Of a stretch of DNA of 64,000 nucleotides, positions 1 to 64,000 are shown in pieces (the first letter of the stretch is position 1; each line of letters begins with the position of its first letter). Where the stretch lies: assembly GCF_001306175.1 (NCBI RefSeq), contig NZ_LGKN01000003.1, forward strand, positions 930,001 through 994,000, read 5' to 3'. The notes beneath the pieces are model-generated. The model saw only the letters and a program-made list of their open reading frames with translations, had not been told where the DNA came from and made no database searches. Position numbers and translations under genes: made by a program. Origin of the DNA: Ardenticatena maritima. Its GTDB lineage: Bacteria > Chloroflexota > Anaerolineae > Ardenticatenales > Ardenticatenaceae.

Positions 1-313
1 GGCTCACATGCTCACTAATCGCGCGAATACCACCGGCTTCATTCACAACGTGGTACAAGAGCAACGCCGCCCAAATGATGTAGAGCACATAAGCGCTGAG
101 AAAAACCGCGCGTACCTGTGAAACCACAATGAGCAGCGGCGTCGCACCGAAGCGCAACACGCCCACCAGGCTGGCAATCGCCCAACCTGCCAAACCCGCC
201 CGCAACGCGTTCCAACGCGCCAACGTCATCAGCAAGAGCACAGCCAGGATAGGCAAGGCGGCCAGCACGATATCCAGCGCGCCGACGCCCGCCCCCGCCA
301 AACTACTTGCCAT
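1..313 (-). CDS. L-lactate permease family protein, N-terminal part (runs off left edge)
   Basis: The reading frame starts at the ATG at 313-311 and stays open to the left edge, giving about 104 residues of a protein that continues outside the window. The translation is strongly hydrophobic. It carries the run LPILAVLLLMTLARW near residue 20 and VLYIIWAALLLYHVVNEAG near residue 80, which match the start of LctP/LldP lactate permeases, proton-coupled carriers of lactate or glycolate in the inner membrane. A strong Shine-Dalgarno (GGAGGT, 8 nt spacing) lies inside the end of the Nudix gene, and the two genes overlap by 11 nt, so they are probably translated from one mRNA. Substrate is inferred from the family only. 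Confidence 0.8.
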   Translation of the reverse strand, partial: MASSLAGAGVGALDIVLAALPILAVLLLMTLARWNALRAGLAGWAIASLVGVLRFGATPLLIVVSQVRAVFLSAYVLYIIWAALLLYHVVNEAGGIRAISEHVS

Positions 314-779
314 ATTCGATGACCTCCACCAATGCCAGTTCGTCGTCGTAGATGTATTTGGCTTCGTAGAACGGCGCCTGCATATCGAGCACGTGGGGGG
401 TGAAAACACGGTCGGCTTGGGGAAGCGGCAACGCGGCGATGTCCTCAATCGGCACCCACCGCAAGCGCCCTTCGCGTTCATCCGCCTGTACTGTGCCCGA
501 AAAGTCATGCGTCACGTAGATGAAGAGCATCCAATGCCAATCGGGGCGCGGGGACACTTCGGTGACCAGACCGCGAAAGGTCAGCGAATGCGCCACCAAC
601 CCTGTTTCTTCAAGCAGTTCGCGCCGCGCACACTCCATCGGCGCTTCGCCATGCTCGACTTTGCCCCCCGGCGCAACCCACAACCCCAGGTTAGGCTCTT
701 TATGGCGGTAGAGCATCAACACCCGTCCATCGCGAACGCAGTAGATGAGCGTGCCCAAAATCGGCGTCGCGCGGCTCAT
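303..779 (-). CDS. Nudix hydrolase (MutT/8-oxo-dGTP diphosphatase-like)
   Basis: A 158-residue protein of ordinary single-domain Nudix length. The complete Nudix box G-x5-E-x7-RE-U-x-EE-x-G-U is seen at residues 39-61 (GGKVEHGE, then RELLEETGL), so the Mg-binding glutamates are present. The family hydrolyses nucleoside diphosphates linked to another moiety. The N-terminal strand and box position resemble MutT/MTH1-like house-cleaning enzymes, but substrate cannot be read from sequence. Its ATG overlaps the TGA of the upstream M20 gene (ATGA) and its end overlaps the lactate permease start, so it sits in the middle of a translationally coupled trio. Confidence 0.88.
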   Translation of the reverse strand: MSRATPILGTLIYCVRDGRVLMLYRHKEPNLGLWVAPGGKVEHGEAPMECARRELLEETGLVAHSLTFRGLVTEVSPRPDWHWMLFIYVTHDFSGTVQADEREGRLRWVPIEDIAALPLPQADRVFTPHVLDMQAPFYEAKYIYDDELALVEVIEYGK

Positions 780-1918
780 GCTGAAACCTCCGCCATCTGT
801 GCTGCCGCGCGTTGCAGCGTTTCATACACACGCACCAGGCTTTCGCCGCTCACCCATTCATCGTCGGCGTGCGCACCATGCCCGGCGGGACCATAAAGCA
901 CGGTGGGGATACCGGCTTCGCGCAGGAGCGCCGCATCGGTCCAGTAGGCCATGCCTGCTTCTTCTTCAACCCCTGCGGCTTTGAGCAAGCGCACAGGCCA
1001 CGCCGTGCGGTTCACCTGATGGGGGGGACGCGCAAACACCACACGCGCCAGCGCCGTGTGGCGGCTCGGTGGACGCAACACCGCCGCCAACACACGTTCC
1101 AACTCGGTGCGAATCTCATCCAGCGATTCATCCGGCAAGGTGCGCCGCTCCCACCCCAGGCGCGCCCGCGGGGGATAGACACACCACGCCTCGCCCCCTT
1201 CGATGATGGACGCATGCAACGAGGCGCGCCCCAACAGCGGATGAGGCGCACGGTGCGCCAACTCCTCCTGAATGGCGCGCAACTCGTTCAACGCCAACCC
1301 AAGCGGCAAAATGGCGTCCACGCCTTCATCGGGGCGGCTGCCATGCGCCGCAACCCCCTGCACCTCAATTTCCAGCCAGGCGAACCCTTTGTGTGCAACG
1401 CCCAACTGCTCTTCGGTCGGTTCCAGCACAATCGCCCCCGCCGGCGGGGCGTAGCGCGGCAACCATTCGCGAATGAGCACTTCCATCCCCAAACTGCGGT
1501 CTTCCTCGTCGGCGACAAAGGTCAGGTAAATGTCACCGGGCGGCGGCGACGCAACCCACGCTTCCGCCAGCGCCAGCATCACCGCGACGCTGCCCTTCAT
1601 GTCATACGCGCCGCGTCCGTACCAGCGGTCGCCTTCTTGCCGCAAGGTGAACGGGTTGGGCATGCCACCCACGCCCACCGTGTCAATGTGGGCGTTCAAC
1701 AGCAAGGGCGGGGCTTCACCACGCCCCGGCACCACCGCCGCAACATTGGCGCGCTTGGGGGCAAAGGTGTTCACGTCGGGCGATATGCCCAAAGAAGTGA
1801 GGTGCTCCCTGATTTTTTGGGCGATGGCGCGTTCCCCCGGTCCTCGCGCCAACGTCGGATTGACGGAATTGATGGCGACAAGTTCTGCCAACAGACGAAA
1901 CAGGTTCTCTTTGACCAT
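776..1918 (-). CDS. M20-family metallopeptidase / amidohydrolase (ArgE/DapE type)
   Basis: A 380-residue zinc amidohydrolase of the M20 family. Metal-site motifs are visible: LLLNAHIDTV (H-x-D) near residue 75, GRGAYDMKG near 105 and FVADEEDRS (general base Glu) near 140, followed by the usual dimerisation insert. The family cleaves N-acyl amino acids, succinyl-diaminopimelate or small peptides; the member type cannot be fixed. I chose the ATG at 1918 because it has GGAG at good spacing and begins where M20 proteins usually begin; an upstream in-frame start at 1954 would overlap the neighbour. It follows the PLP enzyme by 32 nt and is coupled to the Nudix gene by an ATGA overlap. Confidence 0.85.
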   Translation of the reverse strand: MVKENLFRLLAELVAINSVNPTLARGPGERAIAQKIREHLTSLGISPDVNTFAPKRANVAAVVPGRGEAPPLLLNAHIDTVGVGGMPNPFTLRQEGDRWYGRGAYDMKGSVAVMLALAEAWVASPPPGDIYLTFVADEEDRSLGMEVLIREWLPRYAPPAGAIVLEPTEEQLGVAHKGFAWLEIEVQGVAAHGSRPDEGVDAILPLGLALNELRAIQEELAHRAPHPLLGRASLHASIIEGGEAWCVYPPRARLGWERRTLPDESLDEIRTELERVLAAVLRPPSRHTALARVVFARPPHQVNRTAWPVRLLKAAGVEEEAGMAYWTDAALLREAGIPTVLYGPAGHGAHADDEWVSGESLVRVYETLQRAAAQMAEVSA

Positions 1919-1950
1919 CGTCGGTCTCCAATCACTTCTCGCGGAACGGT

Positions 1951-3126
1951 TCAAGGCGTTTTTCCCAACGCCTGGTCCAGGTCGGCGATGATGTCTTCCA
2001 CGTCCTCCAAGCCCACCGCCAGCCGAATCAGCCCATCGCTGACGCCGCCCGCACGGCGCACTTCGGGCGGGACATGCGCCAGCATCGTGCTCGCCGGGTG
2101 CGAGATGAGCGTATGCGTATCACCAAGGCTGGCGGCTTGTGTGCACAGGCGTACCCGGTCGAGCAGGTGCATACCCGCCTGCAAGCCCCCTTTGACTTCA
2201 AAGACCACCACACCGCCGCCGCCGCCCGGCATCTGCCGGCGGGCGAGGTCGTGCTGGGGGTGCGAGGGGTGCCACGGATACCGCACCCAGGCGACGCGGG
2301 GGTCTTCGGCGAGCCATTCGGCAAGGCGCAGGGCGTTTTCGTTGTGGCGTGCCACGCGCAACGGCAAGGTCTGCATGCCGCGCGCAATCAGCCAGGCGTT
2401 GAAAGGCGAAATGTTGCCGCCAAAGTGGCGCAGGGTCTCCTTGCGCGCCCGCTCGATGAAGTCGCGCGCGCCGACAATCACGCCGCCGAGCGCATCACCA
2501 TGTCCGCAAAAGTACTTCGTGGCGGAGTGCACCACGACGTCCACGCCCAGCGCCAGCGGCTTCTGGTTGATGGGCGTGGCAAAGGTGTTGTCAATCATGG
2601 TGAGAATGCCCCGCTCGCGTGCCAGCGCTGTGATGGCGGCAATGTCGTTGAGTTCCAACGCGGGGTTGTTGGGCGATTCAAGGTAAATGAGGCGCGTATC
2701 GGGACGCAAGGCAGATTCAAAGGCGCTCACGTCGGTGGCGGTGGCGAATGAAACCGCCACGCCGTAGCGCGGCAACGTTTCACGCAGGAAGTGCAGCGTC
2801 CCGCCGTAGAGCCCCGTGCTGGCGACCACGTGGTCGCCGGCTTGCACCGCAGTGAGCACGGCTGTGCTGACCGCCGCCATGCCGGACGCCGCCGCGAGCG
2901 CGGCTTCGCCGCCTTCAAGCGCCGCGACCTTGGCTTCGAGCTGGTTGATGGTGGGGTTGTTCCACCGTGTGTAGATGTAGCGGTCTTCGACTTCAAAGGC
3001 TTGGGCGGCTTCTTCCGCCGATGAAAACCGAAACGAGCTGGAAACATGAATGGGTGGCGCAACGTCGGCCACCCCTTCTTCTTCACCGGCATGAATGGCG
3101 GTTGTGTGAACACCCCACGTTGGCAT
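1951..3126 (-). CDS. Cys/Met metabolism PLP-dependent enzyme (cystathionine gamma-synthase/lyase family)
   Basis: A 391-residue member of the trans-sulfuration PLP family (fold type I), the usual length. The cofactor lysine lies in SATKY at residue 204, and YGGT near 107 and IDNTFATP near 178-185 are family motifs. Members include cystathionine gamma-synthase, cystathionine lyases, methionine gamma-lyase and O-acetylhomoserine sulfhydrylase; these are hard to separate by eye. The start at 3126 is set by AGGAG seven bases upstream. The gene follows the aldehyde oxidoreductase by 26 nt and shares the run with the SerA fusion, so a role in cysteine or methionine metabolism fed by serine or phosphoserine is possible (inference). 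Confidence 0.88.
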   Translation of the reverse strand: MPTWGVHTTAIHAGEEEGVADVAPPIHVSSSFRFSSAEEAAQAFEVEDRYIYTRWNNPTINQLEAKVAALEGGEAALAAASGMAAVSTAVLTAVQAGDHVVASTGLYGGTLHFLRETLPRYGVAVSFATATDVSAFESALRPDTRLIYLESPNNPALELNDIAAITALARERGILTMIDNTFATPINQKPLALGVDVVVHSATKYFCGHGDALGGVIVGARDFIERARKETLRHFGGNISPFNAWLIARGMQTLPLRVARHNENALRLAEWLAEDPRVAWVRYPWHPSHPQHDLARRQMPGGGGGVVVFEVKGGLQAGMHLLDRVRLCTQAASLGDTHTLISHPASTMLAHVPPEVRRAGGVSDGLIRLAVGLEDVEDIIADLDQALGKTP

Positions 3127-3152
3127 AGAAGGCTCCTTCTGGTGTTGGTTGG

Positions 3153-5048
3153 TCAAGGCAACCCTGGAATCCACTCCAAACCGAGCGCCGCCAGGGTTTC
3201 GGCGGTTGGGTAGCCGGTGCGCGTATCCCAACCCGCCATTTCGTAGTAAAGGTCTTTGGCTTGTTCAAGTTCTTCGGGGGTGATTTGCAAGCCGTTGTTG
3301 GGTTCGTCAGTGAGCATTTGGTGCAGGCGCTTCGTCAGTTTGTCGGCGTCGCGCCCAATGCCTTCACGCGCGTTGAACGCCCGCAACATGTTCAAGCGCC
3401 GCCGCCCCACGGTCATCAGTTCATCCAGCGTCACGTCCCAACCGGTCACGGCATTGACGTAGTCGGCAAGGTGTTCGGGACCGTAGAGTTGCCAGGCGGG
3501 TCCCCAGTCAAACTGGCACAAGCCCAACGTGTCGAGCGCCGAGTAGAAGTATTGCGTTTTGAGCGCAAATTCGACTTTTTCGCGGTTGAGCGCGTCGAGG
3601 TCTTGCGGGCTGGTCAAGCCCAGCATGGCGAGGCGTTCCAGGTCGCGCTTGCTGGATTTGGGCATGTACGAGGTATCGTGCTCGCTGGATTGGTGGTCGG
3701 CGCCGAAGGGGTTGACGGCGTAGATGAGCCCCAGACTGCGCTTGATTTGGGGCATGTGCGCGGGCGCTTCTTGCCCTTTCACCGTAATCAGAAAGGCGTC
3801 ACTGCCCCGCCCAATGCGCTGCGCCGCGCGCGCCGACCCTTCAGCAAGCAAATCGCCCAGCGTGCCGCGGCGGTGCGCCAATGCTTCCAGCGCCTGCAAC
3901 ATGGCGTCGGCGTTGCCAAAGCGCAGTTCGATGCCGTCGGTCTCTTCCAGCGTGAGCGCGCCATTCTCAAAGGCTTCCATTGCCCAGGCGATGGTCGCGC
4001 CGGCGGAGATGGTATCCAACCCATAGCGGTTGCAGAGTTCGTTGGCTTTGGCAATGGCTTTCAGGTCGCCCACTTCACAGTAAGAGCCGAATGTGGCAAT
4101 CGTTTCGTATTCGGGACCGCCGTACAAGCGGTCAACGGTGTACGGTCCCTCCTTGACTTCGACGACGCGCTTGCATTTGGTGGCGCAGGCATAGCAGGTG
4201 TCGCGGTCAACCAGGATGGTGTGGTACATGGTTTGGCCTGAAATCTCTTTCGCATGCTCGAAAACGCCGCGCGAATAGTTGCGCGTGGGCAAGCCGCCCA
4301 CGTAATTTTGCGCCTTGACCACAACCGAGGTGCCGTATTTGGCAAGCGCGCCGATGTTTTCCACGTGGTCGCGCCCCCAGCGTGAAAGTTCCAGCACGCG
4401 GTCTTTGTCGAACAGGGCGGGGCGCTGCTTGCCGCGCACGGCAATGGCTTTGAGGTTCTTGGAACCCATGACCGCGCCCATGCCTGTGCGCCCAAAAGCG
4501 CGGTTCGCCATGTTCATGATGGCGGCATAGCGCACCAGGTTTTCGCCGGCGGGACCAATCGCCGCCACTTCGATACGGTGGTCGCCCAGTTCTTCGCGAA
4601 TGCGCTGCATGGTTTCGCCCGTATCGAGCCCCCACAAGTGCGTGGCGTCACGGAGTTCAACGGCGCCGTCATGCAGCCAGAGATAGACCGGCTTGGGGGC
4701 GCGCCCGCGAATGACAATGGCGTCGAAGCCGGCAAATTTGAGTTCAGCCGGCCAGAAGCCGCCCGCCTGTGAATCGCCAATGCCGCCGGTGAGGGGGCTT
4801 TTGGCATTGGCGGTGGTGCGGCTCTGTCCGTGTACCGGTGTTCCAGTCAGCACGCTGTTGCTGAACGTCAACACGTTGTCGGGACCCAACGGGTCGGTGC
4901 CGGGCTTGACCTCGCGCAGGATGTACCAGAGCCCCAGCGCACTGCCCCCCATGTAGGTGCGATACACCGCCTCATTGGGGTGTTCGATATGGTATTCGCC
5001 GGTCGTCAGGTTGACGTGCAAAATCGTTCCGTGATATCCGTAGGGCAT
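3153..5048 (-). CDS. aor: Aldehyde:ferredoxin oxidoreductase (tungstopterin enzyme)
   Basis: A 631-residue protein, typical for AOR, which oxidises aldehydes to carboxylates with ferredoxin as electron acceptor using a tungsten bis-pyranopterin and one [4Fe-4S] cluster. The N-terminal domain shows the AOR pterin-binding features (residues 1-210, including GGSALG near 34, AKSPLTGG near 82 and GRTGMGAVMGSKNLKA near 188). The cluster cysteines appear as DTCYACATKC near 285-294, and the distal fourth cysteine is in LGLCQFD near 510. The start follows GGAGG with good spacing. A Cys-rich gene of unknown role lies 21 nt upstream. Which aldehyde is used cannot be told; FOR, GOR and WOR are paralogues. 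Confidence 0.9.
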   Translation of the reverse strand: MPYGYHGTILHVNLTTGEYHIEHPNEAVYRTYMGGSALGLWYILREVKPGTDPLGPDNVLTFSNSVLTGTPVHGQSRTTANAKSPLTGGIGDSQAGGFWPAELKFAGFDAIVIRGRAPKPVYLWLHDGAVELRDATHLWGLDTGETMQRIREELGDHRIEVAAIGPAGENLVRYAAIMNMANRAFGRTGMGAVMGSKNLKAIAVRGKQRPALFDKDRVLELSRWGRDHVENIGALAKYGTSVVVKAQNYVGGLPTRNYSRGVFEHAKEISGQTMYHTILVDRDTCYACATKCKRVVEVKEGPYTVDRLYGGPEYETIATFGSYCEVGDLKAIAKANELCNRYGLDTISAGATIAWAMEAFENGALTLEETDGIELRFGNADAMLQALEALAHRRGTLGDLLAEGSARAAQRIGRGSDAFLITVKGQEAPAHMPQIKRSLGLIYAVNPFGADHQSSEHDTSYMPKSSKRDLERLAMLGLTSPQDLDALNREKVEFALKTQYFYSALDTLGLCQFDWGPAWQLYGPEHLADYVNAVTGWDVTLDELMTVGRRRLNMLRAFNAREGIGRDADKLTKRLHQMLTDEPNNGLQITPEELEQAKDLYYEMAGWDTRTGYPTAETLAALGLEWIPGLP

Positions 5049-5069
5049 CGTTGCCTCCTCCGCACTGTT

Positions 5070-5972
5070 TCAGATTGTGGACACATGTGTTCGGGGTTCG
5101 ATACGGCGGCCTTCTTGATACAAGAACTGCCCAAAGTGGGCAAACCAACGGTGCGCCTGACAATCGCATGTGTGGTTGTGGGGCGTCGCACATGAGCGCC
5201 ACATTCGCACCGCCACGTTCGCCAGTGAAGGGGGGATGACGTAGAGACGGGCGGCTTCTTGGGGCGCTGTTTCGACGAGCGCTTCATTCCAGGTGTCGAA
5301 AAAGGTTGTTTCGCAGTGGGTGCAGTGGAAGAGCGTGCAGACGACAGCCGTTTGCCCACCGCCGCACGTCAAACGAGCGTCCACCACGGTGTGCACGCCA
5401 CACGTTGGGCACCGTGGTCCTACATGCGAAAAGGGTTCTTCGGCGGGGGCGGGCGACTGCCAGAGACGCTTGACCCACTGCCAGAACCGTTGCCAAAGCG
5501 AGGCGTGAGGCGCGTCCGAGGCTTGAATGGCGATGGTGGCTTCGGTATCCGCGCGTGTAGACGCCGAGGCGGCAATCGGCTCATCGGCGGGCACAATCTC
5601 CATGGGCGTCTCGCGAAACATGAAGCGATGACAGGCGGGGGCGAGGAGCGCGCGCGGCGTGGGGATGTAGACGGGGTCTTCCGGTTCGCCCCACGTGCAG
5701 ACGCCTTTCCAGTTGTCGGGGGCGTCATCGAAAGGGCGGCGGAAGTGGACACACGCCCCGCACACCAGCGGACGCCACCCGTGCTCCGCCAACTGCGCCG
5801 TCAACGCTTCAAAGTGGTCGAAGGGGGAAGCCGAAGCGTGCGGCGAGACGACGCTAACGTCAGCCACTTCGGCTTCCCACGGTGCTTGTTGACGCACGCG
5901 AACCGCGCCGATTTGCTCGGTTGTTTCACGAGCAAAGGCGACTGTGTAGGTTTCGACGCGCCAAAACGCCAT
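5070..5972 (-). CDS. Cys-rich protein of unknown function, upstream of aldehyde:ferredoxin oxidoreductase
   Basis: A 300-residue protein I do not recognise. Three parts can be seen. Residues about 1-125 end in a spaced cysteine set (CGAC, then GVCTW, then ACHRF) that could hold a metal or Fe-S cluster. Residues about 130-185 form an Ala/Ser/Pro-rich linker with WQRFWQWVKRLWQ. The C-terminal part has a zinc-ribbon-like pair (CPTCG and FHCTHC about 27 residues apart) and further cysteines (SCATPHNHTCDC). No signal peptide or membrane segment is seen. It sits 21 nt from both serA and aor, so it is probably cotranscribed with them; a partner or maturation role for AOR is speculation. Confidence 0.7.
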   Translation of the reverse strand: MAFWRVETYTVAFARETTEQIGAVRVRQQAPWEAEVADVSVVSPHASASPFDHFEALTAQLAEHGWRPLVCGACVHFRRPFDDAPDNWKGVCTWGEPEDPVYIPTPRALLAPACHRFMFRETPMEIVPADEPIAASASTRADTEATIAIQASDAPHASLWQRFWQWVKRLWQSPAPAEEPFSHVGPRCPTCGVHTVVDARLTCGGGQTAVVCTLFHCTHCETTFFDTWNEALVETAPQEAARLYVIPPSLANVAVRMWRSCATPHNHTCDCQAHRWFAHFGQFLYQEGRRIEPRTHVSTI

Positions 5973-5993
5973 GCTTCATCCTTTCATGGGCGT

Positions 5994-7751
5994 TCAATCT
6001 TCCAGCAAAATCACCGGTTCCTGGTAGTAGCGCACACGACGGCGCTCCAATTTTTCGCGCACGAACTGGTCGAGCCAGCGGCGTTTGGCGGGCAAGGGTT
6101 CATCGCTCCGCAATACGTCAAGCGGGACGTTGAGGCGCAAGACGCGCCCCGGAATCACAAAGCGCGTAATGCCCTGCGGCAAGCGCCGCCCACGCCCGGC
6201 AATCGCCAGCACTTCATCAGGTGTAAACTGCGGGAAGATAACCAGGGCGACCGCTTCGGGATAGGTGCGCGTGAGCGTGTTCATGTCCGTGGTCAACGTG
6301 CGGTCAACTTCGCCCCAGTCGGTGTAGGCTTCGACCATGGCGTTGAGCACGTCGAGCGCGTCGCTGGTTTCGTCCGCCAGGCGTGCCAGCAAGTGGCGCC
6401 CATCACGCAACACCAGGTAGGCAAGCGCCTGGCGCTCACGCAGGGCGCTTTCGGCGGTGGCTTTGTCCGCCACCGGTTCCAGCACCAAGCCGGGAACGCG
6501 CTGAATGGTGTCGAGGAACGCTTCGGCAGACGGTCCGCTCACCACATGATACCAGGTGTGCAACGCCACGTCGGCGCGGTTGGGGTCCACCACTTGCACG
6601 ACGATGTGCGGAATGCCCAGTTCTTTGAGCGCGGTGGTGCGGGTCGCGCCGTCAAGCACGATGTATTTGTCTTGCCAGGCGGCCACGACGGGCGGGTTGG
6701 CAAGGCGGCCGTCGGCTTCGATAGCGCGCGCCAGACGTTCAACGCGCTTGGGGTCAACGCCTTCATGCGGCACGACCTTGCTCAGTTCGACCATTTGCAG
6801 GGAAAGCGTTTCGGCGACGCTCCCCGTACCGCCCAAAAATTCGATGATTTTCTCGGCGATTTCGATGGCGGCGTTCTTTTGGGCTTCGACGGTGCTGGCG
6901 CCAATGTGGGGGGTCGCCACCACTTTGGGATGTTTTGCCAGCGGGTGGTCAAGCGCCGGCTCTTCCTTGAAGACGTCAATCCCCGCGCCGGCAATACGCC
7001 CCTCATTCAGGGCTTCGAGCAACGCCTCTTCGTTGACGATACCGCCGCGTGCTGTGTTGATCAGGTAGGCGGTGGGCTTCATCAAGGCGAGTTCTTCACG
7101 GTCAATCAGGTTTTCGTTTTCAGGCCGCCAGGGCACATGCAGGCTGACGAAGTCGCTTTCGCGCAACAGGTCGGGCAGATCAACCGGCGTCACGCCGGCT
7201 TCAAGCGCCAGTTCGGGCGTCAGCCGCGGCTGGTTGACCAGGACACGCATTCCCAGCGCTTTGGCGCGCTTTGCCACCTGGCGACCAATCCGCCCAAAGC
7301 CGATGATGCCCAGCGTCTTCCCATCCAGCGATGTGCCCTTGAAGCGCTTTTTCTCCCAGCGCCCTTCTTTCATGCTGTGGTCGGCGGCGGGAATGTGGCG
7401 CGCCAACGCCAGCATAAGCCCGATGGTGTGTTCGGCGACGGCGACGCTGTTTGCGCCGGGGCAGTTCAGCACTTCCACCCCCAGCGCGCGCGCGGTGCTC
7501 ACGTCAATGTTGTCGAGGCCGGTGCCGGCACGCCCAATCACACGCAGCCGACGGCCGGCCTCGATAATGCGCGATGTAACGCGCGTTGCGCTCCGCACGA
7601 TCAGGGCTTCGTAGTTGGGAATGATGGCTTCCAGTTCTTCGGGCGTCAGCCCTTCGCGCACGTCCACGTCAAAGTACTGGCGCAACAGTTCCACGCCTTC
7701 TTCGGCGATTGGATCGGCTATCAAAACACGCGGGCGTCTTTGCTCGCTCAT
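5994..7751 (-). CDS. serA: Phosphoglycerate dehydrogenase (SerA) fused to SbnI/SerK-like ParB-fold serine kinase module
   Basis: A 585-residue two-part protein. Residues 1-315 are a D-3-phosphoglycerate dehydrogenase: Rossmann motif GFGRIG 151-156, catalytic Arg in NTARGG (R235), Glu in FKEEP (E263/E264) and His in PHIG (H282). The position after the second Rossmann strand reads VNQP (residues 172-175) where NAD-specific PGDHs usually have an Asp. There is no ACT domain. Residues 318-585 instead form a ParB/sulfiredoxin-fold module: PHE at 328-330, an ERLARAIEADG helix, NPPVV, and LDGATR at 366-371, resembling SbnI and SerK, which phosphorylate free serine to O-phosphoserine. Its length (268) is near that of whole SbnI. 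An aminotransferase gene lies 48 nt upstream. The fusion is seen; kinase activity is inferred. Confidence 0.85.
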   Translation of the reverse strand: MSEQRRPRVLIADPIAEEGVELLRQYFDVDVREGLTPEELEAIIPNYEALIVRSATRVTSRIIEAGRRLRVIGRAGTGLDNIDVSTARALGVEVLNCPGANSVAVAEHTIGLMLALARHIPAADHSMKEGRWEKKRFKGTSLDGKTLGIIGFGRIGRQVAKRAKALGMRVLVNQPRLTPELALEAGVTPVDLPDLLRESDFVSLHVPWRPENENLIDREELALMKPTAYLINTARGGIVNEEALLEALNEGRIAGAGIDVFKEEPALDHPLAKHPKVVATPHIGASTVEAQKNAAIEIAEKIIEFLGGTGSVAETLSLQMVELSKVVPHEGVDPKRVERLARAIEADGRLANPPVVAAWQDKYIVLDGATRTTALKELGIPHIVVQVVDPNRADVALHTWYHVVSGPSAEAFLDTIQRVPGLVLEPVADKATAESALRERQALAYLVLRDGRHLLARLADETSDALDVLNAMVEAYTDWGEVDRTLTTDMNTLTRTYPEAVALVIFPQFTPDEVLAIAGRGRRLPQGITRFVIPGRVLRLNVPLDVLRSDEPLPAKRRWLDQFVREKLERRRVRYYQEPVILLED

Positions 7752-7799
7752 GCAACCTCCTTGTTCTGGCGTTATGCGATTGAAGGGATGGGTGTTGTT

Positions 7800-8915
7800 T
7801 CAGCCACCCAGGAACTCGTCAATCGTTTCTAACAGGTACTGCATTTCTTCGCGCGTTGTATCCCCCATGTGGGCGATGCGGAAGGTCTTGTTTTTCAAAT
7901 CGCCATACCCGTTGGAGATGACCATACCGCGCGATTTCAAGAATGTGTTGAGCGCGCCCACGTCAATGCCGCGCGTGTTGGCAACGGTTGTCACCGTGGG
8001 CGAGCGATAGCCCTCCGCAGCGAACAAGCCAAACCCCCGCGACAACGCCCATTCGCGGGTCATTTCGGCCAGTTCGGCATGGCGGGCGTAGCGGTTGGCG
8101 GGTCCTTCTTCATCGAGAATGTAGGTGAGTTGAACATGCAAGGCGCGCAACAGGGAAATCGCCGGCGTTGAGGGGGTGGTGTTGCGTTGCAGGTACTTTT
8201 CGAGCAACAGGTAGTCGAAGTACCAGCCGCGCCCTTCAATGGTCTTGGCGCGTTCCAACACACGGTCGCTCACCGCCGCCAACGCCAAGCCCGGCGGGCA
8301 GGCAAGGGCTTTTTGCGACGACGTGAGGCAGACATCGAGCCCCCATTCGTCGAAGGGAATGCGCGTACCGGCAAAGGAACTGACCGCGTCCACGAAAATG
8401 AAAGTGTCAGGAGCAATCTCCCGCACGACGGCGGCAATCTCGCCGACGGGGCTGAGCACGCCCGTGCTGGTTTCGTTGTGGACCACGGTGATGGCGTCGG
8501 CGGGTCCATGTGTGCGCAGGGCGTCGGCTACCAGGTCGGGGGTAATGGCTTGCCCCCATTCCACATCAACGCGGGTCACTCGCTTGCCGCAGCCTGCCGC
8601 CACCTCCGACCAGCGCTTGCTGAACGCCCCATTGACGAAACAAATCACGTGGTCGCGCACCCCGTTGCGGATGGCGGCTTCTTGTTGCCCCATACCGGAC
8701 GACGCGGTGACGAAGACGCGGTACTTTGTTTCATAGAGACGGCGCAATTGCGCCTGAATGGCTGCGAAGAGGTCTTCCAGGTCTTTGGTGCGGTGCCCAA
8801 TCATCAATTCGGCTTGGGCTTGCAAGACCTCCGGGCGCACTTCTGTGGGTCCCGGAATGAACAAGCGGGGGTACGGACGTTTTGACCAGCCAAAGGGATC
8901 TTTGGGTTGTGTCAT
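7800..8915 (-). CDS. Class V aminotransferase (serine/alanine-glyoxylate or phosphoserine aminotransferase-like)
   Basis: A 371-residue PLP aminotransferase of the small class V fold. It begins with RLFIPGPTEV, the usual opening of serine-glyoxylate/alanine-glyoxylate enzymes. FVDAVSSF (residues 174-181, PLP-nitrogen Asp) and SSQKALACPPGL (K202, Schiff base) are clear. The start at 8915 is preceded by GAGGTG; a longer frame to 8996 has no such site. Position directly upstream of the serA fusion suggests it makes phosphoserine from 3-phosphohydroxypyruvate, the SerC step, although the family also covers serine-glyoxylate transamination. That assignment is from context, not from substrate residues. 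Confidence 0.87.
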   Translation of the reverse strand: MTQPKDPFGWSKRPYPRLFIPGPTEVRPEVLQAQAELMIGHRTKDLEDLFAAIQAQLRRLYETKYRVFVTASSGMGQQEAAIRNGVRDHVICFVNGAFSKRWSEVAAGCGKRVTRVDVEWGQAITPDLVADALRTHGPADAITVVHNETSTGVLSPVGEIAAVVREIAPDTFIFVDAVSSFAGTRIPFDEWGLDVCLTSSQKALACPPGLALAAVSDRVLERAKTIEGRGWYFDYLLLEKYLQRNTTPSTPAISLLRALHVQLTYILDEEGPANRYARHAELAEMTREWALSRGFGLFAAEGYRSPTVTTVANTRGIDVGALNTFLKSRGMVISNGYGDLKNKTFRIAHMGDTTREEMQYLLETIDEFLGG

Positions 8916-9002
8916 AGGTTTCACCTCGCGATGGTTCGCTGGTTGATTGTCAAGGCAAAGCGGGCAAAAGATACAACGAGTAGGCTGAAAGAGCAACGTG
9001 TA

Positions 9003-9776
9003 TCACGGTTGCGCTTCTGCCGGCGCGCCTGATGCACGGCGGCGGTAGAAACGCCGAAAGATGGGCACGCCATGTTCCACACACCATTGCTGGCGTGTGG
9101 TGAGCGGGATATTGGCGAACCGTTCCGCCAACGCCGGGTCGTGCGGTTCAAAGTCGGGATGGCGCTCGATGAGCATATCCAGAAACTCCGGGTAGCCTTC
9201 GACGTCGCTCTCGAAGCGCAGAATGCCGCCCGGTTTGAGCGCCTGCGCCAGAATGCTGAGCATATGCAGGCTGAAGAGGCGGCAGCGCGCGTGCCGCTGT
9301 TTCCACCAGGGGTCGGGCATGAGAATGTGGATGACCTCGATACTACCCGGCGGCACAATCTCGGGGATAGCGGCGCGGGCGTCATCATCGCACACCCACA
9401 CGTTGGTCAAGCCGCGCTCTTCAATGGCGCGGTACATGGTGTGCACCAGCCGCCCGCGCACTTCAAACGCCAGAAAATGGCGCTCAGGATGCATGGATGC
9501 CCATTCGACGATGAAACGCCCATCCCCCGCGCCAATCTCCAACTCCGACGGGGCGCTGGTGAGGAAATCGCGCAAACGAGCCCGATGCTCATCCGACGCC
9601 TGCGCCAGGCAAAACCAGCGCGCCGGTTCGGGGGGAACGTGCGGGTTGCGGGCATGGCGCAAGTAGGGGTCGCCGCCGAACAAGCCCCGTCCAGCGCGGT
9701 GCTCGGCTTCGATGGCTTCCATCTCTTCCCAATCAATCTCCAACTTGCCTTTTCCACGTCGCAACGATGATGGCAT
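9003..9776 (-). CDS. trmB: tRNA (guanine-N7-)-methyltransferase
   Basis: A 257-residue class I SAM methyltransferase of the TrmB family, which makes m7G46 in the tRNA variable loop. Seen in order: a Lys/Arg-rich N-terminus, SAM motif ELEIGAGDGRF, the acidic VCDDDAR, the TrmB signature LMPDPWWKQRHARCR (usual DPWPK-RH-KRR), and FESDVEGY. The start at 9776 is placed on the ATG with GAGGAG about nine bases upstream. It is the first gene of the minus-strand run; the next gene starts 87 nt downstream. Divergent from the TRAP genes. Confidence 0.9.
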   Translation of the reverse strand: MPSSLRRGKGKLEIDWEEMEAIEAEHRAGRGLFGGDPYLRHARNPHVPPEPARWFCLAQASDEHRARLRDFLTSAPSELEIGAGDGRFIVEWASMHPERHFLAFEVRGRLVHTMYRAIEERGLTNVWVCDDDARAAIPEIVPPGSIEVIHILMPDPWWKQRHARCRLFSLHMLSILAQALKPGGILRFESDVEGYPEFLDMLIERHPDFEPHDPALAERFANIPLTTRQQWCVEHGVPIFRRFYRRRASGAPAEAQP

Positions 9777-9902
9777 TGGCTTCTTCTCCTCATCATGGGT
9801 GATTTGTCTGCTGCTCCGCCAACAGAATGAACATAGCCAGGATAGCGGAAGAGGCAAGCCGATGCGCCTGTATGTTCACGCTCCGAAAAACAAGCCACAC
9901 GC

Positions 9903-9931
9903 TTGCCATCGCACACAAGATTTTGTATGAT
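9903..9931 (+). promoter_or_regulatory. Sigma-70-type promoter for the TRAP transporter genes
   Basis: TTGCCA, a 17-nt spacer and TATGAT, placing transcription start near 9938, about 64 nt before the dctQ-like ATG. It lies in the 225-nt divergent gap between trmB and the TRAP genes. Confidence 0.6.
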
Positions 9932-10001
9932 GGGCGCGGTTTCCCCAGATGGTGAACGGGCACACCTGTCAACGAGCAAACATGCTAAGGAAGGTGCAGC
10001 G

Positions 10002-10577
10002 ATGCGCTTCATTGAATGGTATGTCAAAGCCGTGGACGCGCTCTCCGAAGCCTTGGGCTGGCTTTCACAAATGCTAGTCATCCTGACGGTCATCATCGGC
10101 TTCTACAACGTCGTTGCACGCTATCTCGGGCGCTTCATGGAAACGCAACTCTCCTCCAACCTCTACATCGAGTTGCAGTGGTATTTGTTCTCGCTGGTCT
10201 TCTTCTTTGGCTTTGCCTACATTCTGAAACATGGTATCAACGTGCGCGTGGACTTCCTCTACGCCAAATGGCCGAAAAAGCGCCAGGCGTTGATTGACTT
10301 CTGGGGGCACATTTTCTTCCTCATCCCGTTCACCATTCTTGGCATTTACGTTACCATTGACCCTGTGCTCTTCTCGTGGCGTTTGAATGAAACCTCACCC
10401 GACCCCGGCGGGCTGCCCCGTGCGCCGCTGAAAACGATGATCATCGTGGCGTTTGTGACGTTGCTGTTGCAAACAATCTCCGAACTCATCAAGTTGTACG
10501 GCGTCATCACCGATAACGAGCGGATTTTGGCTATCGGCGCACCGGAAGAACACGAAGAACCGTTGCGCATTGAATAA
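10002..10577 (+). CDS. TRAP transporter small permease (DctQ family)
   Basis: A 191-residue membrane protein with four predicted helices, the normal build of a TRAP small subunit (DctQ), which pairs with the large permease and a periplasmic binding protein to import organic acids using a sodium gradient. The [20 protein letters not shown] stretch near residue 57 is typical. The start is fixed by AGGAAGG upstream. The C-terminal end is acidic and cytoplasmic in style ([12 protein letters not shown]). The large subunit follows after 35 nt. No binding protein gene is in the window. Confidence 0.85.
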
Positions 10578-10612
10578 TCGGCTTTGAACAATCACAACCC
10601 GAGGTGCCAACT

Positions 10613-11959
10613 ATGCCTGTCAATCCCGTTTTTGGTTGGATCGCCCTTTCCATGTTCGTGTTCTTCTTCTTCCTGTTGATGATTGGCTATCCGGTGGCCT
10701 TTTCATTTGCAGGAACCGCCATTCTGTTCAGCGTGATTGGTTTTTTGGTGGGAGCACTGGATACAAACTTGCTCCGTGTGCTGCCAAACCGCTGGTTTGG
10801 CACCATGTCGGACTTTACGTTGCTGGCGATCATCTTTTTCGTCTTCATGGGCGCCGTCTTCGAGAAGTCGGGGCTGGCCGAGCAATTGCTGGAAACGATT
10901 GGCATTCTCATGGGCCCACTCCCCGGCGGGCTGGCGCTGGCGGTGGTCATTGTGGGGACGTTGCTTGCCGCCGCGACGGGGGTGGTTGCCGCGACAGTGA
11001 TTGTCATGGGGCTGCTTTCGCTGCCGGTGATGGTGCGCTACGGCTACGACCACAAACTCGCCACGGGTGTGATTGTGGCGTCGGGGACGATGGCGCAGTT
11101 GCTCCCGCCGAGTTTGGTGCTGGTGGTGCTCGCCGACCAGATTGGCGTCTCAGTGGGGGATCTCTTCCTGGGGGCGCTCATCCCCGGCCTGATTCTTTCG
11201 GGTTTGTACGCGCTCTATGTGCTGGTGATTGCTTTCCTGCAACCCGAAAAAGCCCCGCCGCTGCCCCCAGAAGCCCGCACGGTGCGCGGTTGGGCGTTGG
11301 TGCGCCGCGTGCTCTTTGTGATGATGCCGCCGTTGCTGCTCATCTTTGCCGTGTTGGGGAGTATCTTCTTCGGTATTGCGTCGCCCACCGAAGCGGGCGC
11401 CGTCGGTGCGGCTGGGGCGGTGTTGCTGACCGCACTCAACCGCAATCTCTCTTGGCAACTCATCAAAGAGGCCGCACGATCCACCGCCAACATTACCGCA
11501 CTTGTCATCATGATTCTCTTTGCGTCAACCTACTTCGGGCTGGTCTTTGACGGGCTTGGCGGGCAACGCTACGTCACCCAACTGCTGACGAACCTGCCGG
11601 GCGGCTATTGGGGCTTCATCATCGTGGCGAACATCGCCGTCTTCTTGCTCGGCATCAACCTGGAATTCATCGAAATTTCGTTTATCGCGATGCCGCTCTT
11701 TGTGCCCGCCGCGATGGAACTGGGCGTTGACCTCGTCTGGTTTGGTGTGATGATGGCCATCAACCTGAACATGGCGTTTATCTCGCCGCCGGTGGGCTTC
11801 TCGCTCTTCTATCTGCAAAGCGTGGCGCCGGAAGAAGTTGAAACGATTGACATTCACAAGGGCGCGATTCCCTTCATGTTCCTGCAAGGTGCGGCGCTCA
11901 TCATCACCATTCTCTTCCCACAAACGGTAACCTGGCTGGTGCAAGCCGCGGGCGGCTGA
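10613..11959 (+). CDS. TRAP transporter large permease (DctM family)
   Basis: A 448-residue, twelve-helix permease of the TRAP/IT superfamily. Visible family features include [14 protein letters not shown] near the N-terminus, [15 protein letters not shown], the [19 protein letters not shown] block (with the conserved PPS) near 165-180, and [18 protein letters not shown] near the end. I place the start at 10613, six bases after GAGGTG, rather than at the in-frame GTG inside that Shine-Dalgarno. The usual solute-binding DctP gene is missing here, so substrate is unknown; large subunits of this kind often carry C4-dicarboxylates, keto acids or lactate. Confidence 0.9.
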
Positions 11960-11981
11960 GCCCGCGCCCACATGCCCACCA

Positions 11982-12009
11982 AGCGGGAGCCACAGCGCTC
12001 CCGCTTTTG
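11982..12009 (+). terminator. Rho-independent terminator after the TRAP genes
   Basis: An 8-bp perfect stem (AGCGGGAG / CTCCCGCT) with an 8-nt loop, followed by TTTGTGTT. It lies between dctM and the mutS promoter. Confidence 0.7.
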
Positions 12010-12016
12010 TGTTGGC

Positions 12017-12044
12017 TTGCCAGCAACGCCAGAGCCAATACGAT
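12017..12044 (+). promoter_or_regulatory. Sigma-70-type promoter for mutS
   Basis: TTGCCA, 16-nt spacer, TACGAT; start of transcription would be near 12051, about 38 nt before the mutS ATG. Confidence 0.45.
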
Positions 12045-12088
12045 ATGAGGCATCGCCAAACAACCAACCACACACATTCAACGAGCCC

Positions 12089-14755
12089 ATGAGCACATCC
12101 AAAGTGACACCTGTCCGACGCCAATACTTGCAAATCAAAGCCCAATATCCGGACGCCATCGTCTTCTTCCGGCTGGGCGACTTCTACGAAACCTTTGACG
12201 ACGACGCCGAAATCGTCGCCCGTGAACTGGGATTGACGCTCACCAGCCGCAACGTTGCCAAAGGGCAACGCGTGCCTATGGCAGGCGTCCCCTACCACGC
12301 CGCCGAGCAATACATCGCCCAGTTGATTGAAAAAGGCTACAAAGTCGCGATTGCCGAGCAGGTTGGCGAAGCCGATGGGCGTACCCTTATGAAGCGCGAA
12401 GTCACGCGCGTGGTGACGGCGGGCACGGTGATTGAACCCGACATGCTCGACGCCCGCCGCAACAACTACCTCGTCGCCCTCATCCGCGAACCGGAGCACA
12501 CACGCGCAGGGCTGGCGTATGTGGACATCACCACCGGCGAATTCGCCGTCACGCAAATTGTGGGTGAAACGCTCGACGAACTGGAACGCCGCGTGCAAGA
12601 AGAACTCGAACGCCTGCAACCCGCCGAAGTGCTGGTGCCCGCCGAGCGCGAACGCATGATCAAGGGCGCACGCCCCGCCGAACGCCGCGAGGGTGGTTTC
12701 CGCACAACCGAGTACGACGCCTGGCATTGGGAGACCTCAACGGCGCGCCAGGCGCTTCTCAATCATTTTGAAGTGCGGACGCTCGACGGCTTCGGGTGCG
12801 AGCAAAAGCCCGCGGCTATTCGGGCGGCGGGGGCGATTGTGCAATATCTGCAAGAAACCCAGCGCAACGCGCTGGCGCAACTGCGACAACTCTACACCTA
12901 CAGCACCGACCACTTCATGACCCTGGACGCCGCCACACGCCGCAACCTCGAACTGACCGAAAGCATCGGCGACCAGAAAAAGCGCACCACCCTGCTCAAC
13001 GTCCTCGACGCCACCCACACGCCCATGGGCGGCCGCCTGCTGCGCCGCTGGCTCAACCAACCCTTGCTCAACCGCGACGCTATTGAAGCACGACTCGACG
13101 CGGTCGAAGCCTTCTACACACAGACCGAACAGCGCATGGCGCTCCGCGAGACCCTCAAAACCATTGGCGACCTGGAACGCCTGACAAACCGCGTAGTCAG
13201 CGGGCTGGCAACCCCCCGCGAATTAGGCGCCATGCGCGAAACCTTGCGCCGTTTGCCCGACGTGCGCGCCATCGTCGCCGACCTTGCCGAACGCCAGCAA
13301 AGCCTCGGACGCCCTGTGCCCAAGCCGCTGGAAGCCGAGCGGCTGGACGTTGCCGAAGACGTGCTCGCCCTGCTCGACGCCGCGCTGGTGGACGACCCAC
13401 CCAGCACACGCGCCAAAACGGGCTTCATTCGCCCCTCGTTCTCCAACGAATTGCAAGACCTCATCGAAAAATCACGCCACGCCCGTGAGTGGATTGCCGG
13501 CCTGGAACAGGTCGAACGGGAGCGCACCGGCATCAAATCGCTGAAGGTGGGCTACAACAAGGTGTTTGGCTATTACATCGAAGTCACCAAAGCCAACACG
13601 CACCTCGTGCCCGACGAGTACATCCGCAAGCAAACCCTGGTCAACGCAGAGCGCTACATCACGCCGGAGTTGAAGGAGTACGAAACACTGGTGCTGAACG
13701 CCGAAGAGCGCCAGTTGGACCTTGAAAACCGCCTCTTCGAGCAAGTCATGCAACAGGTGGCGGCGCAAGCCCCGCGCCTGCTCCGCACCGCCCGCCTGCT
13801 GGCACGGCTGGACGTGTTCAGCGCGCTTGCCGAAGTCGCCGTCCGCCGCCGCTATGTGCGCCCGCGCCTGCACGACGGCGACGCCATCCGCATTGTCAAC
13901 GGGCGGCATCCTGTCGTCGAAGTGATGATGAAGGACGAACCCTTCATCCCCAACGATACGGAAATCTCCGGCGAGGCGTTTATCCACATCATCACCGGTC
14001 CCAACATGGCGGGAAAAAGCACGTATTTACGTCAAGTTGCGCTTATCGTTCTCATGGCGCAAATTGGTTCATTCGTTCCCGCCGACGAAGCCGACATCGG
14101 GTTGGTGGACCGCATTTTCACACGTGTGGGGGCGCACGATGAAATCGCCCGTGGGCAAAGCACCTTCATGGTGGAAATGGTGGAAACAGCCAACATTCTG
14201 AACCACGCCACCAATCGCTCGCTGTTGGTGCTGGACGAAATCGGGCGCGGCACCAGCACGTACGACGGTATCAGCATTGCGTGGGCGGTGGTGGAGTACA
14301 TCCACAACAACCCCAAACTGCGCAGTCGCACGCTCTTCGCGACGCATTACCATGAGCTCACCGAGCTGGAAAAACGCCTGCCGCACGTGCGCAACTACAA
14401 TGTCGCGGTGGTGGAAGAAGAAGGGCGCGTGGTTTTCCTGCACAAAATTGTGCCCGGCGCCGCCGACCGCAGTTATGGCATCCACGTGGCGGCGATTGCC
14501 GGCTTGCCGCGCAGCGTCATCAAACGGGCGCAAGAAATTCTCGCCGACCTGGAAGCCGAAGCTCGCGCGCCGGGTGGACATCGCGAACGTGTGCGCTCGC
14601 TCGTGGCGGGGGCGACGCAATTGCCGCTCTTTGCCGAACCGGAGCCGTCGCCCGTGGAAGAAGAGTTGAAACAGATCAACGTGGATGAACTCTCACCGCT
14701 GGAAGCGTTGAATCTGCTCTATCGGCTGCAACAACTCGCCAAATCGCGCGAATAA
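12089..14755 (+). CDS. mutS: DNA mismatch repair protein MutS
   Basis: An 888-residue MutS1. The mismatch-binding domain starts with the Phe-x-Glu region (FFRLGDFYETF near residue 30). The ATPase shows Walker A GPNMAGKSTYLRQ near 637, Walker B LLVLDEIGRGTSTYDG, and the FATHYHELTEL signature near 755. MutS dimers find mismatches and recruit MutL. I start at 12089 (MSTSKVTP) because the further upstream frame carries the terminator and promoter of this gene and has no MutS similarity. The last residues (ELSPLEALNLLYRLQ) are the usual MutS C-terminal helix. mutL lies 37 kb away on the other strand. Confidence 0.97.
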   Translation: MSTSKVTPVRRQYLQIKAQYPDAIVFFRLGDFYETFDDDAEIVARELGLTLTSRNVAKGQRVPMAGVPYHAAEQYIAQLIEKGYKVAIAEQVGEADGRTLMKREVTRVVTAGTVIEPDMLDARRNNYLVALIREPEHTRAGLAYVDITTGEFAVTQIVGETLDELERRVQEELERLQPAEVLVPAERERMIKGARPAERREGGFRTTEYDAWHWETSTARQALLNHFEVRTLDGFGCEQKPAAIRAAGAIVQYLQETQRNALAQLRQLYTYSTDHFMTLDAATRRNLELTESIGDQKKRTTLLNVLDATHTPMGGRLLRRWLNQPLLNRDAIEARLDAVEAFYTQTEQRMALRETLKTIGDLERLTNRVVSGLATPRELGAMRETLRRLPDVRAIVADLAERQQSLGRPVPKPLEAERLDVAEDVLALLDAALVDDPPSTRAKTGFIRPSFSNELQDLIEKSRHAREWIAGLEQVERERTGIKSLKVGYNKVFGYYIEVTKANTHLVPDEYIRKQTLVNAERYITPELKEYETLVLNAEERQLDLENRLFEQVMQQVAAQAPRLLRTARLLARLDVFSALAEVAVRRRYVRPRLHDGDAIRIVNGRHPVVEVMMKDEPFIPNDTEISGEAFIHIITGPNMAGKSTYLRQVALIVLMAQIGSFVPADEADIGLVDRIFTRVGAHDEIARGQSTFMVEMVETANILNHATNRSLLVLDEIGRGTSTYDGISIAWAVVEYIHNNPKLRSRTLFATHYHELTELEKRLPHVRNYNVAVVEEEGRVVFLHKIVPGAADRSYGIHVAAIAGLPRSVIKRAQEILADLEAEARAPGGHRERVRSLVAGATQLPLFAEPEPSPVEEELKQINVDELSPLEALNLLYRLQQLAKSRE

Positions 14756-14760
14756 ACCAC

Positions 14761-14788
14761 ACGCCCCCACTCACGGGGGCGTGTTCGT
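14761..14788. terminator. Hairpin between convergent mutS and GGCT-family gene
   Basis: An 8-bp perfect stem (ACGCCCCC / GGGGGCGT) with a 6-nt loop, followed on the plus strand by GTTCGTTCTTTC. It lies in the 37-nt convergent gap and can serve mutS; the T tract is broken. Confidence 0.55.
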
Positions 14789-14792
14789 TCTT

Positions 14793-15194
14793 TCAGGAAA
14801 ACCGCTTGCGGCGCACATGGGCGCGCCAATCGCCGGAAGGGATACGCGGGTAGCGCGCCGCAATGTGTGGGTTGCCCCAATAGACCCAAGCATCCACAAT
14901 CGGGCCGCAGCATGGCGTGATGACGGTTGCCGTTTCACGTGTGTACAGCCCGCCGGCCACATCCTCATACGCATCCAATTGCGCGAGCGCCTCATCCGCA
15001 CATTCGGGGCGCACCCACACGACTTCGCCCAACACGCGCCCCACGCCGCGCACAGCCATCGGGTATGCGCCGGCATCATGCAAAACTGCGCCCGGCAAAA
15101 CAGCCGTAAGCGTCTGCTCCGGGTCAATAAAAGGGCGCAACAATCTGTGATTGGGTTGGTCGCTCAGGAGTGTGCCGTACACAAACAGGTACAT
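14793..15194 (-). CDS. Gamma-glutamylcyclotransferase-like (AIG2/GGCT) protein
   Basis: A 133-residue protein starting MYLFVYGTLL, the beta-strand and YGTL loop that bind the substrate in the GGCT/AIG2 fold. The catalytic-type acid is in LDAYEDVAGGLY near residue 80, where family members have E-G-Y. The family cleaves gamma-glutamyl amines or amino acids to 5-oxoproline, but many bacterial members are uncharacterised. The start lies 4 nt after the stop of the ABC ATPase, so the two are coupled. Confidence 0.75.
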   Translation of the reverse strand: MYLFVYGTLLSDQPNHRLLRPFIDPEQTLTAVLPGAVLHDAGAYPMAVRGVGRVLGEVVWVRPECADEALAQLDAYEDVAGGLYTRETATVITPCCGPIVDAWVYWGNPHIAARYPRIPSGDWRAHVRRKRFS

Positions 15195-15198
15195 CGCC

Positions 15199-15954
15199 TC
15201 ACCCACCTGCTGATTTCTCCTCACGCAAGACCTGCCGAATGCGCCGCACCATCTCCGCCGCTTCGGGCGTCGTTTCATCACGCGGATACGGCAAGGCTAT
15301 TGGGATATCCGCCCGAATGCGTCCCGGTCGGTCGCTCAACACCACCACACGCTCCGCCAAGCGCACCGCTTCGGGCACATGGTGAGTCACCCACAGCACC
15401 GTCGGGCGAAACGCTTCCCACAACCGCAGGACATCATCCGCCAACTGTTCGCGCGTCAACTCGTCGAGGGCGGCAAACGGTTCATCCATGAGCCAGAGCC
15501 GCGCGCCGGTTGCCAACGTGCGCGCCAGGGCGACACGTTGTTGCTGACCGCCGCTGAGCGTTTGCGGCGCCGCCTCGGCATAGTCAGACAACCCCACCAT
15601 TTCCAGCAACGCCTCAGGCGAAAGGGAATGCTGCTCCGCGGTCGGATTGACGCGCAATGGCAGCCGCACATTCTCCAAAACGGTCGCCCACGGGAACAAG
15701 GCGGGTTGCTGTGCCATCCAGGCAATCGCCTTGCGTCGGCGGGCTTCGCGCGGGGGGCGTCCATCCAGCAAGATTTTGCCCGTCGTCGGCGGAAACTGGT
15801 CGGCAATGAGCCGCAGGAGTGTGGATTTACCGCAGCCGCTCGGTCCGACCAACGCGACAAATTGCCCTGAAGGCACGTGCAACGTCACGGGACCCACAGC
15901 GGCATACGGTTCATCATTGAACGTTTTGCTCACGTCTATGACATCAACATTCAT
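15199..15954 (-). CDS. ABC transporter ATP-binding protein (NitT/TauT type), orphan
   Basis: A 251-residue ATPase with all motifs: Walker A GPSGCGKST near 37, Q-loop QQPALFPW, signature LSGGQQQRVALAR near 135, Walker B RLWLMDEPFAALD, and switch His in VTHH. The domain resembles SsuB/TauB/ThiZ ATPases, which energise uptake of sulfonates, nitrate or pyrimidine precursors. No permease or binding protein gene is adjacent, so it must pair with proteins encoded elsewhere. Its ATG overlaps the stop of the M50 protease gene (ATGA). Confidence 0.85.
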   Translation of the reverse strand: MNVDVIDVSKTFNDEPYAAVGPVTLHVPSGQFVALVGPSGCGKSTLLRLIADQFPPTTGKILLDGRPPREARRRKAIAWMAQQPALFPWATVLENVRLPLRVNPTAEQHSLSPEALLEMVGLSDYAEAAPQTLSGGQQQRVALARTLATGARLWLMDEPFAALDELTREQLADDVLRLWEAFRPTVLWVTHHVPEAVRLAERVVVLSDRPGRIRADIPIALPYPRDETTPEAAEMVRRIRQVLREEKSAGG

Positions 15955-17102
15955 GAGGCATCCGGTCTTCCAAAACGAGTTTCAGCCTGCAATTGCAAGA
16001 AACGCAAAATATCGTTGCGGCGCACCACGCCGACAATCTCGCCGGTTTCATCCACAACCAGCACCTGGTGCACATCATGCTTTGCCATGAGTTCCAGCGC
16101 CTGCCAGAGCGAATCACTCGGCTTGACGGTCAACAGCGCATCGAAGGGCGTCATCACATCGGCAACGCGCATCTCCGCCCGTTGGGAAGCCGGCACGCCC
16201 TGCACATCGCTCAGCGTCACAATCCCAAGTGGTCCTTCTTGGGGGTCGCGCACCAAAAAAGCGCGCTGTCCCGTGTTCAAAATTGTATCTGCCAGCACAT
16301 CCAGCGTCAGGTAAGGGACCACGACGGGCAAGGTGGTGCGCATCAACTGCGCCACAGGCACCGGCTCCAACAAGCGGCGCATCTCCACGGCTTGCATCGT
16401 ACCCCGCGCGGCGCTCAAAATGAACCAGCCAATGAACGCCAGCCATATTCCATCGAACACATGCCCGCTGAACACCAGAATACCGCCGCCAATGATGAAG
16501 AGCCACGCCAGCCCTTCGCCCACTGTTGTGGCAATCTGCGTCGCGCGCCGATAGGAACCGGTCAACGCCCAGACAAGACTGCGGAAAATGCGTCCGCCAT
16601 CCAGCGGAAAGCCGGGCAACAAGTTGAACACCGCCAGCAAAACATTGAGGACGCCAATGTAGCGCAAGACCGCATGGACGGTCTGCACAGGCCACAGCCA
16701 CCAAAAAATCACCCATCCCACAAAGAGGGACACAACGCCAATCGCCATACTCGTGAGGGGCCCCACGACCGCCACCAAAAACTCATAAAGCGCCCGCGGC
16801 GGCTCTTCTTCAATTTCGGCAATGCCGCCAAAGATGAAAAGCGTAATTCCGCGCACCCGTTGCCCCAACGCCAGCGAGACAAGGCTATGCGCCAATTCAT
16901 GAACAAGCACCGAGAGGAAAAAAAGCACGCTGGTGATAAGCGCCACACCCCAATAGGTAAACGACGACCAGCGCGGATAGAGGCTTGGGAAATAACTGGC
17001 GGCAAGCGAGTAGGTAACCAACGCAAAAATGATGAGCCATGACCCATCCAGGTAAATCGGTATGCCGAAAAGGCGGGCGATACGCAATCTGTTGCCAAGC
17101 AT
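15951..17102 (-). CDS. M50 site-2 protease family protein with two CBS domains
   Basis: A 383-residue membrane metalloprotease. The zinc motif HELAH lies in a membrane segment near residue 64, and the third ligand is in NLLPGFPLDGGRI near 150. After about five membrane segments, two CBS modules occupy roughly 250-380 (DPQEGPLGIVTLSDV and VDETGEIVGVVRRNDIL). Such CBS-fused site-2 proteases are thought to sense adenine nucleotides and cut membrane proteins; the target is unknown. I take the ATG at 17102, preceded by GGGGGT; a longer frame would run through the tRNA terminator. First gene of a three-gene coupled set. Confidence 0.87.
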   Translation of the reverse strand: MLGNRLRIARLFGIPIYLDGSWLIIFALVTYSLAASYFPSLYPRWSSFTYWGVALITSVLFFLSVLVHELAHSLVSLALGQRVRGITLFIFGGIAEIEEEPPRALYEFLVAVVGPLTSMAIGVVSLFVGWVIFWWLWPVQTVHAVLRYIGVLNVLLAVFNLLPGFPLDGGRIFRSLVWALTGSYRRATQIATTVGEGLAWLFIIGGGILVFSGHVFDGIWLAFIGWFILSAARGTMQAVEMRRLLEPVPVAQLMRTTLPVVVPYLTLDVLADTILNTGQRAFLVRDPQEGPLGIVTLSDVQGVPASQRAEMRVADVMTPFDALLTVKPSDSLWQALELMAKHDVHQVLVVDETGEIVGVVRRNDILRFLQLQAETRFGRPDAS

Positions 17103-17150
17103 GATACCCCCTGTTGACGGCGTTTGACCGGCACCTGCTCGATTGATGAA

Positions 17151-17180
17151 CAAAAACCCCCGAAGACGCCTTCGGGGGTT
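17151..17180 (-). terminator. Terminator of the tRNA-Leu gene
   Basis: A 10-bp perfect inverted repeat (AACCCCCGAA / TTCGGGGGTT, 6-nt loop). On the minus strand the stem ends in TTTTTG, so it terminates transcription coming from tRNA-Leu, just upstream of the M50 protease gene. Confidence 0.8.
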
Positions 17181-17204
17181 CTCAAACGCTTGAAGGTTGC
17201 CAAG

Positions 17205-17286
17205 TGGGGACGGGGAGACTCGAACTCCCACGCCTTGCGGCACATGATCCTAAGTCATGCGCGTCTGCCAATTCCGCCACGTCCCC
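17205..17286 (-). tRNA. tRNA-Leu (anticodon UAG)
   Basis: An 82-nt cloverleaf can be drawn: acceptor stem GGGGACG / CGTCCCC with discriminator A, D arm, anticodon loop CTTAGGA (anticodon TAG, reading CUA/CUN), a long class II variable arm (GTGCCGCAAGGCG), and T arm with GTTCGAGTC. The long variable arm is expected for leucine. The 3' CCA is not encoded. It has its own promoter and terminator. Confidence 0.95.
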
Positions 17287-17297
17287 AAGCGGGCGAG

Positions 17298-17325
17298 AGT
17301 ATACTCAGCTCGCCCAACCCGACAA
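17298..17325 (-). promoter_or_regulatory. Promoter of tRNA-Leu
   Basis: On the minus strand TTGTCG, 16-nt spacer, TATACT; the start would fall near 17291, five bases before the mature tRNA. The -10 sits within an inverted repeat (GGGCGAG / CTCGCCC, 17291-17315) that could also fold in the 3' end of the PdtaR mRNA. Confidence 0.65.
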
Positions 17326-17329
17326 ACCG

Positions 17330-17926
17330 TCAGGATTTCTTTTCCGCCTGCTCCGCTTCGTATGTCAAAATAATGGCTTCGGCAATCTCGCGCATGGGGC
17401 GGCGCGTGTTCATGCTCATCTTTTGAATACGGCGGAACGCCTCGGCTTCCTTCAAACCGTCGCGGTCCATCAAAATCCCCTTGGCGCGGTCCACCAGTTT
17501 GCGCGTTTCCAGCGCCTCTTTCAAATCTTGCACCTGTTCTTCCAATTCGCGGAATTCGCGGAAACGCTCCATCGCCACTTCGATGACGGGCGTCAAATCA
17601 CTTTCGCGGAACGGTTTGATGAGATAGCCCACCACGCCGGCTTCTTTGGCCTGCTCAATCAAATCGCGCTGGCTGAACGCCGTCAACAGCACCACCGGGG
17701 CAATGCGTTCCTCCGTCAAAATGCGTGCCGCTTCAATGCCGTCCATGTCGGGCATTTTGATATCCATGATGACGATATCAGGCTTCAACTCACGCGCCAG
17801 GCGCACAGCATCACGCCCGTTGCTGGCCTCCCCCACCACGAGATAGCCCAGCGACGTGAGCATCTCTTTGAGGTCCATGCGAATAATCGACTCATCGTCT
17901 GCAATCACCACACGTTTGCGAGTCAT
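17330..17926 (-). CDS. ANTAR-domain response regulator (PdtaR-like)
   Basis: A 198-residue regulator. Residues 1-120 are a receiver domain (acidic pocket near 10-11, phospho-acceptor D55 in VIMDIKMP, Lys in LIKPF). A coiled segment leads into an ANTAR RNA-binding domain around 135-190 (TRKLVDRAKGILMDRDGL, then RRIQKMSMNTRRPM). ANTAR proteins bind paired RNA hairpins and prevent termination. The partner kinase gene ends 27 nt upstream, so this is a PdtaS-PdtaR pair. The start at 17926 follows GGAGG. It acts on transcript leaders, not promoters; targets are unknown. Confidence 0.9.
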   Translation of the reverse strand: MTRKRVVIADDESIIRMDLKEMLTSLGYLVVGEASNGRDAVRLARELKPDIVIMDIKMPDMDGIEAARILTEERIAPVVLLTAFSQRDLIEQAKEAGVVGYLIKPFRESDLTPVIEVAMERFREFRELEEQVQDLKEALETRKLVDRAKGILMDRDGLKEAEAFRRIQKMSMNTRRPMREIAEAIILTYEAEQAEKKS

Positions 17927-17953
17927 AGGCTCATCCTCCCCACGCATTTTGAT

Positions 17954-19411
17954 TTAGAATTCATCGTCATGTTGCGGCAATGCTTTCGGGAACCGCACAA
18001 ACGCCGTTGCGCCTTCCCCATCAGCATTGTTTTCCAGCCGAAACGTCCCACGCAAATCCTGTTGTACCACAGTGCGAACGATTTGCAACCCCAGGCTACT
18101 GCTCTGCTCCAAGTCAAAGTCCGGCGGAAGCCCTACGCCATTGTCGCGCACTTGCAGCACAACATCATGCCCTTCATCTTCTAAAACCACAACCACCTCG
18201 CCCTGGTCACGCCCTTCAAAGCCATGTTCCAGTGCGTTGAGCAACAATTCGTTGATGACGAGCGCGCAAATCGTCGTCTGCTGCGGCGCCAAGAAAATGG
18301 AAGCCCCTTCAACGCGGAACGAGATAGGTTGCTCGCGGGCGATGACGCTTTCTTGCATTTGATGGGTAATCCGCGTCGCCACATCACGCAAATTGATAGA
18401 AATCCCCTCATGCTGAGACAAAAACTCATGCACCACGGCAACACTGAGGATACGATTGGTGCTTTCCTGCAAAATTTGGCGCGCCTGGGGGTCCTGCACG
18501 CGGCGCGATTGCATGCGCAACAACGAGGCTATCGTCTGCAAATTGTTCTTCACGCGGTGATGAATTTCCTGCACCATGGCGCGCTGAACCGCTTGCTGTT
18601 CGGCTTTGCGGCGCGCGCTGGTTGCATCGTGAATCGCCATGAGCACCACGCGGCGCTTCCAGGGTCCTACGGGCGTGGGTTGCCAATGGCGCACCGGCCA
18701 CCGCATGCGCCAGCGCGGCCCCACAATCGGAATCACTTTACGAATCCAAATGCGGTCCCCTTCCTGGCGCTCATCTTCAAAAGGCAACCGCTGCTCAAAG
18801 GCGCGCATCACCAATTCAGGGTCGGCGGTTTGCAGTTCTTCAATATGGCGTCCAACCAGTTCTTCGGTGTACTGCAACCGACGATACAAATGCGTTCCCA
18901 AACCGCTCAGGTAGATAATGCGCCCGCTTTCATTGACAACCATCAAGCCGTCGGTCTCTCGAAAGGGCGACATATCTTGCAAACCACTCAACCGCCCCCG
19001 CACAAGCATATCGCGCAAATCGTAAAGCGTGCGCCGAAAGACCCAAGAGCGCGTCAAGTGGCGTTCAAATTCAATGAGGCTTTTTTCAATAGAGAGCACC
19101 CCCACAATGCGCCCCTGCTCAAAAATAGGGACGGCTTCCTGGACGATATGCGAGCGGAAGCCCTGTTGTTCACGCGGGCGAATAACAGGGCGCTCCTGCG
19201 CGAATGCTTCATCCAGCGCCTCCTGCTCACCAGGCGACACCTGCCGACCAACCAAAGAGACGGTATGCACAGGCGGCACCGAATGTGGGCGTGCATGTTC
19301 AATTGCCAAAAAAGAGCCGCCAGGCTGCACTTCATACAAAATCACATCAGCGCGATTCAAATCGGCAAAAAGTGGCAGACCTGCGGCAACTGCTTGCAAG
19401 ATATCCGTCAC
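17954..19411 (-). CDS. Sensor histidine kinase, HisKA_2/PdtaS type (GAF-PAS)
   Basis: A 485-residue soluble kinase with no membrane segment. An N-terminal GAF-like sensor (residues about 1-120) is followed by a PAS-like domain (about 150-260). The H-box is of the HWE/HisKA_2 type (EIHHRVKNNLQTIASLLRMQ, near 300), then an ATP-binding domain with INELLLNALEHG and DNGVGLP. It begins with GTG six bases after GAGGAA. It most likely phosphorylates the ANTAR regulator encoded 27 nt downstream. The signal is unknown; soluble PdtaS proteins sense cytosolic ligands or metals. Confidence 0.9.
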   Translation of the reverse strand: MTDILQAVAAGLPLFADLNRADVILYEVQPGGSFLAIEHARPHSVPPVHTVSLVGRQVSPGEQEALDEAFAQERPVIRPREQQGFRSHIVQEAVPIFEQGRIVGVLSIEKSLIEFERHLTRSWVFRRTLYDLRDMLVRGRLSGLQDMSPFRETDGLMVVNESGRIIYLSGLGTHLYRRLQYTEELVGRHIEELQTADPELVMRAFEQRLPFEDERQEGDRIWIRKVIPIVGPRWRMRWPVRHWQPTPVGPWKRRVVLMAIHDATSARRKAEQQAVQRAMVQEIHHRVKNNLQTIASLLRMQSRRVQDPQARQILQESTNRILSVAVVHEFLSQHEGISINLRDVATRITHQMQESVIAREQPISFRVEGASIFLAPQQTTICALVINELLLNALEHGFEGRDQGEVVVVLEDEGHDVVLQVRDNGVGLPPDFDLEQSSSLGLQIVRTVVQQDLRGTFRLENNADGEGATAFVRFPKALPQHDDEF

Positions 19412-19450
19412 CGTACTTCCTCGTCGGTGTCAGTCGGTTGTTCAATGCGT

Positions 19451-19479
19451 ATCATACTCGACGGCGGGCAAGATTTCAA
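19451..19479 (-). promoter_or_regulatory. Promoter of the PdtaS-PdtaR operon
   Basis: Minus-strand TTGAAA, 17-nt spacer, TATGAT; start near 19444, about 33 nt before the GTG start of the kinase gene. Confidence 0.65.
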
Positions 19480-19500
19480 AACCTCAACCCACCGTTGGTC

Positions 19501-20130
19501 TCAAGCATTCTGCTTTCGATTGCGATACAACGTCGGGTCAACGACCTCCACCATGGCTTGGACATCCAAATGCCCACCCAAAAATGCGTTCACCTCTTCG
19601 GCAAAAGGCTGTGGATGAGCAACCATCTCGCCATACGGGACATACAAAACATCCATGTGGGGCTGTTGCGCCAACCACGTTTCAATCTGCGCCAGGTGGC
19701 GTGTGTAGAGTTCGCGCAACTTATCGTCATCCTGCTCGTTGGGGTCATGCCCGCGGCGGATGAGCATTTTGCGCTGTGAACGGAGCACCTCTTCCAGGTC
19801 GCGGCGCATGAAGATGATTTTGTAGTGGTACGTTTCAGGCAAATGTTGAAGCAGCACCGAAATAATCTTGACGGCTTTGCCCTGAGCCTGTGAAACCCAT
19901 TCCACATCACCTTTGGGCAAGGCTTTGACGCGCTCAAACTCGTAATACCCCTTGGGGTTGTCCTCATCCGCCTGGCGGATATTGTCCACCAGCAAGGGCA
20001 AGCCGCCGGCTTCCAGCATTTTCATCATCATCGAAGTCCCCGAACGCGGTAAACCAGACACAACAGTTACAAACGCATCCGTGGGGGCCTCCGGTTCTTG
20101 CTTGAACAAGCGTTGCAAGGCTTTCAACAT
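19501..20130 (-). CDS. Sulfotransferase-family protein
   Basis: A 209-residue protein with the PAPS 5'-phosphosulfate loop near the N-terminus (VVSGLPRSGTSMMMKML, residues about 23-39) and a 3'-phosphate-type segment (YKIIFMRRDLEEVLRSQRK near 100-118). These are the two nucleotide sites of the sulfotransferase fold. It is shorter than most sulfotransferases (about 250-300). The acceptor is unknown. Its start, AGGAG-preceded, lies 16 nt after the cupin gene, so the two are cotranscribed. Confidence 0.8.
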   Translation of the reverse strand: MLKALQRLFKQEPEAPTDAFVTVVSGLPRSGTSMMMKMLEAGGLPLLVDNIRQADEDNPKGYYEFERVKALPKGDVEWVSQAQGKAVKIISVLLQHLPETYHYKIIFMRRDLEEVLRSQRKMLIRRGHDPNEQDDDKLRELYTRHLAQIETWLAQQPHMDVLYVPYGEMVAHPQPFAEEVNAFLGGHLDVQAMVEVVDPTLYRNRKQNA

Positions 20131-20146
20131 AAACGGCTCTCTCCTT

Positions 20147-20476
20147 TCATTCCCCATGCAACTCTGGACGTGCAGGGCTAAACGCATCTACAACTTTTGC
20201 ACCTTCGGGGCCCGCTTTTGCGGCATGAGGAACATTGCCCGGCACCACAACCAGCTCGCCGGGGCGCAACGTGCGTGTTTCACCATCAAGCGTGAAAATG
20301 AGGCTGCCTTCAATAACAATCGTCGTCTGTTCAGCAGGATGACGATGTTCGGGGACGGCGGCATGCGGCTCAAACTCCACCACGGTCACCGTCATCTGGT
20401 CGCCCCAAAAACTGCGAAAAACCACACCCGGGGCTAAATCGCGCGTTGCCCGGTCGGCAAGACGATAAAATGGCAT
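20147..20476 (-). CDS. Small cupin-domain protein
   Basis: A 109-residue single cupin barrel. Motif 1 metal ligands are in PEHRHPAEQTTIVIEG (His, His, Glu) and motif 2 is PGNVPHAA. The fold binds a divalent metal and may be an enzyme or a ligand sensor; nothing narrows it. The start at 20476 has AAGGAG six bases upstream. It is the first gene of a pair with the sulfotransferase gene. Confidence 0.82.
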   Translation of the reverse strand: MPFYRLADRATRDLAPGVVFRSFWGDQMTVTVVEFEPHAAVPEHRHPAEQTTIVIEGSLIFTLDGETRTLRPGELVVVPGNVPHAAKAGPEGAKVVDAFSPARPELHGE

Positions 20477-20519
20477 CTCATGCTCCTTTCGTCGTTGCTC
20501 GGCTTTCGCTCTGTTTGCC

Positions 20520-20547
20520 ATTGTATCGCGCAATCCAATTCTGGCAA
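20520..20547 (-). promoter_or_regulatory. Promoter of the cupin-sulfotransferase pair
   Basis: Minus-strand TTGCCA, 16-nt spacer, TACAAT; start near 20513, about 37 nt before the cupin ATG. Confidence 0.6.
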
Positions 20548-20591
20548 TGACGTACATGCGCCGAGCAAGCAAGCCAGGTGTTTGAGCGCAT

Positions 20592-20619
20592 TTGACAGAA
20601 ACACAAAAGGGTGTATACT
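20592..20619 (+). promoter_or_regulatory. Promoter of the first cold-shock gene
   Basis: A near-consensus promoter: TTGACA, 16-nt spacer, TATACT. Transcription would start near 20626 and give a leader of about 119 nt. Confidence 0.8.
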
Positions 20620-20626
20620 TGTTTTT

Positions 20627-20685
20627 GTTGGATGCAGTACAGGAGTTTCAGTACAGCACCGGCGCCAGCCGGTTGTTTTGTTTTC
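20627..20685 (+). promoter_or_regulatory. Cold-shock leader with shared 5' element and terminator-like hairpin (copy 1)
   Basis: The transcript begins with GTTGGATGCAGTACAG, nearly identical to the start of the second csp transcript. At 20658-20673 a perfect 6-bp stem (ACCGGC / GCCGGT, loop GCCA) is followed by TGTTTTGTTTT, the layout of an intrinsic terminator, 70 nt before the coding start. A regulated leader is inferred from the two copies having the same order. Confidence 0.55.
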
Positions 20686-20744
20686 TGGCCCCACGTACTT
20701 CGTCCCACGTTTTATCAAGTTTCCATTTCAAAGGAGCAAGTCTT

Positions 20745-20957
20745 ATGAGTAACCGTCAGCGTGGAACCGTCAAGTGGTTTAACCGTGAAAAAGGGTATGG
20801 TTTCATTACCCCCGACAACGGTGGCCGCGACATCTTTGTCCATTACAGCGCCATTGATGGCGACGGATTCCGCAATCTCGATGAAGGCGAAATCGTCGAG
20901 TTCGACATTGGGACGAGCGACAAGGGGCCTCGCGCGGTCAACGTTAGCCGTGCGTAA
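20745..20957 (+). CDS. Cold-shock-domain protein (CspA family), first copy
   Basis: A 70-residue single cold-shock domain, the usual CspA size. RNP1 is seen as KGYGFI and RNP2 as DIFVHYSAI; the N-terminal GTVKWFN is diagnostic. The protein binds single-stranded nucleic acid and melts RNA hairpins, and some family members are transcription antiterminators. The start is fixed by AAGGAG. It has its own promoter and terminator. The next gene, 208 nt downstream, is a close paralogue (about 85 % identical by eye). Confidence 0.95.
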
Positions 20958-20971
20958 TGCCGAACGCTCAG

Positions 20972-21004
20972 AAACGCCCTCGCTTTGCGGGGGCGTTTTT
21001 TTAT
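20972..21004 (+). terminator. Terminator of the first cold-shock gene
   Basis: AAACGCCC pairs with GGGCGTTT across a short loop (with an extra CG pair and one unpaired T), followed by a run of T. Confidence 0.85.
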
Positions 21005-21009
21005 TGCTT

Positions 21010-21038
21010 TTGACAGATTCACCCCTTCATGCTATAGT
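21010..21038 (+). promoter_or_regulatory. Promoter of the second cold-shock gene
   Basis: TTGACA, 17-nt spacer, TATAGT; start near 21045, leader about 121 nt. Confidence 0.8.
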
Positions 21039-21045
21039 GGTGCCC

Positions 21046-21104
21046 GTTGGACGCAGTACCGCGGTGTTTCGACTTACATCGGCCAGCCTGCGCTGGCCTT
21101 TTTT
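21046..21104 (+). promoter_or_regulatory. Cold-shock leader with shared 5' element and terminator-like hairpin (copy 2)
   Basis: The leader begins GTTGGACGCAGTACCG, matching copy 1 at 14 of 16 positions. At 21081-21098 a perfect 7-bp stem (GGCCAGC / GCTGGCC, loop CTGC) runs straight into TTTTTT at 21099-21104, a textbook intrinsic terminator placed upstream of the coding region. This suggests attenuation. Confidence 0.6.
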
Positions 21105-21165
21105 GTTAGAGGCCCCGCACGCGTCCTCGTTTCACCAACTTTTCAGTACAAAAGGAGTACGTCTT

Positions 21166-21381
21166 ATGAGCGAACGTCAACGTGGGACCGTCAAGTGGTT
21201 CAACCGTGAGAAGGGCTACGGCTTTATTTCCCCTGAGAACGGTGGCCGCGACATCTTCGTGCATTACAGCGCTATCGAAGGTGAAGGCTTCCGCAATCTC
21301 GATGAAGGCGAAACCGTCGAGTTTGGCATCGAAACGAGTGACAAGGGGCCGCGCGCGGTCAATGTGACTCGCGTCCACTAA
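21166..21381 (+). CDS. Cold-shock-domain protein (CspA family), second copy
   Basis: A 71-residue cold-shock protein with the same RNP motifs (KGYGFI and DIFVHYSAI) and an AAAGGAG ribosome site. It differs from the first copy by a few residues, mainly IEGEG for IDGDG and GIETSD for DIGTSD, and ends in TRVH. Separate promoter, leader and terminator show that the two copies are independent units that arose by tandem duplication. Confidence 0.95.
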
Positions 21382-21400
21382 GTAAGCCCACCACGAAGCA

Positions 21401-21432
21401 AAAAGCACCGACTGCGTGTCGGTGCTTTTTTG
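21401..21432 (+). terminator. Terminator of the second cold-shock gene
   Basis: A 12-bp perfect stem (AAAAGCACCGAC / GTCGGTGCTTTT, loop TGCGT) with T continuing after the stem. The gap to the converging glucosidase gene is 27 nt, and the A-tract on the other side may let it act both ways. Confidence 0.9.
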
Positions 21433-21458
21433 ATTGTGCCACACCTTCTCCCCCGTTT

Positions 21459-23048
21459 TCAAACCATAGCCACTATGCCTTCGTTCGGGCGCAACCGCAA
21501 TTCCCGGTTGGTCACCAGTTCGTTGCGGTCGAGATAGGTGGAGAGCACGATATTCGCCGAGGAAAAGGCTTCAGGCAGGAGTGCACCCTGGGGTTGGTCG
21601 GTGAAGTTGAGCACGATGAGATACCGCTCATTTGGCGCTTCGCGCAAGTAGGCCAGCAAGCCGTCGGGGGCGTCAAGTGTGCGAATGCTCCCCCTGTTGA
21701 GCGCCGGTGCGGCGCGGCGCAAGCCAATCAGCGCCCGCGTCAGGGTCAACATGGATGTTGGGTCGTGGCGTTGGGCGGCAACGTTGATGGTGCGATAGTT
21801 TTCGGCAAGCGGCAACCACGGTTCGACACCTGGGGGGCAAAATCCCGCATTGGGGCTGTCATCCCACTGCATGGGCGTGCGCGCAGGGTCGCGCCCAAAG
21901 CCAGGCGCGAGGCGCTCCCAGGGGTCTTGCACTCGTTCGGGTGGAATGGGCACATTCTCCATGCCGATTTCATCACCGTAGTACATGGTCGGAGTGCCGC
22001 GCACTGTGAGCAGGAACATGGCGGCGACACGCGCTTGCTCGCGCCCAATACGGCTGGCAATACGCGGCTGGTCATGATTGCCAAGCACCCAATTCGGCCA
22101 GGCGTGTGCAGGCAAGACACGTTCATACTCGTCAATCAGTTGTCGCACAACATCGGCCTTCCAGGGTGAAAAGAGCAAGCGAAAATTGAAAGGCAAATGC
22201 AGTTCATCCCCTTTCCCATAATGCGCCGCCATACGTTCAAACGGCAAATCCATTTCGCCAATGAGCACTTTATCTTTGCCAAATTCTTCAACTGTTTGGC
22301 GCAACCAGCGGTTGAATTGATGAATGTCGGGCGCAAAATCCATGGAATAGCGCTCAATGAGGCGGTCGGCGGGGTCCATGCCTTCACGCCAATTGGGGTT
22401 GGGCGGGTTATCGCGCAACAAGGGGTCTTTCATCACGCGAAAAGAAACATCCACGCGGAAACCGTCCACACCCCGGCGCAACCAGAAGCGCAAGACATCG
22501 AGCATGGCTGCGCGCACTTCTGGATTGCGCCAGTTGAGGTCGGGTTGTTCTTTGAGGAAGGAATGCAGGTAGTACTGCCCGGTGCGTTCGTCGTATTCCC
22601 AGGCTGAACCGCCCCCAAAGCGGCTCAACCAGTTGTTTGGCGGTCCGCCGTCAGGGGCGGGGTCGCGCCAGATGTACCAATCGCGCTTGGGGTTGTCGCG
22701 CGATGATCGTGATTCCTGAAACCATGGGTGCTGGTCGGATGTATGGTTGGGGACAAAATCAATGATGACACGCAAACCGCGACGGTGGCTTTCTTCGACA
22801 AGTCGGTCGAAATCGTCCAATGTGCCGAACATGGGATGCACGTCGGTATAATTGCTCACGTCATAGCCGAAGTCCGCCATGGGCGAGGGGTAGAAGGGCG
22901 AAATCCAGATAGCGTCCACTCCCAACCAGGCGAGATAATCCAGGCGCTGGATGATGCCGGGAAGGTCGCCAATGCCATCCCCGTTGCTATCCTGAAAACT
23001 GCGCGGGTAAATCTGGTAGATGATGCCTTTTTGCCACCAGTAGGCCAT
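21459..23048 (-). CDS. GH13 alpha-glucosidase / oligo-1,6-glucosidase
   Basis: A 529-residue family 13 glycoside hydrolase. The four conserved regions are seen: IDFVPNHTS, GFRVDVSF (nucleophile Asp), IGEMDLPF (acid/base Glu) and VLGNHDQPR (transition-state Asp). The N-terminus WWQKGIIYQIYPRSFQDSNG is typical of oligo-1,6-glucosidases, alpha-glucosidases and sucrose-type hydrolases, which are cytoplasmic; no signal peptide is present. Exact linkage preference is not readable. The start at 23048 has AAGGAG. It has its own promoter. Confidence 0.92.
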   Translation of the reverse strand: MAYWWQKGIIYQIYPRSFQDSNGDGIGDLPGIIQRLDYLAWLGVDAIWISPFYPSPMADFGYDVSNYTDVHPMFGTLDDFDRLVEESHRRGLRVIIDFVPNHTSDQHPWFQESRSSRDNPKRDWYIWRDPAPDGGPPNNWLSRFGGGSAWEYDERTGQYYLHSFLKEQPDLNWRNPEVRAAMLDVLRFWLRRGVDGFRVDVSFRVMKDPLLRDNPPNPNWREGMDPADRLIERYSMDFAPDIHQFNRWLRQTVEEFGKDKVLIGEMDLPFERMAAHYGKGDELHLPFNFRLLFSPWKADVVRQLIDEYERVLPAHAWPNWVLGNHDQPRIASRIGREQARVAAMFLLTVRGTPTMYYGDEIGMENVPIPPERVQDPWERLAPGFGRDPARTPMQWDDSPNAGFCPPGVEPWLPLAENYRTINVAAQRHDPTSMLTLTRALIGLRRAAPALNRGSIRTLDAPDGLLAYLREAPNERYLIVLNFTDQPQGALLPEAFSSANIVLSTYLDRNELVTNRELRLRPNEGIVAMV

Positions 23049-23082
23049 GCCGTTTCTCCTTGAAAAAAAGTGTGCGCTGCGA

Positions 23083-23110
23083 AGTGTAAGCGTCATGCCT
23101 TCGCTTGCAA
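23083..23110 (-). promoter_or_regulatory. Promoter of the GH13 gene
   Basis: Minus-strand TTGCAA, 16-nt spacer, TACACT; start near 23076, about 28 nt before the ATG. It abuts the terminator of the upstream folate gene. Confidence 0.6.
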
Positions 23111-23112
23111 AT

Positions 23113-23148
23113 AGAAAAGCCCTGACCAATCACGGAGCGGTCAGGGCT
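23113..23148 (-). terminator. Terminator of the formate-THF ligase gene
   Basis: A 10-bp perfect stem (AGCCCTGACC / GGTCAGGGCT, 11-nt loop); on the minus strand it is followed by TTTCTATTTG. Confidence 0.8.
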
Positions 23149-23165
23149 TCTGAAAAGAGGCGAGA

Positions 23166-24965
23166 CTAGAACAAGCCGACCACGTTGCCATCCTCGTCAA
23201 TATCCACATTCATGAACGCGGGTGTTGCGGGCAAGCCGGGCATGGTCTTCATTTCGCCGGCAAGCGGGTAAATGAACCCCGCCCCTACGCTTGCGCGCAC
23301 TTCGCGGATGGGGAAGATGAAGCCACGCGGCGCGCCTTTGAGCGTGGGGTCATGTGAAAGCGAGAGGTGCGTTTTGGCGATACAGATGGGCAGGTTGCCG
23401 AAGCCGCTTTGCTCGTAGGCTTTGATTTGCTGTTCGGCTTCGCTGCTGAATTCCACATCCGCCGCACCATAGACTTGTGTGGCAATGATGCGGATTTTCT
23501 CCTTGATCGGCAGGTCGAGGTCGTACAAAAAGCGGAAGTTGGACGGCTGCTCACACGCTTGGACGACGGCTTCCGCCAAGGCACGCGCGCCTTCGCCGCC
23601 GTCCGCCCAGTGGGTGGTTGGTACTGCCGCCAGCGCCCCGGCGTCGGTCGCGATTTTTTGCACCAACGCGACTTCGGCGTCGGTATCGGTGGGGAAGCGG
23701 TTGATAGCCACCACCACCGGCACGCCGTACAGTTTGGCGATTTCGATGTGGCGCACGAGGTTGGCGGCGCCTTTTTCCACCAATTCGAGGTTTTCTTCGA
23801 CGTACTCGCGCGGCAATTCGTAGCCAGGCACCACTTTGGGACCGCCGCCGTGCATTTTCAAGGCACGAATGGTCGCCACAAGCACCACAGCGTTGGGCGT
23901 CAGGCCGGATGCGCGACACTTGATGTCGAAGAACTTTTCCATGCCGATATCGGAGCCAAAGCCGGCTTCGGTGACGACATAGTCGGCGAGTTTGAGGGCG
24001 ACTTTGTCGGCAACGATGGAACTGTTGCCGTGGGCGATATTCGCAAAAGGTCCTGCGTGCACGAACGCAAGTTGCCCTTCAAGCGTTTGCAAGATGTTGG
24101 GGTGGATGGCGTCCTTCATCAACACGGTCATGGCGCCGGCGACGCCCAAATCTTCGGTGGTGACGGGTTTGCCCTCGAAGGAGTAGCCCACCACAATGCG
24201 CCCGATACGTGTGCGCATATCGCGCAAGGCTTCGCGGTAATTGTTGCCATTGACAAGTGCGAGAATCGCCATGACTTCGGACGCCACCGAAATGTCATAC
24301 CCCGCCTCGCGCGGGTAGCCGTCCCATTTGTCCCCCAACCCCACCACAATGTTGCGCAAAGCGCGGTCGTTGACGTCCACCACCCGATTCCAGGTGATGG
24401 TGTAGGGGTTGATGTTCAGGCGCGGCAAGCCGTTGGGATGTTTTTCGCTACGCGTGCGCTTCGCCCAGCGGTCGCCGGGGTAGTTGCGTTCGTGCATCAT
24501 GCGCGCATCCAGCGCCGCGGCACACAGGTTGTGGGCGGCGCTGACCGCGTGCAGGTCGCCCGTGAGGTGCAGGTTGAAATCTTCCATGGGCACAACCTGG
24601 GAATAGCCGCCACCGGCTGCGCCCCCCTTGATGCTGAAAGTGGGACCCATCGAGGGTTGGCGGATACAGACAGCGGCTTTGTGCCCCAACTGCCCCAAGC
24701 CTTGCACCAAGCCGATGGATGTGGTGGTTTTGCCTTCACCCAGCGGTGTGGGGGTAATCGCCGTCACAACGATGTATTTGCCATCGGGGCGGTTCTGCAA
24801 ACGTTCAAGAACGTCGAGATGGACCTTGGCTTTATACTTGCCGTAGAGGATAAGGTCATCCTCTTCCAAGCCATAGGTCGCGGCGAGGTCGCGAATGGGG
24901 ATGAGTTCAGCAGACTGCGCGATTTCAAGGTCGCTTGGAACGGGTTTGGTTTTGACGACGGGCAT
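23166..24965 (-). CDS. fhs: Formate--tetrahydrofolate ligase
   Basis: A 599-residue enzyme that makes 10-formyl-THF from formate, THF and ATP. The P-loop-type motif [13 protein letters not shown] is near residue 70, followed by the Fhs signatures [20 protein letters not shown] and [16 protein letters not shown]. It is slightly longer than the usual 555-560 residues, partly through its N-terminus. The ATG at 24965 follows GGAGG. Its neighbour 92 nt upstream is a homocysteine methyltransferase-like gene, so the pair belongs to one-carbon metabolism. A terminator follows. Confidence 0.95.
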
Positions 24966-25057
24966 CGTTGCCTCCTTTTTCAGTATGGTTCGGTGAAAGA
25001 GCCTTTGCACACGCGGCTATGCTCGCAGGTTCAACGTCTTTTGTCAATTGATGTTTG

Positions 25058-25888
25058 TCATGTCTGTTGCTGCGCAATGCCCATATCCAGCGCCTGCGCC
25101 ATAGCCGCCAGGTGCGCCGGTGTTGTGCCACAGCAGCCGCCAATCAAGCGGGCGCCCAGCCGCGCAACACGGCGAGCGTGCGCCGCCATCTCGTCTGGTG
25201 TGGCATAGGTGGGGGGCAAGCCGGCATTGCTTTTGGCGACGAGCAGCGCATCGGGCGTCGCGTCGGCCATTTCGGCAATCACGCGCTCCGTTTCGCGGGG
25301 ACCTGCGCCGCAATTCGCGCCAAACGCGAACACCCCCAGCGAGTGCAAGGTCTGCGCGACTTCGCGGGGAGACGCCCCATCAACCGTACACCCGTTAGCA
25401 TGAAAACTGAACGTGACGACGATAGGGCATGGGGCGAACATGCTCAAACGGTCAACAAGACGCACAAGCGGGGCGAGCGCCACCTGTGTTTCCAGCCACA
25501 GCCAATCTGCACCAGCCGCCACCAGCGCCTGCGCTTGTTCAAGAAGGGCTTGCAACGCTTCTTCCTGTTCGTCTATCGGTGGCCCCAGGGAAGCCGCCAC
25601 ACGCACAGGCTGGGACGCCTGCTCTGCGGCACGCCGCGCGAGCGCCACAGCACGCCGATTGAGCGCGTCCACTTGGCGCGCCAATCCATACGGCGCCAAG
25701 AAGGGGCGTTGCGCTGTCAGGGTATTGGTGAGGAGCACCTGCGCGCCGGCGGCGACATAGGCGCGATGCACGCGCAGCACCGCCAGCGGGTGCGTCCACG
25801 TCCAGAGCGCGGCAGGCGTGCCGGGCGGCAAACCGGCTTGTTGCAACATGGTGCCCATGGCGCCATCAAGCAAGGTTATCGTGCGCAT
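25058..25888 (-). CDS. Homocysteine S-methyltransferase-domain protein
   Basis: A 276-residue TIM barrel of the Hcy/betaine methyltransferase family. The N-terminal LLDGAMGTML is the family opening. Zinc cysteines are in GANCGAGP near 195 and GGCCGTTP near 252. It corresponds to the N-terminal homocysteine module of MetH standing alone; it may use a separate corrinoid or folate partner, or S-methylmethionine. The ATG at 25888 overlaps the TGA of the GGDEF gene (TGATG), so translation is coupled to that unrelated signalling gene. Confidence 0.82.
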   Translation of the reverse strand: MRTITLLDGAMGTMLQQAGLPPGTPAALWTWTHPLAVLRVHRAYVAAGAQVLLTNTLTAQRPFLAPYGLARQVDALNRRAVALARRAAEQASQPVRVAASLGPPIDEQEEALQALLEQAQALVAAGADWLWLETQVALAPLVRLVDRLSMFAPCPIVVTFSFHANGCTVDGASPREVAQTLHSLGVFAFGANCGAGPRETERVIAEMADATPDALLVAKSNAGLPPTYATPDEMAAHARRVARLGARLIGGCCGTTPAHLAAMAQALDMGIAQQQT

Positions 25889-28800
25889 CACTTTTGCTCC
25901 GGTGGGAAACGGTTGGTCAGCACATACAACGCTTCAAGGCGCAGAACGGCGGGTGATTTGCTCGTATCAATGTGAACAGTGGGGCACTTTTGGGAGAGGG
26001 CGCGCAAAGCCTGCCGGGAGCGTGCATGATGGGTGGCATCTACAACAGTCGGGGGTTGTGAAGCAATGAAAAGGTGCAACGTGATGGCGTCTTCGATATA
26101 CCCTTCTTTTTCCAGCAATGCGGCGACACAACTCATCAGCGAATACAAACGCGGCATGTTGACGAATTTGCGTATGCTTCTGACGGCTTCTCCATAAGCA
26201 CGGCGCGCTTCTTCCAACTGGTTGCGTGCTATCGCCAAATCTCCCAGGTTGAGCAACGGCAATTGACGCCCCCAGTGGTCGCCCAACTGTGCGAAAATGG
26301 TTTCACTGTTCCGATAGCACTGTTCAGCGAGATCATAATCGCCCACCATTTCCTTGACAATGCCGAGGTTGTTCAGGGCAAACGCCACACCGCGCACATC
26401 TTCATGGCGACAAAAGAGCGCCAAACTTCGCAAAAACGCCCATTGCGCTTGCTCATAGCGCTGCATGCTTTCAAACACCATGCCCAGCGTGTTGAAGACA
26501 ACGCCTTGCAAGTGCCTATCCGGTTCGAGAGAGAGCAAGCGCTTGGCTTCTTCCAGATAGGCAAGTGCCTCATCATACGTCCCGCGGCGCATGCAAACAT
26601 AGCCGAGGTGGTTGAGGCAAAACACCTGTTCGCGCACACTCTGCGTCTGACGAGCAAACTCAAGCGCGGTGTGTAAATGCTGTTCGCTGGTTTCATACAA
26701 CCCCAAACGGCGGCAAAAAATAGCGTATCGTGCATGGACAACGCTGAGTGCCTGCCTGGCTATGGGCGTTTCAGCAGGAAGGAGCAACGCTTTCGCAAAA
26801 AAAGCGCGTCCCTTCGCAAAATGGTTCAAGTAGTCGAAGTAAAAGTACATGAGGTCGCCCAGCGCAATCAAGGCTTCATACTGCGCCGTTTCAATCGCAA
26901 ATGCCCAAATCTGCTCAATATCAGTCAACCGATGCTGCACCCACGCCAACCCGGAGCGGTATGCACTGGTACGCATATCATGCAAACGCAACGGCGCTTT
27001 GTTTATGTAAAATTGCACCAGCGCCTGTTGAAAATGCAGCCATTTCTCAGGCGTCTGGTGAAACCGCCGACGCAGCAAAAGCCGCAAAAATGGTTTGAGT
27101 TCATAGACGCCGGGGGAAGGGCGTTGCAAAAAACTCTCGCGGTAAAACGCTTCAAGCAAAAAGGGGGAAACGCCCACAACATGCCGGGCAGCCCGATGGT
27201 CAAAAACGCCGTTGAAGAGCGCAAGCCCCTGCAAAGTGGTTTGCTCCTGCAGGGTAAGCCGGTTGAGCATGTGCATTTGGATTGAGGTGAGCGGAGACAT
27301 TTCCTGCGGGTGGTCCAACAACTGTTCCACCCACGTTTCCAGAAAGTGAACGCCATGCTTCGCAAGCAATGTAGCGGCAGCCTCGAATGCCAGGGGAATG
27401 CCGTCCATCAAGCGCGCTATTTGCACAAGCAATGCGATATTTGAAGGCGTTATCTCAAACGTCGGCTCAACCTGCTGAATGAGACTGCGCAGCAGCCACA
27501 GGCAGGGTTCATGTCTCCACTGCTCAAATGACGTATGCACCGCTGGAAGCGGTAATCCTTGCATTTCGATATCAACCCGCCAGGCAATGTGCGGAAGGTC
27601 TGCTCCAATCACGACGATCACGCTGTTCAGTGGACGATGAAGCAACTGACGCCAAAACGCATGTTCTTCAAGCGATGCGGGGGGTGTATCAAGAATGAGC
27701 AAGAGGCGAGTGTGGCGCAAAAGCGTTTGAATATCATCAAAAAAGGCTATGGATGGTGCGCCCAATGCCGCGCAGAGCGACGCAAACAGGGTCTCCGGCG
27801 TTTCGGTTGGTTCACACAAGAAAAAGAGCACCTGGTCAAACATGTGCGCATTTTCACGCGCCGCCTGTGCCACAAGAGTTGTTTTGCCACTGCCAACCGC
27901 CCCGCTGACGGCAATCACGGTTGGTTGTTGAAAAAGGCTTTGCAAGTGTGCAAGTTCTGCTTCACGCCCCACAAAGAGCGGCGGCGAGGGGGGAAGGGCA
28001 GGTGTGCGTTGAGATGCGGCAGAGGGTCCACGCTCGCCAACACGATGAGCGAGATGTACGAGATTCGCCGGGAGCGTGTGGATCAATCGCCAACGGGACT
28101 GCTCAAAGACGAACAGGTGCTTGTCCAGGCAAAGGTGCAACCAATGTTCCAGGAGAACAGGGCACCCAGCGCTTTTTTCCAGCAAAAAGGTGGTCACATC
28201 GGCATCAACAGGTTGCTGGAAGAGCCCTTCTAGCCAGTGCTGGACTTCTCTCGCCGTGAGGTGTTCAAGTTGCAGCTGTGCGCCTGGGCGGCGGTGTGCA
28301 TCGCCCGTTGTATGCCACATCACCCCCAGCGGGACCGCCATAAATGGATCGAGATCGGCGAGTAAGGCGGCTGTGCCTGTATCAAGCGCATCAGCATGGA
28401 GAACGAAGAGGACAACCGCATCGGCGTTGTGCTGCTTAGCCCTGGCATGCAAGAAAGCAGCCAAATCGGCGGGGGTAGGCGGTGGCGGGTGCGGCGCTGT
28501 CAGCGGTGCGAGCGCCCCAAAAAGGCGCATCCTTCGACTGGGTGCACCTTCAATCATCAACAAAAGCGTTTTTTCCGCAGCGGCAATCGGCGTCAGTGCC
28601 CGAAAGAGAAAGCGCGCTTCGGCTTCGCTCGTTTGCACGCCCAAGGTTGCACGTGCATTGACGCCAAGCGCATGACAAAAGGCGCGGAAGTTTTCTTGGG
28701 TGGCGGAAGGGAGCGGCGGCGGTGGCGTATGCGAGGGCAACAGGTGGGTTTGATGATCAACATTGCTGATTTGCGCACGCCCGTTTGTTTTTGCCATGTG

Positions 28801-29244
28801 CAAACGCTGATTGGCAACGGTCAAAAGGTCTTCCGCAGTTGTCGCTTCATCGGGAACAGTGGCAATACCGATACTCAAACTGATACGCAAAGGGGGTGTC
28901 CCTGGAATAGGGGTTGTCTGAAAGTAAGCAAGTAAACGCTGTGCCAATTGAAACGCATCTTGCCGGGTGCTTTGCGGCAACACCAGCACCAATTCATCAC
29001 CGCCATAGCGAAACAAAAAATCGTCCTCACGAATGTGGCGGCGAATTGTCGCCCCCACGATGCGCAAGACATCATCGCCGCGCTTGTGCCCAAACGCATC
29101 GTTGATGCTCTTGAAGTAATCTATATCAATGAACAAGAGGCTACACGGTGCATATGCCAGCGCATTGGACACAAGATGCTCCAATACAGGGAGCAACCCA
29201 TCACGCTGATACGCTCCGGTAAGCCCATCTTGGGCTAAATTCAT
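25888..29244 (-). CDS. GGDEF - degenerate NTPase - STAND NTPase - TPR signalling protein
   Basis: A 1118-residue cytoplasmic multidomain protein. Residues 1-160: a GGDEF diguanylate cyclase domain with active-site GGDEL (81-85) and an intact inhibitory I-site RxxD (R72-D75) five residues before it. Residues about 185-400: a region resembling an AAA/STAND NTPase whose P-loop is gone. Residues 423-620: an intact STAND-type ATPase (FVGREAEL, Walker A GAVGSGKTT 448-456, Walker B LLLILD about 514-519, DGIPLAF 614-620). Residues about 830-1065: TPR repeats. LuxR/MalT-type STAND proteins end in a DNA-binding domain; here output seems to be c-di-GMP synthesis. No helix-turn-helix or membrane segment is visible. 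Activity is inferred. Confidence 0.85.
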   Translation of the reverse strand: MNLAQDGLTGAYQRDGLLPVLEHLVSNALAYAPCSLLFIDIDYFKSINDAFGHKRGDDVLRIVGATIRRHIREDDFLFRYGGDELVLVLPQSTRQDAFQLAQRLLAYFQTTPIPGTPPLRISLSIGIATVPDEATTAEDLLTVANQRLHMAKTNGRAQISNVDHQTHLLPSHTPPPPLPSATQENFRAFCHALGVNARATLGVQTSEAEARFLFRALTPIAAAEKTLLLMIEGAPSRRMRLFGALAPLTAPHPPPPTPADLAAFLHARAKQHNADAVVLFVLHADALDTGTAALLADLDPFMAVPLGVMWHTTGDAHRRPGAQLQLEHLTAREVQHWLEGLFQQPVDADVTTFLLEKSAGCPVLLEHWLHLCLDKHLFVFEQSRWRLIHTLPANLVHLAHRVGERGPSAASQRTPALPPSPPLFVGREAELAHLQSLFQQPTVIAVSGAVGSGKTTLVAQAARENAHMFDQVLFFLCEPTETPETLFASLCAALGAPSIAFFDDIQTLLRHTRLLLILDTPPASLEEHAFWRQLLHRPLNSVIVVIGADLPHIAWRVDIEMQGLPLPAVHTSFEQWRHEPCLWLLRSLIQQVEPTFEITPSNIALLVQIARLMDGIPLAFEAAATLLAKHGVHFLETWVEQLLDHPQEMSPLTSIQMHMLNRLTLQEQTTLQGLALFNGVFDHRAARHVVGVSPFLLEAFYRESFLQRPSPGVYELKPFLRLLLRRRFHQTPEKWLHFQQALVQFYINKAPLRLHDMRTSAYRSGLAWVQHRLTDIEQIWAFAIETAQYEALIALGDLMYFYFDYLNHFAKGRAFFAKALLLPAETPIARQALSVVHARYAIFCRRLGLYETSEQHLHTALEFARQTQSVREQVFCLNHLGYVCMRRGTYDEALAYLEEAKRLLSLEPDRHLQGVVFNTLGMVFESMQRYEQAQWAFLRSLALFCRHEDVRGVAFALNNLGIVKEMVGDYDLAEQCYRNSETIFAQLGDHWGRQLPLLNLGDLAIARNQLEEARRAYGEAVRSIRKFVNMPRLYSLMSCVAALLEKEGYIEDAITLHLFIASQPPTVVDATHHARSRQALRALSQKCPTVHIDTSKSPAVLRLEALYVLTNRFPPEQK

Positions 29245-29360
29245 AAAGGTAATTCCTCAAAAGAAAACGGCTCGCGTAAAAAAGTATAGCCAGAAACCTG
29301 CAAAGAGATAAACGAGAGAGCGCCTATCCTTAGCAAAAAGATGAAATCTGCAAAGAAAAG

Positions 29361-29394
29361 AACAAACAGGCGACAGTGTTGTCGCCTGTTTGTT
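29361..29394 (-). terminator. Terminator of the cytochrome oxidase operon
   Basis: A 15-bp perfect stem (AACAAACAGGCGACA and its complement, 4-nt loop). On the minus strand T-rich sequence (CTTTTCTTT) follows. It separates the oxidase operon from the GGDEF gene; the remaining sequence of this 177-nt gap shows only a TATACT box (minus strand, near 29285-29290) as a possible -10 for the GGDEF gene. Confidence 0.85.
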
Positions 29395-29421
29395 TTGGTC
29401 GCTTCTGCCAAGTGGTTGGGT

Positions 29422-29658
29422 TTATTCTTCTTCGGTTGGTTGCCAATGGCCGGCCAGTTGGATAAGCCAATAGAGCAGATAGGCATCCACAAGGGCAACC
29501 AAGACAGCGCCAATCAACGGCATCAATGCGGCGCGCCCATTCAGCGCTTCACTGAACACATAGACGACGAACGCGCCCGAAAGCCCTATTTGGAACACCG
29601 TCAGAAAGGCCAACATGGCGAACGAACCGGTCGAAAGTTGAATGCGGCGGTCTTCCAT
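29422..29658 (-). CDS. Small two-helix membrane protein at end of oxidase operon
   Basis: A 78-residue protein with two clear membrane segments (about 14-36 and 46-68) and an acidic C-terminus (WQPTEEE). I do not recognise a family. It lies 12 nt after the subunit I gene and before the operon terminator, so it is probably an accessory subunit or assembly factor of the ba3-type oxidase (inference from position). Confidence 0.7.
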   Translation of the reverse strand: MEDRRIQLSTGSFAMLAFLTVFQIGLSGAFVVYVFSEALNGRAALMPLIGAVLVALVDAYLLYWLIQLAGHWQPTEEE

Positions 29659-29670
29659 CAGAAACCTCCT

Positions 29671-31314
29671 TTACCAGACGCGCTGCCCGGTGGCGACGAA
29701 GGCGGCGTCGCCCAGGTAGTTGACCAGATAGGGCACGTAGGCAATCAAAACCAACACAATCGCCACCACCGTCCAGACATCGAGTCGCTTGGTGAAGAGC
29801 GGGCTCCCCTTTTCAGGCCCGATAATCGCCTCGGCGGTAGGCATTTCTACTTTGGCGCGTTCGCGCGAGAAGAACAGCGTCCCCACCATCACGGCGAAGA
29901 ACGCCATGCCACCCAGGAACATGAGCGCCCCGCCAACAGCGGTCATTTTATTGGGAATATCCCACGTTTCCATGAACTGCAAGTAGGTGGCCGTTGCCAT
30001 CCAGGTACGGCGCGGCATGCCTTCCAACCCACCAGCCATCTGGCCGCGGCTGAAAATCAGCACGCCAAGGAACCAGAGCCAAGCATTGGCCAACGCCAAG
30101 CCGCGCCCCCACAGCTTCTTGCCGGTCAGGGCGGGCAACAGCCAGTACATAATCCCCATGGCGGTCAACGTCACCGCCGTACCAATCGTAAGGTGGAAGT
30201 GCCCCGGTACGAAGGCGGTATTATGCACAACCATGTTGATGTTGTACGAGGCGTTGATCAGCCCGGAGACGCCACCGAGGAAGAAGCCCAACCCCGCCAG
30301 CAGCTGTGTCGTGACCACGGGGTCGCCCCAGGGCAGCTTCCAAATCCAGCCGAAGAGGCCTTTGCCGCCGGCTTTACGCCCGCCAATTTCCAGCGAAGCC
30401 ACCACACTGTAGGCGGTAATCATGCTGGGGAAGAAGACCGAGAACGTCAGCAGCGCGTGCATCGCCTTCCACCCAGCCGGAACGCCGGGGTCGGTGTATT
30501 GGTGGTGGAACCCGACCGGCGTCGAAAGTAGCAAGAAGAGGATGAAAACCAGGCGCACCAGCGGGTCGCTCAAAATTTTGCCCCCCACCTGCTTGGGCAA
30601 CATGGTGTACCACGAGAGGTACGCCGGCAACAGCCAGAAGTACACAATCGGGTGGCCGGTCAACCAGAAGAAGGTACGCGCCAACTGCGGGTCGGTCTTT
30701 TCAACAATGCCAAGCGACCACGGCAGGATAAGCACCAACACTTCAATAGCCACACCCAGCGAAGCGATGAACCACATGATGTAGGTCACGAGGCTGATGA
30801 ACGCCTGCAACGGCAGCGGTTCGCCGGGGTGGTCTTGCTTCCAGGCGCGGGTGGTCAGCAAAATGTTCAAGAAGGTCACCCACGAGCTCACAACCACCAA
30901 CACCAGCCCCAGGTAGAAGAGCGGATGCCCTTGCAAGGGCGGGTAGAAAGTGAACAAGACCGTGGACGAGTTGTCCAGAATCTTCCAGGCGGCGAGCAAA
31001 ACCCCCACCAACATGAGGAAGAAGGCGATCGCAGAGCCGCCCTTGATTGCCATGGGGCGTTTCAGCGAGCGCATTGTCACGTAGGGCAGAAACGCACCGT
31101 TGAACGCCGTGGTGAAGACCAAGACGTTCAGCACACCGTGAATCGTCAACCCCTGATAGTAGCTCTTCAAGCCCACATACTTGTACAGGTCAATCCCCAT
31201 GCGGTCGAGCCCCTGGAAGAGCCCCATGAGGATGCCCAAAAAGAGCGCCGCAAAGCCCAGCCCGAGTTGCCATTTGATGTACGTATCATCGCGGGCAAAT
31301 TCTCGTTGGTGCAT
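29671..31314 (-). CDS. Cytochrome c oxidase subunit I, ba3-type (B-family haem-copper oxidase)
   Basis: A 547-residue, twelve-or-more-helix catalytic subunit. The CuB/His-Tyr site reads GHPIVYFWLLPAY (His and Tyr four apart); the other CuB histidines are in GFHHQYTDPG; the haem histidines are in HNTAFVPGHFHLTIG, and the helix II haem ligand is in IHGVLNVLVF. The sequence around these sites resembles Thermus ba3 rather than mitochondrial-type aa3, so it should use the single K-pathway of B-type oxidases. It reduces oxygen to water with cytochrome c electrons and pumps protons. It follows the subunit II gene by 15 nt. Confidence 0.93.
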   Translation of the reverse strand: MHQREFARDDTYIKWQLGLGFAALFLGILMGLFQGLDRMGIDLYKYVGLKSYYQGLTIHGVLNVLVFTTAFNGAFLPYVTMRSLKRPMAIKGGSAIAFFLMLVGVLLAAWKILDNSSTVLFTFYPPLQGHPLFYLGLVLVVVSSWVTFLNILLTTRAWKQDHPGEPLPLQAFISLVTYIMWFIASLGVAIEVLVLILPWSLGIVEKTDPQLARTFFWLTGHPIVYFWLLPAYLSWYTMLPKQVGGKILSDPLVRLVFILFLLLSTPVGFHHQYTDPGVPAGWKAMHALLTFSVFFPSMITAYSVVASLEIGGRKAGGKGLFGWIWKLPWGDPVVTTQLLAGLGFFLGGVSGLINASYNINMVVHNTAFVPGHFHLTIGTAVTLTAMGIMYWLLPALTGKKLWGRGLALANAWLWFLGVLIFSRGQMAGGLEGMPRRTWMATATYLQFMETWDIPNKMTAVGGALMFLGGMAFFAVMVGTLFFSRERAKVEMPTAEAIIGPEKGSPLFTKRLDVWTVVAIVLVLIAYVPYLVNYLGDAAFVATGQRVW

Positions 31315-31329
31315 ACTCCTCCTCCTCCT

Positions 31330-31821
31330 TTACTTCGCCGCCTGCGGCGCAGGTTCGACGATAATTTTGGCATACATGGTCTGGTGCCCAATGCCACAGT
31401 ATTCGTGGCAAATGATGTAGTGCTCACCGGGTTTGTCGAACTTCACTTTGACAAGCGAGATTTGCCCCGGAATGAGCATCACATTGGCGTTTTTACCTGT
31501 GATTTCAAAACCGTGAATCACGTCGCGCGAGGTGATACGGAACGTGACTTCACTCCCCGCCGGCACACGAATTTCACCCGGAATGAACGCCCACGTCTGC
31601 GCGATCATGACGACTTCATAGCGCTTGCCCGGCACCAGTTCGCGCACGCCTGGATTGTCAAAGGGCGCCGTCTGGTTGATCGCCGCCGGGTCAATCGTGC
31701 CGGCAGGCGCGGGAACCTGCAACCCACCAATGAACGCCGACACCAGAACAGCAATGAAGAAAATCACCAGCATGAGAATAGACAAGTTGATGAACAACCG
31801 TTCACTGCGTTCAATAGGCAT
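31330..31821 (-). CDS. Cytochrome c oxidase subunit II (CuA subunit)
   Basis: A 163-residue protein with one N-terminal membrane anchor (about 10-32) and a cupredoxin domain. The CuA ligands are complete: His in DVIHGFEI near 102 and CHEYCGIGHQTM near 138-149 (two Cys, Glu-carbonyl position, His, Met). Its short length and single anchor match the ba3 subunit II. It takes electrons from a c-type cytochrome. The start lies 3 nt after the stop of the 49-residue gene, with a strong GAGGAGG in that gene's end. Confidence 0.93.
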   Translation of the reverse strand: MPIERSERLFINLSILMLVIFFIAVLVSAFIGGLQVPAPAGTIDPAAINQTAPFDNPGVRELVPGKRYEVVMIAQTWAFIPGEIRVPAGSEVTFRITSRDVIHGFEITGKNANVMLIPGQISLVKVKFDKPGEHYIICHEYCGIGHQTMYAKIIVEPAPQAAK

Positions 31822-31824
31822 GGC

Positions 31825-31974
31825 TTACCCTCCTCGTTGCAAGAGCAAGATGTAGGCATAACTCCACAGGGCGACAATCAGCGCCATGTAGCCCAACAAC
31901 AAAGCGAGCGTTCCACGAGTATCAGGATGTTCTTCATGAGCACTGTTTTGTTGTTCCAAATCCTTTTCGCTCAT
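31825..31974 (-). CDS. 49-residue single-helix protein, candidate oxidase subunit IIa
   Basis: A small gene read directly from the sequence: ATG at 31974, TAA at 31825. The product has a polar, acidic N-terminus (MSEKDLEQQNSAHEEHPDTR) and one membrane helix (about residues 21-44). GGAGGAGG lies just before the ATG, and the subunit II gene follows within 3 nt. Thermus ba3 oxidase has a tiny one-helix subunit IIa of similar kind; the match is by size, topology and position, not by proven homology. Confidence 0.75.
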   Translation of the reverse strand: MSEKDLEQQNSAHEEHPDTRGTLALLLGYMALIVALWSYAYILLLQRGG

Positions 31975-32037
31975 AGCCTCCTCCTTCAATTCGTTGCTTG
32001 CAGCCGGCGCACGGGGAAACCTGCGCTGGCGAATACG

Positions 32038-32742
32038 CTAATACGTGGGATAACACAAAAACAGGTGAGCGGTTTCATACACCAACTTGGCCGCCCCCTT
32101 GCTGTTACGAATCTCATCCTGAATGAGCTGGATATCACGGCGAATAATGTCGGCTTGGGCGGTTTCATACTGGTAGATGCCGCGAATCAAACCAATGCTA
32201 TCCACCAAGACGTAGGTCGGCTCAAAAACAATCTCGTCATTGTCGCGCACTTCGTAGTAGATGCGAAACCCATCGCCAAGGGCATATTTCAGCTGCACCG
32301 GGTCGCCCGTAGCGATGTGCCACGTTTCGCCATCCGCCCCCACCCGCTCCGCATACGCACGCAACCGCTCAGGCGTATCGCGTGGGTCAATCGAGATGGA
32401 AAGCAGGCGCATGGGCACCACAGGCTCCTCAATCGTGGGCAAAGCCTCTTGAATCGAGCGCATCAGGGTGTCAGTCTGTGGGCATGGCGGCTGGCAATCC
32501 GCGTATGTAATCGTGATGAGCGTCAAGCCGCCGCGCAGGTCTTCGCTGGTCAGGGTCTCGCCATTCTGGTCGGTCAACACAAAGGCCGGCGAGGGGGCAA
32601 TGCGCGGCACCACGGTGATGGGCTGAAAGAGGGCAAACGCCACCGCCGCCACTAACAACACCGCCCCACCAAGCAACAACCAGCGCACGAGTGGCCGCTG
32701 GTGCCATTCCACTTGTGAGGGGGTAATTGTTGTCGCCGTCAT
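32038..32742 (-). CDS. SCO1/SenC-like copper chaperone
   Basis: A 234-residue thioredoxin-fold protein anchored by one N-terminal helix (about 20-42). The copper/redox motif CQPPCPQ (C-x3-C) is near residue 83. SCO proteins deliver copper to the CuA site of oxidase subunit II, which is encoded just downstream. The second copper ligand, a histidine a few residues before the LVD strand in most SCO proteins, seems absent (the region reads EIVFEPTYVLVDS). It may therefore be a thiol reductase type. Its ATG overlaps the receiver gene stop (ATGA). Confidence 0.82.
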   Translation of the reverse strand: MTATTITPSQVEWHQRPLVRWLLLGGAVLLVAAVAFALFQPITVVPRIAPSPAFVLTDQNGETLTSEDLRGGLTLITITYADCQPPCPQTDTLMRSIQEALPTIEEPVVPMRLLSISIDPRDTPERLRAYAERVGADGETWHIATGDPVQLKYALGDGFRIYYEVRDNDEIVFEPTYVLVDSIGLIRGIYQYETAQADIIRRDIQLIQDEIRNSKGAAKLVYETAHLFLCYPTY

Positions 32743-33143
32743 GCTGACTCCTCATGAGCGTTGGTGTCGTTTGCCAGCATGCGCAAAATGTGTTCGAGGC
32801 TATCGACAGGTTCGCCCTTGCTGACAAACGCATCCGCACCTGTCTGCAAAGCCGCTTGCGCTGCACCGGGATGGCTACTCCACACGATGATATACGCATC
32901 ATATCGTTCTTTCAGAAATTTCAAAAACGCATCTGAGACTGTACCATCGTATTGTATCATCCCGGGCAATTCCCAATCGAGCAGGATAGCATCGAATGTG
33001 AGTTCTGCGTCTGCAAACAGGGCTTGCAGTTCATCAAAGGTTTCAGCTTCTGCCACAATGCGCGCAAGCCCCGTTTGCTCAAAGAGCAGTTGAACCGCTG
33101 CACGCACTCTCGGGTTGTCATCAGCCAGGATGATTTGCAGCAC
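32739..33143 (-). CDS. Stand-alone receiver-domain (CheY-like) protein
   Basis: About 134 residues, one receiver domain: acidic pair in LADDN (8-9), phospho-acceptor D56 in ILLDWELPG, and a Ser/Lys end (VSKGEP). No output domain. I prefer a GTG start at 33143, six to eight bases after AAGGTG; the same frame stays open to 33362 but that extension has no receiver similarity. The stop overlaps the SCO gene start, so it is cotranscribed with the oxidase genes. It may act by protein contact; the partner kinase could be the one encoded at 33960-36038. Confidence 0.75.
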   Translation of the reverse strand: MLQIILADDNPRVRAAVQLLFEQTGLARIVAEAETFDELQALFADAELTFDAILLDWELPGMIQYDGTVSDAFLKFLKERYDAYIIVWSSHPGAAQAALQTGADAFVSKGEPVDSLEHILRMLANDTNAHEESA

Positions 33144-33232
33144 GGGACACACCTTATGACGCCTTGTTGATTCGACAACGGACAATGTAGGCTGCGAGGC
33201 GTCAAATGTCACCATGCAAGCGTGCAGTTTAT

Positions 33233-33254
33233 CACCTGGACAGGTGGACAGGTG
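33233..33254. promoter_or_regulatory. Triple CACCTG/CAGGTG repeat upstream of the receiver-SCO-oxidase genes
   Basis: Three hexamers, CACCTG-GA-CAGGTG-GA-CAGGTG, spaced exactly 8 bp apart: one inverted and one direct arrangement. It lies in the 160-nt gap before the oxidase operon. A regulator-binding site is inferred only from the regular spacing; no clear -35/-10 pair could be set next to it. Confidence 0.4.
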
Positions 33255-33303
33255 GCACAATGAAGATTTGAATAAGTTTTCAACAGAGCCGTTGCAGCGC
33301 GGT

Positions 33304-33942
33304 TTATGAAACCAATCCGTTTTGCAAGGCGATGGCAACCGCTTCGGTCCGTGTGGAAGCACCCAGCTTGGAGAGGATGTTGCTAACGTGAAACTTCACT
33401 GTTGAGCGGCTCACCACCAGCCGCTGGGCGATTTCGTTGTTATTCAACCCCTCGACCATCAGCGCCAAGACCTCGCGCTCGCGTTCGGTCAAGTCGTCGC
33501 CCAGCCGGCGCGTCCCCTGCAACGTTTGGCGGATGAGCGACTGGGTCGCTTCGGGGGCGAGCGTTGCACGCCCCGCCACCGCGTTGCGAATGGCATCCGC
33601 GAGTTCGTCAGCAGTGGCATCTTTCAACAGGTAGCCAATGGCGCCGGCGGAAAGGGCTTTCTGCACCAATTCATCGTCGCGAAAGCTGGTGAGCACGACC
33701 ACCTGCACGTCTGGATAGTGCTTGCGAATCACAGCGGTGGCTTGAGCGCCGTCCAGTTCGGGCATGATCATATCCATCAGCACCACATCGGGGTGCAGGC
33801 GTTCGACGAGTTCAATCGCCTCGCGCCCGTTACGCGCTTCGCCAACCAGTTCCAAATCGTCAAAAACACTGAGCAACGCGCTCAGCCCGCTTCGCACCAC
33901 AGTATGGTCATCGGCGATCAACACACGAATTGGCTCAGACAT
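33304..33942 (-). CDS. NarL/FixJ-family response regulator
   Basis: A 212-residue transcription factor: receiver domain with DDH near 11-13, phospho-acceptor D57 in VVLMDMIMP and Lys in LLKDAT; then a LuxR-type helix-turn-helix near 150-205 (LTEREREVLALMVEGL, and STVKFHVSNILSKLGA). The gene starts 17 nt after the kinase stop, so the two form a two-component system. Likely targets include genes nearby such as the oxidase operon, but no shared site was proven. Confidence 0.93.
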   Translation of the reverse strand: MSEPIRVLIADDHTVVRSGLSALLSVFDDLELVGEARNGREAIELVERLHPDVVLMDMIMPELDGAQATAVIRKHYPDVQVVVLTSFRDDELVQKALSAGAIGYLLKDATADELADAIRNAVAGRATLAPEATQSLIRQTLQGTRRLGDDLTEREREVLALMVEGLNNNEIAQRLVVSRSTVKFHVSNILSKLGASTRTEAVAIALQNGLVS

Positions 33943-33959
33943 CGTCCACTTCTTCCCCT

Positions 33960-36038
33960 TCATGCATCGGTTGGCGTTGAGGGCGACCAATGCACACGCA
34001 CGGTTGTCCCTTCCCCCGGCTGGCTTTCCACGTGGAACAACGCTCCGATTGCCGCGGCGCGTTCCCGCATAATCCCCAACCCTAAACTGGTCGGCGGCAC
34101 ATGCTCGGGATTGAACCCGCGGCCATTGTCGGCGACTTGCAAGATGATGGTATCGCCTTGCGTGGTGAGCGCAAGTGTGGCGTGGGTGGCGTGGGCATGC
34201 TTGATGACATTATTCAACGCCTCTTGCGCAATACGATACAACGCCACCTTGACATCGGTGGGCATCTCCACGGGGACCAGGTGCGTTTCAATGTGCAACC
34301 GCCCACGGCTGGCGGCGGCATCGGCAAGGTGCTGGAAGATACGCTCCACAGGCGCTTCAATCAGGGCTTGCGGGCGCAGTTCCAACAACAACGTGCGCAT
34401 TTCCGCCAGCGCGCCGCGCGTCAATTGGCGCAATTCTTCCAGCCGCCGCCATGCTTCGTCGGGGTTGCGCTCGGCAATGCGTGGAATCACATCGGCGAGG
34501 ATACTCGCCGAGAAGAGCGTCTGCGTGACTGAATCGTGCAAGTCGCGCGCAATACGGTTGCGCTCGGCTTCCACCGCAGCGCGTTCAACCCGTTCGCGCA
34601 AGTGGGCGTTTTCGATAATGAGGGTTGTTTGGTCGGCAAAGGTGCGCAGTAACGCCAGCATTTCGTCGTCAAGCGTCAGATGGGTTGTGAAATACAACGC
34701 CAGCGTGCCAAACAGTTCACCCTCGACCATGAGCGGCAATGCGACAGCCGTTTGAAAAGAATCCACCACCTCGCGCAACGCACGCCGGGCTTCGGGCGAA
34801 AGGGAAGCGGTATGGCTCAAAAACGCTTCAAAGGCTTGCTGCATATCATGCAAGACTACCACCTCGCCGCTCTGGCTGGCACGTCCGGAGACGCCCGCGC
34901 CGGCAGGCACCTGTAAACAGGCAACTTCGTCTGGCAAATTGTGCACCGCGAGGACATTCAAACAGCGCTGGTCGGCGTCGTAGCCAAAAATGACGGCGGC
35001 TTGGCTGTGGAGCAAGCGGCTCGCCTGTTCAACAACACGCGCCAGCAACGCATGCAGGGCAATCCCACGGTTGAGCGCCTCCACCAGGTCGCGCAAACTT
35101 TCGGCGATGCGGCGGCGACGCTCAATTTGTGCAGTGCGCTCGGCAACACGTTTTTCCAGCGTGGCGGCATACGCGCGCAGTTGTTCGCGCAGTTGGGCTT
35201 GCTGAATGGCAATGGCGAGCATAGCGGCAATTTCGCGCAAGGTCTCAATCTCGGCTTCGCCAAAATCGGTGCCGGGCGCGCCAAGGATATTCAGTGTGCC
35301 CACCAGGGTATCGTTGACCAGCAGCGGCAACCCCAGATAGGGGCGCATCTCCTGTTGGGGCAAAGGCGGGGCAATCGGCGTGTGCGCCTCCACAGGGTGT
35401 GCCAGCGAAATGCGCTCGCCGGCGCGGAAAGGCAAAGGCGTACCGCTGCCTTCATACGTGGCCAGTGTCTCGGCTTCCTGTCGGGTTTCATCAAACAGGA
35501 AGACGAAAAAATCGGCGTGGGGAAGCAACGACGCCGCTCCTTTGAGCGCCAGCGTCGCCACTTCGGTTGGTGAATGCGCCGCCAAGACGGCATGCTCAAT
35601 CTCATAGAGTGTGCGTAGTCGCTGGGCGTAGCGCTCACGCGCCTCTTCGGCGGCTTTGCGCGCGCGAATATCGCTGATGAACGCTAGCACAACACGCTCG
35701 CCATTCAACTCGGTATGGCTGAGTGCAATTTCGACGGGGAACCGTGTGCCATCCTTCCGAAGCGCTTCCAGGTCAAGGTTGATTCCCATGGGGCGCGTGC
35801 GCGGCGCTGTCATGTAGGTGGCGCGATGCCGCACATGTTGCTCGCGCGCTTCGGGCGGCAAAAGGTCTTCCACCGTCAGGTGCGCCCATTCATGCGGCGC
35901 ATAGCCAAAGAGGCGGCAAGCGGCTTGATTGGCATGGGCAATCGTCCCATCGGCGCGCACTACCAGAATGCCAATGGGCGAGACATCAAAAATACGCTGG
36001 TTGACGAGATGCCAAATTGGGTCGGCGGTTGTCATCAT
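33960..36038 (-). CDS. PAS-GAF-GAF sensor histidine kinase (HisKA_3, NarX/DegS type)
   Basis: A 692-residue kinase without membrane segments. Order: PAS (about 10-140, with GILVVRADGTIAHANQAAC), first GAF (about 150-290), a coiled segment, second GAF (about 325-480), HisKA_3 box ERNRIARDLHDSVTQTL near 490, and an ATP-binding domain with DNGRGF and LGLGIMRERA. HisKA_3 kinases pair with NarL-type regulators, and one is encoded 17 nt downstream. PAS/GAF suggests a cytosolic redox, gas or small-molecule signal. GGGAGG precedes the start; a second ATG follows at once. A TACAAT box (36060-36065, minus strand) is a likely -10. Confidence 0.92.
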   Translation of the reverse strand: MMTTADPIWHLVNQRIFDVSPIGILVVRADGTIAHANQAACRLFGYAPHEWAHLTVEDLLPPEAREQHVRHRATYMTAPRTRPMGINLDLEALRKDGTRFPVEIALSHTELNGERVVLAFISDIRARKAAEEARERYAQRLRTLYEIEHAVLAAHSPTEVATLALKGAASLLPHADFFVFLFDETRQEAETLATYEGSGTPLPFRAGERISLAHPVEAHTPIAPPLPQQEMRPYLGLPLLVNDTLVGTLNILGAPGTDFGEAEIETLREIAAMLAIAIQQAQLREQLRAYAATLEKRVAERTAQIERRRRIAESLRDLVEALNRGIALHALLARVVEQASRLLHSQAAVIFGYDADQRCLNVLAVHNLPDEVACLQVPAGAGVSGRASQSGEVVVLHDMQQAFEAFLSHTASLSPEARRALREVVDSFQTAVALPLMVEGELFGTLALYFTTHLTLDDEMLALLRTFADQTTLIIENAHLRERVERAAVEAERNRIARDLHDSVTQTLFSASILADVIPRIAERNPDEAWRRLEELRQLTRGALAEMRTLLLELRPQALIEAPVERIFQHLADAAASRGRLHIETHLVPVEMPTDVKVALYRIAQEALNNVIKHAHATHATLALTTQGDTIILQVADNGRGFNPEHVPPTSLGLGIMRERAAAIGALFHVESQPGEGTTVRVHWSPSTPTDA

Positions 36039-36118
36039 TTTCCCTCCCCGCTGAGGGCGATTGTATCAGAGGTTGAGAAAAGCAAAAGCAGGCTGAACGC
36101 CGGCGAACATACCCACGC

Positions 36119-36613
36119 CTACGCCAACGCACGCTTCGCCCAACGCACGCACCACCATCCAAGTCCCACACCCCACATCAGCACGCAAAAGAGGTAAACG
36201 GTCGCAAATGAAACCACCCCCAGAAGCGGATTCCCCTCGCCCAAAGGCCACAACAAGCGCATCTCGCTGTACAGAAACGCATCCAACACAACATGCGAAT
36301 ACGCCCCCAGCAACGCGCCCAGCCAAACCGCGCGTTGATTCTCGCCCCGCCAGTCGCCCCAATTGGGCACCTGCGCGCGCTTCCCTCCACGGCGAATGAG
36401 CGTCCAAGCCAGCACCGTCGCGCCGAACGCGAGTGTTGCGCCGCCCAAAGTGTGCATGGTGCGGTGCAAAGGCGGGTTGTGCGTCAAGATGAAGTAGGCC
36501 GGTTCCACGTCAATGATGATATTGGCGAGGCAAAACGCCGGCCAGTTGACGGCGCGCGGCGCGGCGGCGTTCAACGCCAACCCCGGCCCAAAATGCAGCG
36601 GTGTGAACGGCAT
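36119..36613 (-). CDS. Membrane protein, putative metal-dependent hydrolase (YdjM/DUF457-like)
   Basis: A 164-residue protein with about four membrane segments. The opening MPFTPLHFGPGLALN and the pattern of His/Asp at membrane edges (HRTMHTLGG and YSHVVLDAFLYSEM) resemble small membrane-bound predicted hydrolases of the YdjM type. Catalysis has not been shown for most of these. AGGAGG sets the start. It is divergent from the TetR gene. Family name moderately sure; function unknown. Confidence 0.6.
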   Translation of the reverse strand: MPFTPLHFGPGLALNAAAPRAVNWPAFCLANIIIDVEPAYFILTHNPPLHRTMHTLGGATLAFGATVLAWTLIRRGGKRAQVPNWGDWRGENQRAVWLGALLGAYSHVVLDAFLYSEMRLLWPLGEGNPLLGVVSFATVYLFCVLMWGVGLGWWCVRWAKRALA

Positions 36614-36687
36614 GGCTTCCTCCTGTTGTCCATGCACTCAATGCCGGCATCAAACGAACCAACAGCGGCTATTTTCCACGACACGCC

Positions 36688-36716
36688 TTGACATGGCAAC
36701 CCAACAAGTGTACCCT
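36688..36716 (+). promoter_or_regulatory. Promoter of the TetR-ABC operon
   Basis: TTGACA, 17-nt spacer, TACCCT (weak -10). The start would be near 36723, immediately before the operator palindrome. Confidence 0.5.
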
Positions 36717-36727
36717 GCGTACAGAAA

Positions 36728-36744
36728 ACCGACCGGCGGTCGGT
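36728..36744. promoter_or_regulatory. TetR-type operator palindrome
   Basis: ACCGACCG-G-CGGTCGGT is a perfect 8+8 palindrome around one central base, 39 nt before the TetR gene and just after the probable transcription start. Operators of this GACCG/CGGTC style are common for TetR-family proteins, so autorepression is likely (inference). Confidence 0.7.
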
Positions 36745-36782
36745 CGAGAAATTACCAATTCAATGCTGTGCAGGATGAAATG

Positions 36783-37514
36783 ATGAGCGAATCAACCACA
36801 ACCAAACGCGCCGCAACACGTATCGACGCCATTTTGGATACCGCTGAAGCCCTTTTCATGGAAAAAGGGTATGACGCTACCTCCATGCGCGACATCGCCA
36901 AGGCGGTCGGTATTGCCAAAGGCACGCTCTATCATCACTTCGCTTCCAAACTCGACTTGCTGGACGCGGTCGTCCAGCGGCGCAGTCGCGCTGTGCTCGC
37001 CACATTCGAGCCACTCATCAACGATTCCACCATTGACGCCCCTTCCAAGTTGCGCTTGCTCTTTTTGCAAGGCAACCAGTGGAAAATTGAGCATCGCGAT
37101 TTCATTCTCTCTATCGCCAAAGTCATGTATCGCCCCGAAAACGCCATCTGGCGTGAACAAATCTACCGCACCGCGCTGGAAATGGAAGCACCGCTCCTGT
37201 CGGCTATCATCCGCCAAGGCATTGACGAAGGGCACTTCGACGTAGAAGACCCCGAAGCCACCGCCCCCATCGTGCTCACCATGGCACGCGAGTTCAGCGA
37301 CGCCTTCGCCCGTGCCCTGCTCGCCAACGACCACACACCTGAAACGGTGCGCTGGTTGCACCGTAAAGCCCGCGCCTACGAGCGGAGCATGGAGCGCGTG
37401 TTGGGCATGTCCGTCGGCACGCTCCACCTTAACCTGGAGACGATTGTATCAGCATGGTTTCCCGACCACCTGTCGGAAAACGAGGAAACGCACCAATCAA
37501 CACAAAGGAGTTGA
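36783..37514 (+). CDS. TetR/AcrR-family transcriptional regulator
   Basis: A 243-residue repressor. The N-terminal helix-turn-helix (residues about 10-60) shows RIDAILDTAEALFMEKGYDA and the recognition segment AVGIAKGTLYHHFASK. The C-terminal ligand domain is unassigned and somewhat long. The start is either 36780 or 36783; AGGA spacing favours 36783. The stop is 3 nt before the ABC ATPase gene, so it should control its own ABC exporter operon through the palindrome at 36728. Confidence 0.93.
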   Translation: MSESTTTKRAATRIDAILDTAEALFMEKGYDATSMRDIAKAVGIAKGTLYHHFASKLDLLDAVVQRRSRAVLATFEPLINDSTIDAPSKLRLLFLQGNQWKIEHRDFILSIAKVMYRPENAIWREQIYRTALEMEAPLLSAIIRQGIDEGHFDVEDPEATAPIVLTMAREFSDAFARALLANDHTPETVRWLHRKARAYERSMERVLGMSVGTLHLNLETIVSAWFPDHLSENEETHQSTQRS

Positions 37515-37517
37515 GCC

Positions 37518-38429
37518 ATGAGCGCCATCATCCAAATGCAAGACCTGACGAAGTACTACGGGAAACATCGCGGTGTAGAAGGGCTGACACTCACCATCGA
37601 AGAAGGCGAAGTGTTTGGGTATCTCGGTCCCAACGGGGCGGGGAAAACGACCACCATCCGCCTCTTGCTCGATTTTATTCGCCCAACGCGGGGCTGGGCA
37701 AAGGTGTTCGGGCTGGATACACGCGAGCACAGCATTGAAATTCGCCGCCAGGTGGGTTATCTGCCGGGCGAACTCGCCCTCTACGAAAACCTGCGCGCCG
37801 ACCAGCTGTTGCGCTTCTTCGCCAACCTGCGCGGCGGTGTGGATTGGGCGTATGTGGAAGAATTGGCGGAACGCTTCCAATTCGACATGAGCCGCAAAAT
37901 TGGGCAATTCTCGCGCGGGAACAAGCAGAAACTGGGTATTATCCAGGCTTTCATGCACAAACCCAAACTGCTGATTCTCGACGAGCCCACCAGCGGGCTA
38001 GACCCCCTCATGCAACAGGAATTTTACCGCCTGATTGACGAAGTGCGCGCCGAAGGGCGCACCATCTTTTTCTCATCGCACATCCTGCCCGAAGTCGAAC
38101 GGGTCTGCACGCGCGTGGGCATCATCCGCGATGGGCAGCTGGTGGACGTGCAGGATATCGCCACGCTCAAACAGCGCGCCCTGCGGCGCATCGAGTTCCG
38201 CTTTGCCGAGCCTGTGCCGCATGGCGCGTTCGACAATCTGCCCAACGTCACGAATGTGGAATACAACTCGCATACGGTGCGCTTCACCGTTCAGGGGCAA
38301 GTAGACCCCATCATCAAAGCCGTCGCATCCTACACGGTGGAAGACGTGGTGAGCCACGAGGTCAGCCTGGAAGAAGTCTTCATGGCCTACTACCGCACCA
38401 CGCCGGAGAAGGAGGTGCAACATGCTTAG
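37518..38429 (+). CDS. ABC-2 type exporter ATP-binding protein
   Basis: A 303-residue ATPase: Walker A LGPNGAGKTTT near 36-44, signature FSRGNKQKLGI (an atypical LSGGQ, with FSRGN), Walker B LLILDEPTSGLD, and switch His in FSSHIL. The C-terminal 80 residues form the extra domain seen in drug and lipid exporter ATPases. Two permease genes follow with overlapping ends, so the exporter is one ATPase with a permease heterodimer. Substrate unknown; TetR control suggests a toxic or antibiotic compound. Confidence 0.92.
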   Translation: MSAIIQMQDLTKYYGKHRGVEGLTLTIEEGEVFGYLGPNGAGKTTTIRLLLDFIRPTRGWAKVFGLDTREHSIEIRRQVGYLPGELALYENLRADQLLRFFANLRGGVDWAYVEELAERFQFDMSRKIGQFSRGNKQKLGIIQAFMHKPKLLILDEPTSGLDPLMQQEFYRLIDEVRAEGRTIFFSSHILPEVERVCTRVGIIRDGQLVDVQDIATLKQRALRRIEFRFAEPVPHGAFDNLPNVTNVEYNSHTVRFTVQGQVDPIIKAVASYTVEDVVSHEVSLEEVFMAYYRTTPEKEVQHA

Positions 38430-39240
38430 CGCCCGCACGCTTCCCACCACCGTCTTCAACAAGGCGCTTTACGACCGCCGCCGCAGTCTGCCGGCATGGG
38501 GGCTTGCCATCTTCCTGCTGATTCTCTACATCGGCGGCTTCTATCCCATCCTCGCCGAAAATGAGGGTTTGCTGCAAATGTTTGAAAACGTGCCCGCCTC
38601 GCTCCGTGTCCTGGTGGGCGATATCGCCAGCCTCTCCAGCGCCGCGGGCTTCTTCGACATTGAACTTTTCAACTTCTTCCTGCCCTTCCTCTTCGCCATC
38701 GTCACCATCGGGCAAGGGCTTGCCGTTGTGGTGGGGGAAGAACGCAGCGGCACGCTGGACATCTTGCTGGCAAACCCCATCAGCCGCACGCGCCACGTGT
38801 TGGAAGGCGCCGCCGCCATCGCCGCCGAAGCCTTCTTCCTGGCGCTGGTCGTCGTCGTGGGTGTTGCCACCGCCAACGCCTTGTTCGACCTTGCCATTGA
38901 CATGCGCCGCACGCTCGAAGCCGCGCTGGCGCTGGCCCTGCTGGCAACCGTGTTGGGCTATGTGGCGCTCGCCGCGGGTGCATGGTTGGGCGACTATCAC
39001 CGCGCGCTTGGCGCAACCATTCTGTTCACGCTGGGCAGTTATTTCATCTATGCTTACGCCGACGTGAGCACAACGCTGGAACGCTTGCAGTGGCTTTCTG
39101 TTTTCTACTACTACCAGCACAACCATCCCATCCTCAACGGGCTGAATTGGGGCGACGCCGCCGTCCTGGTTGGGGTGGCGATTGGGCTGGTGGCATTGAG
39201 TGTTGTCGGTATCAACCGGCGAGATTTGGGGGTGGCATGA
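38422..39240 (+). CDS. ABC-2 exporter permease, first subunit
   Basis: A 272-residue membrane protein with about six helices. It overlaps the ATPase gene by 8 nt. The motif ERSGTLDILLANPISRTR near 110-127 is typical of ABC-2 permeases of the NatB/bacitracin-type group. It shares that motif and the end NRRDLGVA with the next gene, showing that the two permeases are paralogues. Confidence 0.88.
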   Translation: MLSARTLPTTVFNKALYDRRRSLPAWGLAIFLLILYIGGFYPILAENEGLLQMFENVPASLRVLVGDIASLSSAAGFFDIELFNFFLPFLFAIVTIGQGLAVVVGEERSGTLDILLANPISRTRHVLEGAAAIAAEAFFLALVVVVGVATANALFDLAIDMRRTLEAALALALLATVLGYVALAAGAWLGDYHRALGATILFTLGSYFIYAYADVSTTLERLQWLSVFYYYQHNHPILNGLNWGDAAVLVGVAIGLVALSVVGINRRDLGVA

Positions 39241-40079
39241 TGACAACCACAGTTCAACCAAAACAACGCACGACATTTGTGCCGTGGATTTTCTACCAAA
39301 CGCTCGTACAGCGTCGCCGCACGTTGCTCTACTGGATGCTTGCTCTGGGTGGGTTGACATTCTACACGGCTTCGTTCTATCCCACGCTGGTCGCCGGCAA
39401 TCAGGAAGCGCTCAACAACCTTGTCAACGAACTTCCGCCCTACATGGAAGCCCTTTTTGGGAAAATGGCGGGCTTTACTTCGCCCGAAGGGTATCTGGAC
39501 GCCAAACTCTATCTGCTCTTCATGCCCTTCGTGCTCATGGTCTACACTATCCGTTTTGGCACGTCTATCATCGCCGGCGAAGAGCAAGCCAAAACGATTG
39601 ACCTCTTGCTGGCGAACCCCGTCAGCCGCACGCGCGTGGTGCTCGAAAAATACGCCGCCATGCTCGTCGCCACGGCGCTGCTCGTCGGCGTGGTGGGGCT
39701 GGCGGTATGGCTAGCGGCGGTGCTTTACAACTTCGAGGTGAATACAAGCGGCCTGGTCGCCGTCAGCCTGCACCTGTACGGGCTGATTATCACGCTGGGG
39801 ACGCTTGCCATGTTCATCGCCAACGCGACCGCCAACACGCTGGTGGCTGCGGGGGTGACGGCGTTCATCGCGGTCGTCTCCTACTTCATCAACTCGTTCG
39901 CCGCTCTGAGCGAAACCGCTGAACGCCTGCAACCGCTCTCGCTCTTCTACTACTACCGCGGGCACGAACCGCTCTTCTCAGGCGTCCACGCCGCCGATTT
40001 GGGCGTTTTTGCACTGCTCAGCGCCATCTTCCTGGTGTTGGGGGTTGCCGCCGTCAACCGCCGTGATTTAGGCGCATAA
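39237..40079 (+). CDS. ABC-2 exporter permease, second subunit
   Basis: A 280-residue six-helix permease. EQAKTIDLLLANPVSRTRVV and the C-terminal VNRRDLGA mirror the first permease, so the pair probably forms a heterodimer. The ATG overlaps the previous stop (ATGATG with TGA between); either ATG at 39237 or 39240 may be used. The last gene of the TetR operon. Confidence 0.88.
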   Translation: MMTTTVQPKQRTTFVPWIFYQTLVQRRRTLLYWMLALGGLTFYTASFYPTLVAGNQEALNNLVNELPPYMEALFGKMAGFTSPEGYLDAKLYLLFMPFVLMVYTIRFGTSIIAGEEQAKTIDLLLANPVSRTRVVLEKYAAMLVATALLVGVVGLAVWLAAVLYNFEVNTSGLVAVSLHLYGLIITLGTLAMFIANATANTLVAAGVTAFIAVVSYFINSFAALSETAERLQPLSLFYYYRGHEPLFSGVHAADLGVFALLSAIFLVLGVAAVNRRDLGA

Positions 40080-40088
40080 GCAACCATC

Positions 40089-40131
40089 AGGCCTGGTCGG
40101 TCGCACTGGTCGGCCAGGCCTACCCATTTTT
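40089..40131 (+). terminator. Probable terminator of the ABC exporter operon
   Basis: AGGCCTGG pairs with CCAGGCCT over a 17-nt loop, followed by ACCCATTTTT. The loop is long and the T run is a little distant. Confidence 0.55.
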
Positions 40132-40184
40132 GCCACCTTGCGATACAATCATCACAGCCCATCTCGAACACGCGAGGGTTTCTT

Positions 40185-41504
40185 ATGCGCATTTTGATTG
40201 TGACACTCGGCTCACGCGGCGACATCCAGCCCTATGTGGCGTTGGGCAAAGGATTGCAAGCCGCGGGCTACGCGGTGAAAATTGCCACACACCGCCCGTT
40301 TGAGGCGTTTGTCCGCCGTCATGGTCTTGATTTTGCCCCCGTTGCCAGCGACCCCCGCGAGGAACTGCTCAGCCAGCGTGGGCAAGCATGGGTTGGTTCG
40401 GGGCAAAACCCCGTGCGCTTCTTCTACCGCTTCTACAAGTTGAGCGTGCCCTACATCGAACAAATGATGCGCGACGTGTGGAAAGCCGCGCAGGACGCCG
40501 ACGCCGTCATCGCGGCAATCCTGGGGCTTGCGGGATTGAACGCCGCCGAAGCGCGCCGCCTACCCGCCATCTTCGCCCCCGTCCAGCCGGTGCTGCGCAC
40601 GCGCTTCTACCCATCCGTCGCTGCGCCTGAATGCCGCAAAGCCGCGTTCATCTGTCGGCGCTACAACCTGCTCACACACATCGCGTGGGAATACGCCTTC
40701 TGGCTGCCTTTCCACCGCCTCATCAACCGCGCGCGCCGCGACATCATGGGATTGCCGCCCTACTCGTGGAAGCCGCCCTTTGCCCACATCGCACGTGGTC
40801 CTGTGCTGAATGGGTTTAGCCCGCTGGTGGTGCCCCCACCACCCGATTGGCCGCCGCACGTCTGCACCAGCGGCTACTGGTTCCTGCTGGAAGCCGACAC
40901 CTACACGCCGCCCGCCGACCTGGACGCCTTTCTGGCGGACGGACCGCCGCCCGTGTACATCGGTTTTGGCAGCATGCCCGACCCCAACCCGGAACAAACC
41001 GCCAACATGGTGCTCGACGCGGTGCAGCGCGCGGGTGTGCGTGCCGTGCTGGCGCGTGGGTGGGCTGGGTTGCAACCCCACGACGTCCCCGACACGGTCT
41101 TTTTGGTGGATGAAGTGCCCCATGATTGGCTTTTCCCGCGCATGGCGGCGCTGGTTCACCATTGCGGCGCCGGCACAACCGCCGCAGGCTTGCGCGCCGG
41201 CGTCCCCACCATTGGCGTTCCCCACTTTGCCGACCAACCCTTTTGGGCGCGCCGCATCCAGGCGCTGGGCGTGGGACCCCGTCCCATCCCGCGCCAACAC
41301 CTGACCACCGACCGCCTGACGGCGGCGCTTCTGCACGTGGTCCACAACCAAACCATGCGCGACGCCGCCGCCCATCTGGGCGAGCAGATTCGCGCGGAAG
41401 ACGGCGTGGGGCGCGCCGTGGCGTACATTCGCGAACAATTCGGCGCTGGGCGCGCGTTTTGGCAAAGCGCCCCCACGCTCGCCACCCAAGGAGCCGACGC
41501 ATGA
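40185..41504 (+). CDS. UDP-glycosyltransferase-like (GT1/sterol glucosyltransferase type)
   Basis: A 439-residue GT-B glycosyltransferase. The N-terminal MRILIVTLGSRGDIQPYVALG is the acceptor-domain signature shared with sterol and macrolide glucosyltransferases. The nucleotide-sugar motif HHCGAGTTAAGLRAGVP lies near residue 325, followed by PHFADQPFWA. Members put glucose on lipids, sterols or antibiotics. It overlaps the esterase gene by 4 nt (ATGA). Acceptor unknown. Confidence 0.88.
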   Translation: MRILIVTLGSRGDIQPYVALGKGLQAAGYAVKIATHRPFEAFVRRHGLDFAPVASDPREELLSQRGQAWVGSGQNPVRFFYRFYKLSVPYIEQMMRDVWKAAQDADAVIAAILGLAGLNAAEARRLPAIFAPVQPVLRTRFYPSVAAPECRKAAFICRRYNLLTHIAWEYAFWLPFHRLINRARRDIMGLPPYSWKPPFAHIARGPVLNGFSPLVVPPPPDWPPHVCTSGYWFLLEADTYTPPADLDAFLADGPPPVYIGFGSMPDPNPEQTANMVLDAVQRAGVRAVLARGWAGLQPHDVPDTVFLVDEVPHDWLFPRMAALVHHCGAGTTAAGLRAGVPTIGVPHFADQPFWARRIQALGVGPRPIPRQHLTTDRLTAALLHVVHNQTMRDAAAHLGEQIRAEDGVGRAVAYIREQFGAGRAFWQSAPTLATQGADA

Positions 41505-42382
41505 ACGAATGGCGACCCTACGAAGAGATCTTCGGCACGACGCACACCGTAAGCGGGCGCGTGCTGGTACGCCCCGCAGTTTACAGCCCGCAGTTGCAGA
41601 ACGAGCGCCATTTGCTCGTCTATCTGCCGCCCTCTTACGGGAGCGGCAAACGCTACCCCGTGCTCTACATGCACGATGGGCAAAACCTCTTCGACGCCGC
41701 GACATCGTTTGTCGGCGAGTGGCACGTGGACGAAACCATGGAACGCCTCGCCGCCGACGGGCTGGAAGCCATTGTGGTCGGCATTCCCAACGCCGGCGAC
41801 GCCCGCCGTGACGAATACAGTCCCTTCTACGACAAACGCCACCGCTCCGGTGGGCGCGGCGACGCCTATGTGCGCTTCATCACCGAAACCGTCAAACCGC
41901 TGATTGACGCCGACTTTGACACACGCCCCGAACGGGAGGCCACGGGCGTGGCGGGTTCTTCGCTGGGGGGCTTCATCAGCCTCTATGCGTTCTTTTCCGC
42001 GCCGCACATTTTCGGTTTTGCGGGCGTGATGAGCCCCGCCCTGCAATTCGCCGACGGGGCGCTTATTGACTGGGTGCACCACGCCCGCACAGTCCCCGGT
42101 CTGCTCTATGTGGACGTGGGCACGCGCGAACTGGCTTTCCGCCGCACCGACATCCCACTGCTGCGCCCCTACTCGCGACGGTACGTCAAACTCGTGCGCC
42201 GTCTGGTGCATGTGCTGGAACAAAAAGGCTACACGCGCGGTCAGACGCTCTGCTACATCGAAGAAAAGGGGGCTGAACACAACGAAAGCGCCTGGGCGCG
42301 CCGTTTTCCCGACATGGTGCGCTTCTGGCTGGATGAACGCCACCCGTGTGGGGCGTCTCGTGGCTTTTTTCGGCGCGGCTGA
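41501..42382 (+). CDS. Alpha/beta-hydrolase esterase (esterase D / enterochelin esterase type)
   Basis: A 293-residue enzyme. Seen: VYLPPSYGSGKRYPVLYMHDGQNLFD near the N-terminus split by family-typical loops, nucleophile Ser in GSSLGG near 153, and a likely catalytic His in AEHNESAW near 263. The group hydrolyses carboxylic esters such as siderophore esters or S-formylglutathione. No signal peptide. Start overlaps the glycosyltransferase stop, so the two are coupled. Confidence 0.85.
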   Translation: MNEWRPYEEIFGTTHTVSGRVLVRPAVYSPQLQNERHLLVYLPPSYGSGKRYPVLYMHDGQNLFDAATSFVGEWHVDETMERLAADGLEAIVVGIPNAGDARRDEYSPFYDKRHRSGGRGDAYVRFITETVKPLIDADFDTRPEREATGVAGSSLGGFISLYAFFSAPHIFGFAGVMSPALQFADGALIDWVHHARTVPGLLYVDVGTRELAFRRTDIPLLRPYSRRYVKLVRRLVHVLEQKGYTRGQTLCYIEEKGAEHNESAWARRFPDMVRFWLDERHPCGASRGFFRRG

Positions 42383-42409
42383 GCCAACACAACTCAAAAG
42401 GAAGGTGTG

Positions 42410-43063
42410 ATGAGTGCCCGAAACCGCATGTTGAACCGTTTGCGCCGCCATCTGCGCGCGACACAACATCCAGAACCGTGGCAATCTCGCCGCCATTTCG
42501 ACGACCTGAGCACCCGTTTCACCGAGGCGCTCACCGCCGCGGGGGGCGAAGTCATCCGCGTCGCCACGTACGATGAAGCGCGCACCCGCCTGCTCGCCCT
42601 GCTGGACGAGATCCACGCCAACCGTGTCGCCCTCAACGACGAACCGCTGTTGCGCCGCCTGGCGTTGCCCGAACACGCTCAGCGCCCCATCGAGTGGCAC
42701 ATCGTGGGCGACGACCAGAACGCCCTGCGCACCTTCTGCGCCCACGCCGACGTCGGTATCACCGCCGCCGAGTGTGCGCTCGCCGAAACCGGCACCGTGG
42801 TCGTGCAAAGCGGGCGCGGCAAAAGCCGCCTGGTCTCGTTGTTGCCGCCTGTGCATATTGCCGTCCTCACCAGCGACCAACTCACCACCGACCTTTTCAC
42901 CTGGGCGGAACACCACCGCCCCACCCACATGCCCGCCAACCTGGTCTTCATCAGTGGACCAAGCAAAACCGCCGACATTGAGCAAACGCTGGCGATTGGC
43001 GTGCATGGACCCAAACGCTTCATCGCCCTGCTCATCGAAACCGCAAGGGGAGCAACGCCATGA
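42410..43063 (+). CDS. LUD-domain protein (LutC/YkgG family)
   Basis: A 217-residue LUD-domain protein. Diagnostic segments: GITAAECALAETGTVVV near 120-136 and SGPSKTADIEQTLAIGVHGP near 183-202. LutC works with LutA and LutB (Fe-S proteins) to oxidise L-lactate; LutA and LutB are not in the window. The start at 42410 has AAGGAAGG. Its stop overlaps the recombinase start (ATGA). Confidence 0.87.
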   Translation: MSARNRMLNRLRRHLRATQHPEPWQSRRHFDDLSTRFTEALTAAGGEVIRVATYDEARTRLLALLDEIHANRVALNDEPLLRRLALPEHAQRPIEWHIVGDDQNALRTFCAHADVGITAAECALAETGTVVVQSGRGKSRLVSLLPPVHIAVLTSDQLTTDLFTWAEHHRPTHMPANLVFISGPSKTADIEQTLAIGVHGPKRFIALLIETARGATP

Positions 43064-44058
43064 CCATCCAGCCCACCACCAGCCTGGAAACGGCTATCGC
43101 CGCCTTTTTGGCGCGGCTGGCGCGCCGTGAGCGCACCCACCACACCTACAGCACGGGGCTGAACGCCTTTCGCGCCTTTCTGGAAAGCCAAACGCCGCCT
43201 GTTGAAACCGTTGGCGACCTCTGGGCGGACGTGCTGGCGGACTTCTACCACCACATCGCCGACCGCTACGCCGCGCTCACCATCCGCACCTATCTCGCTG
43301 CGGCACGCGCTTTCCTGCGCTTTCTGCGCGCCGAAGACGCGCTCTCCTTCTCACTCGACCGCGCCAACGCCGCCCTGCGCGACGCCATGACCATGGGCGA
43401 CCGCTTGCGTTATCCCGCCATCGAACACACCCCCGAACTGCCGCTCATCGTCACCTACTACGATGACATGAGCGACCTGCCGCCCCCCGACACGCCACGC
43501 CACCGCGCGCAAATTCTGGCACGGTATCGCAACCGCGCCCTGCTCTACACGCTCTTTTCCACGGCGGGGCGGCTCAGCGAAGTGGCGGCGCTCACCCGCG
43601 AAGACGTGCAGGACGGGCGCGCCAAGCGGGTGCTCGTCGTCGGGAAACGGGACAAACAGCGCATCCTCTTCCTTTCAGACGAAGCGCGCGCCGCTATCCG
43701 CGCGTATCTGGAACAGCGCAAAGCCTTCGGTGTTCAAAGCCGCCACCTCTTCATCTCGCATGGGCGCAACCAGGGGAAGCCGCTCACCCCGCAAAGCATC
43801 TGGAACATCGTGAAAAAAGCCGCCCGCGCCCACGGGCTGGACCACATCAGCCCGCACACGTTCCGCCATTGGCGCGCCACCCAAATGCTCAACGAAGGCG
43901 TCCCCGCCGAAGTGGTGAAAGACTTTCTCGGACACGAACAAATCACCACCACAACCACCATCTACGCGCGCTATCTCACCAGCCACATTGAAGAAGCGTT
44001 CGACCGCCACACCCCGCGCATCCGCGACGCACAAAAACAGAGCAAGCGCGACGAATAA
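43060..44058 (+). CDS. Tyrosine recombinase/integrase (XerC/XerD-like)
   Basis: A 332-residue recombinase. A SAM-like DNA-binding domain (residues about 8-105) precedes the catalytic domain with all residues: Arg in GRLSEV near 173, Lys in VGKRDKQR near 199, HTFRHW near 267, GHEQ near 290 and the nucleophile Tyr in TIYARY near 298-301. Xer proteins resolve chromosome dimers; others mobilise cassettes. It is coupled to lutC by an ATGA overlap, and no flanking repeat or cargo is seen, so a housekeeping role is more likely than a mobile element. Confidence 0.88.
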   Translation: MTIQPTTSLETAIAAFLARLARRERTHHTYSTGLNAFRAFLESQTPPVETVGDLWADVLADFYHHIADRYAALTIRTYLAAARAFLRFLRAEDALSFSLDRANAALRDAMTMGDRLRYPAIEHTPELPLIVTYYDDMSDLPPPDTPRHRAQILARYRNRALLYTLFSTAGRLSEVAALTREDVQDGRAKRVLVVGKRDKQRILFLSDEARAAIRAYLEQRKAFGVQSRHLFISHGRNQGKPLTPQSIWNIVKKAARAHGLDHISPHTFRHWRATQMLNEGVPAEVVKDFLGHEQITTTTTIYARYLTSHIEEAFDRHTPRIRDAQKQSKRDE

Positions 44059-44121
44059 CCCCACCAGCCGAGCAAAGCGACGCGGTTTTTGCGGATTGCC
44101 CCACGCTTTTCCCCGCCAAAC

Positions 44122-44150
44122 TTGACGCCCCTCACACCCCCTTCTACACT
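44122..44150 (+). promoter_or_regulatory. Promoter of the zincin-CBS gene pair
   Basis: TTGACG, 17-nt spacer, TACACT; start near 44157, leaving a leader of about 29 nt with no evident Shine-Dalgarno before the ATG at 44186. Confidence 0.6.
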
Positions 44151-44185
44151 TCATCAGCATCAACCAACCACCACCCAACGCTTTT

Positions 44186-44599
44186 ATGAACCGCACGCTA
44201 TTCGAGCAACTCATCACACACGCGCTCGCTCGGCTTCCCGACACCTTCCGCGCCGCACTCGACAACGTTGAAATCGTCGTCGAACGCGAGCCGCACCCGG
44301 CGCTTTTGCGCCGCATGGGGTTGCGCCCCGATGAGACGCTGTTGGGGCTGTACGAGGGCATTCCGCTGCCCGAGCGTGGGCACGGCTACACCTTCGCCCC
44401 GCCCGACATCATCACCCTCTTTCAGGGACCCATCGAACGCGAAGCGCACGGCGACCCCGACGCCATTGCGCAACTCGTTGAAGACGTGCTCCTGCATGAA
44501 CTGGCGCACTACTTCGGCTTTGATGAAGAACAGATTCGACAGATTGAAGCCGAACGCGACCGGCAACGCCAACAACACAACCAAGGAGGTTCTGCATGA
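44186..44599 (+). CDS. Minimal zincin metallopeptidase-like protein (PF06262 type)
   Basis: A 137-residue protein with the zinc motif HELAHYFGFDEEQI near 108-121 (HExxH plus distal acid), typical of the small bacterial zincin family formerly called DUF1025. The overall size matches. No membrane segment. Peptidase activity is not established for the family. It overlaps the CBS gene by 4 nt. No ribosome-binding site precedes its ATG. Confidence 0.85.
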   Translation: MNRTLFEQLITHALARLPDTFRAALDNVEIVVEREPHPALLRRMGLRPDETLLGLYEGIPLPERGHGYTFAPPDIITLFQGPIEREAHGDPDAIAQLVEDVLLHELAHYFGFDEEQIRQIEAERDRQRQQHNQGGSA

Positions 44600-45054
44600 A
44601 AGTCCGCGACCTGATGGTGACAAACGTGGTGACCGTGGGACCAGAAGCCCCCGTCGGTGCAGTCGCCCGCCTCTTGCGCGACCACGATTTCAGCGGCGTG
44701 CCCGTGGTGGACGCCAACAACGTGGTGCTGGGGGTGGTCACCGAGTACGACATCATCACACGGCACACCCGCCCCCACTACCCGCGCTACATCCAAATCA
44801 TGGACGCCCGCATCTATTTGGAGAACCCGCGGCATTACAACGAAGAGTTGCGGCGTGTGCTGGCGGTCACCGCCGAACAATTGATGACCAAACTACCGGC
44901 ACGCATCACCCCGGACGACGATATGGAAACCGCGATTGGCGTCATGGTGGATACGCGCATCAACCCCTTGCCCATTGTGGATGAAAACGGTCGGCTTGCC
45001 GGCATTCTAACCTTGCATGACCTTCTGCAAATCGTGGTGGACGAAGAGGCGTAA
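44596..45054 (+). CDS. Two-CBS-domain protein
   Basis: A 152-residue protein made of a CBS pair: MVTNVVTVGPEAPVGAVARLLRDHDFSGVPVVDANNVVLG is split over residues 7-50, and the second unit ends with PLPIVDENGRLAGILTLHDLL. Such pairs bind adenosyl nucleotides and act as energy sensors. AAGGAGG lies before the start, inside the zincin gene. Partner unknown. Confidence 0.88.
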   Translation: MKVRDLMVTNVVTVGPEAPVGAVARLLRDHDFSGVPVVDANNVVLGVVTEYDIITRHTRPHYPRYIQIMDARIYLENPRHYNEELRRVLAVTAEQLMTKLPARITPDDDMETAIGVMVDTRINPLPIVDENGRLAGILTLHDLLQIVVDEEA

Positions 45055-45078
45055 ACATTTGTCCTTTTCTTCACAAAA

Positions 45079-45106
45079 TTGACCTTCTGGCAAGCCACAG
45101 TACAAT
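45079..45106 (+). promoter_or_regulatory. Promoter of the cytochrome c-ctaB-SDR operon
   Basis: TTGACC, 16-nt spacer, TACAAT; start near 45113 with a leader of about 104 nt. The leader holds a 7-bp hairpin (CGAGTGT / ACACTCG, 45149-45171). Confidence 0.7.
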
Positions 45107-45216
45107 GCACCCGTATTCCAAAAACTGCCCATCCGACCAGTTGGCAGGCGAGTGTGGCTTTGATACACTCGTGCGTGTCCTTGTTCAATTTTTCCTGTGA
45201 GGGGGTTGATTGCGCT

Positions 45217-46296
45217 ATGGGAACCTTGGCACTCGCATCGCTTCACGCTGTGCCCTCGTCTGGTGAAGGGCTGGCGGTCATTCTCGCCAGCAACATCGTT
45301 TTGGGACGTTTCCTTGCCGTGGCGGCGGCGGTTTTGCTCGTTGTCAGCCTCGCCACGTTTCTGCTGATTGGGCTTGTGTTTTGGGCGCTCGGCGCAGAAT
45401 TGCCCGGGCTGAGCACGCTGTTCCACCTGCTGGGGCGCAAAAAGCACGAAGCCCCGTCCATCACCGAGATTCTCGGTGAGCGGGAAGTCAAAGCCATCCT
45501 GGGCGGCTGGGCCGCGCTGTGGGTTCTGGCGCTTGCGCTTGGCTACGCTTCGGGCGGCTTGCCTGGCATTGGCGGCGCAGCCCAACCCGACCCCACACTG
45601 CGCATGATCGCCCTGGCGCTCTTGTTGCTGACGGTCGTTGCCCTGCTGGTGGGCTTGTTGCTCATCATCATGCTCTGGCTGAATGGCGTGTACGTGCCGC
45701 TCCTGAGCGACCTCTTCAATCTCATTTCGCGCAAAGAGCCGCGTGGTCCTCGTTTGCAAGACATCCTGGAAGCCAACAAAGCCGTCGTCTCGATCATCAG
45801 CGGCTGGCTTGTACTCTGGCTGGTCATCGCAGGGGCGCTCTGGTTCTACCCCTCAGGTGAAGCGGCTCCGACTGTCGCCGCGGCGCCTGCACCCAGCGAG
45901 AGCGAAGCCACAGCACCAACGTCGTCGGAAGAGACCACCAGTCAGCCCCAACCGACACAAGCCCCGTCGGCGAGCGTCAGTGCGCCGTCTGACATCGCCG
46001 ACTTGATGATTAGCCAGGGGTGCGGTGGTTGCCACACGATTCAAGGCGTCAGCGGTATGGCGGGCGCTATTGGTCCCGAACTGACACACATCGGCAGCGT
46101 AGCGGCTGACCGCATCGCCGACCCCAATTACACGGGCGAAGCGACCACGCCGGAAGAATACATCCGCGAATCCATCATCAACCCCAAAGCCTATGTGGTT
46201 GAAGGGTTCGCCCCTGTTATGCCTGAAACGTTCAAGGATTCGCTCAGCCCCGAGCAACTGGACGCCCTTGTCGAATTTTTGGCTGGATTGAAATAG
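45217..46296 (+). CDS. Membrane-bound monohaem cytochrome c with duplicated membrane unit
   Basis: A 359-residue protein. Residues about 1-230 hold four or more membrane helices arranged as two similar units of about 65 residues (unit 1 has LFHLLGRKK and GGWAALW; unit 2 has LFNLISRKE and SGWLVLW). A Pro/Ser/Thr/Glu-rich linker (about 230-265) leads to a cytochrome c domain with one haem site CGGCH near 270 and a Met ligand in APVMPETF near 335. It probably carries electrons at the outer face of the membrane to an oxidase. Start chosen at 45217; GAGGGGG lies 11 bases upstream. First gene of the ctaB operon. Confidence 0.82.
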   Translation: MGTLALASLHAVPSSGEGLAVILASNIVLGRFLAVAAAVLLVVSLATFLLIGLVFWALGAELPGLSTLFHLLGRKKHEAPSITEILGEREVKAILGGWAALWVLALALGYASGGLPGIGGAAQPDPTLRMIALALLLLTVVALLVGLLLIIMLWLNGVYVPLLSDLFNLISRKEPRGPRLQDILEANKAVVSIISGWLVLWLVIAGALWFYPSGEAAPTVAAAPAPSESEATAPTSSEETTSQPQPTQAPSASVSAPSDIADLMISQGCGGCHTIQGVSGMAGAIGPELTHIGSVAADRIADPNYTGEATTPEEYIRESIINPKAYVVEGFAPVMPETFKDSLSPEQLDALVEFLAGLK

Positions 46297-46324
46297 ACGG
46301 AAACAAGTGCGGAGAGCCTGTCGC

Positions 46325-47254
46325 ATGACCCAACAACTGAAAGCCGCCCCCGTCAGTGACGCGCCCCCTGCGGCGCGTCCGCATATCGGCGATTATTGGC
46401 GGCTCACCAAACCCACCATCGTTGTCTTGCTGTTGATTACAACCATCGGCGCTATGTTCATTGCCGCCGAAGGCGCCCCGCCGCTCGACCTGCTTTTCTG
46501 GGTCTTCATTGGCGGGTCGCTGGCAGCCGGCGGGGCAAACGCCATCAACTCATTTGTTGACCGTGACATTGACCCGTTGATGAGCCGCACCAGCCAGCGC
46601 CCACTCCCGCGCAACCGTGTGCCACCACGCCATGCGCTCCTCTTTGGCGTGGGTGCTGTTGCCGCGTCTGTCCTGGTGTACGGCCTGTTTGTGAACTGGC
46701 TTTCCGCCGGGTTGGCGCTTTTGGGCGCTATTTACTACGCCGGCATCTACACGGGCTACCTCAAACGCGCAACGCCGCACAATATCGTCATTGGTGGCGG
46801 CGCGGGAGCCATCCCCCCACTGGTCGGCTGGGCGGCGGTCCACGGCGAGTTAGACTTTTTGGCGTTCATTCTCTTCGCCATCATCTTTTTCTGGACGCCG
46901 CCGCACACATGGGCGCTCACGTTGCTGGTGCAAAAAGATTACGAACGTGTCGGCGTGCCCATGTTTCCGGTCGTTTTCGGCGAAGATGAAACGCGCCGCC
47001 AAATGGTGCTCTACACCATCGTACTGGTCGGCATCACGCTCTTGCCGGTGGCGACAGGCGATTTGAGCCTGTTCTACGGTGCGGCAGCCCTCATCCTGGG
47101 CGGCGAATTCTTGCGCCAGACGATTGTGCTCTGGCGCTCCCCAAGCAAAAGCCGCGCCAACAAACTCTATCGCTTTTCAAACAACTATCTGGCGTTGCTC
47201 TTCCTCGCCATGGTGCTGGACCGCGTTTTTGCGAATGGAGGCTTTTTGCCATGA
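46325..47254 (+). CDS. ctaB: Protohaem IX farnesyltransferase (haem O synthase)
   Basis: A 309-residue UbiA-superfamily prenyltransferase with about nine helices. The first Asp-rich motif reads NAINSFVDRDIDPLMSRT, followed by RPLP, and the second loop includes YTGYLKRATPHN. It attaches a farnesyl chain to haem b, giving haem O for haem-copper oxidases; an oxidase operon lies at 29-32 kb. ctaA (haem A synthase) is not in the window. Its stop overlaps the SDR start (ATGA). Confidence 0.94.
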   Translation: MTQQLKAAPVSDAPPAARPHIGDYWRLTKPTIVVLLLITTIGAMFIAAEGAPPLDLLFWVFIGGSLAAGGANAINSFVDRDIDPLMSRTSQRPLPRNRVPPRHALLFGVGAVAASVLVYGLFVNWLSAGLALLGAIYYAGIYTGYLKRATPHNIVIGGGAGAIPPLVGWAAVHGELDFLAFILFAIIFFWTPPHTWALTLLVQKDYERVGVPMFPVVFGEDETRRQMVLYTIVLVGITLLPVATGDLSLFYGAAALILGGEFLRQTIVLWRSPSKSRANKLYRFSNNYLALLFLAMVLDRVFANGGFLP

Positions 47255-47949
47255 CGAACCGGGTCGCCTTGCTGACAGGCGCAACCGGCGGTGTGGGGCG
47301 CGTGGTTGCGGAAACCTTCGCCGCCCACGGCTATCGCCTGGCGCTGGCGGCGCGCCACGCCGACGCCGTCGAGGCGCTGGCGGATTCGCTCGCCGTGCCC
47401 ACGCTGGCACTGACCGCCGACGTGACGCTTCCCGAAGCAGCCGCCGAAGTGGTGCAAGCCACCAAAGCGGATTTTGGGCGTTTGGACGTAGTGGTTCACC
47501 TGGTGGGCGGCTACGCCGGCGGCAAGGCGCTCCCCGAAATTGAGATCGAGACATGGGAACGCATGTTGCGGCTCAATCTCACCTCGGCGTTTCTGATTGC
47601 CCGCGCCGCGCTCCCACTCATGCACGAACACGATTTTGGGCGCTTGCTCTTCGTGAGCAGTCTCCACGGGCACGCGCCCGGCAAGCATGTCGCCGCCTAC
47701 GCCGCCGCCAAAGGGGGGCTGGAAACGTTGGTGCGTGCGATCGCCGCCGACACACGCGGCACCGGCATCACAGCGAACGCGGTCGCCCCCGGCATCATTG
47801 ACACCCCCGCCAATCGCCGCGCCATGCCCAACGCCGATACCAGCGCATGGGTGGCGCCGGAGCGTCTGGCGGCTGTCTTGCTGTTTTTGGCGTCCGAAGC
47901 CGCCGCCGACATCAACGGCGCTATTCTCCCCTTGCGGGGGCGCGGCTAA
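47251..47949 (+). CDS. Short-chain dehydrogenase/reductase
   Basis: A 232-residue SDR with the cofactor motif TGATGGVG near residue 9, HLVGGYAGG in the NNAG position, catalytic Ser in FVSSLHG and YAAAKGG (Tyr and Lys four apart) near 149-153. Substrate unknown. It is coupled to ctaB by a 4-nt overlap and ends just before a strong terminator. Confidence 0.9.
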   Translation: MTNRVALLTGATGGVGRVVAETFAAHGYRLALAARHADAVEALADSLAVPTLALTADVTLPEAAAEVVQATKADFGRLDVVVHLVGGYAGGKALPEIEIETWERMLRLNLTSAFLIARAALPLMHEHDFGRLLFVSSLHGHAPGKHVAAYAAAKGGLETLVRAIAADTRGTGITANAVAPGIIDTPANRRAMPNADTSAWVAPERLAAVLLFLASEAAADINGAILPLRGRG

Positions 47950-47968
47950 CCCGTTCGACAAGCACACA

Positions 47969-48003
47969 AAAAGGCGGCTCGCGCTCTGGAGCCGCCTTTT
48001 TTG
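47969..48003. terminator. Bidirectional terminator between SDR and lipoprotein genes
   Basis: A 12-bp perfect stem (AAAAGGCGGCTC / GAGCCGCCTTTT, 8-nt loop) with T continuing on the plus strand and A/T on both sides, in a 65-nt convergent gap. Confidence 0.88.
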
Positions 48004-48014
48004 ACGCAATGCGT

Positions 48015-49205
48015 TCATTCGCTCTGCAACAGCGTAATGCTCGTTTGCCCCTCCGCATCAGCCCCGATGACAATCTGGTACACGCGCCCTTCTTTTTCCG
48101 CCTGAAGCAACCCACCCTGTCCGCTCATCACGACACGCTGGGTAATCGTGAAGCCATTTTGGGGCAACGCTTCATCGTAAAACGCCACAACATCGTCTAG
48201 CGTCGCGCCCGGCACAACATAGACATACGTGCCCGCAAACATGGATTGCAACGTCGCCCCTTCGGGCAAGGGAATGTCCAGCGTGGTTGCGGCGGCATCC
48301 GCCGGCGGTTCAATGGTAATGCCGGTATTGATTGATTGCACCTCAAACACAATCTCTTCAACAAGCGTGGCGCTCTGGTCGTTTTGCGTCACGTGGTGCT
48401 GAATTTGATAGACCGCCTTGACAATCAAATCGTCATCCGTGGCGAAAATATCCAGCACCACCTGCTCAGGCTGAATGTCTACATCCTCACGTGCACCAAA
48501 CGCTGCTAAAAACGAATCAAGGAAGCCGAACGTTGCCGGCTCGTCAATCACAGCAGCGTTCCACTCCGTATGGTAGCGCACAGTTTCAAACCCATTGACC
48601 GTGACGCGTTCCTGGGGTTCAAGGTCGCCCAGCGCGGTGATTTGCAAAACGCTTTCCAAATCCTGGTCAACAGAGGGCGGTTCTTGCTGGGCGGCGAGAA
48701 GCCACTGGTCGCCCACGCGCACCCACATCTGGTCTTCAACCTGGATAAGTTCCACCTGCGGCGCTTCATTGCCCGTCATTGCCGCGCCCAACGCCGCCAA
48801 CATGCCCTCCATGACGATATGGCGCGCGGGCGGCTCGCGCGTCAATTCCATCGTCCACTCCACCAGCGCGGCATCGTTCTGCTCGACTTGCGGCAGGTTG
48901 CCTTCTTCCACTCGCACGCGCACCACGTAGTGCAAGCGCGCATCCTGAATATCCGCCAGGTCGGTGGGCAGGTGGAACATGGGACGCTCAGCGGACGCCT
49001 CCGCGGTGGTCGGCGTCGGCGTCGGGAGCGGGGTTGGTTCGGGCGTGGGCGTGGCGGTAGGTGCTGGCAGGGTGGGCGTTGGCGCTGTGGCGGTTGGCTG
49101 TGCAGCGGCTGTTTCGCCGGCGGCTTCATTGGTGGACGCTTCACCACCACACGCCACCAAAAGCCAGGCGCTCAGAGCCACGAGAAGCCATCCCCATCGG
49201 CGCAT
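48015..49205 (-). CDS. Secreted lipoprotein of unknown function
   Basis: A 396-residue lipoprotein. The signal peptide ends in a lipobox (WLLVACGG, Cys at about residue 18). A Thr/Pro-rich linker (repeats of TPTP, residues about 35-65) follows, typical of Chloroflexota surface lipoproteins. The body (about 75-395) has no motif I know, though alternating strands and a VVAFYDEALPQNGF segment recall small substrate-binding or LolA/LppX-like lipoprotein folds. Start at 49205 is supported by GGAGG. Likely exposed outside the membrane. Confidence 0.75.
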   Translation of the reverse strand: MRRWGWLLVALSAWLLVACGGEASTNEAAGETAAAQPTATAPTPTLPAPTATPTPEPTPLPTPTPTTAEASAERPMFHLPTDLADIQDARLHYVVRVRVEEGNLPQVEQNDAALVEWTMELTREPPARHIVMEGMLAALGAAMTGNEAPQVELIQVEDQMWVRVGDQWLLAAQQEPPSVDQDLESVLQITALGDLEPQERVTVNGFETVRYHTEWNAAVIDEPATFGFLDSFLAAFGAREDVDIQPEQVVLDIFATDDDLIVKAVYQIQHHVTQNDQSATLVEEIVFEVQSINTGITIEPPADAAATTLDIPLPEGATLQSMFAGTYVYVVPGATLDDVVAFYDEALPQNGFTITQRVVMSGQGGLLQAEKEGRVYQIVIGADAEGQTSITLLQSE

Positions 49206-49307
49206 CGCACACCTCCTTTTGCAGTTGCTTGACTGAAAAGGGCGTGATGAATACGCCAATCCCCGGTTTTTGGTTGCAAGGGCTGGTAAAAAAGGAGTCA
49301 ATTCGCG

Positions 49308-49341
49308 GAAAATACAAAAGCCCCGACGCCGTTGTCGGGGC
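49308..49341 (-). terminator. Terminator of the five-haem cytochrome gene
   Basis: An 8-bp stem (GCCCCGAC / GTCGGGGC, 6-nt loop) which on the minus strand runs into TTTTGTATTTT. It ends the minus-strand run that starts with the 2TM gene. Confidence 0.8.
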
Positions 49342-49420
49342 ATATGCAAGGAGGAGAAAGTACGTTCTCAGTGTACGCCAAAGTGCATAGACCATTCTTG
49401 ACGCTTCTCCTACGTTTTGC

Positions 49421-51118
49421 CTACGGTGAAACCGCCAAAGGAAGCCACGTCTGATAGCGCGCGGCAACGCCCCGCGCCTCAGCAATCACAACAGGCTGGC
49501 GGTCGGCGGTTTCGTACAATGCGCGCCACGCCGCGCTCTGGGGCGTTTCTGTTGCCAGCACGTCATCGGCAAAGGGCGCGGCAAGCGTCTGATAGAGCAA
49601 GGCGACGCGCACCTGATAGAGCGCATCACCATTCCCCGGCAGACGGTACACCACTCTATCGCTTCCCCCCACAAAATCCGTGTCGCTTTGCGCCGCGCCA
49701 TAGACGCCAATCTCGGCAGGGGCGTTCGCCTTATCAAACCCCCTCGGCAAGAGGCGGTTATCCTTCGCGTATGTCGCGGCGCGCAAAAGCGTGTAGGTGA
49801 CGTTGCCGTCGGCGTCCTGCATGATGGATTCGTATACCTGCACCTGCGTGGTGTCGGTAATGAGCGTGTAATGCGGCTCGAATTGGGCGGCGTTCTGGTC
49901 GGCATCGTTGCCGGCAATGCGTCCATCCGGCAATGGCGCACCCGACTCGAATATCGGCGCGCCGGTGGTATCGCTCACCACCACGTGCAACCACGCGCGG
50001 CGGCTGGGGTAGCCGCTGGGGAACTTATGCCCCGTCAGGTTTTGCACGGTGACGGTCAGCACAAGAGTATCGCTCACCAGCGCAGTCTGCACATGCAGGT
50101 GTGCGGTTTCGCTTTGCAAAAAGCCAAGGCTCTCCGTAATGGCGCGGTTCATCTGCTCCACACTGGCGGGCACACCAAGCGTGTCGGCGTGGTCGCGCAA
50201 GATGCGCAGCATAAAGACGTTGGCGCCGGTGAATGTGTGGCGGTGGAAGGGGGCGCGCGGCGGCAGGTCGTTGGGGATAGAGGCGAGCGGCACGCTGCCT
50301 TCGGCGGGGGGCATGTGGCACGCCTGGCACGATTGGTCATCATCCCCAACACCGTCGCCAAAGGCGCTGGCTTCCCATTCGTCGTAGGTGCGCTGTTCGG
50401 GGAACTGGTGACCGGTTGGCGTCCCATCAGCACGCACGGTTGTGGTTGTCAGGTTGTGGCATGTTCCGCAGAGCGCGGCGTCTTCCATCTGTTCCCCCAA
50501 CACGGGCGTAAACCCCACCATCTGGCGCATGGGGTCGGCAAGCACGTTATCAAACGGGCCGTAGAGCAGGCGGTCGGGGGGCGATGTGCCCGTATCAATG
50601 ACAAAATTCCCATCTCCCGGCGCAGCGAAGGTATCGGAGATAATTTGGTGGCAAAGGGTGCATGAAACGCCGTCGAGGGCGGCGGCGTGCAAAGGATGAT
50701 CGGGGTTGAGAAAGCCATCCCCCAGCAGAGCGACCGTCTCACCTGAAACCGCAGCCTGGGCGGAAGCCATTGGGGTGTGGCAACGTGCGCATGTCGCTTC
50801 GATAGTGGGGCTGATAGCGAGTGTGCGGCTGACTTCGACGCTCACACGCGCTTGCCAGAGGGGGTCGCGTGCCGAGTTGGCCATCATCGTTGCCCGCCAA
50901 TCGTCGGGAATACCGACAGGCGTCCCGGCTTCGTCCACCAAACCGTTGTGGCACGCCTCACACGTCCCCGAGCCGGCAAAATCACCTGTGTCGAAAAAAG
51001 GCAAGGCGGCGCTTGCCGGTTGTGCGGGCGTCGGCTGTGCCAACCAGACAACGCCCCCCACGCACACACACAAAAGCACGGCGAACCATCCGAACGCCGT
51101 GCACCATGTGCGCCACAT
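49421..51118 (-). CDS. Exported five-haem c-type cytochrome
   Basis: A 565-residue protein with an N-terminal signal/anchor (about 8-28). Five haem-attachment sites are seen: CEACH, CARCH, CTLCH, CGTCH and CQACH, all in the first half (about 53-265). The second half (about 340-550) is a beta-rich region with NLTGHKFPSGYPSRRAW, a motif found in multihaem cytochromes related to c554-type proteins. It likely moves electrons outside the membrane. The protein ends YQTWLPLAVSP, similar to the end of the protease at 63.8 kb. AAAGGAGG sets the start. Confidence 0.88.
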   Translation of the reverse strand: MWRTWCTAFGWFAVLLCVCVGGVVWLAQPTPAQPASAALPFFDTGDFAGSGTCEACHNGLVDEAGTPVGIPDDWRATMMANSARDPLWQARVSVEVSRTLAISPTIEATCARCHTPMASAQAAVSGETVALLGDGFLNPDHPLHAAALDGVSCTLCHQIISDTFAAPGDGNFVIDTGTSPPDRLLYGPFDNVLADPMRQMVGFTPVLGEQMEDAALCGTCHNLTTTTVRADGTPTGHQFPEQRTYDEWEASAFGDGVGDDDQSCQACHMPPAEGSVPLASIPNDLPPRAPFHRHTFTGANVFMLRILRDHADTLGVPASVEQMNRAITESLGFLQSETAHLHVQTALVSDTLVLTVTVQNLTGHKFPSGYPSRRAWLHVVVSDTTGAPIFESGAPLPDGRIAGNDADQNAAQFEPHYTLITDTTQVQVYESIMQDADGNVTYTLLRAATYAKDNRLLPRGFDKANAPAEIGVYGAAQSDTDFVGGSDRVVYRLPGNGDALYQVRVALLYQTLAAPFADDVLATETPQSAAWRALYETADRQPVVIAEARGVAARYQTWLPLAVSP

Positions 51119-51147
51119 GTTTTCCTCCTTTGCTCTTGCGCACAGAC

Positions 51148-51831
51148 TTACACCTGGGAAGTCGGCGGCGCAAATTCACGCAAAATGGCCAGCACCTCGG
51201 CGTCGCTGGTCTGGTGAAAATCCTGGTAGTAAGCGCCAACACCACCTAAAAACGCCCGCGGGGCACAGACCGCAACCGCCTCATCGCAATGCCGCGCCAG
51301 GTCGAGAAACGTGTCGTAGGGGGCGACGGGCAACGCCAACAGCAGGCGGGCGGGGCGTTCCAGGCGAATGCTTTCGAGCGCCGCGCGCATGGTGCTGCCG
51401 GTCGCCACGCCATCATCGGTGACGATGACGGTGCGCCCTGTGAGCGGGCGGTGCGGCAAGACCGCACGGTACGTTTGGTTGCGGCGCTGAATTTCCGCCA
51501 GTTGGCGTTTGGCTTCTTGCTCGATGTACTCGGGCGGGACGCTCAGGTAAGCCAGGGCTTCGTCATTGAGGATGATATGCCCGCGCTCCGTGATCGCCCC
51601 AATCGCCAGTTCGGGATTGCCCGGCGCGCCCAATTTGCGTGGGGTGATAAAATCCAACTCGCCGTTCAGGGCGCGGGCAATTTCAGCGGCAACCACCAAG
51701 CCGCCGCGCGGAATGCCTACCACCACGGGCGGCTCATCCACCAGGCGCGCCAGTGCGTTCGCCAATACCTGCCCGGCATGGCGTCGGTCGCGAAAGAAGC
51801 ATTGGTCGGGTTGCAAGATATGTACCGCCAT
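51148..51831 (-). CDS. Phosphoribosyltransferase-family protein
   Basis: A 227-residue type I PRTase fold with the PRPP loop VIVTDDGVATGSTM near 123-136 and an N-terminal VVVGIPRGGLVVA. This group, often found beside dienelactone hydrolase or stress genes, is mostly uncharacterised; a purine salvage role is not supported. Start at 51831 follows AAGGAGGG. It lies 16 nt after mutL and 29 nt before the cytochrome gene. Confidence 0.82.
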   Translation of the reverse strand: MAVHILQPDQCFFRDRRHAGQVLANALARLVDEPPVVVGIPRGGLVVAAEIARALNGELDFITPRKLGAPGNPELAIGAITERGHIILNDEALAYLSVPPEYIEQEAKRQLAEIQRRNQTYRAVLPHRPLTGRTVIVTDDGVATGSTMRAALESIRLERPARLLLALPVAPYDTFLDLARHCDEAVAVCAPRAFLGGVGAYYQDFHQTSDAEVLAILREFAPPTSQV

Positions 51832-51847
51832 GACATTCCCTCCTTGC

Positions 51848-53650
51848 TCAACGGCGACCAAATTCACGTTCCAGTTGCTCAACGCTCAAGCGCACAACGG
51901 TGGGGCGTCCATGCGCACAGGTACGCGACAAATCGGTCTGTTCCAACTGGCGAATCAGGTCCACCATCTCCTCATGCGTCAGCGGGTCGCCGGCTTTGAC
52001 CGCGCCGCGACACGCGGCATACATCACCAGCCGGTCCTCCCAACTGAGACCGCTGCGGTCGTGAATCGCGCCGTCAATGACTTCCGCCAGCGCCGCGGCT
52101 GGGTCGGGACGGTTTTTGAGCACGTCGGGAATGGCGCGCACAAGCACGGTCAAGCCGCCAAAAGGCTCGACATCAAACCCCAGGTGGAGCAGCGCCTCAC
52201 GCTGTTCTTCGACCACCGCCATTTGTTGCGGCGTCAATTCGATTGTGAGCGGCTGCAACAGGCGTTGTGATGGGACGGCTTGCTGGGCGCGCTGTTTGCG
52301 CAGACGTTCCAGCAACACGCGCTCATGCGCGGTATGCTGGTCAATCAGATAAAGCCCGTCGGGTCCTTCGCAGATGATGTAGGTGAGCATGGTTTGCCCC
52401 AGCACGCGCAGCGGCGGCAACTTTGTGCCCCCCGCTTCGGGCGGCGGGGTTGGGGTGGGGGTGTGCGGCCTGTTCGTGGGCGGGGGCGGCGTCCATGCTG
52501 TGCGTGTAGGTCGCCCCGTGGGTGGGGGCGGTGTGAACAACTGGACGCGCATATCGTCCTCATCGGTGCTGAGAGGGGGTTGCGTGGGAGCCGGCGGCGT
52601 TTCGGGTTCGTCCAACACTTCGATGGTGCGTGAAAACTGATGCACAGGGGCTTCCTCCACCAGAAGGCGACGCACCGCCCGCTGCACCACGCGGAACACT
52701 TCATCGCTCCGCGCGAATTTGATTTCGAGTTTTTGGGGATGCACATTGACGTCAATCTGGTCGGGCGGTACGTGAATGTTGAGCACCACAAAGGGATGCC
52801 GCCCGGTTGGCACCACGCCCTGATAGGCTTGGGCAATGGCGGTGGTCAACATGGGGCTACGCACGACGCGCCCATTCACAAAAAAGATGATGTACTTGCG
52901 ATTGGCGCGATGCAATGCGGGTCCGCCAATCGCCCCGGAGACGCCAATGCCCGTTTGGGGGTCGGGCGGTTCGTTGAGAATGAGCATGTGCCGCGCCACA
53001 TCCAGCCCATAGACCGCGAGCAATGCGTCTTTGAGGTCGCCGCTGCCGGCGGTTTGCAACACAGTCCGCCCCTCGCTGATGAGGGTGAAGCGGCGGTCGG
53101 GGTACGCCAGCGCATAATGCGAGACGATTTCGGCGATGAGGCTGGTTTCGGTGGCGACCGTGCGCAAGAATTTGCGCCGCGCCGGCACGTTGAAGAAGAG
53201 GTCTTCAACGGTGAGGATTGTGCCCGCCGGCGCAGCCGCTGTGCGCCGCGCCACCACCCGCCCCCCTTCGAGGCGCAGTTCCACGCCCGCGGCTTGCTCG
53301 CGCGGGCGCGTCAGCATCGTCACGCGGCTGACGGCGGCAATGCTGGGCAACGCTTCCCCGCGAAACCCCAGGGTCTGAATGGCAAAGAGGTCGTCGGCGT
53401 CGGCGACTTTGCTGGTGGCATGGTGCTGGAACGCCAATTCCACCTCGTCGGCGGGAATGCCGCAACCGTTATCCGCCACGCGGATGAGGCTCTGCCCACC
53501 TTTGGCAATCTCCACGCGGATATCCGTGGCGCCGGCGTCCAGCGCGTTCTCGATGAGTTCTTTGACCACACTCGCGGGGCGTTCAACGACTTCACCCGCG
53601 GCGATTTTGTTGGCGACATCAGGCGGTAGAATCTGAATGGGCATAGGCAT
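51848..53650 (-). CDS. mutL: DNA mismatch repair protein MutL (endonuclease type)
   Basis: A 600-residue MutL. The GHKL ATPase shows ELIENALDAGAT, DNGCGI, and TLGFRGEALPSI in the first 110 residues. A Pro-rich linker (about 340-410) follows. The C-terminal domain has LIDQHTAHERVLLE (the DQHA-x2-E-x4-E nuclease motif), an ACRGAVKAG segment and CAHGRPT near the end, so it is the nicking form used where MutH is absent. Start is either 53650 or 53644; neither has a strong ribosome site. Confidence 0.96.
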   Translation of the reverse strand: MPMPIQILPPDVANKIAAGEVVERPASVVKELIENALDAGATDIRVEIAKGGQSLIRVADNGCGIPADEVELAFQHHATSKVADADDLFAIQTLGFRGEALPSIAAVSRVTMLTRPREQAAGVELRLEGGRVVARRTAAAPAGTILTVEDLFFNVPARRKFLRTVATETSLIAEIVSHYALAYPDRRFTLISEGRTVLQTAGSGDLKDALLAVYGLDVARHMLILNEPPDPQTGIGVSGAIGGPALHRANRKYIIFFVNGRVVRSPMLTTAIAQAYQGVVPTGRHPFVVLNIHVPPDQIDVNVHPQKLEIKFARSDEVFRVVQRAVRRLLVEEAPVHQFSRTIEVLDEPETPPAPTQPPLSTDEDDMRVQLFTPPPPTGRPTRTAWTPPPPTNRPHTPTPTPPPEAGGTKLPPLRVLGQTMLTYIICEGPDGLYLIDQHTAHERVLLERLRKQRAQQAVPSQRLLQPLTIELTPQQMAVVEEQREALLHLGFDVEPFGGLTVLVRAIPDVLKNRPDPAAALAEVIDGAIHDRSGLSWEDRLVMYAACRGAVKAGDPLTHEEMVDLIRQLEQTDLSRTCAHGRPTVVRLSVEQLEREFGRR

Positions 53651-53665
53651 TTCTGTCTCTGTGCG

Positions 53666-54193
53666 TCATTTGTGGGTGTCAGTCGAATCCGAAGGGAGCG
53701 CCAGCGAATCCACGGCGCGTTCAATCAGGCTAACGGCTGTGCGTTTCAGGCGCTTTTTCACATAGCGGCGGGTGTACCAATGTTCAAAAGCATCCTCGAA
53801 TTTGGGACCCTCTGTCTGCGAGACTTCGAAGGCTTGCATCGCCAGCCCCATTCCCCATCCCAACAGCGGAAAGATGAACCACCAAAAATCAGGCGCAGTA
53901 AGCAGGTTGATAACAAACAAAAACGCATTCACGCACACATAGGCAACCAGGTGCTGCTTGAATTCCTGGCGGCGCTCGGCGATAAATTCCTGACGCGCCT
54001 GCGCCAGTTCAGCCGCTTTGCCTGTGGGGCGCACGTCTTGCTCCGCGGCGAGCACGGCTTCTTCGCTAAGCCCCAATTCGCGCGCCATGGCAAGCAACTC
54101 ATCGCGCGAAAAGCGTTCGCGGTGGTCGTCCAACTCGACGGCGCGTTTCAAGATGGCCTGCACTTCCTCGGGGGTGTACTCGTTCTCACGCAT
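53666..54193 (-). CDS. 2TM-domain membrane protein of unknown function
   Basis: A 175-residue protein. The N-terminal 60 residues are charged and helical (YTPEEVQAILKRAVELDD, SRDELLAMARELGLSEEAV), a SHOCT/DUF1707-like layout. A hairpin of two membrane helices (about 95-135) and a basic tail follow, fitting the 2TM domain family. Function unknown. Start at 54193 has GGAG eight bases upstream. First gene of the run leading to mutL. Confidence 0.7.
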   Translation of the reverse strand: MRENEYTPEEVQAILKRAVELDDHRERFSRDELLAMARELGLSEEAVLAAEQDVRPTGKAAELAQARQEFIAERRQEFKQHLVAYVCVNAFLFVINLLTAPDFWWFIFPLLGWGMGLAMQAFEVSQTEGPKFEDAFEHWYTRRYVKKRLKRTAVSLIERAVDSLALPSDSTDTHK

Positions 54194-54294
54194 CTGCTCA
54201 CTCCGTTCGTGGGTGCATACTCGCACGCAGACAACAGCCCGCGTCTTTCATCTTACCATATTCCCAACAAAGCGGGAAAGCCATGTCGGCCTAT

Positions 54295-54322
54295 CTGACA
54301 AATTCAGTGAGACGCATATACT
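54295..54322 (+). promoter_or_regulatory. Promoter of the OCD-GT39-methyltransferase-glycosylase operon
   Basis: CTGACA, 16-nt spacer, TATACT; start near 54329, about 41 nt before the ATG at 54370. Confidence 0.65.
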
Positions 54323-54369
54323 CGTGGCGTATCCGGTTGCAAGCCCTTTTTGAACAAGGTAGGTGAGCC

Positions 54370-55329
54370 ATGACACGCCTTCTCCGCGAAAGCGACGTGC
54401 ACCAATTGGTGACCATTCGCGACGCCCTGCATGCCGTCGAAGCGAGTTTCATCGAACAAGCACGCGGCACGGGCGTCAATCAGCCCCGCCGACGAGTTCG
54501 CCAACCGCACGGCATTCTGCACCTGATGGGGGCGGCGCTTGTTGAACGTGGCTATTGGGGCTTCAAAGCCTACACCACCACCCGCGAAGGCGCACGCTTC
54601 ACCGTCAACCTGTACGATTTGAGAAGCGGCGCGTTGCTCGCCATCATCGAAGCGGACCGCCTGGGGCAATTGCGCACCGGCGCGGCAAGCGGTGTCGCTA
54701 CCAAATACCTGGCTCGCCCCGACGCCGCCGTGCTGGCGCTCTTCGGCGCAGGCTACCAGGCTGAAACGCAATTGGAAGCGATTGCGCAGGTACGCCCCTT
54801 GCGCGAGGTGCGCGTCTTCAGCCGCACACCCGAACGGCGTGAAGCCTTTGCCGCACGCATGCGCGAGCGTCTGGGCGTGGCGGTGCACGCCGTCGCATCA
54901 CCCGAAGCCGCGCTGGATGGGGCGGACATCATCACCACCATCACCAACGCCCGCGACCCCCTCTTTGACGGTCGGCTCATTCCCGCCGGAGCGCACATCA
55001 ACGCCGCCGGCTCGAACGCCGCCATACGCGCCGAACTCGACCATCACGCCATCCGCCGCGCCGACGCCATCTTCGTGGACGACGTTCAGCAGGCGCGTTT
55101 CGAGTCGGGGGATTTGGTGCAAGCCTACCAACGCAACGCGCTGGCGTGGGAACGAGTGCGCCAACTGGCGGACGTGGTCGCCGGGTTGACGCATGGTCGC
55201 CCTTCACCCGACGCCATCACGCTCTTTGAGTCGCAGGGGATTGCGCTATGGGACGTGGCGCTGGCGGCGCTGGTGTACGAACGGGCATGCGAGCAGGGCG
55301 TTGGGCAGGAGGTCGCGTTTGGCAACTAA
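54370..55329 (+). CDS. Ornithine cyclodeaminase / mu-crystallin family protein
   Basis: A 319-residue NAD(P)-dependent enzyme. The cofactor motif LALFGAGYQAETQLEA is near 124-139, and the substrate-domain block GALLAIIEADRLGQLRTGAASG near 78-99 contains the conserved Arg and Thr. Members are ornithine cyclodeaminases, alanine dehydrogenases or ketimine reductases; the exact reaction is not readable. It starts an operon on DNA repair and membrane glycosylation genes, with the next gene's TTG start inside its last codons. Confidence 0.88.
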   Translation: MTRLLRESDVHQLVTIRDALHAVEASFIEQARGTGVNQPRRRVRQPHGILHLMGAALVERGYWGFKAYTTTREGARFTVNLYDLRSGALLAIIEADRLGQLRTGAASGVATKYLARPDAAVLALFGAGYQAETQLEAIAQVRPLREVRVFSRTPERREAFAARMRERLGVAVHAVASPEAALDGADIITTITNARDPLFDGRLIPAGAHINAAGSNAAIRAELDHHAIRRADAIFVDDVQQARFESGDLVQAYQRNALAWERVRQLADVVAGLTHGRPSPDAITLFESQGIALWDVALAALVYERACEQGVGQEVAFGN

Positions 55330-57646
55330 GCATGTGGCGCAATGGCTGCGCCGCTGGCCGGAAGCGTTGGTGTTGGGGCTTGCCGCCTGGTTGCGGCTTA
55401 CCTATGCGTTTGGCAGTCATCCTGTTGAAGATGAATACTTTGAACTTCTGGCGCTGCGCGGGCTGACCGACCACGTGTTGCCCACATTCCCCAGCGGCTT
55501 GTTCCACCAGCGCGGGCTCGCCGCCTGGTACACCCTTGCGCCCCTGCGCTATGCGTTCGGCGAACACATCCCCCTGTTGCGTGCGGGGAGCATCGTCCTG
55601 GCGTTGTTGCTGTTGGTGCTGGTCATGCGTTGGGGCGAACGCGCCGCCCATCGGCTCGTGGGGCTTTCGGCGGGGCTGGTGCTTGCCCTACACCCGGCGG
55701 CGATTGTCAATGTGCCGCGCGTGCGGTTCTACGGGTTGTTTATTTTGGCAACGTTTCTGGTGGGCATGTTTGCCTGGAAAAGCGCGCGCGCGCCGCATCG
55801 CCCACGCGCTCACATTGGGCTGGCTATCGCCTTTGGGCTGGCGCTTTTCGCCCACGAAGAAGCCGTCCTGCTCTATCCCCCCCTGCTTATGGGGTTGACG
55901 CTGGCGGGTGGCAAAGCCTACTGGCGCACGCGCGCCGCCGTTTGGGTGCAAGTGGCGCTGATTGCCGCCGTGCTGGCACGCGGGGGCGTTGAACTCGCCG
56001 CCAACCTGCAAGCCGTTGCCCCGCTTGGGCTGGGCGGCACCGCCAAACCCTACCTGGAACCGTTCGCCGACGTCGCGGACAAGTGGGGCGTCTATCGCCC
56101 CTTCTACACCAGCCCCCCCTACCTCTGGCTGAGCCTGCCCTTTGCACTGGCAAGCCTGCTCGCCCTGCTGCGTGTGCGCCGCATGCCCACCTTGCACGCC
56201 CGTTTGGTGCTCTTTCTCGCCCTCTTCCCGCTGACGACGCTGGCGTTTCTGGTCTTTCTGGCGGGCACCTCGTGGCGCGAAGTGCGCTACATGCTCTTTG
56301 TTGATCCGTTTTGGGTGTTGGCGGCCATGCTGGGCATGTGGTGGCTGTTGAACGCCATGCCGCGCCCGCGCCTGCGCCTGGCGGTGTTTGGGGCATGGGT
56401 GCTCTTCATCGCCGCCCCGCTCTGGACGCCCGCATGGAACGCCGCCCACACCATCGGCACCGATTGGCAACGCCCGTTCCACTTCGTCGCCGAGCACCGC
56501 CAACCGGGCGACCGCATTTTGACGCCGCTGGTGCAAGTCTGCGCCTACACGTTCGGCACGTGCGACTACTACTTTCGCGAAGATGGTTTCGAGCCGTATG
56601 TCATCGAACGCGATGGCGCGGTTGTTGACCGCTGGGTGGGCGCGCCGCTCATCCAGACGCCCCAAGCGCTGGAAGCGCTCCTGCGCGCGGGGGGACGCTT
56701 CTGGCTTGTCGCCGATGGACACCAAATTGGCACGCGCTACCGCCTGCCCACACAACGCCTGCTGATGGAACAATTCACGCTCCAGCAGACTTTTCCCGAT
56801 GGGCTGCGTGTGGCGCTTGCCGAGGGCTGGCGTGAACCGCCCACCTACACCGTCGCCCGCGAACCCAACCTGCAAAGCGGCGATTTCACCCTGCGCCGTT
56901 TCGAGCGCACGGCGACCGAGCGCCCCGCCCCGCCGCCTTTGCACGTTCTGCTCTTCTGGGATTTCCCGCGTGAGACCGCAACCGCGTGGCATACGTCGCT
57001 GAAACTAGTGCGCCGCGACGGGCAAGAAGTGGCGCATGCCGATAGCGCCCCCGCCAACGGGCTGATTGCCACCAACGAACGCCCCCGCCTGCCCTTGCTC
57101 GACGCCAAAACCATCGCGCTGGATGGGTTGCCGCCCGACTACTACCGCCTGGACGCCGTGGTGTACGACCCGTTGACCCTGACGCCGCAGGGCGAACGGC
57201 TGGCGTTTGAGTGGCTCTGGATTGGGCAAGCCCCGCCAACGCCCCCTGTGGGGCTGACGCACCGCTGGCATGATGGGCTGGTGCTGAAAGGCGCCGACCC
57301 GCTTCCCGCGCAGGCGGCGCGCGGCGCACCGTTCACCATTCAACTCTACTGGGGCGCCGACGCCCACCCCACGCGCGATTGGACCGCCTCGGTGCAACTG
57401 CTGGACGCCGAAGGGCGTCTCGTGGCGCAGGACGACCACCCGCCGCTCTACGGCTTTCATCCCACCTCGCGGTGGACGCCCGACGCGACCCACGTGGTGG
57501 ACACCTACACGCTCACGCCCCCGCCCGACGCGCCCGCCGGCGAGTACACACTGGTTGTGCTCTGGTACGACCCCACCACGTTCGAACGCCTGTCCACCAC
57601 GAGCGGTGCGGAGATGGCGATTTTGGGCACCCTCACGCTTGACTGA
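55319..57646 (+). CDS. GT39-like membrane glycosyltransferase with C-terminal beta domains
   Basis: A 775-residue protein. About ten membrane helices occupy residues 10-410, and an acidic pair in HPVEDEYFELLALRG in the first outer loop matches the catalytic Asp/Glu of PMT/ArnT-type enzymes that use polyprenyl-phosphate sugars. Residues about 540-775 hold two similar beta domains (LLFWDFPRETATAW and IQLYWGADAHPTRDW starts). I start at the TTG at 55319: it has GGAGG six bases upstream and begins at the membrane-protein N-terminus, overlapping the previous gene by 11 nt; an earlier start at 55193 would lie inside that gene. Confidence 0.8.
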   Translation: MATKHVAQWLRRWPEALVLGLAAWLRLTYAFGSHPVEDEYFELLALRGLTDHVLPTFPSGLFHQRGLAAWYTLAPLRYAFGEHIPLLRAGSIVLALLLLVLVMRWGERAAHRLVGLSAGLVLALHPAAIVNVPRVRFYGLFILATFLVGMFAWKSARAPHRPRAHIGLAIAFGLALFAHEEAVLLYPPLLMGLTLAGGKAYWRTRAAVWVQVALIAAVLARGGVELAANLQAVAPLGLGGTAKPYLEPFADVADKWGVYRPFYTSPPYLWLSLPFALASLLALLRVRRMPTLHARLVLFLALFPLTTLAFLVFLAGTSWREVRYMLFVDPFWVLAAMLGMWWLLNAMPRPRLRLAVFGAWVLFIAAPLWTPAWNAAHTIGTDWQRPFHFVAEHRQPGDRILTPLVQVCAYTFGTCDYYFREDGFEPYVIERDGAVVDRWVGAPLIQTPQALEALLRAGGRFWLVADGHQIGTRYRLPTQRLLMEQFTLQQTFPDGLRVALAEGWREPPTYTVAREPNLQSGDFTLRRFERTATERPAPPPLHVLLFWDFPRETATAWHTSLKLVRRDGQEVAHADSAPANGLIATNERPRLPLLDAKTIALDGLPPDYYRLDAVVYDPLTLTPQGERLAFEWLWIGQAPPTPPVGLTHRWHDGLVLKGADPLPAQAARGAPFTIQLYWGADAHPTRDWTASVQLLDAEGRLVAQDDHPPLYGFHPTSRWTPDATHVVDTYTLTPPPDAPAGEYTLVVLWYDPTTFERLSTTSGAEMAILGTLTLD

Positions 57647-57658
57647 AAGGAAGCGCTT

Positions 57659-58300
57659 ATGACGCAAGAGCAAGATTGGTTCGATCACGTTTACCGCCAA
57701 GCCGCGGGCGACCCTTCGCGCGTGCCGTGGAACCGCACGGGCGCACACGACCGCCTGCTCGAATGGCTTGCCCGCGAGCAGGTGGACGGTACGGGCAAGC
57801 GGGCGCTGGTGGTGGGGTGCGGCATGGGGCGCGACGCCGAGGCGTTAGCCGCGTATGGCTTCAAGGTGGTGGCGTTCGACCGTGCGCCGACGGCCATCGC
57901 CTGGTGCCGCGAGGCGTTCGCCAACTCCCCCGTGCAGTACGTCCAAGCCGACCTGTTCGCCCCGCCCGCCGAGTGGTCGCAGGCGTTCGATTTCGTGCTG
58001 GAAACGTTCACCCTGCAAGCCCTGCCCGCCGAGAGACGCGCCGAAGCGCGCGCCCGCATCGCCGATTTTGTGGCGCCGGGCGGCTCGCTCCTCGTCATCA
58101 CGTTTGGACGCCAGCCCGAAACGGTGGTGGAAGGACCGCCCTGGCCGCTCACCCGTGATGAAGTCGAAGCCTTCACCGAACACGGCTTGCGCATCGTCCG
58201 CTTTGAGGATTTCCGCACACCGCATCCCGAATGGGAGCGCCTGCGCTGGTTCCGTGTGCACCTGCGCCGCCCACCAACTGAAACAGGACAAACCCCATGA
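57659..58300 (+). CDS. SAM-dependent methyltransferase (TPMT-like class I)
   Basis: A 213-residue methyltransferase. WFDHVYRQAAGDPSRVPWN at the N-terminus and motif I ALVVGCGMGRDAEALA near 49-64 give a class I fold; LVITFGRQP and the late Trp-rich end resemble the thiopurine/halide methyltransferase group. Substrate unknown. It overlaps the glycosylase gene by 4 nt. Confidence 0.82.
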   Translation: MTQEQDWFDHVYRQAAGDPSRVPWNRTGAHDRLLEWLAREQVDGTGKRALVVGCGMGRDAEALAAYGFKVVAFDRAPTAIAWCREAFANSPVQYVQADLFAPPAEWSQAFDFVLETFTLQALPAERRAEARARIADFVAPGGSLLVITFGRQPETVVEGPPWPLTRDEVEAFTEHGLRIVRFEDFRTPHPEWERLRWFRVHLRRPPTETGQTP

Positions 58301-59196
58301 GCATGGCGACGGAGACATTCCGACTGCACGCCGCGACGCCCTTTGATTTTGTGCACACCTGCACAGCGCACGGCTGGGCGGTGCTTTCGCCCTTCACCTG
58401 GGACGACGCAACGCAAAGGCTGGTGCGCGTGGAGCGCCTGCTCGACGGCACCCACGTTGTCTTGCACATGCGCGGCATCCCTCACGGCGTCCATGTGACG
58501 GTTGAAAGCGCCACACCACTCACCCCGTCCCAACGCGCGGCGTGCGAGCGGGTGGTGCGCACCTGCCTGCGCCTGGACGAAGATTTGCGCCCCTTCTATG
58601 CCCGCATCGCCGAACATCCTGAGTGGCGCTCGTTTCCGCGGGGCGGGGGGCGCTTATTGCGTTCTCCCACCCTATTTGAGGACATCGTCAAGACGATTTG
58701 CACCACCAACACCCGCTGGGCGCAGACCAAACGCATGGTGCAACGTCTGGTCGAGGCATTTGGCGAACGCCCCACCTTTGCCCCACACACGCCCACGTTT
58801 CCAACACCGCAGGCACTGGCGCAGGCATCCGACGAGGCGCTGAAAGCGTGCGGGCTGGGCTACCGCGCCGCCGCCGTGCGTGAAATCGCCCGCGCCGTCG
58901 CCGAAGGCGCCCTTGACATCGAAGCCTGGCGAACGAGCGAAGCGCCCACCGCCGAACTGCGCAAGCGCCTCCTCAGTTTGCGCGGCATCGGTCCCTACGC
59001 GGCGGCAACCCTGCTCATGCTCATTGGGCGCTACGACGAAGTCCCGTTTGACAGCATTTACCGCGATTTTGTGGTGCGCACCTTCTTCAAAGGCGAGCCG
59101 CCCCCCTCCAAAGCCGACCTGCAACGTGTGTACGATGAATGGGGCGAGTGGAAATATCTCGCCTACTGGTTCGACCCGCGCTGGAAGGACGCCTAA
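58297..59196 (+). CDS. HhH-GPD DNA glycosylase (AlkA/OGG-like)
   Basis: A 299-residue base-excision repair enzyme. An N-terminal beta domain precedes helices with KTICTTNTRWAQTKRM, the helix-hairpin-helix LRGIGPYAAATLLMLIG near 229-245 and the catalytic Asp in VPFDSIY near 253. A Lys at the OGG position is not evident, so a monofunctional alkyl-base glycosylase is more likely than an AP lyase. It ends converging with the ROK gene with a 4-nt overlap. Confidence 0.87.
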   Translation: MSMATETFRLHAATPFDFVHTCTAHGWAVLSPFTWDDATQRLVRVERLLDGTHVVLHMRGIPHGVHVTVESATPLTPSQRAACERVVRTCLRLDEDLRPFYARIAEHPEWRSFPRGGGRLLRSPTLFEDIVKTICTTNTRWAQTKRMVQRLVEAFGERPTFAPHTPTFPTPQALAQASDEALKACGLGYRAAAVREIARAVAEGALDIEAWRTSEAPTAELRKRLLSLRGIGPYAAATLLMLIGRYDEVPFDSIYRDFVVRTFFKGEPPPSKADLQRVYDEWGEWKYLAYWFDPRWKDA

Positions 59197-60047
59197 GCCC
59201 GCCACGCCTGCCGCGCCAGCACCAACGCGCCGCGCAACGCGGTTTCGTAGCCCCACACGCTGAACCGCACCAGAGGCGGCGGCACCAGGCGCATGTGCGC
59301 CCGCATGACAGCCGTCGCCTGCGCCAGCAGGCGTTCCCCCCCACCCAACGCCACACCGCCGCCGAGCACAATCTCATCGGGGGCGAGAATGGTCGCCACA
59401 TTGCGCAAGCCTTGCCCCAAATGGTAGGCGACTTCCGCCCACTCTTCGTTGGTGAGGTGTTCAGCAGGTTTGCCGTAGATGCGTCGAATACCATTGCCCG
59501 AAACCAGCGCTTCCAGGCAATCGGGTACGCCGCACTCGCACATCACCCGTTCGGGAAAGCGGCAGCGCGCCGGAACGGCCTGATGCGCCACTTCGGGATG
59601 CGCGCCATTGCGCCCACGATAGAGCCGCCCATCAACGACGAACCCGCCGCCCATGCCCGTGCTCACTGTGAGATAGAGCAGGCGCGGCACAGGGCGGGCT
59701 TCGTATTCAGCCAGCGCCGCCGCGTCGGTGTCCACTTCCACGCGGAAAGGCGCCCCCCAACGGGCTTCCATGAGGGCTTTGAGGGGAACGTTGCGCCATT
59801 CGGGCTGATGCAACGGCGAGACAACCCCACGCGCGGGATCAATGGGACCGCCAATCGCCGCACCAATCGCCAACACTGCCGCGCCGGCGCGCACCTGCTC
59901 GATCAGGTCATGCAACGCTGCGATGCCTTCATCCAGCGCGTGAGGCGTGGGACGGCGCGCGCGGGCAATCACCTCGCCGTCGGGCGTCATCGCCGCCGCC
60001 ATCAGTTTTGTTCCCCCGATATCCAACCCAACAAGCACCTGCTTCAT
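59193..60047 (-). CDS. ROK-family sugar kinase
   Basis: A 284-residue ROK protein (no DNA-binding part), so a kinase such as glucokinase. Seen: ATP motif LDIGGTKLMAAA near the N-terminus, catalytic Asp in EVDTDAAAL near 106, GRNGAHPEVAHQ, and the ROK zinc motif CECGVPDCLEAL near 175. GGAGG precedes the start. The GH13 glucosidase at 21.5 kb could feed it glucose. Convergent 4-nt overlap with the glycosylase gene. Confidence 0.9.
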   Translation of the reverse strand: MKQVLVGLDIGGTKLMAAAMTPDGEVIARARRPTPHALDEGIAALHDLIEQVRAGAAVLAIGAAIGGPIDPARGVVSPLHQPEWRNVPLKALMEARWGAPFRVEVDTDAAALAEYEARPVPRLLYLTVSTGMGGGFVVDGRLYRGRNGAHPEVAHQAVPARCRFPERVMCECGVPDCLEALVSGNGIRRIYGKPAEHLTNEEWAEVAYHLGQGLRNVATILAPDEIVLGGGVALGGGERLLAQATAVMRAHMRLVPPPLVRFSVWGYETALRGALVLARQAWRA

Positions 60048-60081
60048 TGCTTCACCTCCTGATGCGGTTCTTCATCCACCG

Positions 60082-60109
60082 TTGCCGAAATAGGCGCTTT
60101 TGCTACACT
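60082..60109 (+). promoter_or_regulatory. Promoter of the secreted protease gene
   Basis: TTGCCG, 16-nt spacer, TACACT; start near 60116, about 36 nt before the ATG at 60152. Confidence 0.55.
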
Positions 60110-60151
60110 CTTGCTCCCCACACAAGCACAACCAACAAACGGGAGTTTGAT

Positions 60152-63100
60152 ATGCGTTCGCGCCCAGCCCTTGCGCTTGCTCTTTTTGTCCTGTGTCTGG
60201 GGATTCTGCTGACGGTCTATCTTCCCAATCAGCACGCGCATGCCTCCGATGAAACATTTGTGCGCGTTTTTGCGCCCAAAGAGATTTTCGCCACTCCGCA
60301 AAACGGCGTCATTCTCTGGCATGAATACGGCGCGTTTGCGCTCTACAAAGTCCGTCCGCAGGTGCTGGCAACCTTGCCGCCCGCGGAACGTCAGCGCGTG
60401 CGCATTCTGAATGAAGCGCCCCCACTGCTGTTTGCCAACGGCGCGCTCGACCCCCGCGCGCCCACCGCCGCTGTGCCGACAGCGTGGCGCGCCCCCACCG
60501 CTTCGCAAGGCGCTGCGCTTCACCTGGTGCAATTTGTGGGACCCATCAAGGATGAATGGCTGGCAACGCTGGAAAAAGTGGGCGCTACCCCTGTGCATTA
60601 CGTGGCGCAAAACGGCTACATTGTGTGGGCGGACGAAGCCGCGCGCGCCCGATTGGATGCGCTGGCACGCGAAGGCGAGATTCTGCAATTCTCCATGCCG
60701 CACCAACCCTACTTCAAAATAGCGCCTGTATTGCTCACGCGGCTGGAACAAACGCCCGCCGCGGAGACGATCGTCACCATCACGGTGCAACTCTATCGCC
60801 ATGCCGGCGCGGCGCAGACACAAAAGCAGATTGACGCGCTGGCGGTGCGCCGCCTCAGCGAGTGGACGCCCGTCTTGCAGTATGCCAACGCCACGCTGGA
60901 TGTCCATCTGGACGATGTCGCGACGATCGCCGCCATGCCCGATGTGATGTGGGTGGAAGAATATTTGCCGCGTGAGCGTTTTGACGAAGTGCAAACCCAA
61001 CTGATTGCGGGACACTTCACCGCCGACCAAAGCGCGCCCACCGGTCCAGGCTACCTGGCTTGGCTGGATAGCCTGGGCTTCAGCCAGAACCCCGCCGATT
61101 ACCCCATTGTGGACATTGTGGATGACGGCGTGGGCGACGGCACACTTGACACCGGCGACCCAACACTGCACGAATTCGGGCAAGCGGCGAACCCCAGCCG
61201 CGCGGTCTACATTGCCAACTGTACATCCGCGCCGAACGGCGGCGGTCTCGACGGACACGGGCATATCAACGCCAGTATTGCGTTCGGCTACGACACGCGC
61301 GCCGGCTTCCCCTACCGAGACCCGCTTGGATTTCAACGCGGGCTGGGTGTCAACCCCTATGGGCGCTTTGCCGCTACTCGCGTTTTTTCGCCCTATTTTG
61401 ATTTGAGCGCCTGCGGCAACAGCGATACAGGGCTCATCAAGCACCTGCAGGATAGCGGCGCGCATATCAGCAGTAATTCGTGGGGCTGTCCCACTTGTTC
61501 CACGACCTACGACGCTTCGGCGCAAGCCTTTGACATCGGCACACGCGACGCCGATTTGACCGAACCGGGCAACCAAGAGATGCTCTTCATCTTTGCCGCC
61601 GGCAACAGTGGTCCAGAGAGCGGGAGCATTGGCTCGCCAGGGAACGCCAAGAACGTGCTCACTGTCGGCGCGAGCGAAAATGTGCGCCCCGACGATGAGG
61701 ACGGCACATGGGTTGACGGTTGTTTTACCGATGCGACCAGCGCCGACAACGCCATGGACATCGCCGATTTTTCCAGCCGCGGTCCAGCGCCGGGCAACCG
61801 CACCAAGCCCGAAGTGGTCGCCCCCGGCACACACGTTCAAGGCACCGCCAGCACCCACCCCGGCTACACGGGAAGCGGCGTCTGCGACGCCTACCGCCCC
61901 AGTGGGCAAACCATCTTCGCTGCTTCATCCGGCACCAGCCACTCGACGCCCGCCGTCGCAGGTGTGGCGTCGTTGGTCTACTATTGGCTGCAACATGTGC
62001 ACGCTATTCCCACACCCAGCCCCGCCCTGTTGAAAGCCTACATCATGGCGCACACTACCTATCTGACCGGCGTTGCGGCGAATGATACGCTGCCGAGCAA
62101 CGCCCAGGGGTATGGCATGCCCAATCTTGAAATGGCTTTCGACGCGACGCCGCGCCTCTTCGTCAACCAAAGCGTGCTGTTCAACGCCACGGGTGAAACA
62201 TGGACCCTGCACGGCGCTGTCGCCGACCCCACCAAGCCGGTGGTGATTGTGCTGAACTACACCGACGCGCCCGGCGCTCTGGGCACCAGTCCGCAGGTCA
62301 ATGACCTGGACCTCGAAGTCTTGGTTGATGGGACGCTCTACCGCGGCAACGTGTTCAACGGGCAATGGAGCGCGCCCGGTGGTGCGCCCGACACCGTCAA
62401 CAATTACGAGGTGATTCGCCTGCCGGCGGGCACAAGCAGCGCACTGAGCATTACCATCACCGCCAGCAACATCGCCGGCGATGGCGTTCCCAACCAGGGC
62501 GACGCCACCGACCAGGATTTTGCGCTGGTCTGCTACAATTGCGCCCAAACGTTCGATTTTGTGTTGCAAGCCACACCGCCCAAGCAAGCCGTTTGCGCGC
62601 CAGAAAGCGCCACCTACGACATCACCGCCTTCTCCATCCTCGGCTACGCCGACCCCGTGACACTGAGCGTTTCCGGCGCGCCATCCGGCACATTGCCGCT
62701 CTTCTCCGCCAACCCCATCACCCCGACAGCCAGCAGCACCCTGACCATCAGCAACACCGCCGCGGCGGCGTTCGGCGCTTACACGCTCGACATCGTGGGG
62801 GTTGCGCCCACATCCACGCACACCACCACCGTCCAACTGGCCCTGTTCACCGCGCCACCCGAAGCGCCTACCCTGCTTGCTCCCGCCAACGGCGCCACAT
62901 CCATCCCACGCAAGCCCACGCTCACCTGGAACGACGGCTCGCAAGCCGTCGGCGCTTTCATCGAAATCGCGACTGACGCGACTTTTGCAACACCAGTTTA
63001 TACCGCCACTATCACCCCAGGCGTCCAAAGCCACACACTCGCCACGGCGTTGGACTACGACACCACCTACTACTGGCGCGTGCGCAATACCAACCCATGC

Positions 63101-63817
63101 GGCGAGGGCGCGTACTCGGACGTTTTCACCTTCACCACAGAAACCACGCCGCCCATCCTGCTGGTGGATGATGACGACAACGACCCAGATATGCGCGCCT
63201 TCTACACGTCCACGCTGGAAACGCTGGGAGTTTCCTTTGACGTGTGGGACACAGCGCAATCCGACAATGAGCCCACCAGTGCAGACCTAGCACCGTACAC
63301 CGTTGTCATCTGGTTCAGCGGCGACGCCTTTGGAAGCCCCACGGGTCCCAGCGAGGCGAGCGAAGCGGCGCTGAGCAGTTGGCTGGAAAGCGGCAATCGC
63401 TGTCTCTTTATGAGCAGTCAAGATTACCATTGGGCGCGCCAGTTGACGCTCTTCATGAAGAACTATCTCGGCGTTGCCGGGATTGTGGACGACGTTAACT
63501 ATTCGGAAGTCATTGGGCAAGGCAACATCTTTGGTCCACTGGGTACCTACACACTCGACTACACGGCTATCAATTCGCACAATTGGAGCGACACCATCAC
63601 ACCGACACTGGACGCCAATGTGGTGTACATGTCGGAAAAGGGTCCCGCCGCGGTTCAGCGCCAAACGGCGACCTACCGCACCATGTATTGGGGCTTCTCG
63701 TTTGAAGCGCTTTCCACCCAACAAGACCGCCTTGCCAACATGCAAGCCGTGTTGACCTGGTGCGAAACACCGCTGCCAGAAAGACCCAAAGTGTTTCTGC
63801 CCTTCGTAGTGCGCTAA
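60152..63817 (+). CDS. Large secreted subtilisin-family (S8) protease
   Basis: A 1221-residue exported protease. Signal peptide about 1-31. Catalytic triad: Asp in DIVDDGVGDG near 321, His in LDGHGHINAS near 369 and Ser in GTSHSTP near 596. After the catalytic domain (about 300-660) come a P-domain-like beta region (about 670-800), a fibronectin type III-like domain starting near 899 (PTLLAPANGATSIPRKPTLTW), and a C-terminal domain (about 1010-1200) with ILLVDDDDNDPDM. The protein ends RPKVFLPFVVR. It likely digests extracellular protein. GGGAG sets the start. Confidence 0.9.
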   Translation: MRSRPALALALFVLCLGILLTVYLPNQHAHASDETFVRVFAPKEIFATPQNGVILWHEYGAFALYKVRPQVLATLPPAERQRVRILNEAPPLLFANGALDPRAPTAAVPTAWRAPTASQGAALHLVQFVGPIKDEWLATLEKVGATPVHYVAQNGYIVWADEAARARLDALAREGEILQFSMPHQPYFKIAPVLLTRLEQTPAAETIVTITVQLYRHAGAAQTQKQIDALAVRRLSEWTPVLQYANATLDVHLDDVATIAAMPDVMWVEEYLPRERFDEVQTQLIAGHFTADQSAPTGPGYLAWLDSLGFSQNPADYPIVDIVDDGVGDGTLDTGDPTLHEFGQAANPSRAVYIANCTSAPNGGGLDGHGHINASIAFGYDTRAGFPYRDPLGFQRGLGVNPYGRFAATRVFSPYFDLSACGNSDTGLIKHLQDSGAHISSNSWGCPTCSTTYDASAQAFDIGTRDADLTEPGNQEMLFIFAAGNSGPESGSIGSPGNAKNVLTVGASENVRPDDEDGTWVDGCFTDATSADNAMDIADFSSRGPAPGNRTKPEVVAPGTHVQGTASTHPGYTGSGVCDAYRPSGQTIFAASSGTSHSTPAVAGVASLVYYWLQHVHAIPTPSPALLKAYIMAHTTYLTGVAANDTLPSNAQGYGMPNLEMAFDATPRLFVNQSVLFNATGETWTLHGAVADPTKPVVIVLNYTDAPGALGTSPQVNDLDLEVLVDGTLYRGNVFNGQWSAPGGAPDTVNNYEVIRLPAGTSSALSITITASNIAGDGVPNQGDATDQDFALVCYNCAQTFDFVLQATPPKQAVCAPESATYDITAFSILGYADPVTLSVSGAPSGTLPLFSANPITPTASSTLTISNTAAAAFGAYTLDIVGVAPTSTHTTTVQLALFTAPPEAPTLLAPANGATSIPRKPTLTWNDGSQAVGAFIEIATDATFATPVYTATITPGVQSHTLATALDYDTTYYWRVRNTNPCGEGAYSDVFTFTTETTPPILLVDDDDNDPDMRAFYTSTLETLGVSFDVWDTAQSDNEPTSADLAPYTVVIWFSGDAFGSPTGPSEASEAALSSWLESGNRCLFMSSQDYHWARQLTLFMKNYLGVAGIVDDVNYSEVIGQGNIFGPLGTYTLDYTAINSHNWSDTITPTLDANVVYMSEKGPAAVQRQTATYRTMYWGFSFEALSTQQDRLANMQAVLTWCETPLPERPKVFLPFVVR

Positions 63818-63891
63818 ACTCGTCACCCGGGCAGAGCCGTGATAAGATGAAGTATTGCGTTTAGGCGACCGACTCACAAAAGGAGGCATGT

Positions 63892-64000
63892 ATGCGACGT
63901 ACACCTTTGCTCATTCCAATCCTGGGCAGCCTGTTGGTCGTTGCGCTGTTGCTGGCGGGACACCGCGCGCTGGCGGCGCCTGTCGCCCAAGCCACAGCCA
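63892..64000 (+). CDS. Exported protein, N-terminal fragment (runs off right edge)
   Basis: The ATG at 63892 follows AGGAGG. The 36 codons seen encode a signal peptide: two Arg, then a long hydrophobic core (LLIPILGSLLVVALLLAG) and ALAAP with a likely cleavage site. The rest lies outside the window, so function cannot be told. Confidence 0.6.
   Translation, partial: MRRTPLLIPILGSLLVVALLLAGHRALAAPVAQATA

Follow-up and report, generated by a model that had tools for sequence, protein, structure and literature searches.

The minus-strand reading frame at positions 5994-7751 of the window (the 64,000-nucleotide stretch of DNA analysed here, from the heat-loving Chloroflexota bacterium Ardenticatena maritima) joins a phosphoglycerate dehydrogenase (PGDH, SerA) to a domain with the SbnI/SerK fold. 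We consider it probable, at roughly 60%, that this protein is a bifunctional, two-entry producer of O-phosphoserine (OPS) in which SerK stands in for the serine acetyltransferase CysE. The C-terminal half would be a free-serine kinase of the SbnI/SerK kind that converts serine and an NTP or NDP to OPS, and the N-terminal half would, together with the neighbouring aminotransferase, make OPS from 3-phosphoglycerate. OPS would then be the activated serine for PLP-dependent beta-replacement enzymes, namely, TrpB2 and a cysteine synthase or CBS-type enzyme that accepts OPS, with phosphorylation of serine taking the place of its acetylation by CysE.

One reading frame with two domains

The fusion is a single uninterrupted, ATG-started frame of 585 aa, with homologous fused frames in relatives, and consists of a complete PGDH core (residues ~1-314) that continues into a full-length SbnI/SerK-fold domain (residues 317-585). 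This is the layout that the original prediction had read from the sequence. The class-V aminotransferase gene that the prediction had placed beside it is on the minus strand as well, 48 bp upstream of the fusion (7800-8996), is a candidate phosphoserine aminotransferase by profile match, and is retained next to the fusion in L071, L072, L073, L075, and L078. Directly 3' of the fusion, on the same strand, are the genes for a 300-aa protein with paired cysteines (5070-5972) and for what we take, from reading the sequence, to be an aldehyde:ferredoxin-oxidoreductase-like protein (3153-5048), a pair retained at this position within the family (L032, L033, and L036). Farther downstream on the minus strand is presumably a trans-sulfuration-family PLP enzyme (1951-3231, also assigned by reading the sequence), and the order is the same in L032/L071. 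An 857-aa antisense frame (5259-7832, plus strand) spans the entire fusion and most likely results from the GC-rich codon usage; comparable antisense frames cover the fusion in relatives as well.

Residues 8-320 match the PGDH profile TIGR01327 (E = 1e-119), and because the match stops at profile position 314 of 525, having begun at position 1, the ASB/ACT part is absent. The score of 400.7 bits is correspondingly below the 454 bits set for full-length proteins with ASB/ACT. No ACT domain was matched anywhere in the fusion by profile searches, and it is the SbnI/SerK fold that occupies the C-terminal region; the proposal that such a module replaces the ACT domain agrees with both structure and residue mapping. 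In the SerA domain (residues 1-313, 6813-7751), the NAD motif G151xG153xxG156 and the catalytic triad R235, E264, and H282 are all intact. This half superposes on the PGDH of P. horikoshii (1wwk) over 303 columns with an rmsd of 1.3 and 52% identity, and the AlphaFold2 model of the whole fusion has a pLDDT of 89.9. Compared with L071, dN/dS was 0.012 for SerA and 0.081 for SerK, ratios that are rough since dS is high. The SerA half of the Ardenticatena fusion is intact and under very strong constraint. The genome (3.56 Mb, 98.6% complete) also encodes a second, conventional full-length PGDH with the ASB/ACT region (L160:7337-9007, G000:C5), and the idea that the fusion is its sole SerA was therefore rejected.

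The C-terminal 270 aa (residues 317-584; domain coordinates 5997-6803) match the NCBIfam SbnI model end to end (E = 1.3e-32, model positions 7-253 of 254) and the archaeal SerK profile with an E value of 2e-15, and a search of PDB sequences returned SbnI (6e-21) and SerK (3e-9). The equivalog cut-offs (NF033589 and NF053625) were not reached, with 113.2 of 350 bits for SbnI and 56.5 of 380 bits for SerK, and because these scores are so far below the cut-offs, the domain is a relative and not a member of either curated equivalog. Pfam ParB_N was also sub-threshold (18.2 of 26.3 bits), and profile searching found no ParB HTH in the fusion, which thus does not qualify as a ParB partition protein; a separate true ParB is encoded elsewhere in the genome (122.5 bits). 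The AlphaFold2 model of the domain (pLDDT of 94.6, pTM of 0.89) was matched by Foldseek to SbnI (4e-20) and SerK (2e-18), with VIA Z scores of 23.2 and 22.9, respectively, compared to at most 8.4 for other ParB- or sulfiredoxin-fold proteins, and the expected structural likeness was thus borne out.

The motifs singled out in the original prediction, PHE at residues 328-330 and LDGATR at residues 366-371, are found at those positions. H329-E330 (6762-6767) contains the equivalent of the catalytic Glu (E330; SerK E30, SbnI E20), and the LDGATR loop (6639-6656) contains D367 (SerK D69, SbnI D58) and R371 (SerK R73, SbnI R62). In W400-Y-H402 (6546-6554), W400 corresponds to SerK W102 and SbnI W89 and H402 to SbnI H91, and T529 and R530 correspond to SerK T223 and R224 and to SbnI T201-R202. 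Most of the nucleotide-site residues examined are thus kept (E330, D367, R371, and W400), but the nucleotide loop D-G-x-H-R, which retains D367, G368, and R371, has T370 in place of the active-site His (SbnI H61, SerK H72). Position 370 is Thr in all fusions, and standalone relatives have Thr or Asn there in most cases. The residues H402, R484, R536, R574, Y576, and E578 are common to the fusion and SbnI but not SerK, which places the module nearer to SbnI than to archaeal SerK. On the basis of the model and the residue mapping, we predict that the domain is an SbnI/SerK-type kinase of free serine.

Conservation, distribution, and origin of the fusion

Conservation was counted in the 57 full-length fusions among the matches listed. 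H329, E330, W400, H402, R484, R530, R536, and R574 are invariant in all 57, and so are D367, G368, and R371, although for these three this is partly an effect of the search pattern. The SerA triad (R235/E264/H282), in contrast, is intact in fewer than half of the 57, while the NAD glycines G151 and G153 are present in every one, even where the triad is lost. At least five changes between an intact and a lost triad are required by the SerK tree, and the frames of L095, L102, L104, L106, L115, and L127 are without any SerA part. Since the SerK residues never vary while the SerA triad is often lost, the kinase is the constant part of the fusion, and the dehydrogenase probably stays active in some lineages only, Ardenticatena among them. 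Two operons (L103:3083-7037 and L042:3494-7409) have the order aminotransferase, separate SerA, and SerA with a broken triad fused to SerK, such that a free SerA adjoins a fusion whose own SerA is dead.

The SerK domain was present in 35 of 99 relatives. A scan of contigs, with a search pattern that partly enforced D367, G368, and R371, gave 284 encoding loci, many of them in MAGs, of which the best 80 were retained. At least 63 frames have SerA ahead of SerK, including that of the window (that is, at least 62 further loci), mostly in Chloroflexota, and the other SerK genes are standalone. The nearest named locus among the matches listed is that of Ardenticatena sp. S012_161, with 89% identity in the kinase domain. 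No report of a SerA-SerK fusion, or of a ParB-fold domain joined to PGDH, was found in the open-access literature searched.

The SerA domains of the fusions fall into a single clade (SH-aLRT of 99), which excludes the conventional SerA of Ardenticatena. The sister of this clade consists of unfused SerA proteins encoded in four TrpB2-AT-SerA-SerK operons (AT, aminotransferase; support of 96). In the tree of SerK domains, a group with moderate support (82) unites the fused forms with a few SerA-less descendants and is separate from a standalone clade (87); both trees were made by a quick method and include long branches. The simplest history that these trees suggest is a single fusion of adjacent serA and serK genes in a TrpB2-AT-SerA-SerK operon, followed by repeated decay or loss of serA, with the kinase always kept.

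At least 15 proteins of ~910 aa are triple fusions with a third, N-terminal domain (L076, L077, L080, L081, L083, L085, L088 to L091, L093, L094, L096, L100, and L101), in the order fold-type-II PLP enzyme, SerA with a broken triad, and SerK. In the one protein tested, the N-terminal domain belonged to the threo-3-hydroxyaspartate ammonia-lyase/threonine dehydratase family. SerA::SerK fusions or their remnants were also seen in MAGs labelled Delta- or Gammaproteobacteria, Desulfobacteraceae, and Acidimicrobiia (L130, L131, L138, L142, L143, and L148), which may reflect transfer or misbinning.

Serine activation and competing explanations

CysE was found over its cut-off in 6 of the 35 relatives with SerK and in 40 of the 64 without (p = 1.7e-5), a test in which, as in the other co-occurrence tests here, ancestry is corrected for only roughly. 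The anti-correlation was also seen in high-quality genomes (p = 1.5e-4) and with a wider definition of CysE and each family represented by a single genome (median p = 0.025). Of 10 genomes with the fusion, none had a CysE over the cut-off, and no CysE was found in the Ardenticatena genome by profile search. A phylum-wide sample, which partly overlaps with the relatives, gave CysE in 3 of 17 genomes with SerK and in 141 of 234 without it (p = 7e-4). The replacement is not strict, since under the wider definition, nine SerK genomes keep CysE and 20 genomes have neither gene.

At least 11 loci have the order TrpB2-SerK or TrpB2-AT-SerA-SerK (L125, L129, L137, L145, L146, L147, L149, L150, G004, G011, and G044), and a CBS-type gene lies next to SerK in L140 and G042. 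The CBS-type gene and the standalone SerK of G042 overlap by ~1 base (L049:7013-9372) and are an obvious single transcription unit. Co-occurrence with TrpB2 was discarded as a test of an OPS role because nearly every member of the class has TrpB2 and the test is uninformative, so that operon adjacency alone carries weight for the TrpB2 link. TrpB2 enzymes are described as OPS dependent (Busch 2014, as cited in PMC11917138), and SbnI supplies OPS to SbnA (PMC7139808). The Ardenticatena genome encodes TrpB2 (L161:7729-9183), a CBS-type enzyme (L054), and a CysM-type enzyme (L163:7260-8246) adjoining MoeB/ThiF, which may be the users of OPS. The CysE anti-correlation, the TrpB2 and CBS neighbours, and the SbnI-SbnA precedent together indicate that the reaction would run forward, from serine to OPS. 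The original prediction had offered feedback sensing of serine, supply of phosphoserine for cysteine synthesis, or a reversed kinase as possible meanings of the fusion, and of these, the supply of phosphoserine fits best, with CysE anti-correlated and OPS-using enzyme types adjoining. Arguing against OPS production are the scores far below the equivalog cut-offs and the Thr in place of the His of the SerK loop; in addition, SerA and the aminotransferase already yield OPS, so that SerK seems superfluous next to an intact SerA.

The same gene set could serve the assimilation of serine, with SerK, the aminotransferase, and SerA running from serine through OPS and phosphohydroxypyruvate to 3-phosphoglycerate and so supplying serine carbon to central metabolism; such a pathway has been put forward for Thermococcales and Desulfurococcales. 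At equilibrium, the PGDH reaction lies on the side of 3-phosphoglycerate, which suits this direction, and the second, conventional SerA of Ardenticatena would be available for synthesis. In Desulfurococcales, serK adjoins PGDH and aminotransferase genes, the set found here as AT-SerA::SerK, and ΔserK and ΔserA strains of T. kodakarensis lose some of their yield (PMC5120207). Assimilation is possible where SerA is intact, but it leaves unexplained why SerA catalysis, or the whole of SerA, was lost in many lineages that keep SerK, why TrpB2 and CBS genes are neighbours where there is no SerA, and why CysE is anti-correlated, and we regard it as unlikely.

It is distinctly unlikely that the domain is a regulatory module which binds serine or a nucleotide to control the dehydrogenase as an ACT replacement, with the NAD-binding half controlling the kinase in relatives with a dead SerA. 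The position of the domain is that usually taken by ACT, the retention of G151 and G153 in all fusions despite loss of the triad would fit, and a SerK-like protein has been found to bind CTP in a fold that is also used without catalysis (PNAS 2025, PMC12704722). However, sensing does not account for the invariance of every mapped catalytic kinase residue, and it is difficult to reconcile with the survival of SerK alone after SerA loss and with the tendency of SerK genomes to be without CysE.

A SerK running in reverse, from OPS and an NDP or NMP to serine and an NTP or NDP, was suggested as a replacement for phosphoserine phosphatase, and in the family of the window there is indeed no full-length SerB-like HAD match, the best match of Ardenticatena itself, within a frame of 927 aa, covering no more than model positions 90-217. 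This role is very improbable. SerB-like genes are more common with SerK (18 of 35 genomes) than without it (13 of 64; odds ratio of 4.2, p = 0.003), so that replacement of SerB by SerK was rejected as a general rule, and a phosphomonoester would have to pass its phosphoryl group to a nucleotide, which is thermodynamically uphill. The genome also encodes a histidine phosphatase (L067, G000:C3:63949-64509) whose best-matching family is that of the phosphoserine phosphatase PspA (E = 1e-50, short of the equivalog cut-off) and which is a candidate for the missing SerB. The chance that an annotation or assembly artefact, such as a sequencing error, joined two genes is negligible because the same fused frame occurs in independent genomes, at identical length (585 aa) in an independent Ardenticatena MAG (L071) and in dozens of others, and because dN/dS against L071 is well below 1 in both halves.

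Returning to OPS production, we tentatively extend it, at somewhat less than even odds, to a route, widespread in bacteria, that would activate serine by phosphorylating rather than acetylating it. A serine-kinase clade of Chloroflexota would replace CysE and feed OPS to PLP enzymes that form cysteine and tryptophan. It comes packed as SerA::SerK and, within one sub-clade, as a triple fusion (dehydratase::pseudo-SerA::SerK) whose inactive dehydrogenase would be kept to bind NAD and to regulate the kinase or serve as its scaffold. If this is true, with several hundred Chloroflexota relatives that are often without CysE, a major phylum would use phosphoserine as a mainstream form of activated serine, and the gap in the cysteine pathway would be filled in many cysE-less genomes. 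The repeated death of SerA with the NAD motif kept is a natural series on what pseudoenzymes do for an attached kinase, and the fusion lets the idea be probed with one purified protein.

Comparison with known systems

SbnI was found later than SerK, in staphylococcal siderophore synthesis. The 2016 paper on SerK had reported no clear-cut bacterial homologues of the enzyme, which it linked to hyperthermophilic archaea. PGDHs known so far either stop at the end of the core or bear ASB/ACT, whereas the fusion continues into a kinase-fold domain; its SerA half, with a complete catalytic triad, superposes on the core of the short-type enzyme of P. horikoshii. The ParB-CTPase-fold fusions reported in PNAS in 2025 likewise join a ParB/Srx-fold domain to another domain, but the main text of that paper makes no mention of a dehydrogenase partner (PMC12704722).

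The ADP-dependent serine kinase SerK of Thermococcus kodakarensis (5x0b and others) shares the fold and the core active-site residues with the fusion domain. It stands alone, however, has no C-terminal RxYxE segment, is missing several of the residues shared with SbnI, and carries His72 where the fusion has Thr. The closest characterised relative is SbnI of Staphylococcus (6nr6, 5ujd, and 5uje), which matches over its full length with 27% identity. SbnI is a standalone free-serine kinase for staphyloferrin B that binds DNA and heme as well (PMC7139808). The fusion domain differs from it in being joined to SerA, in having Thr for His61, and in scoring far under the NCBIfam cut-off, and the two have in common H329, E330, D367, R371, W400, H402, R484, R530, R536, R574, Y576, and E578.
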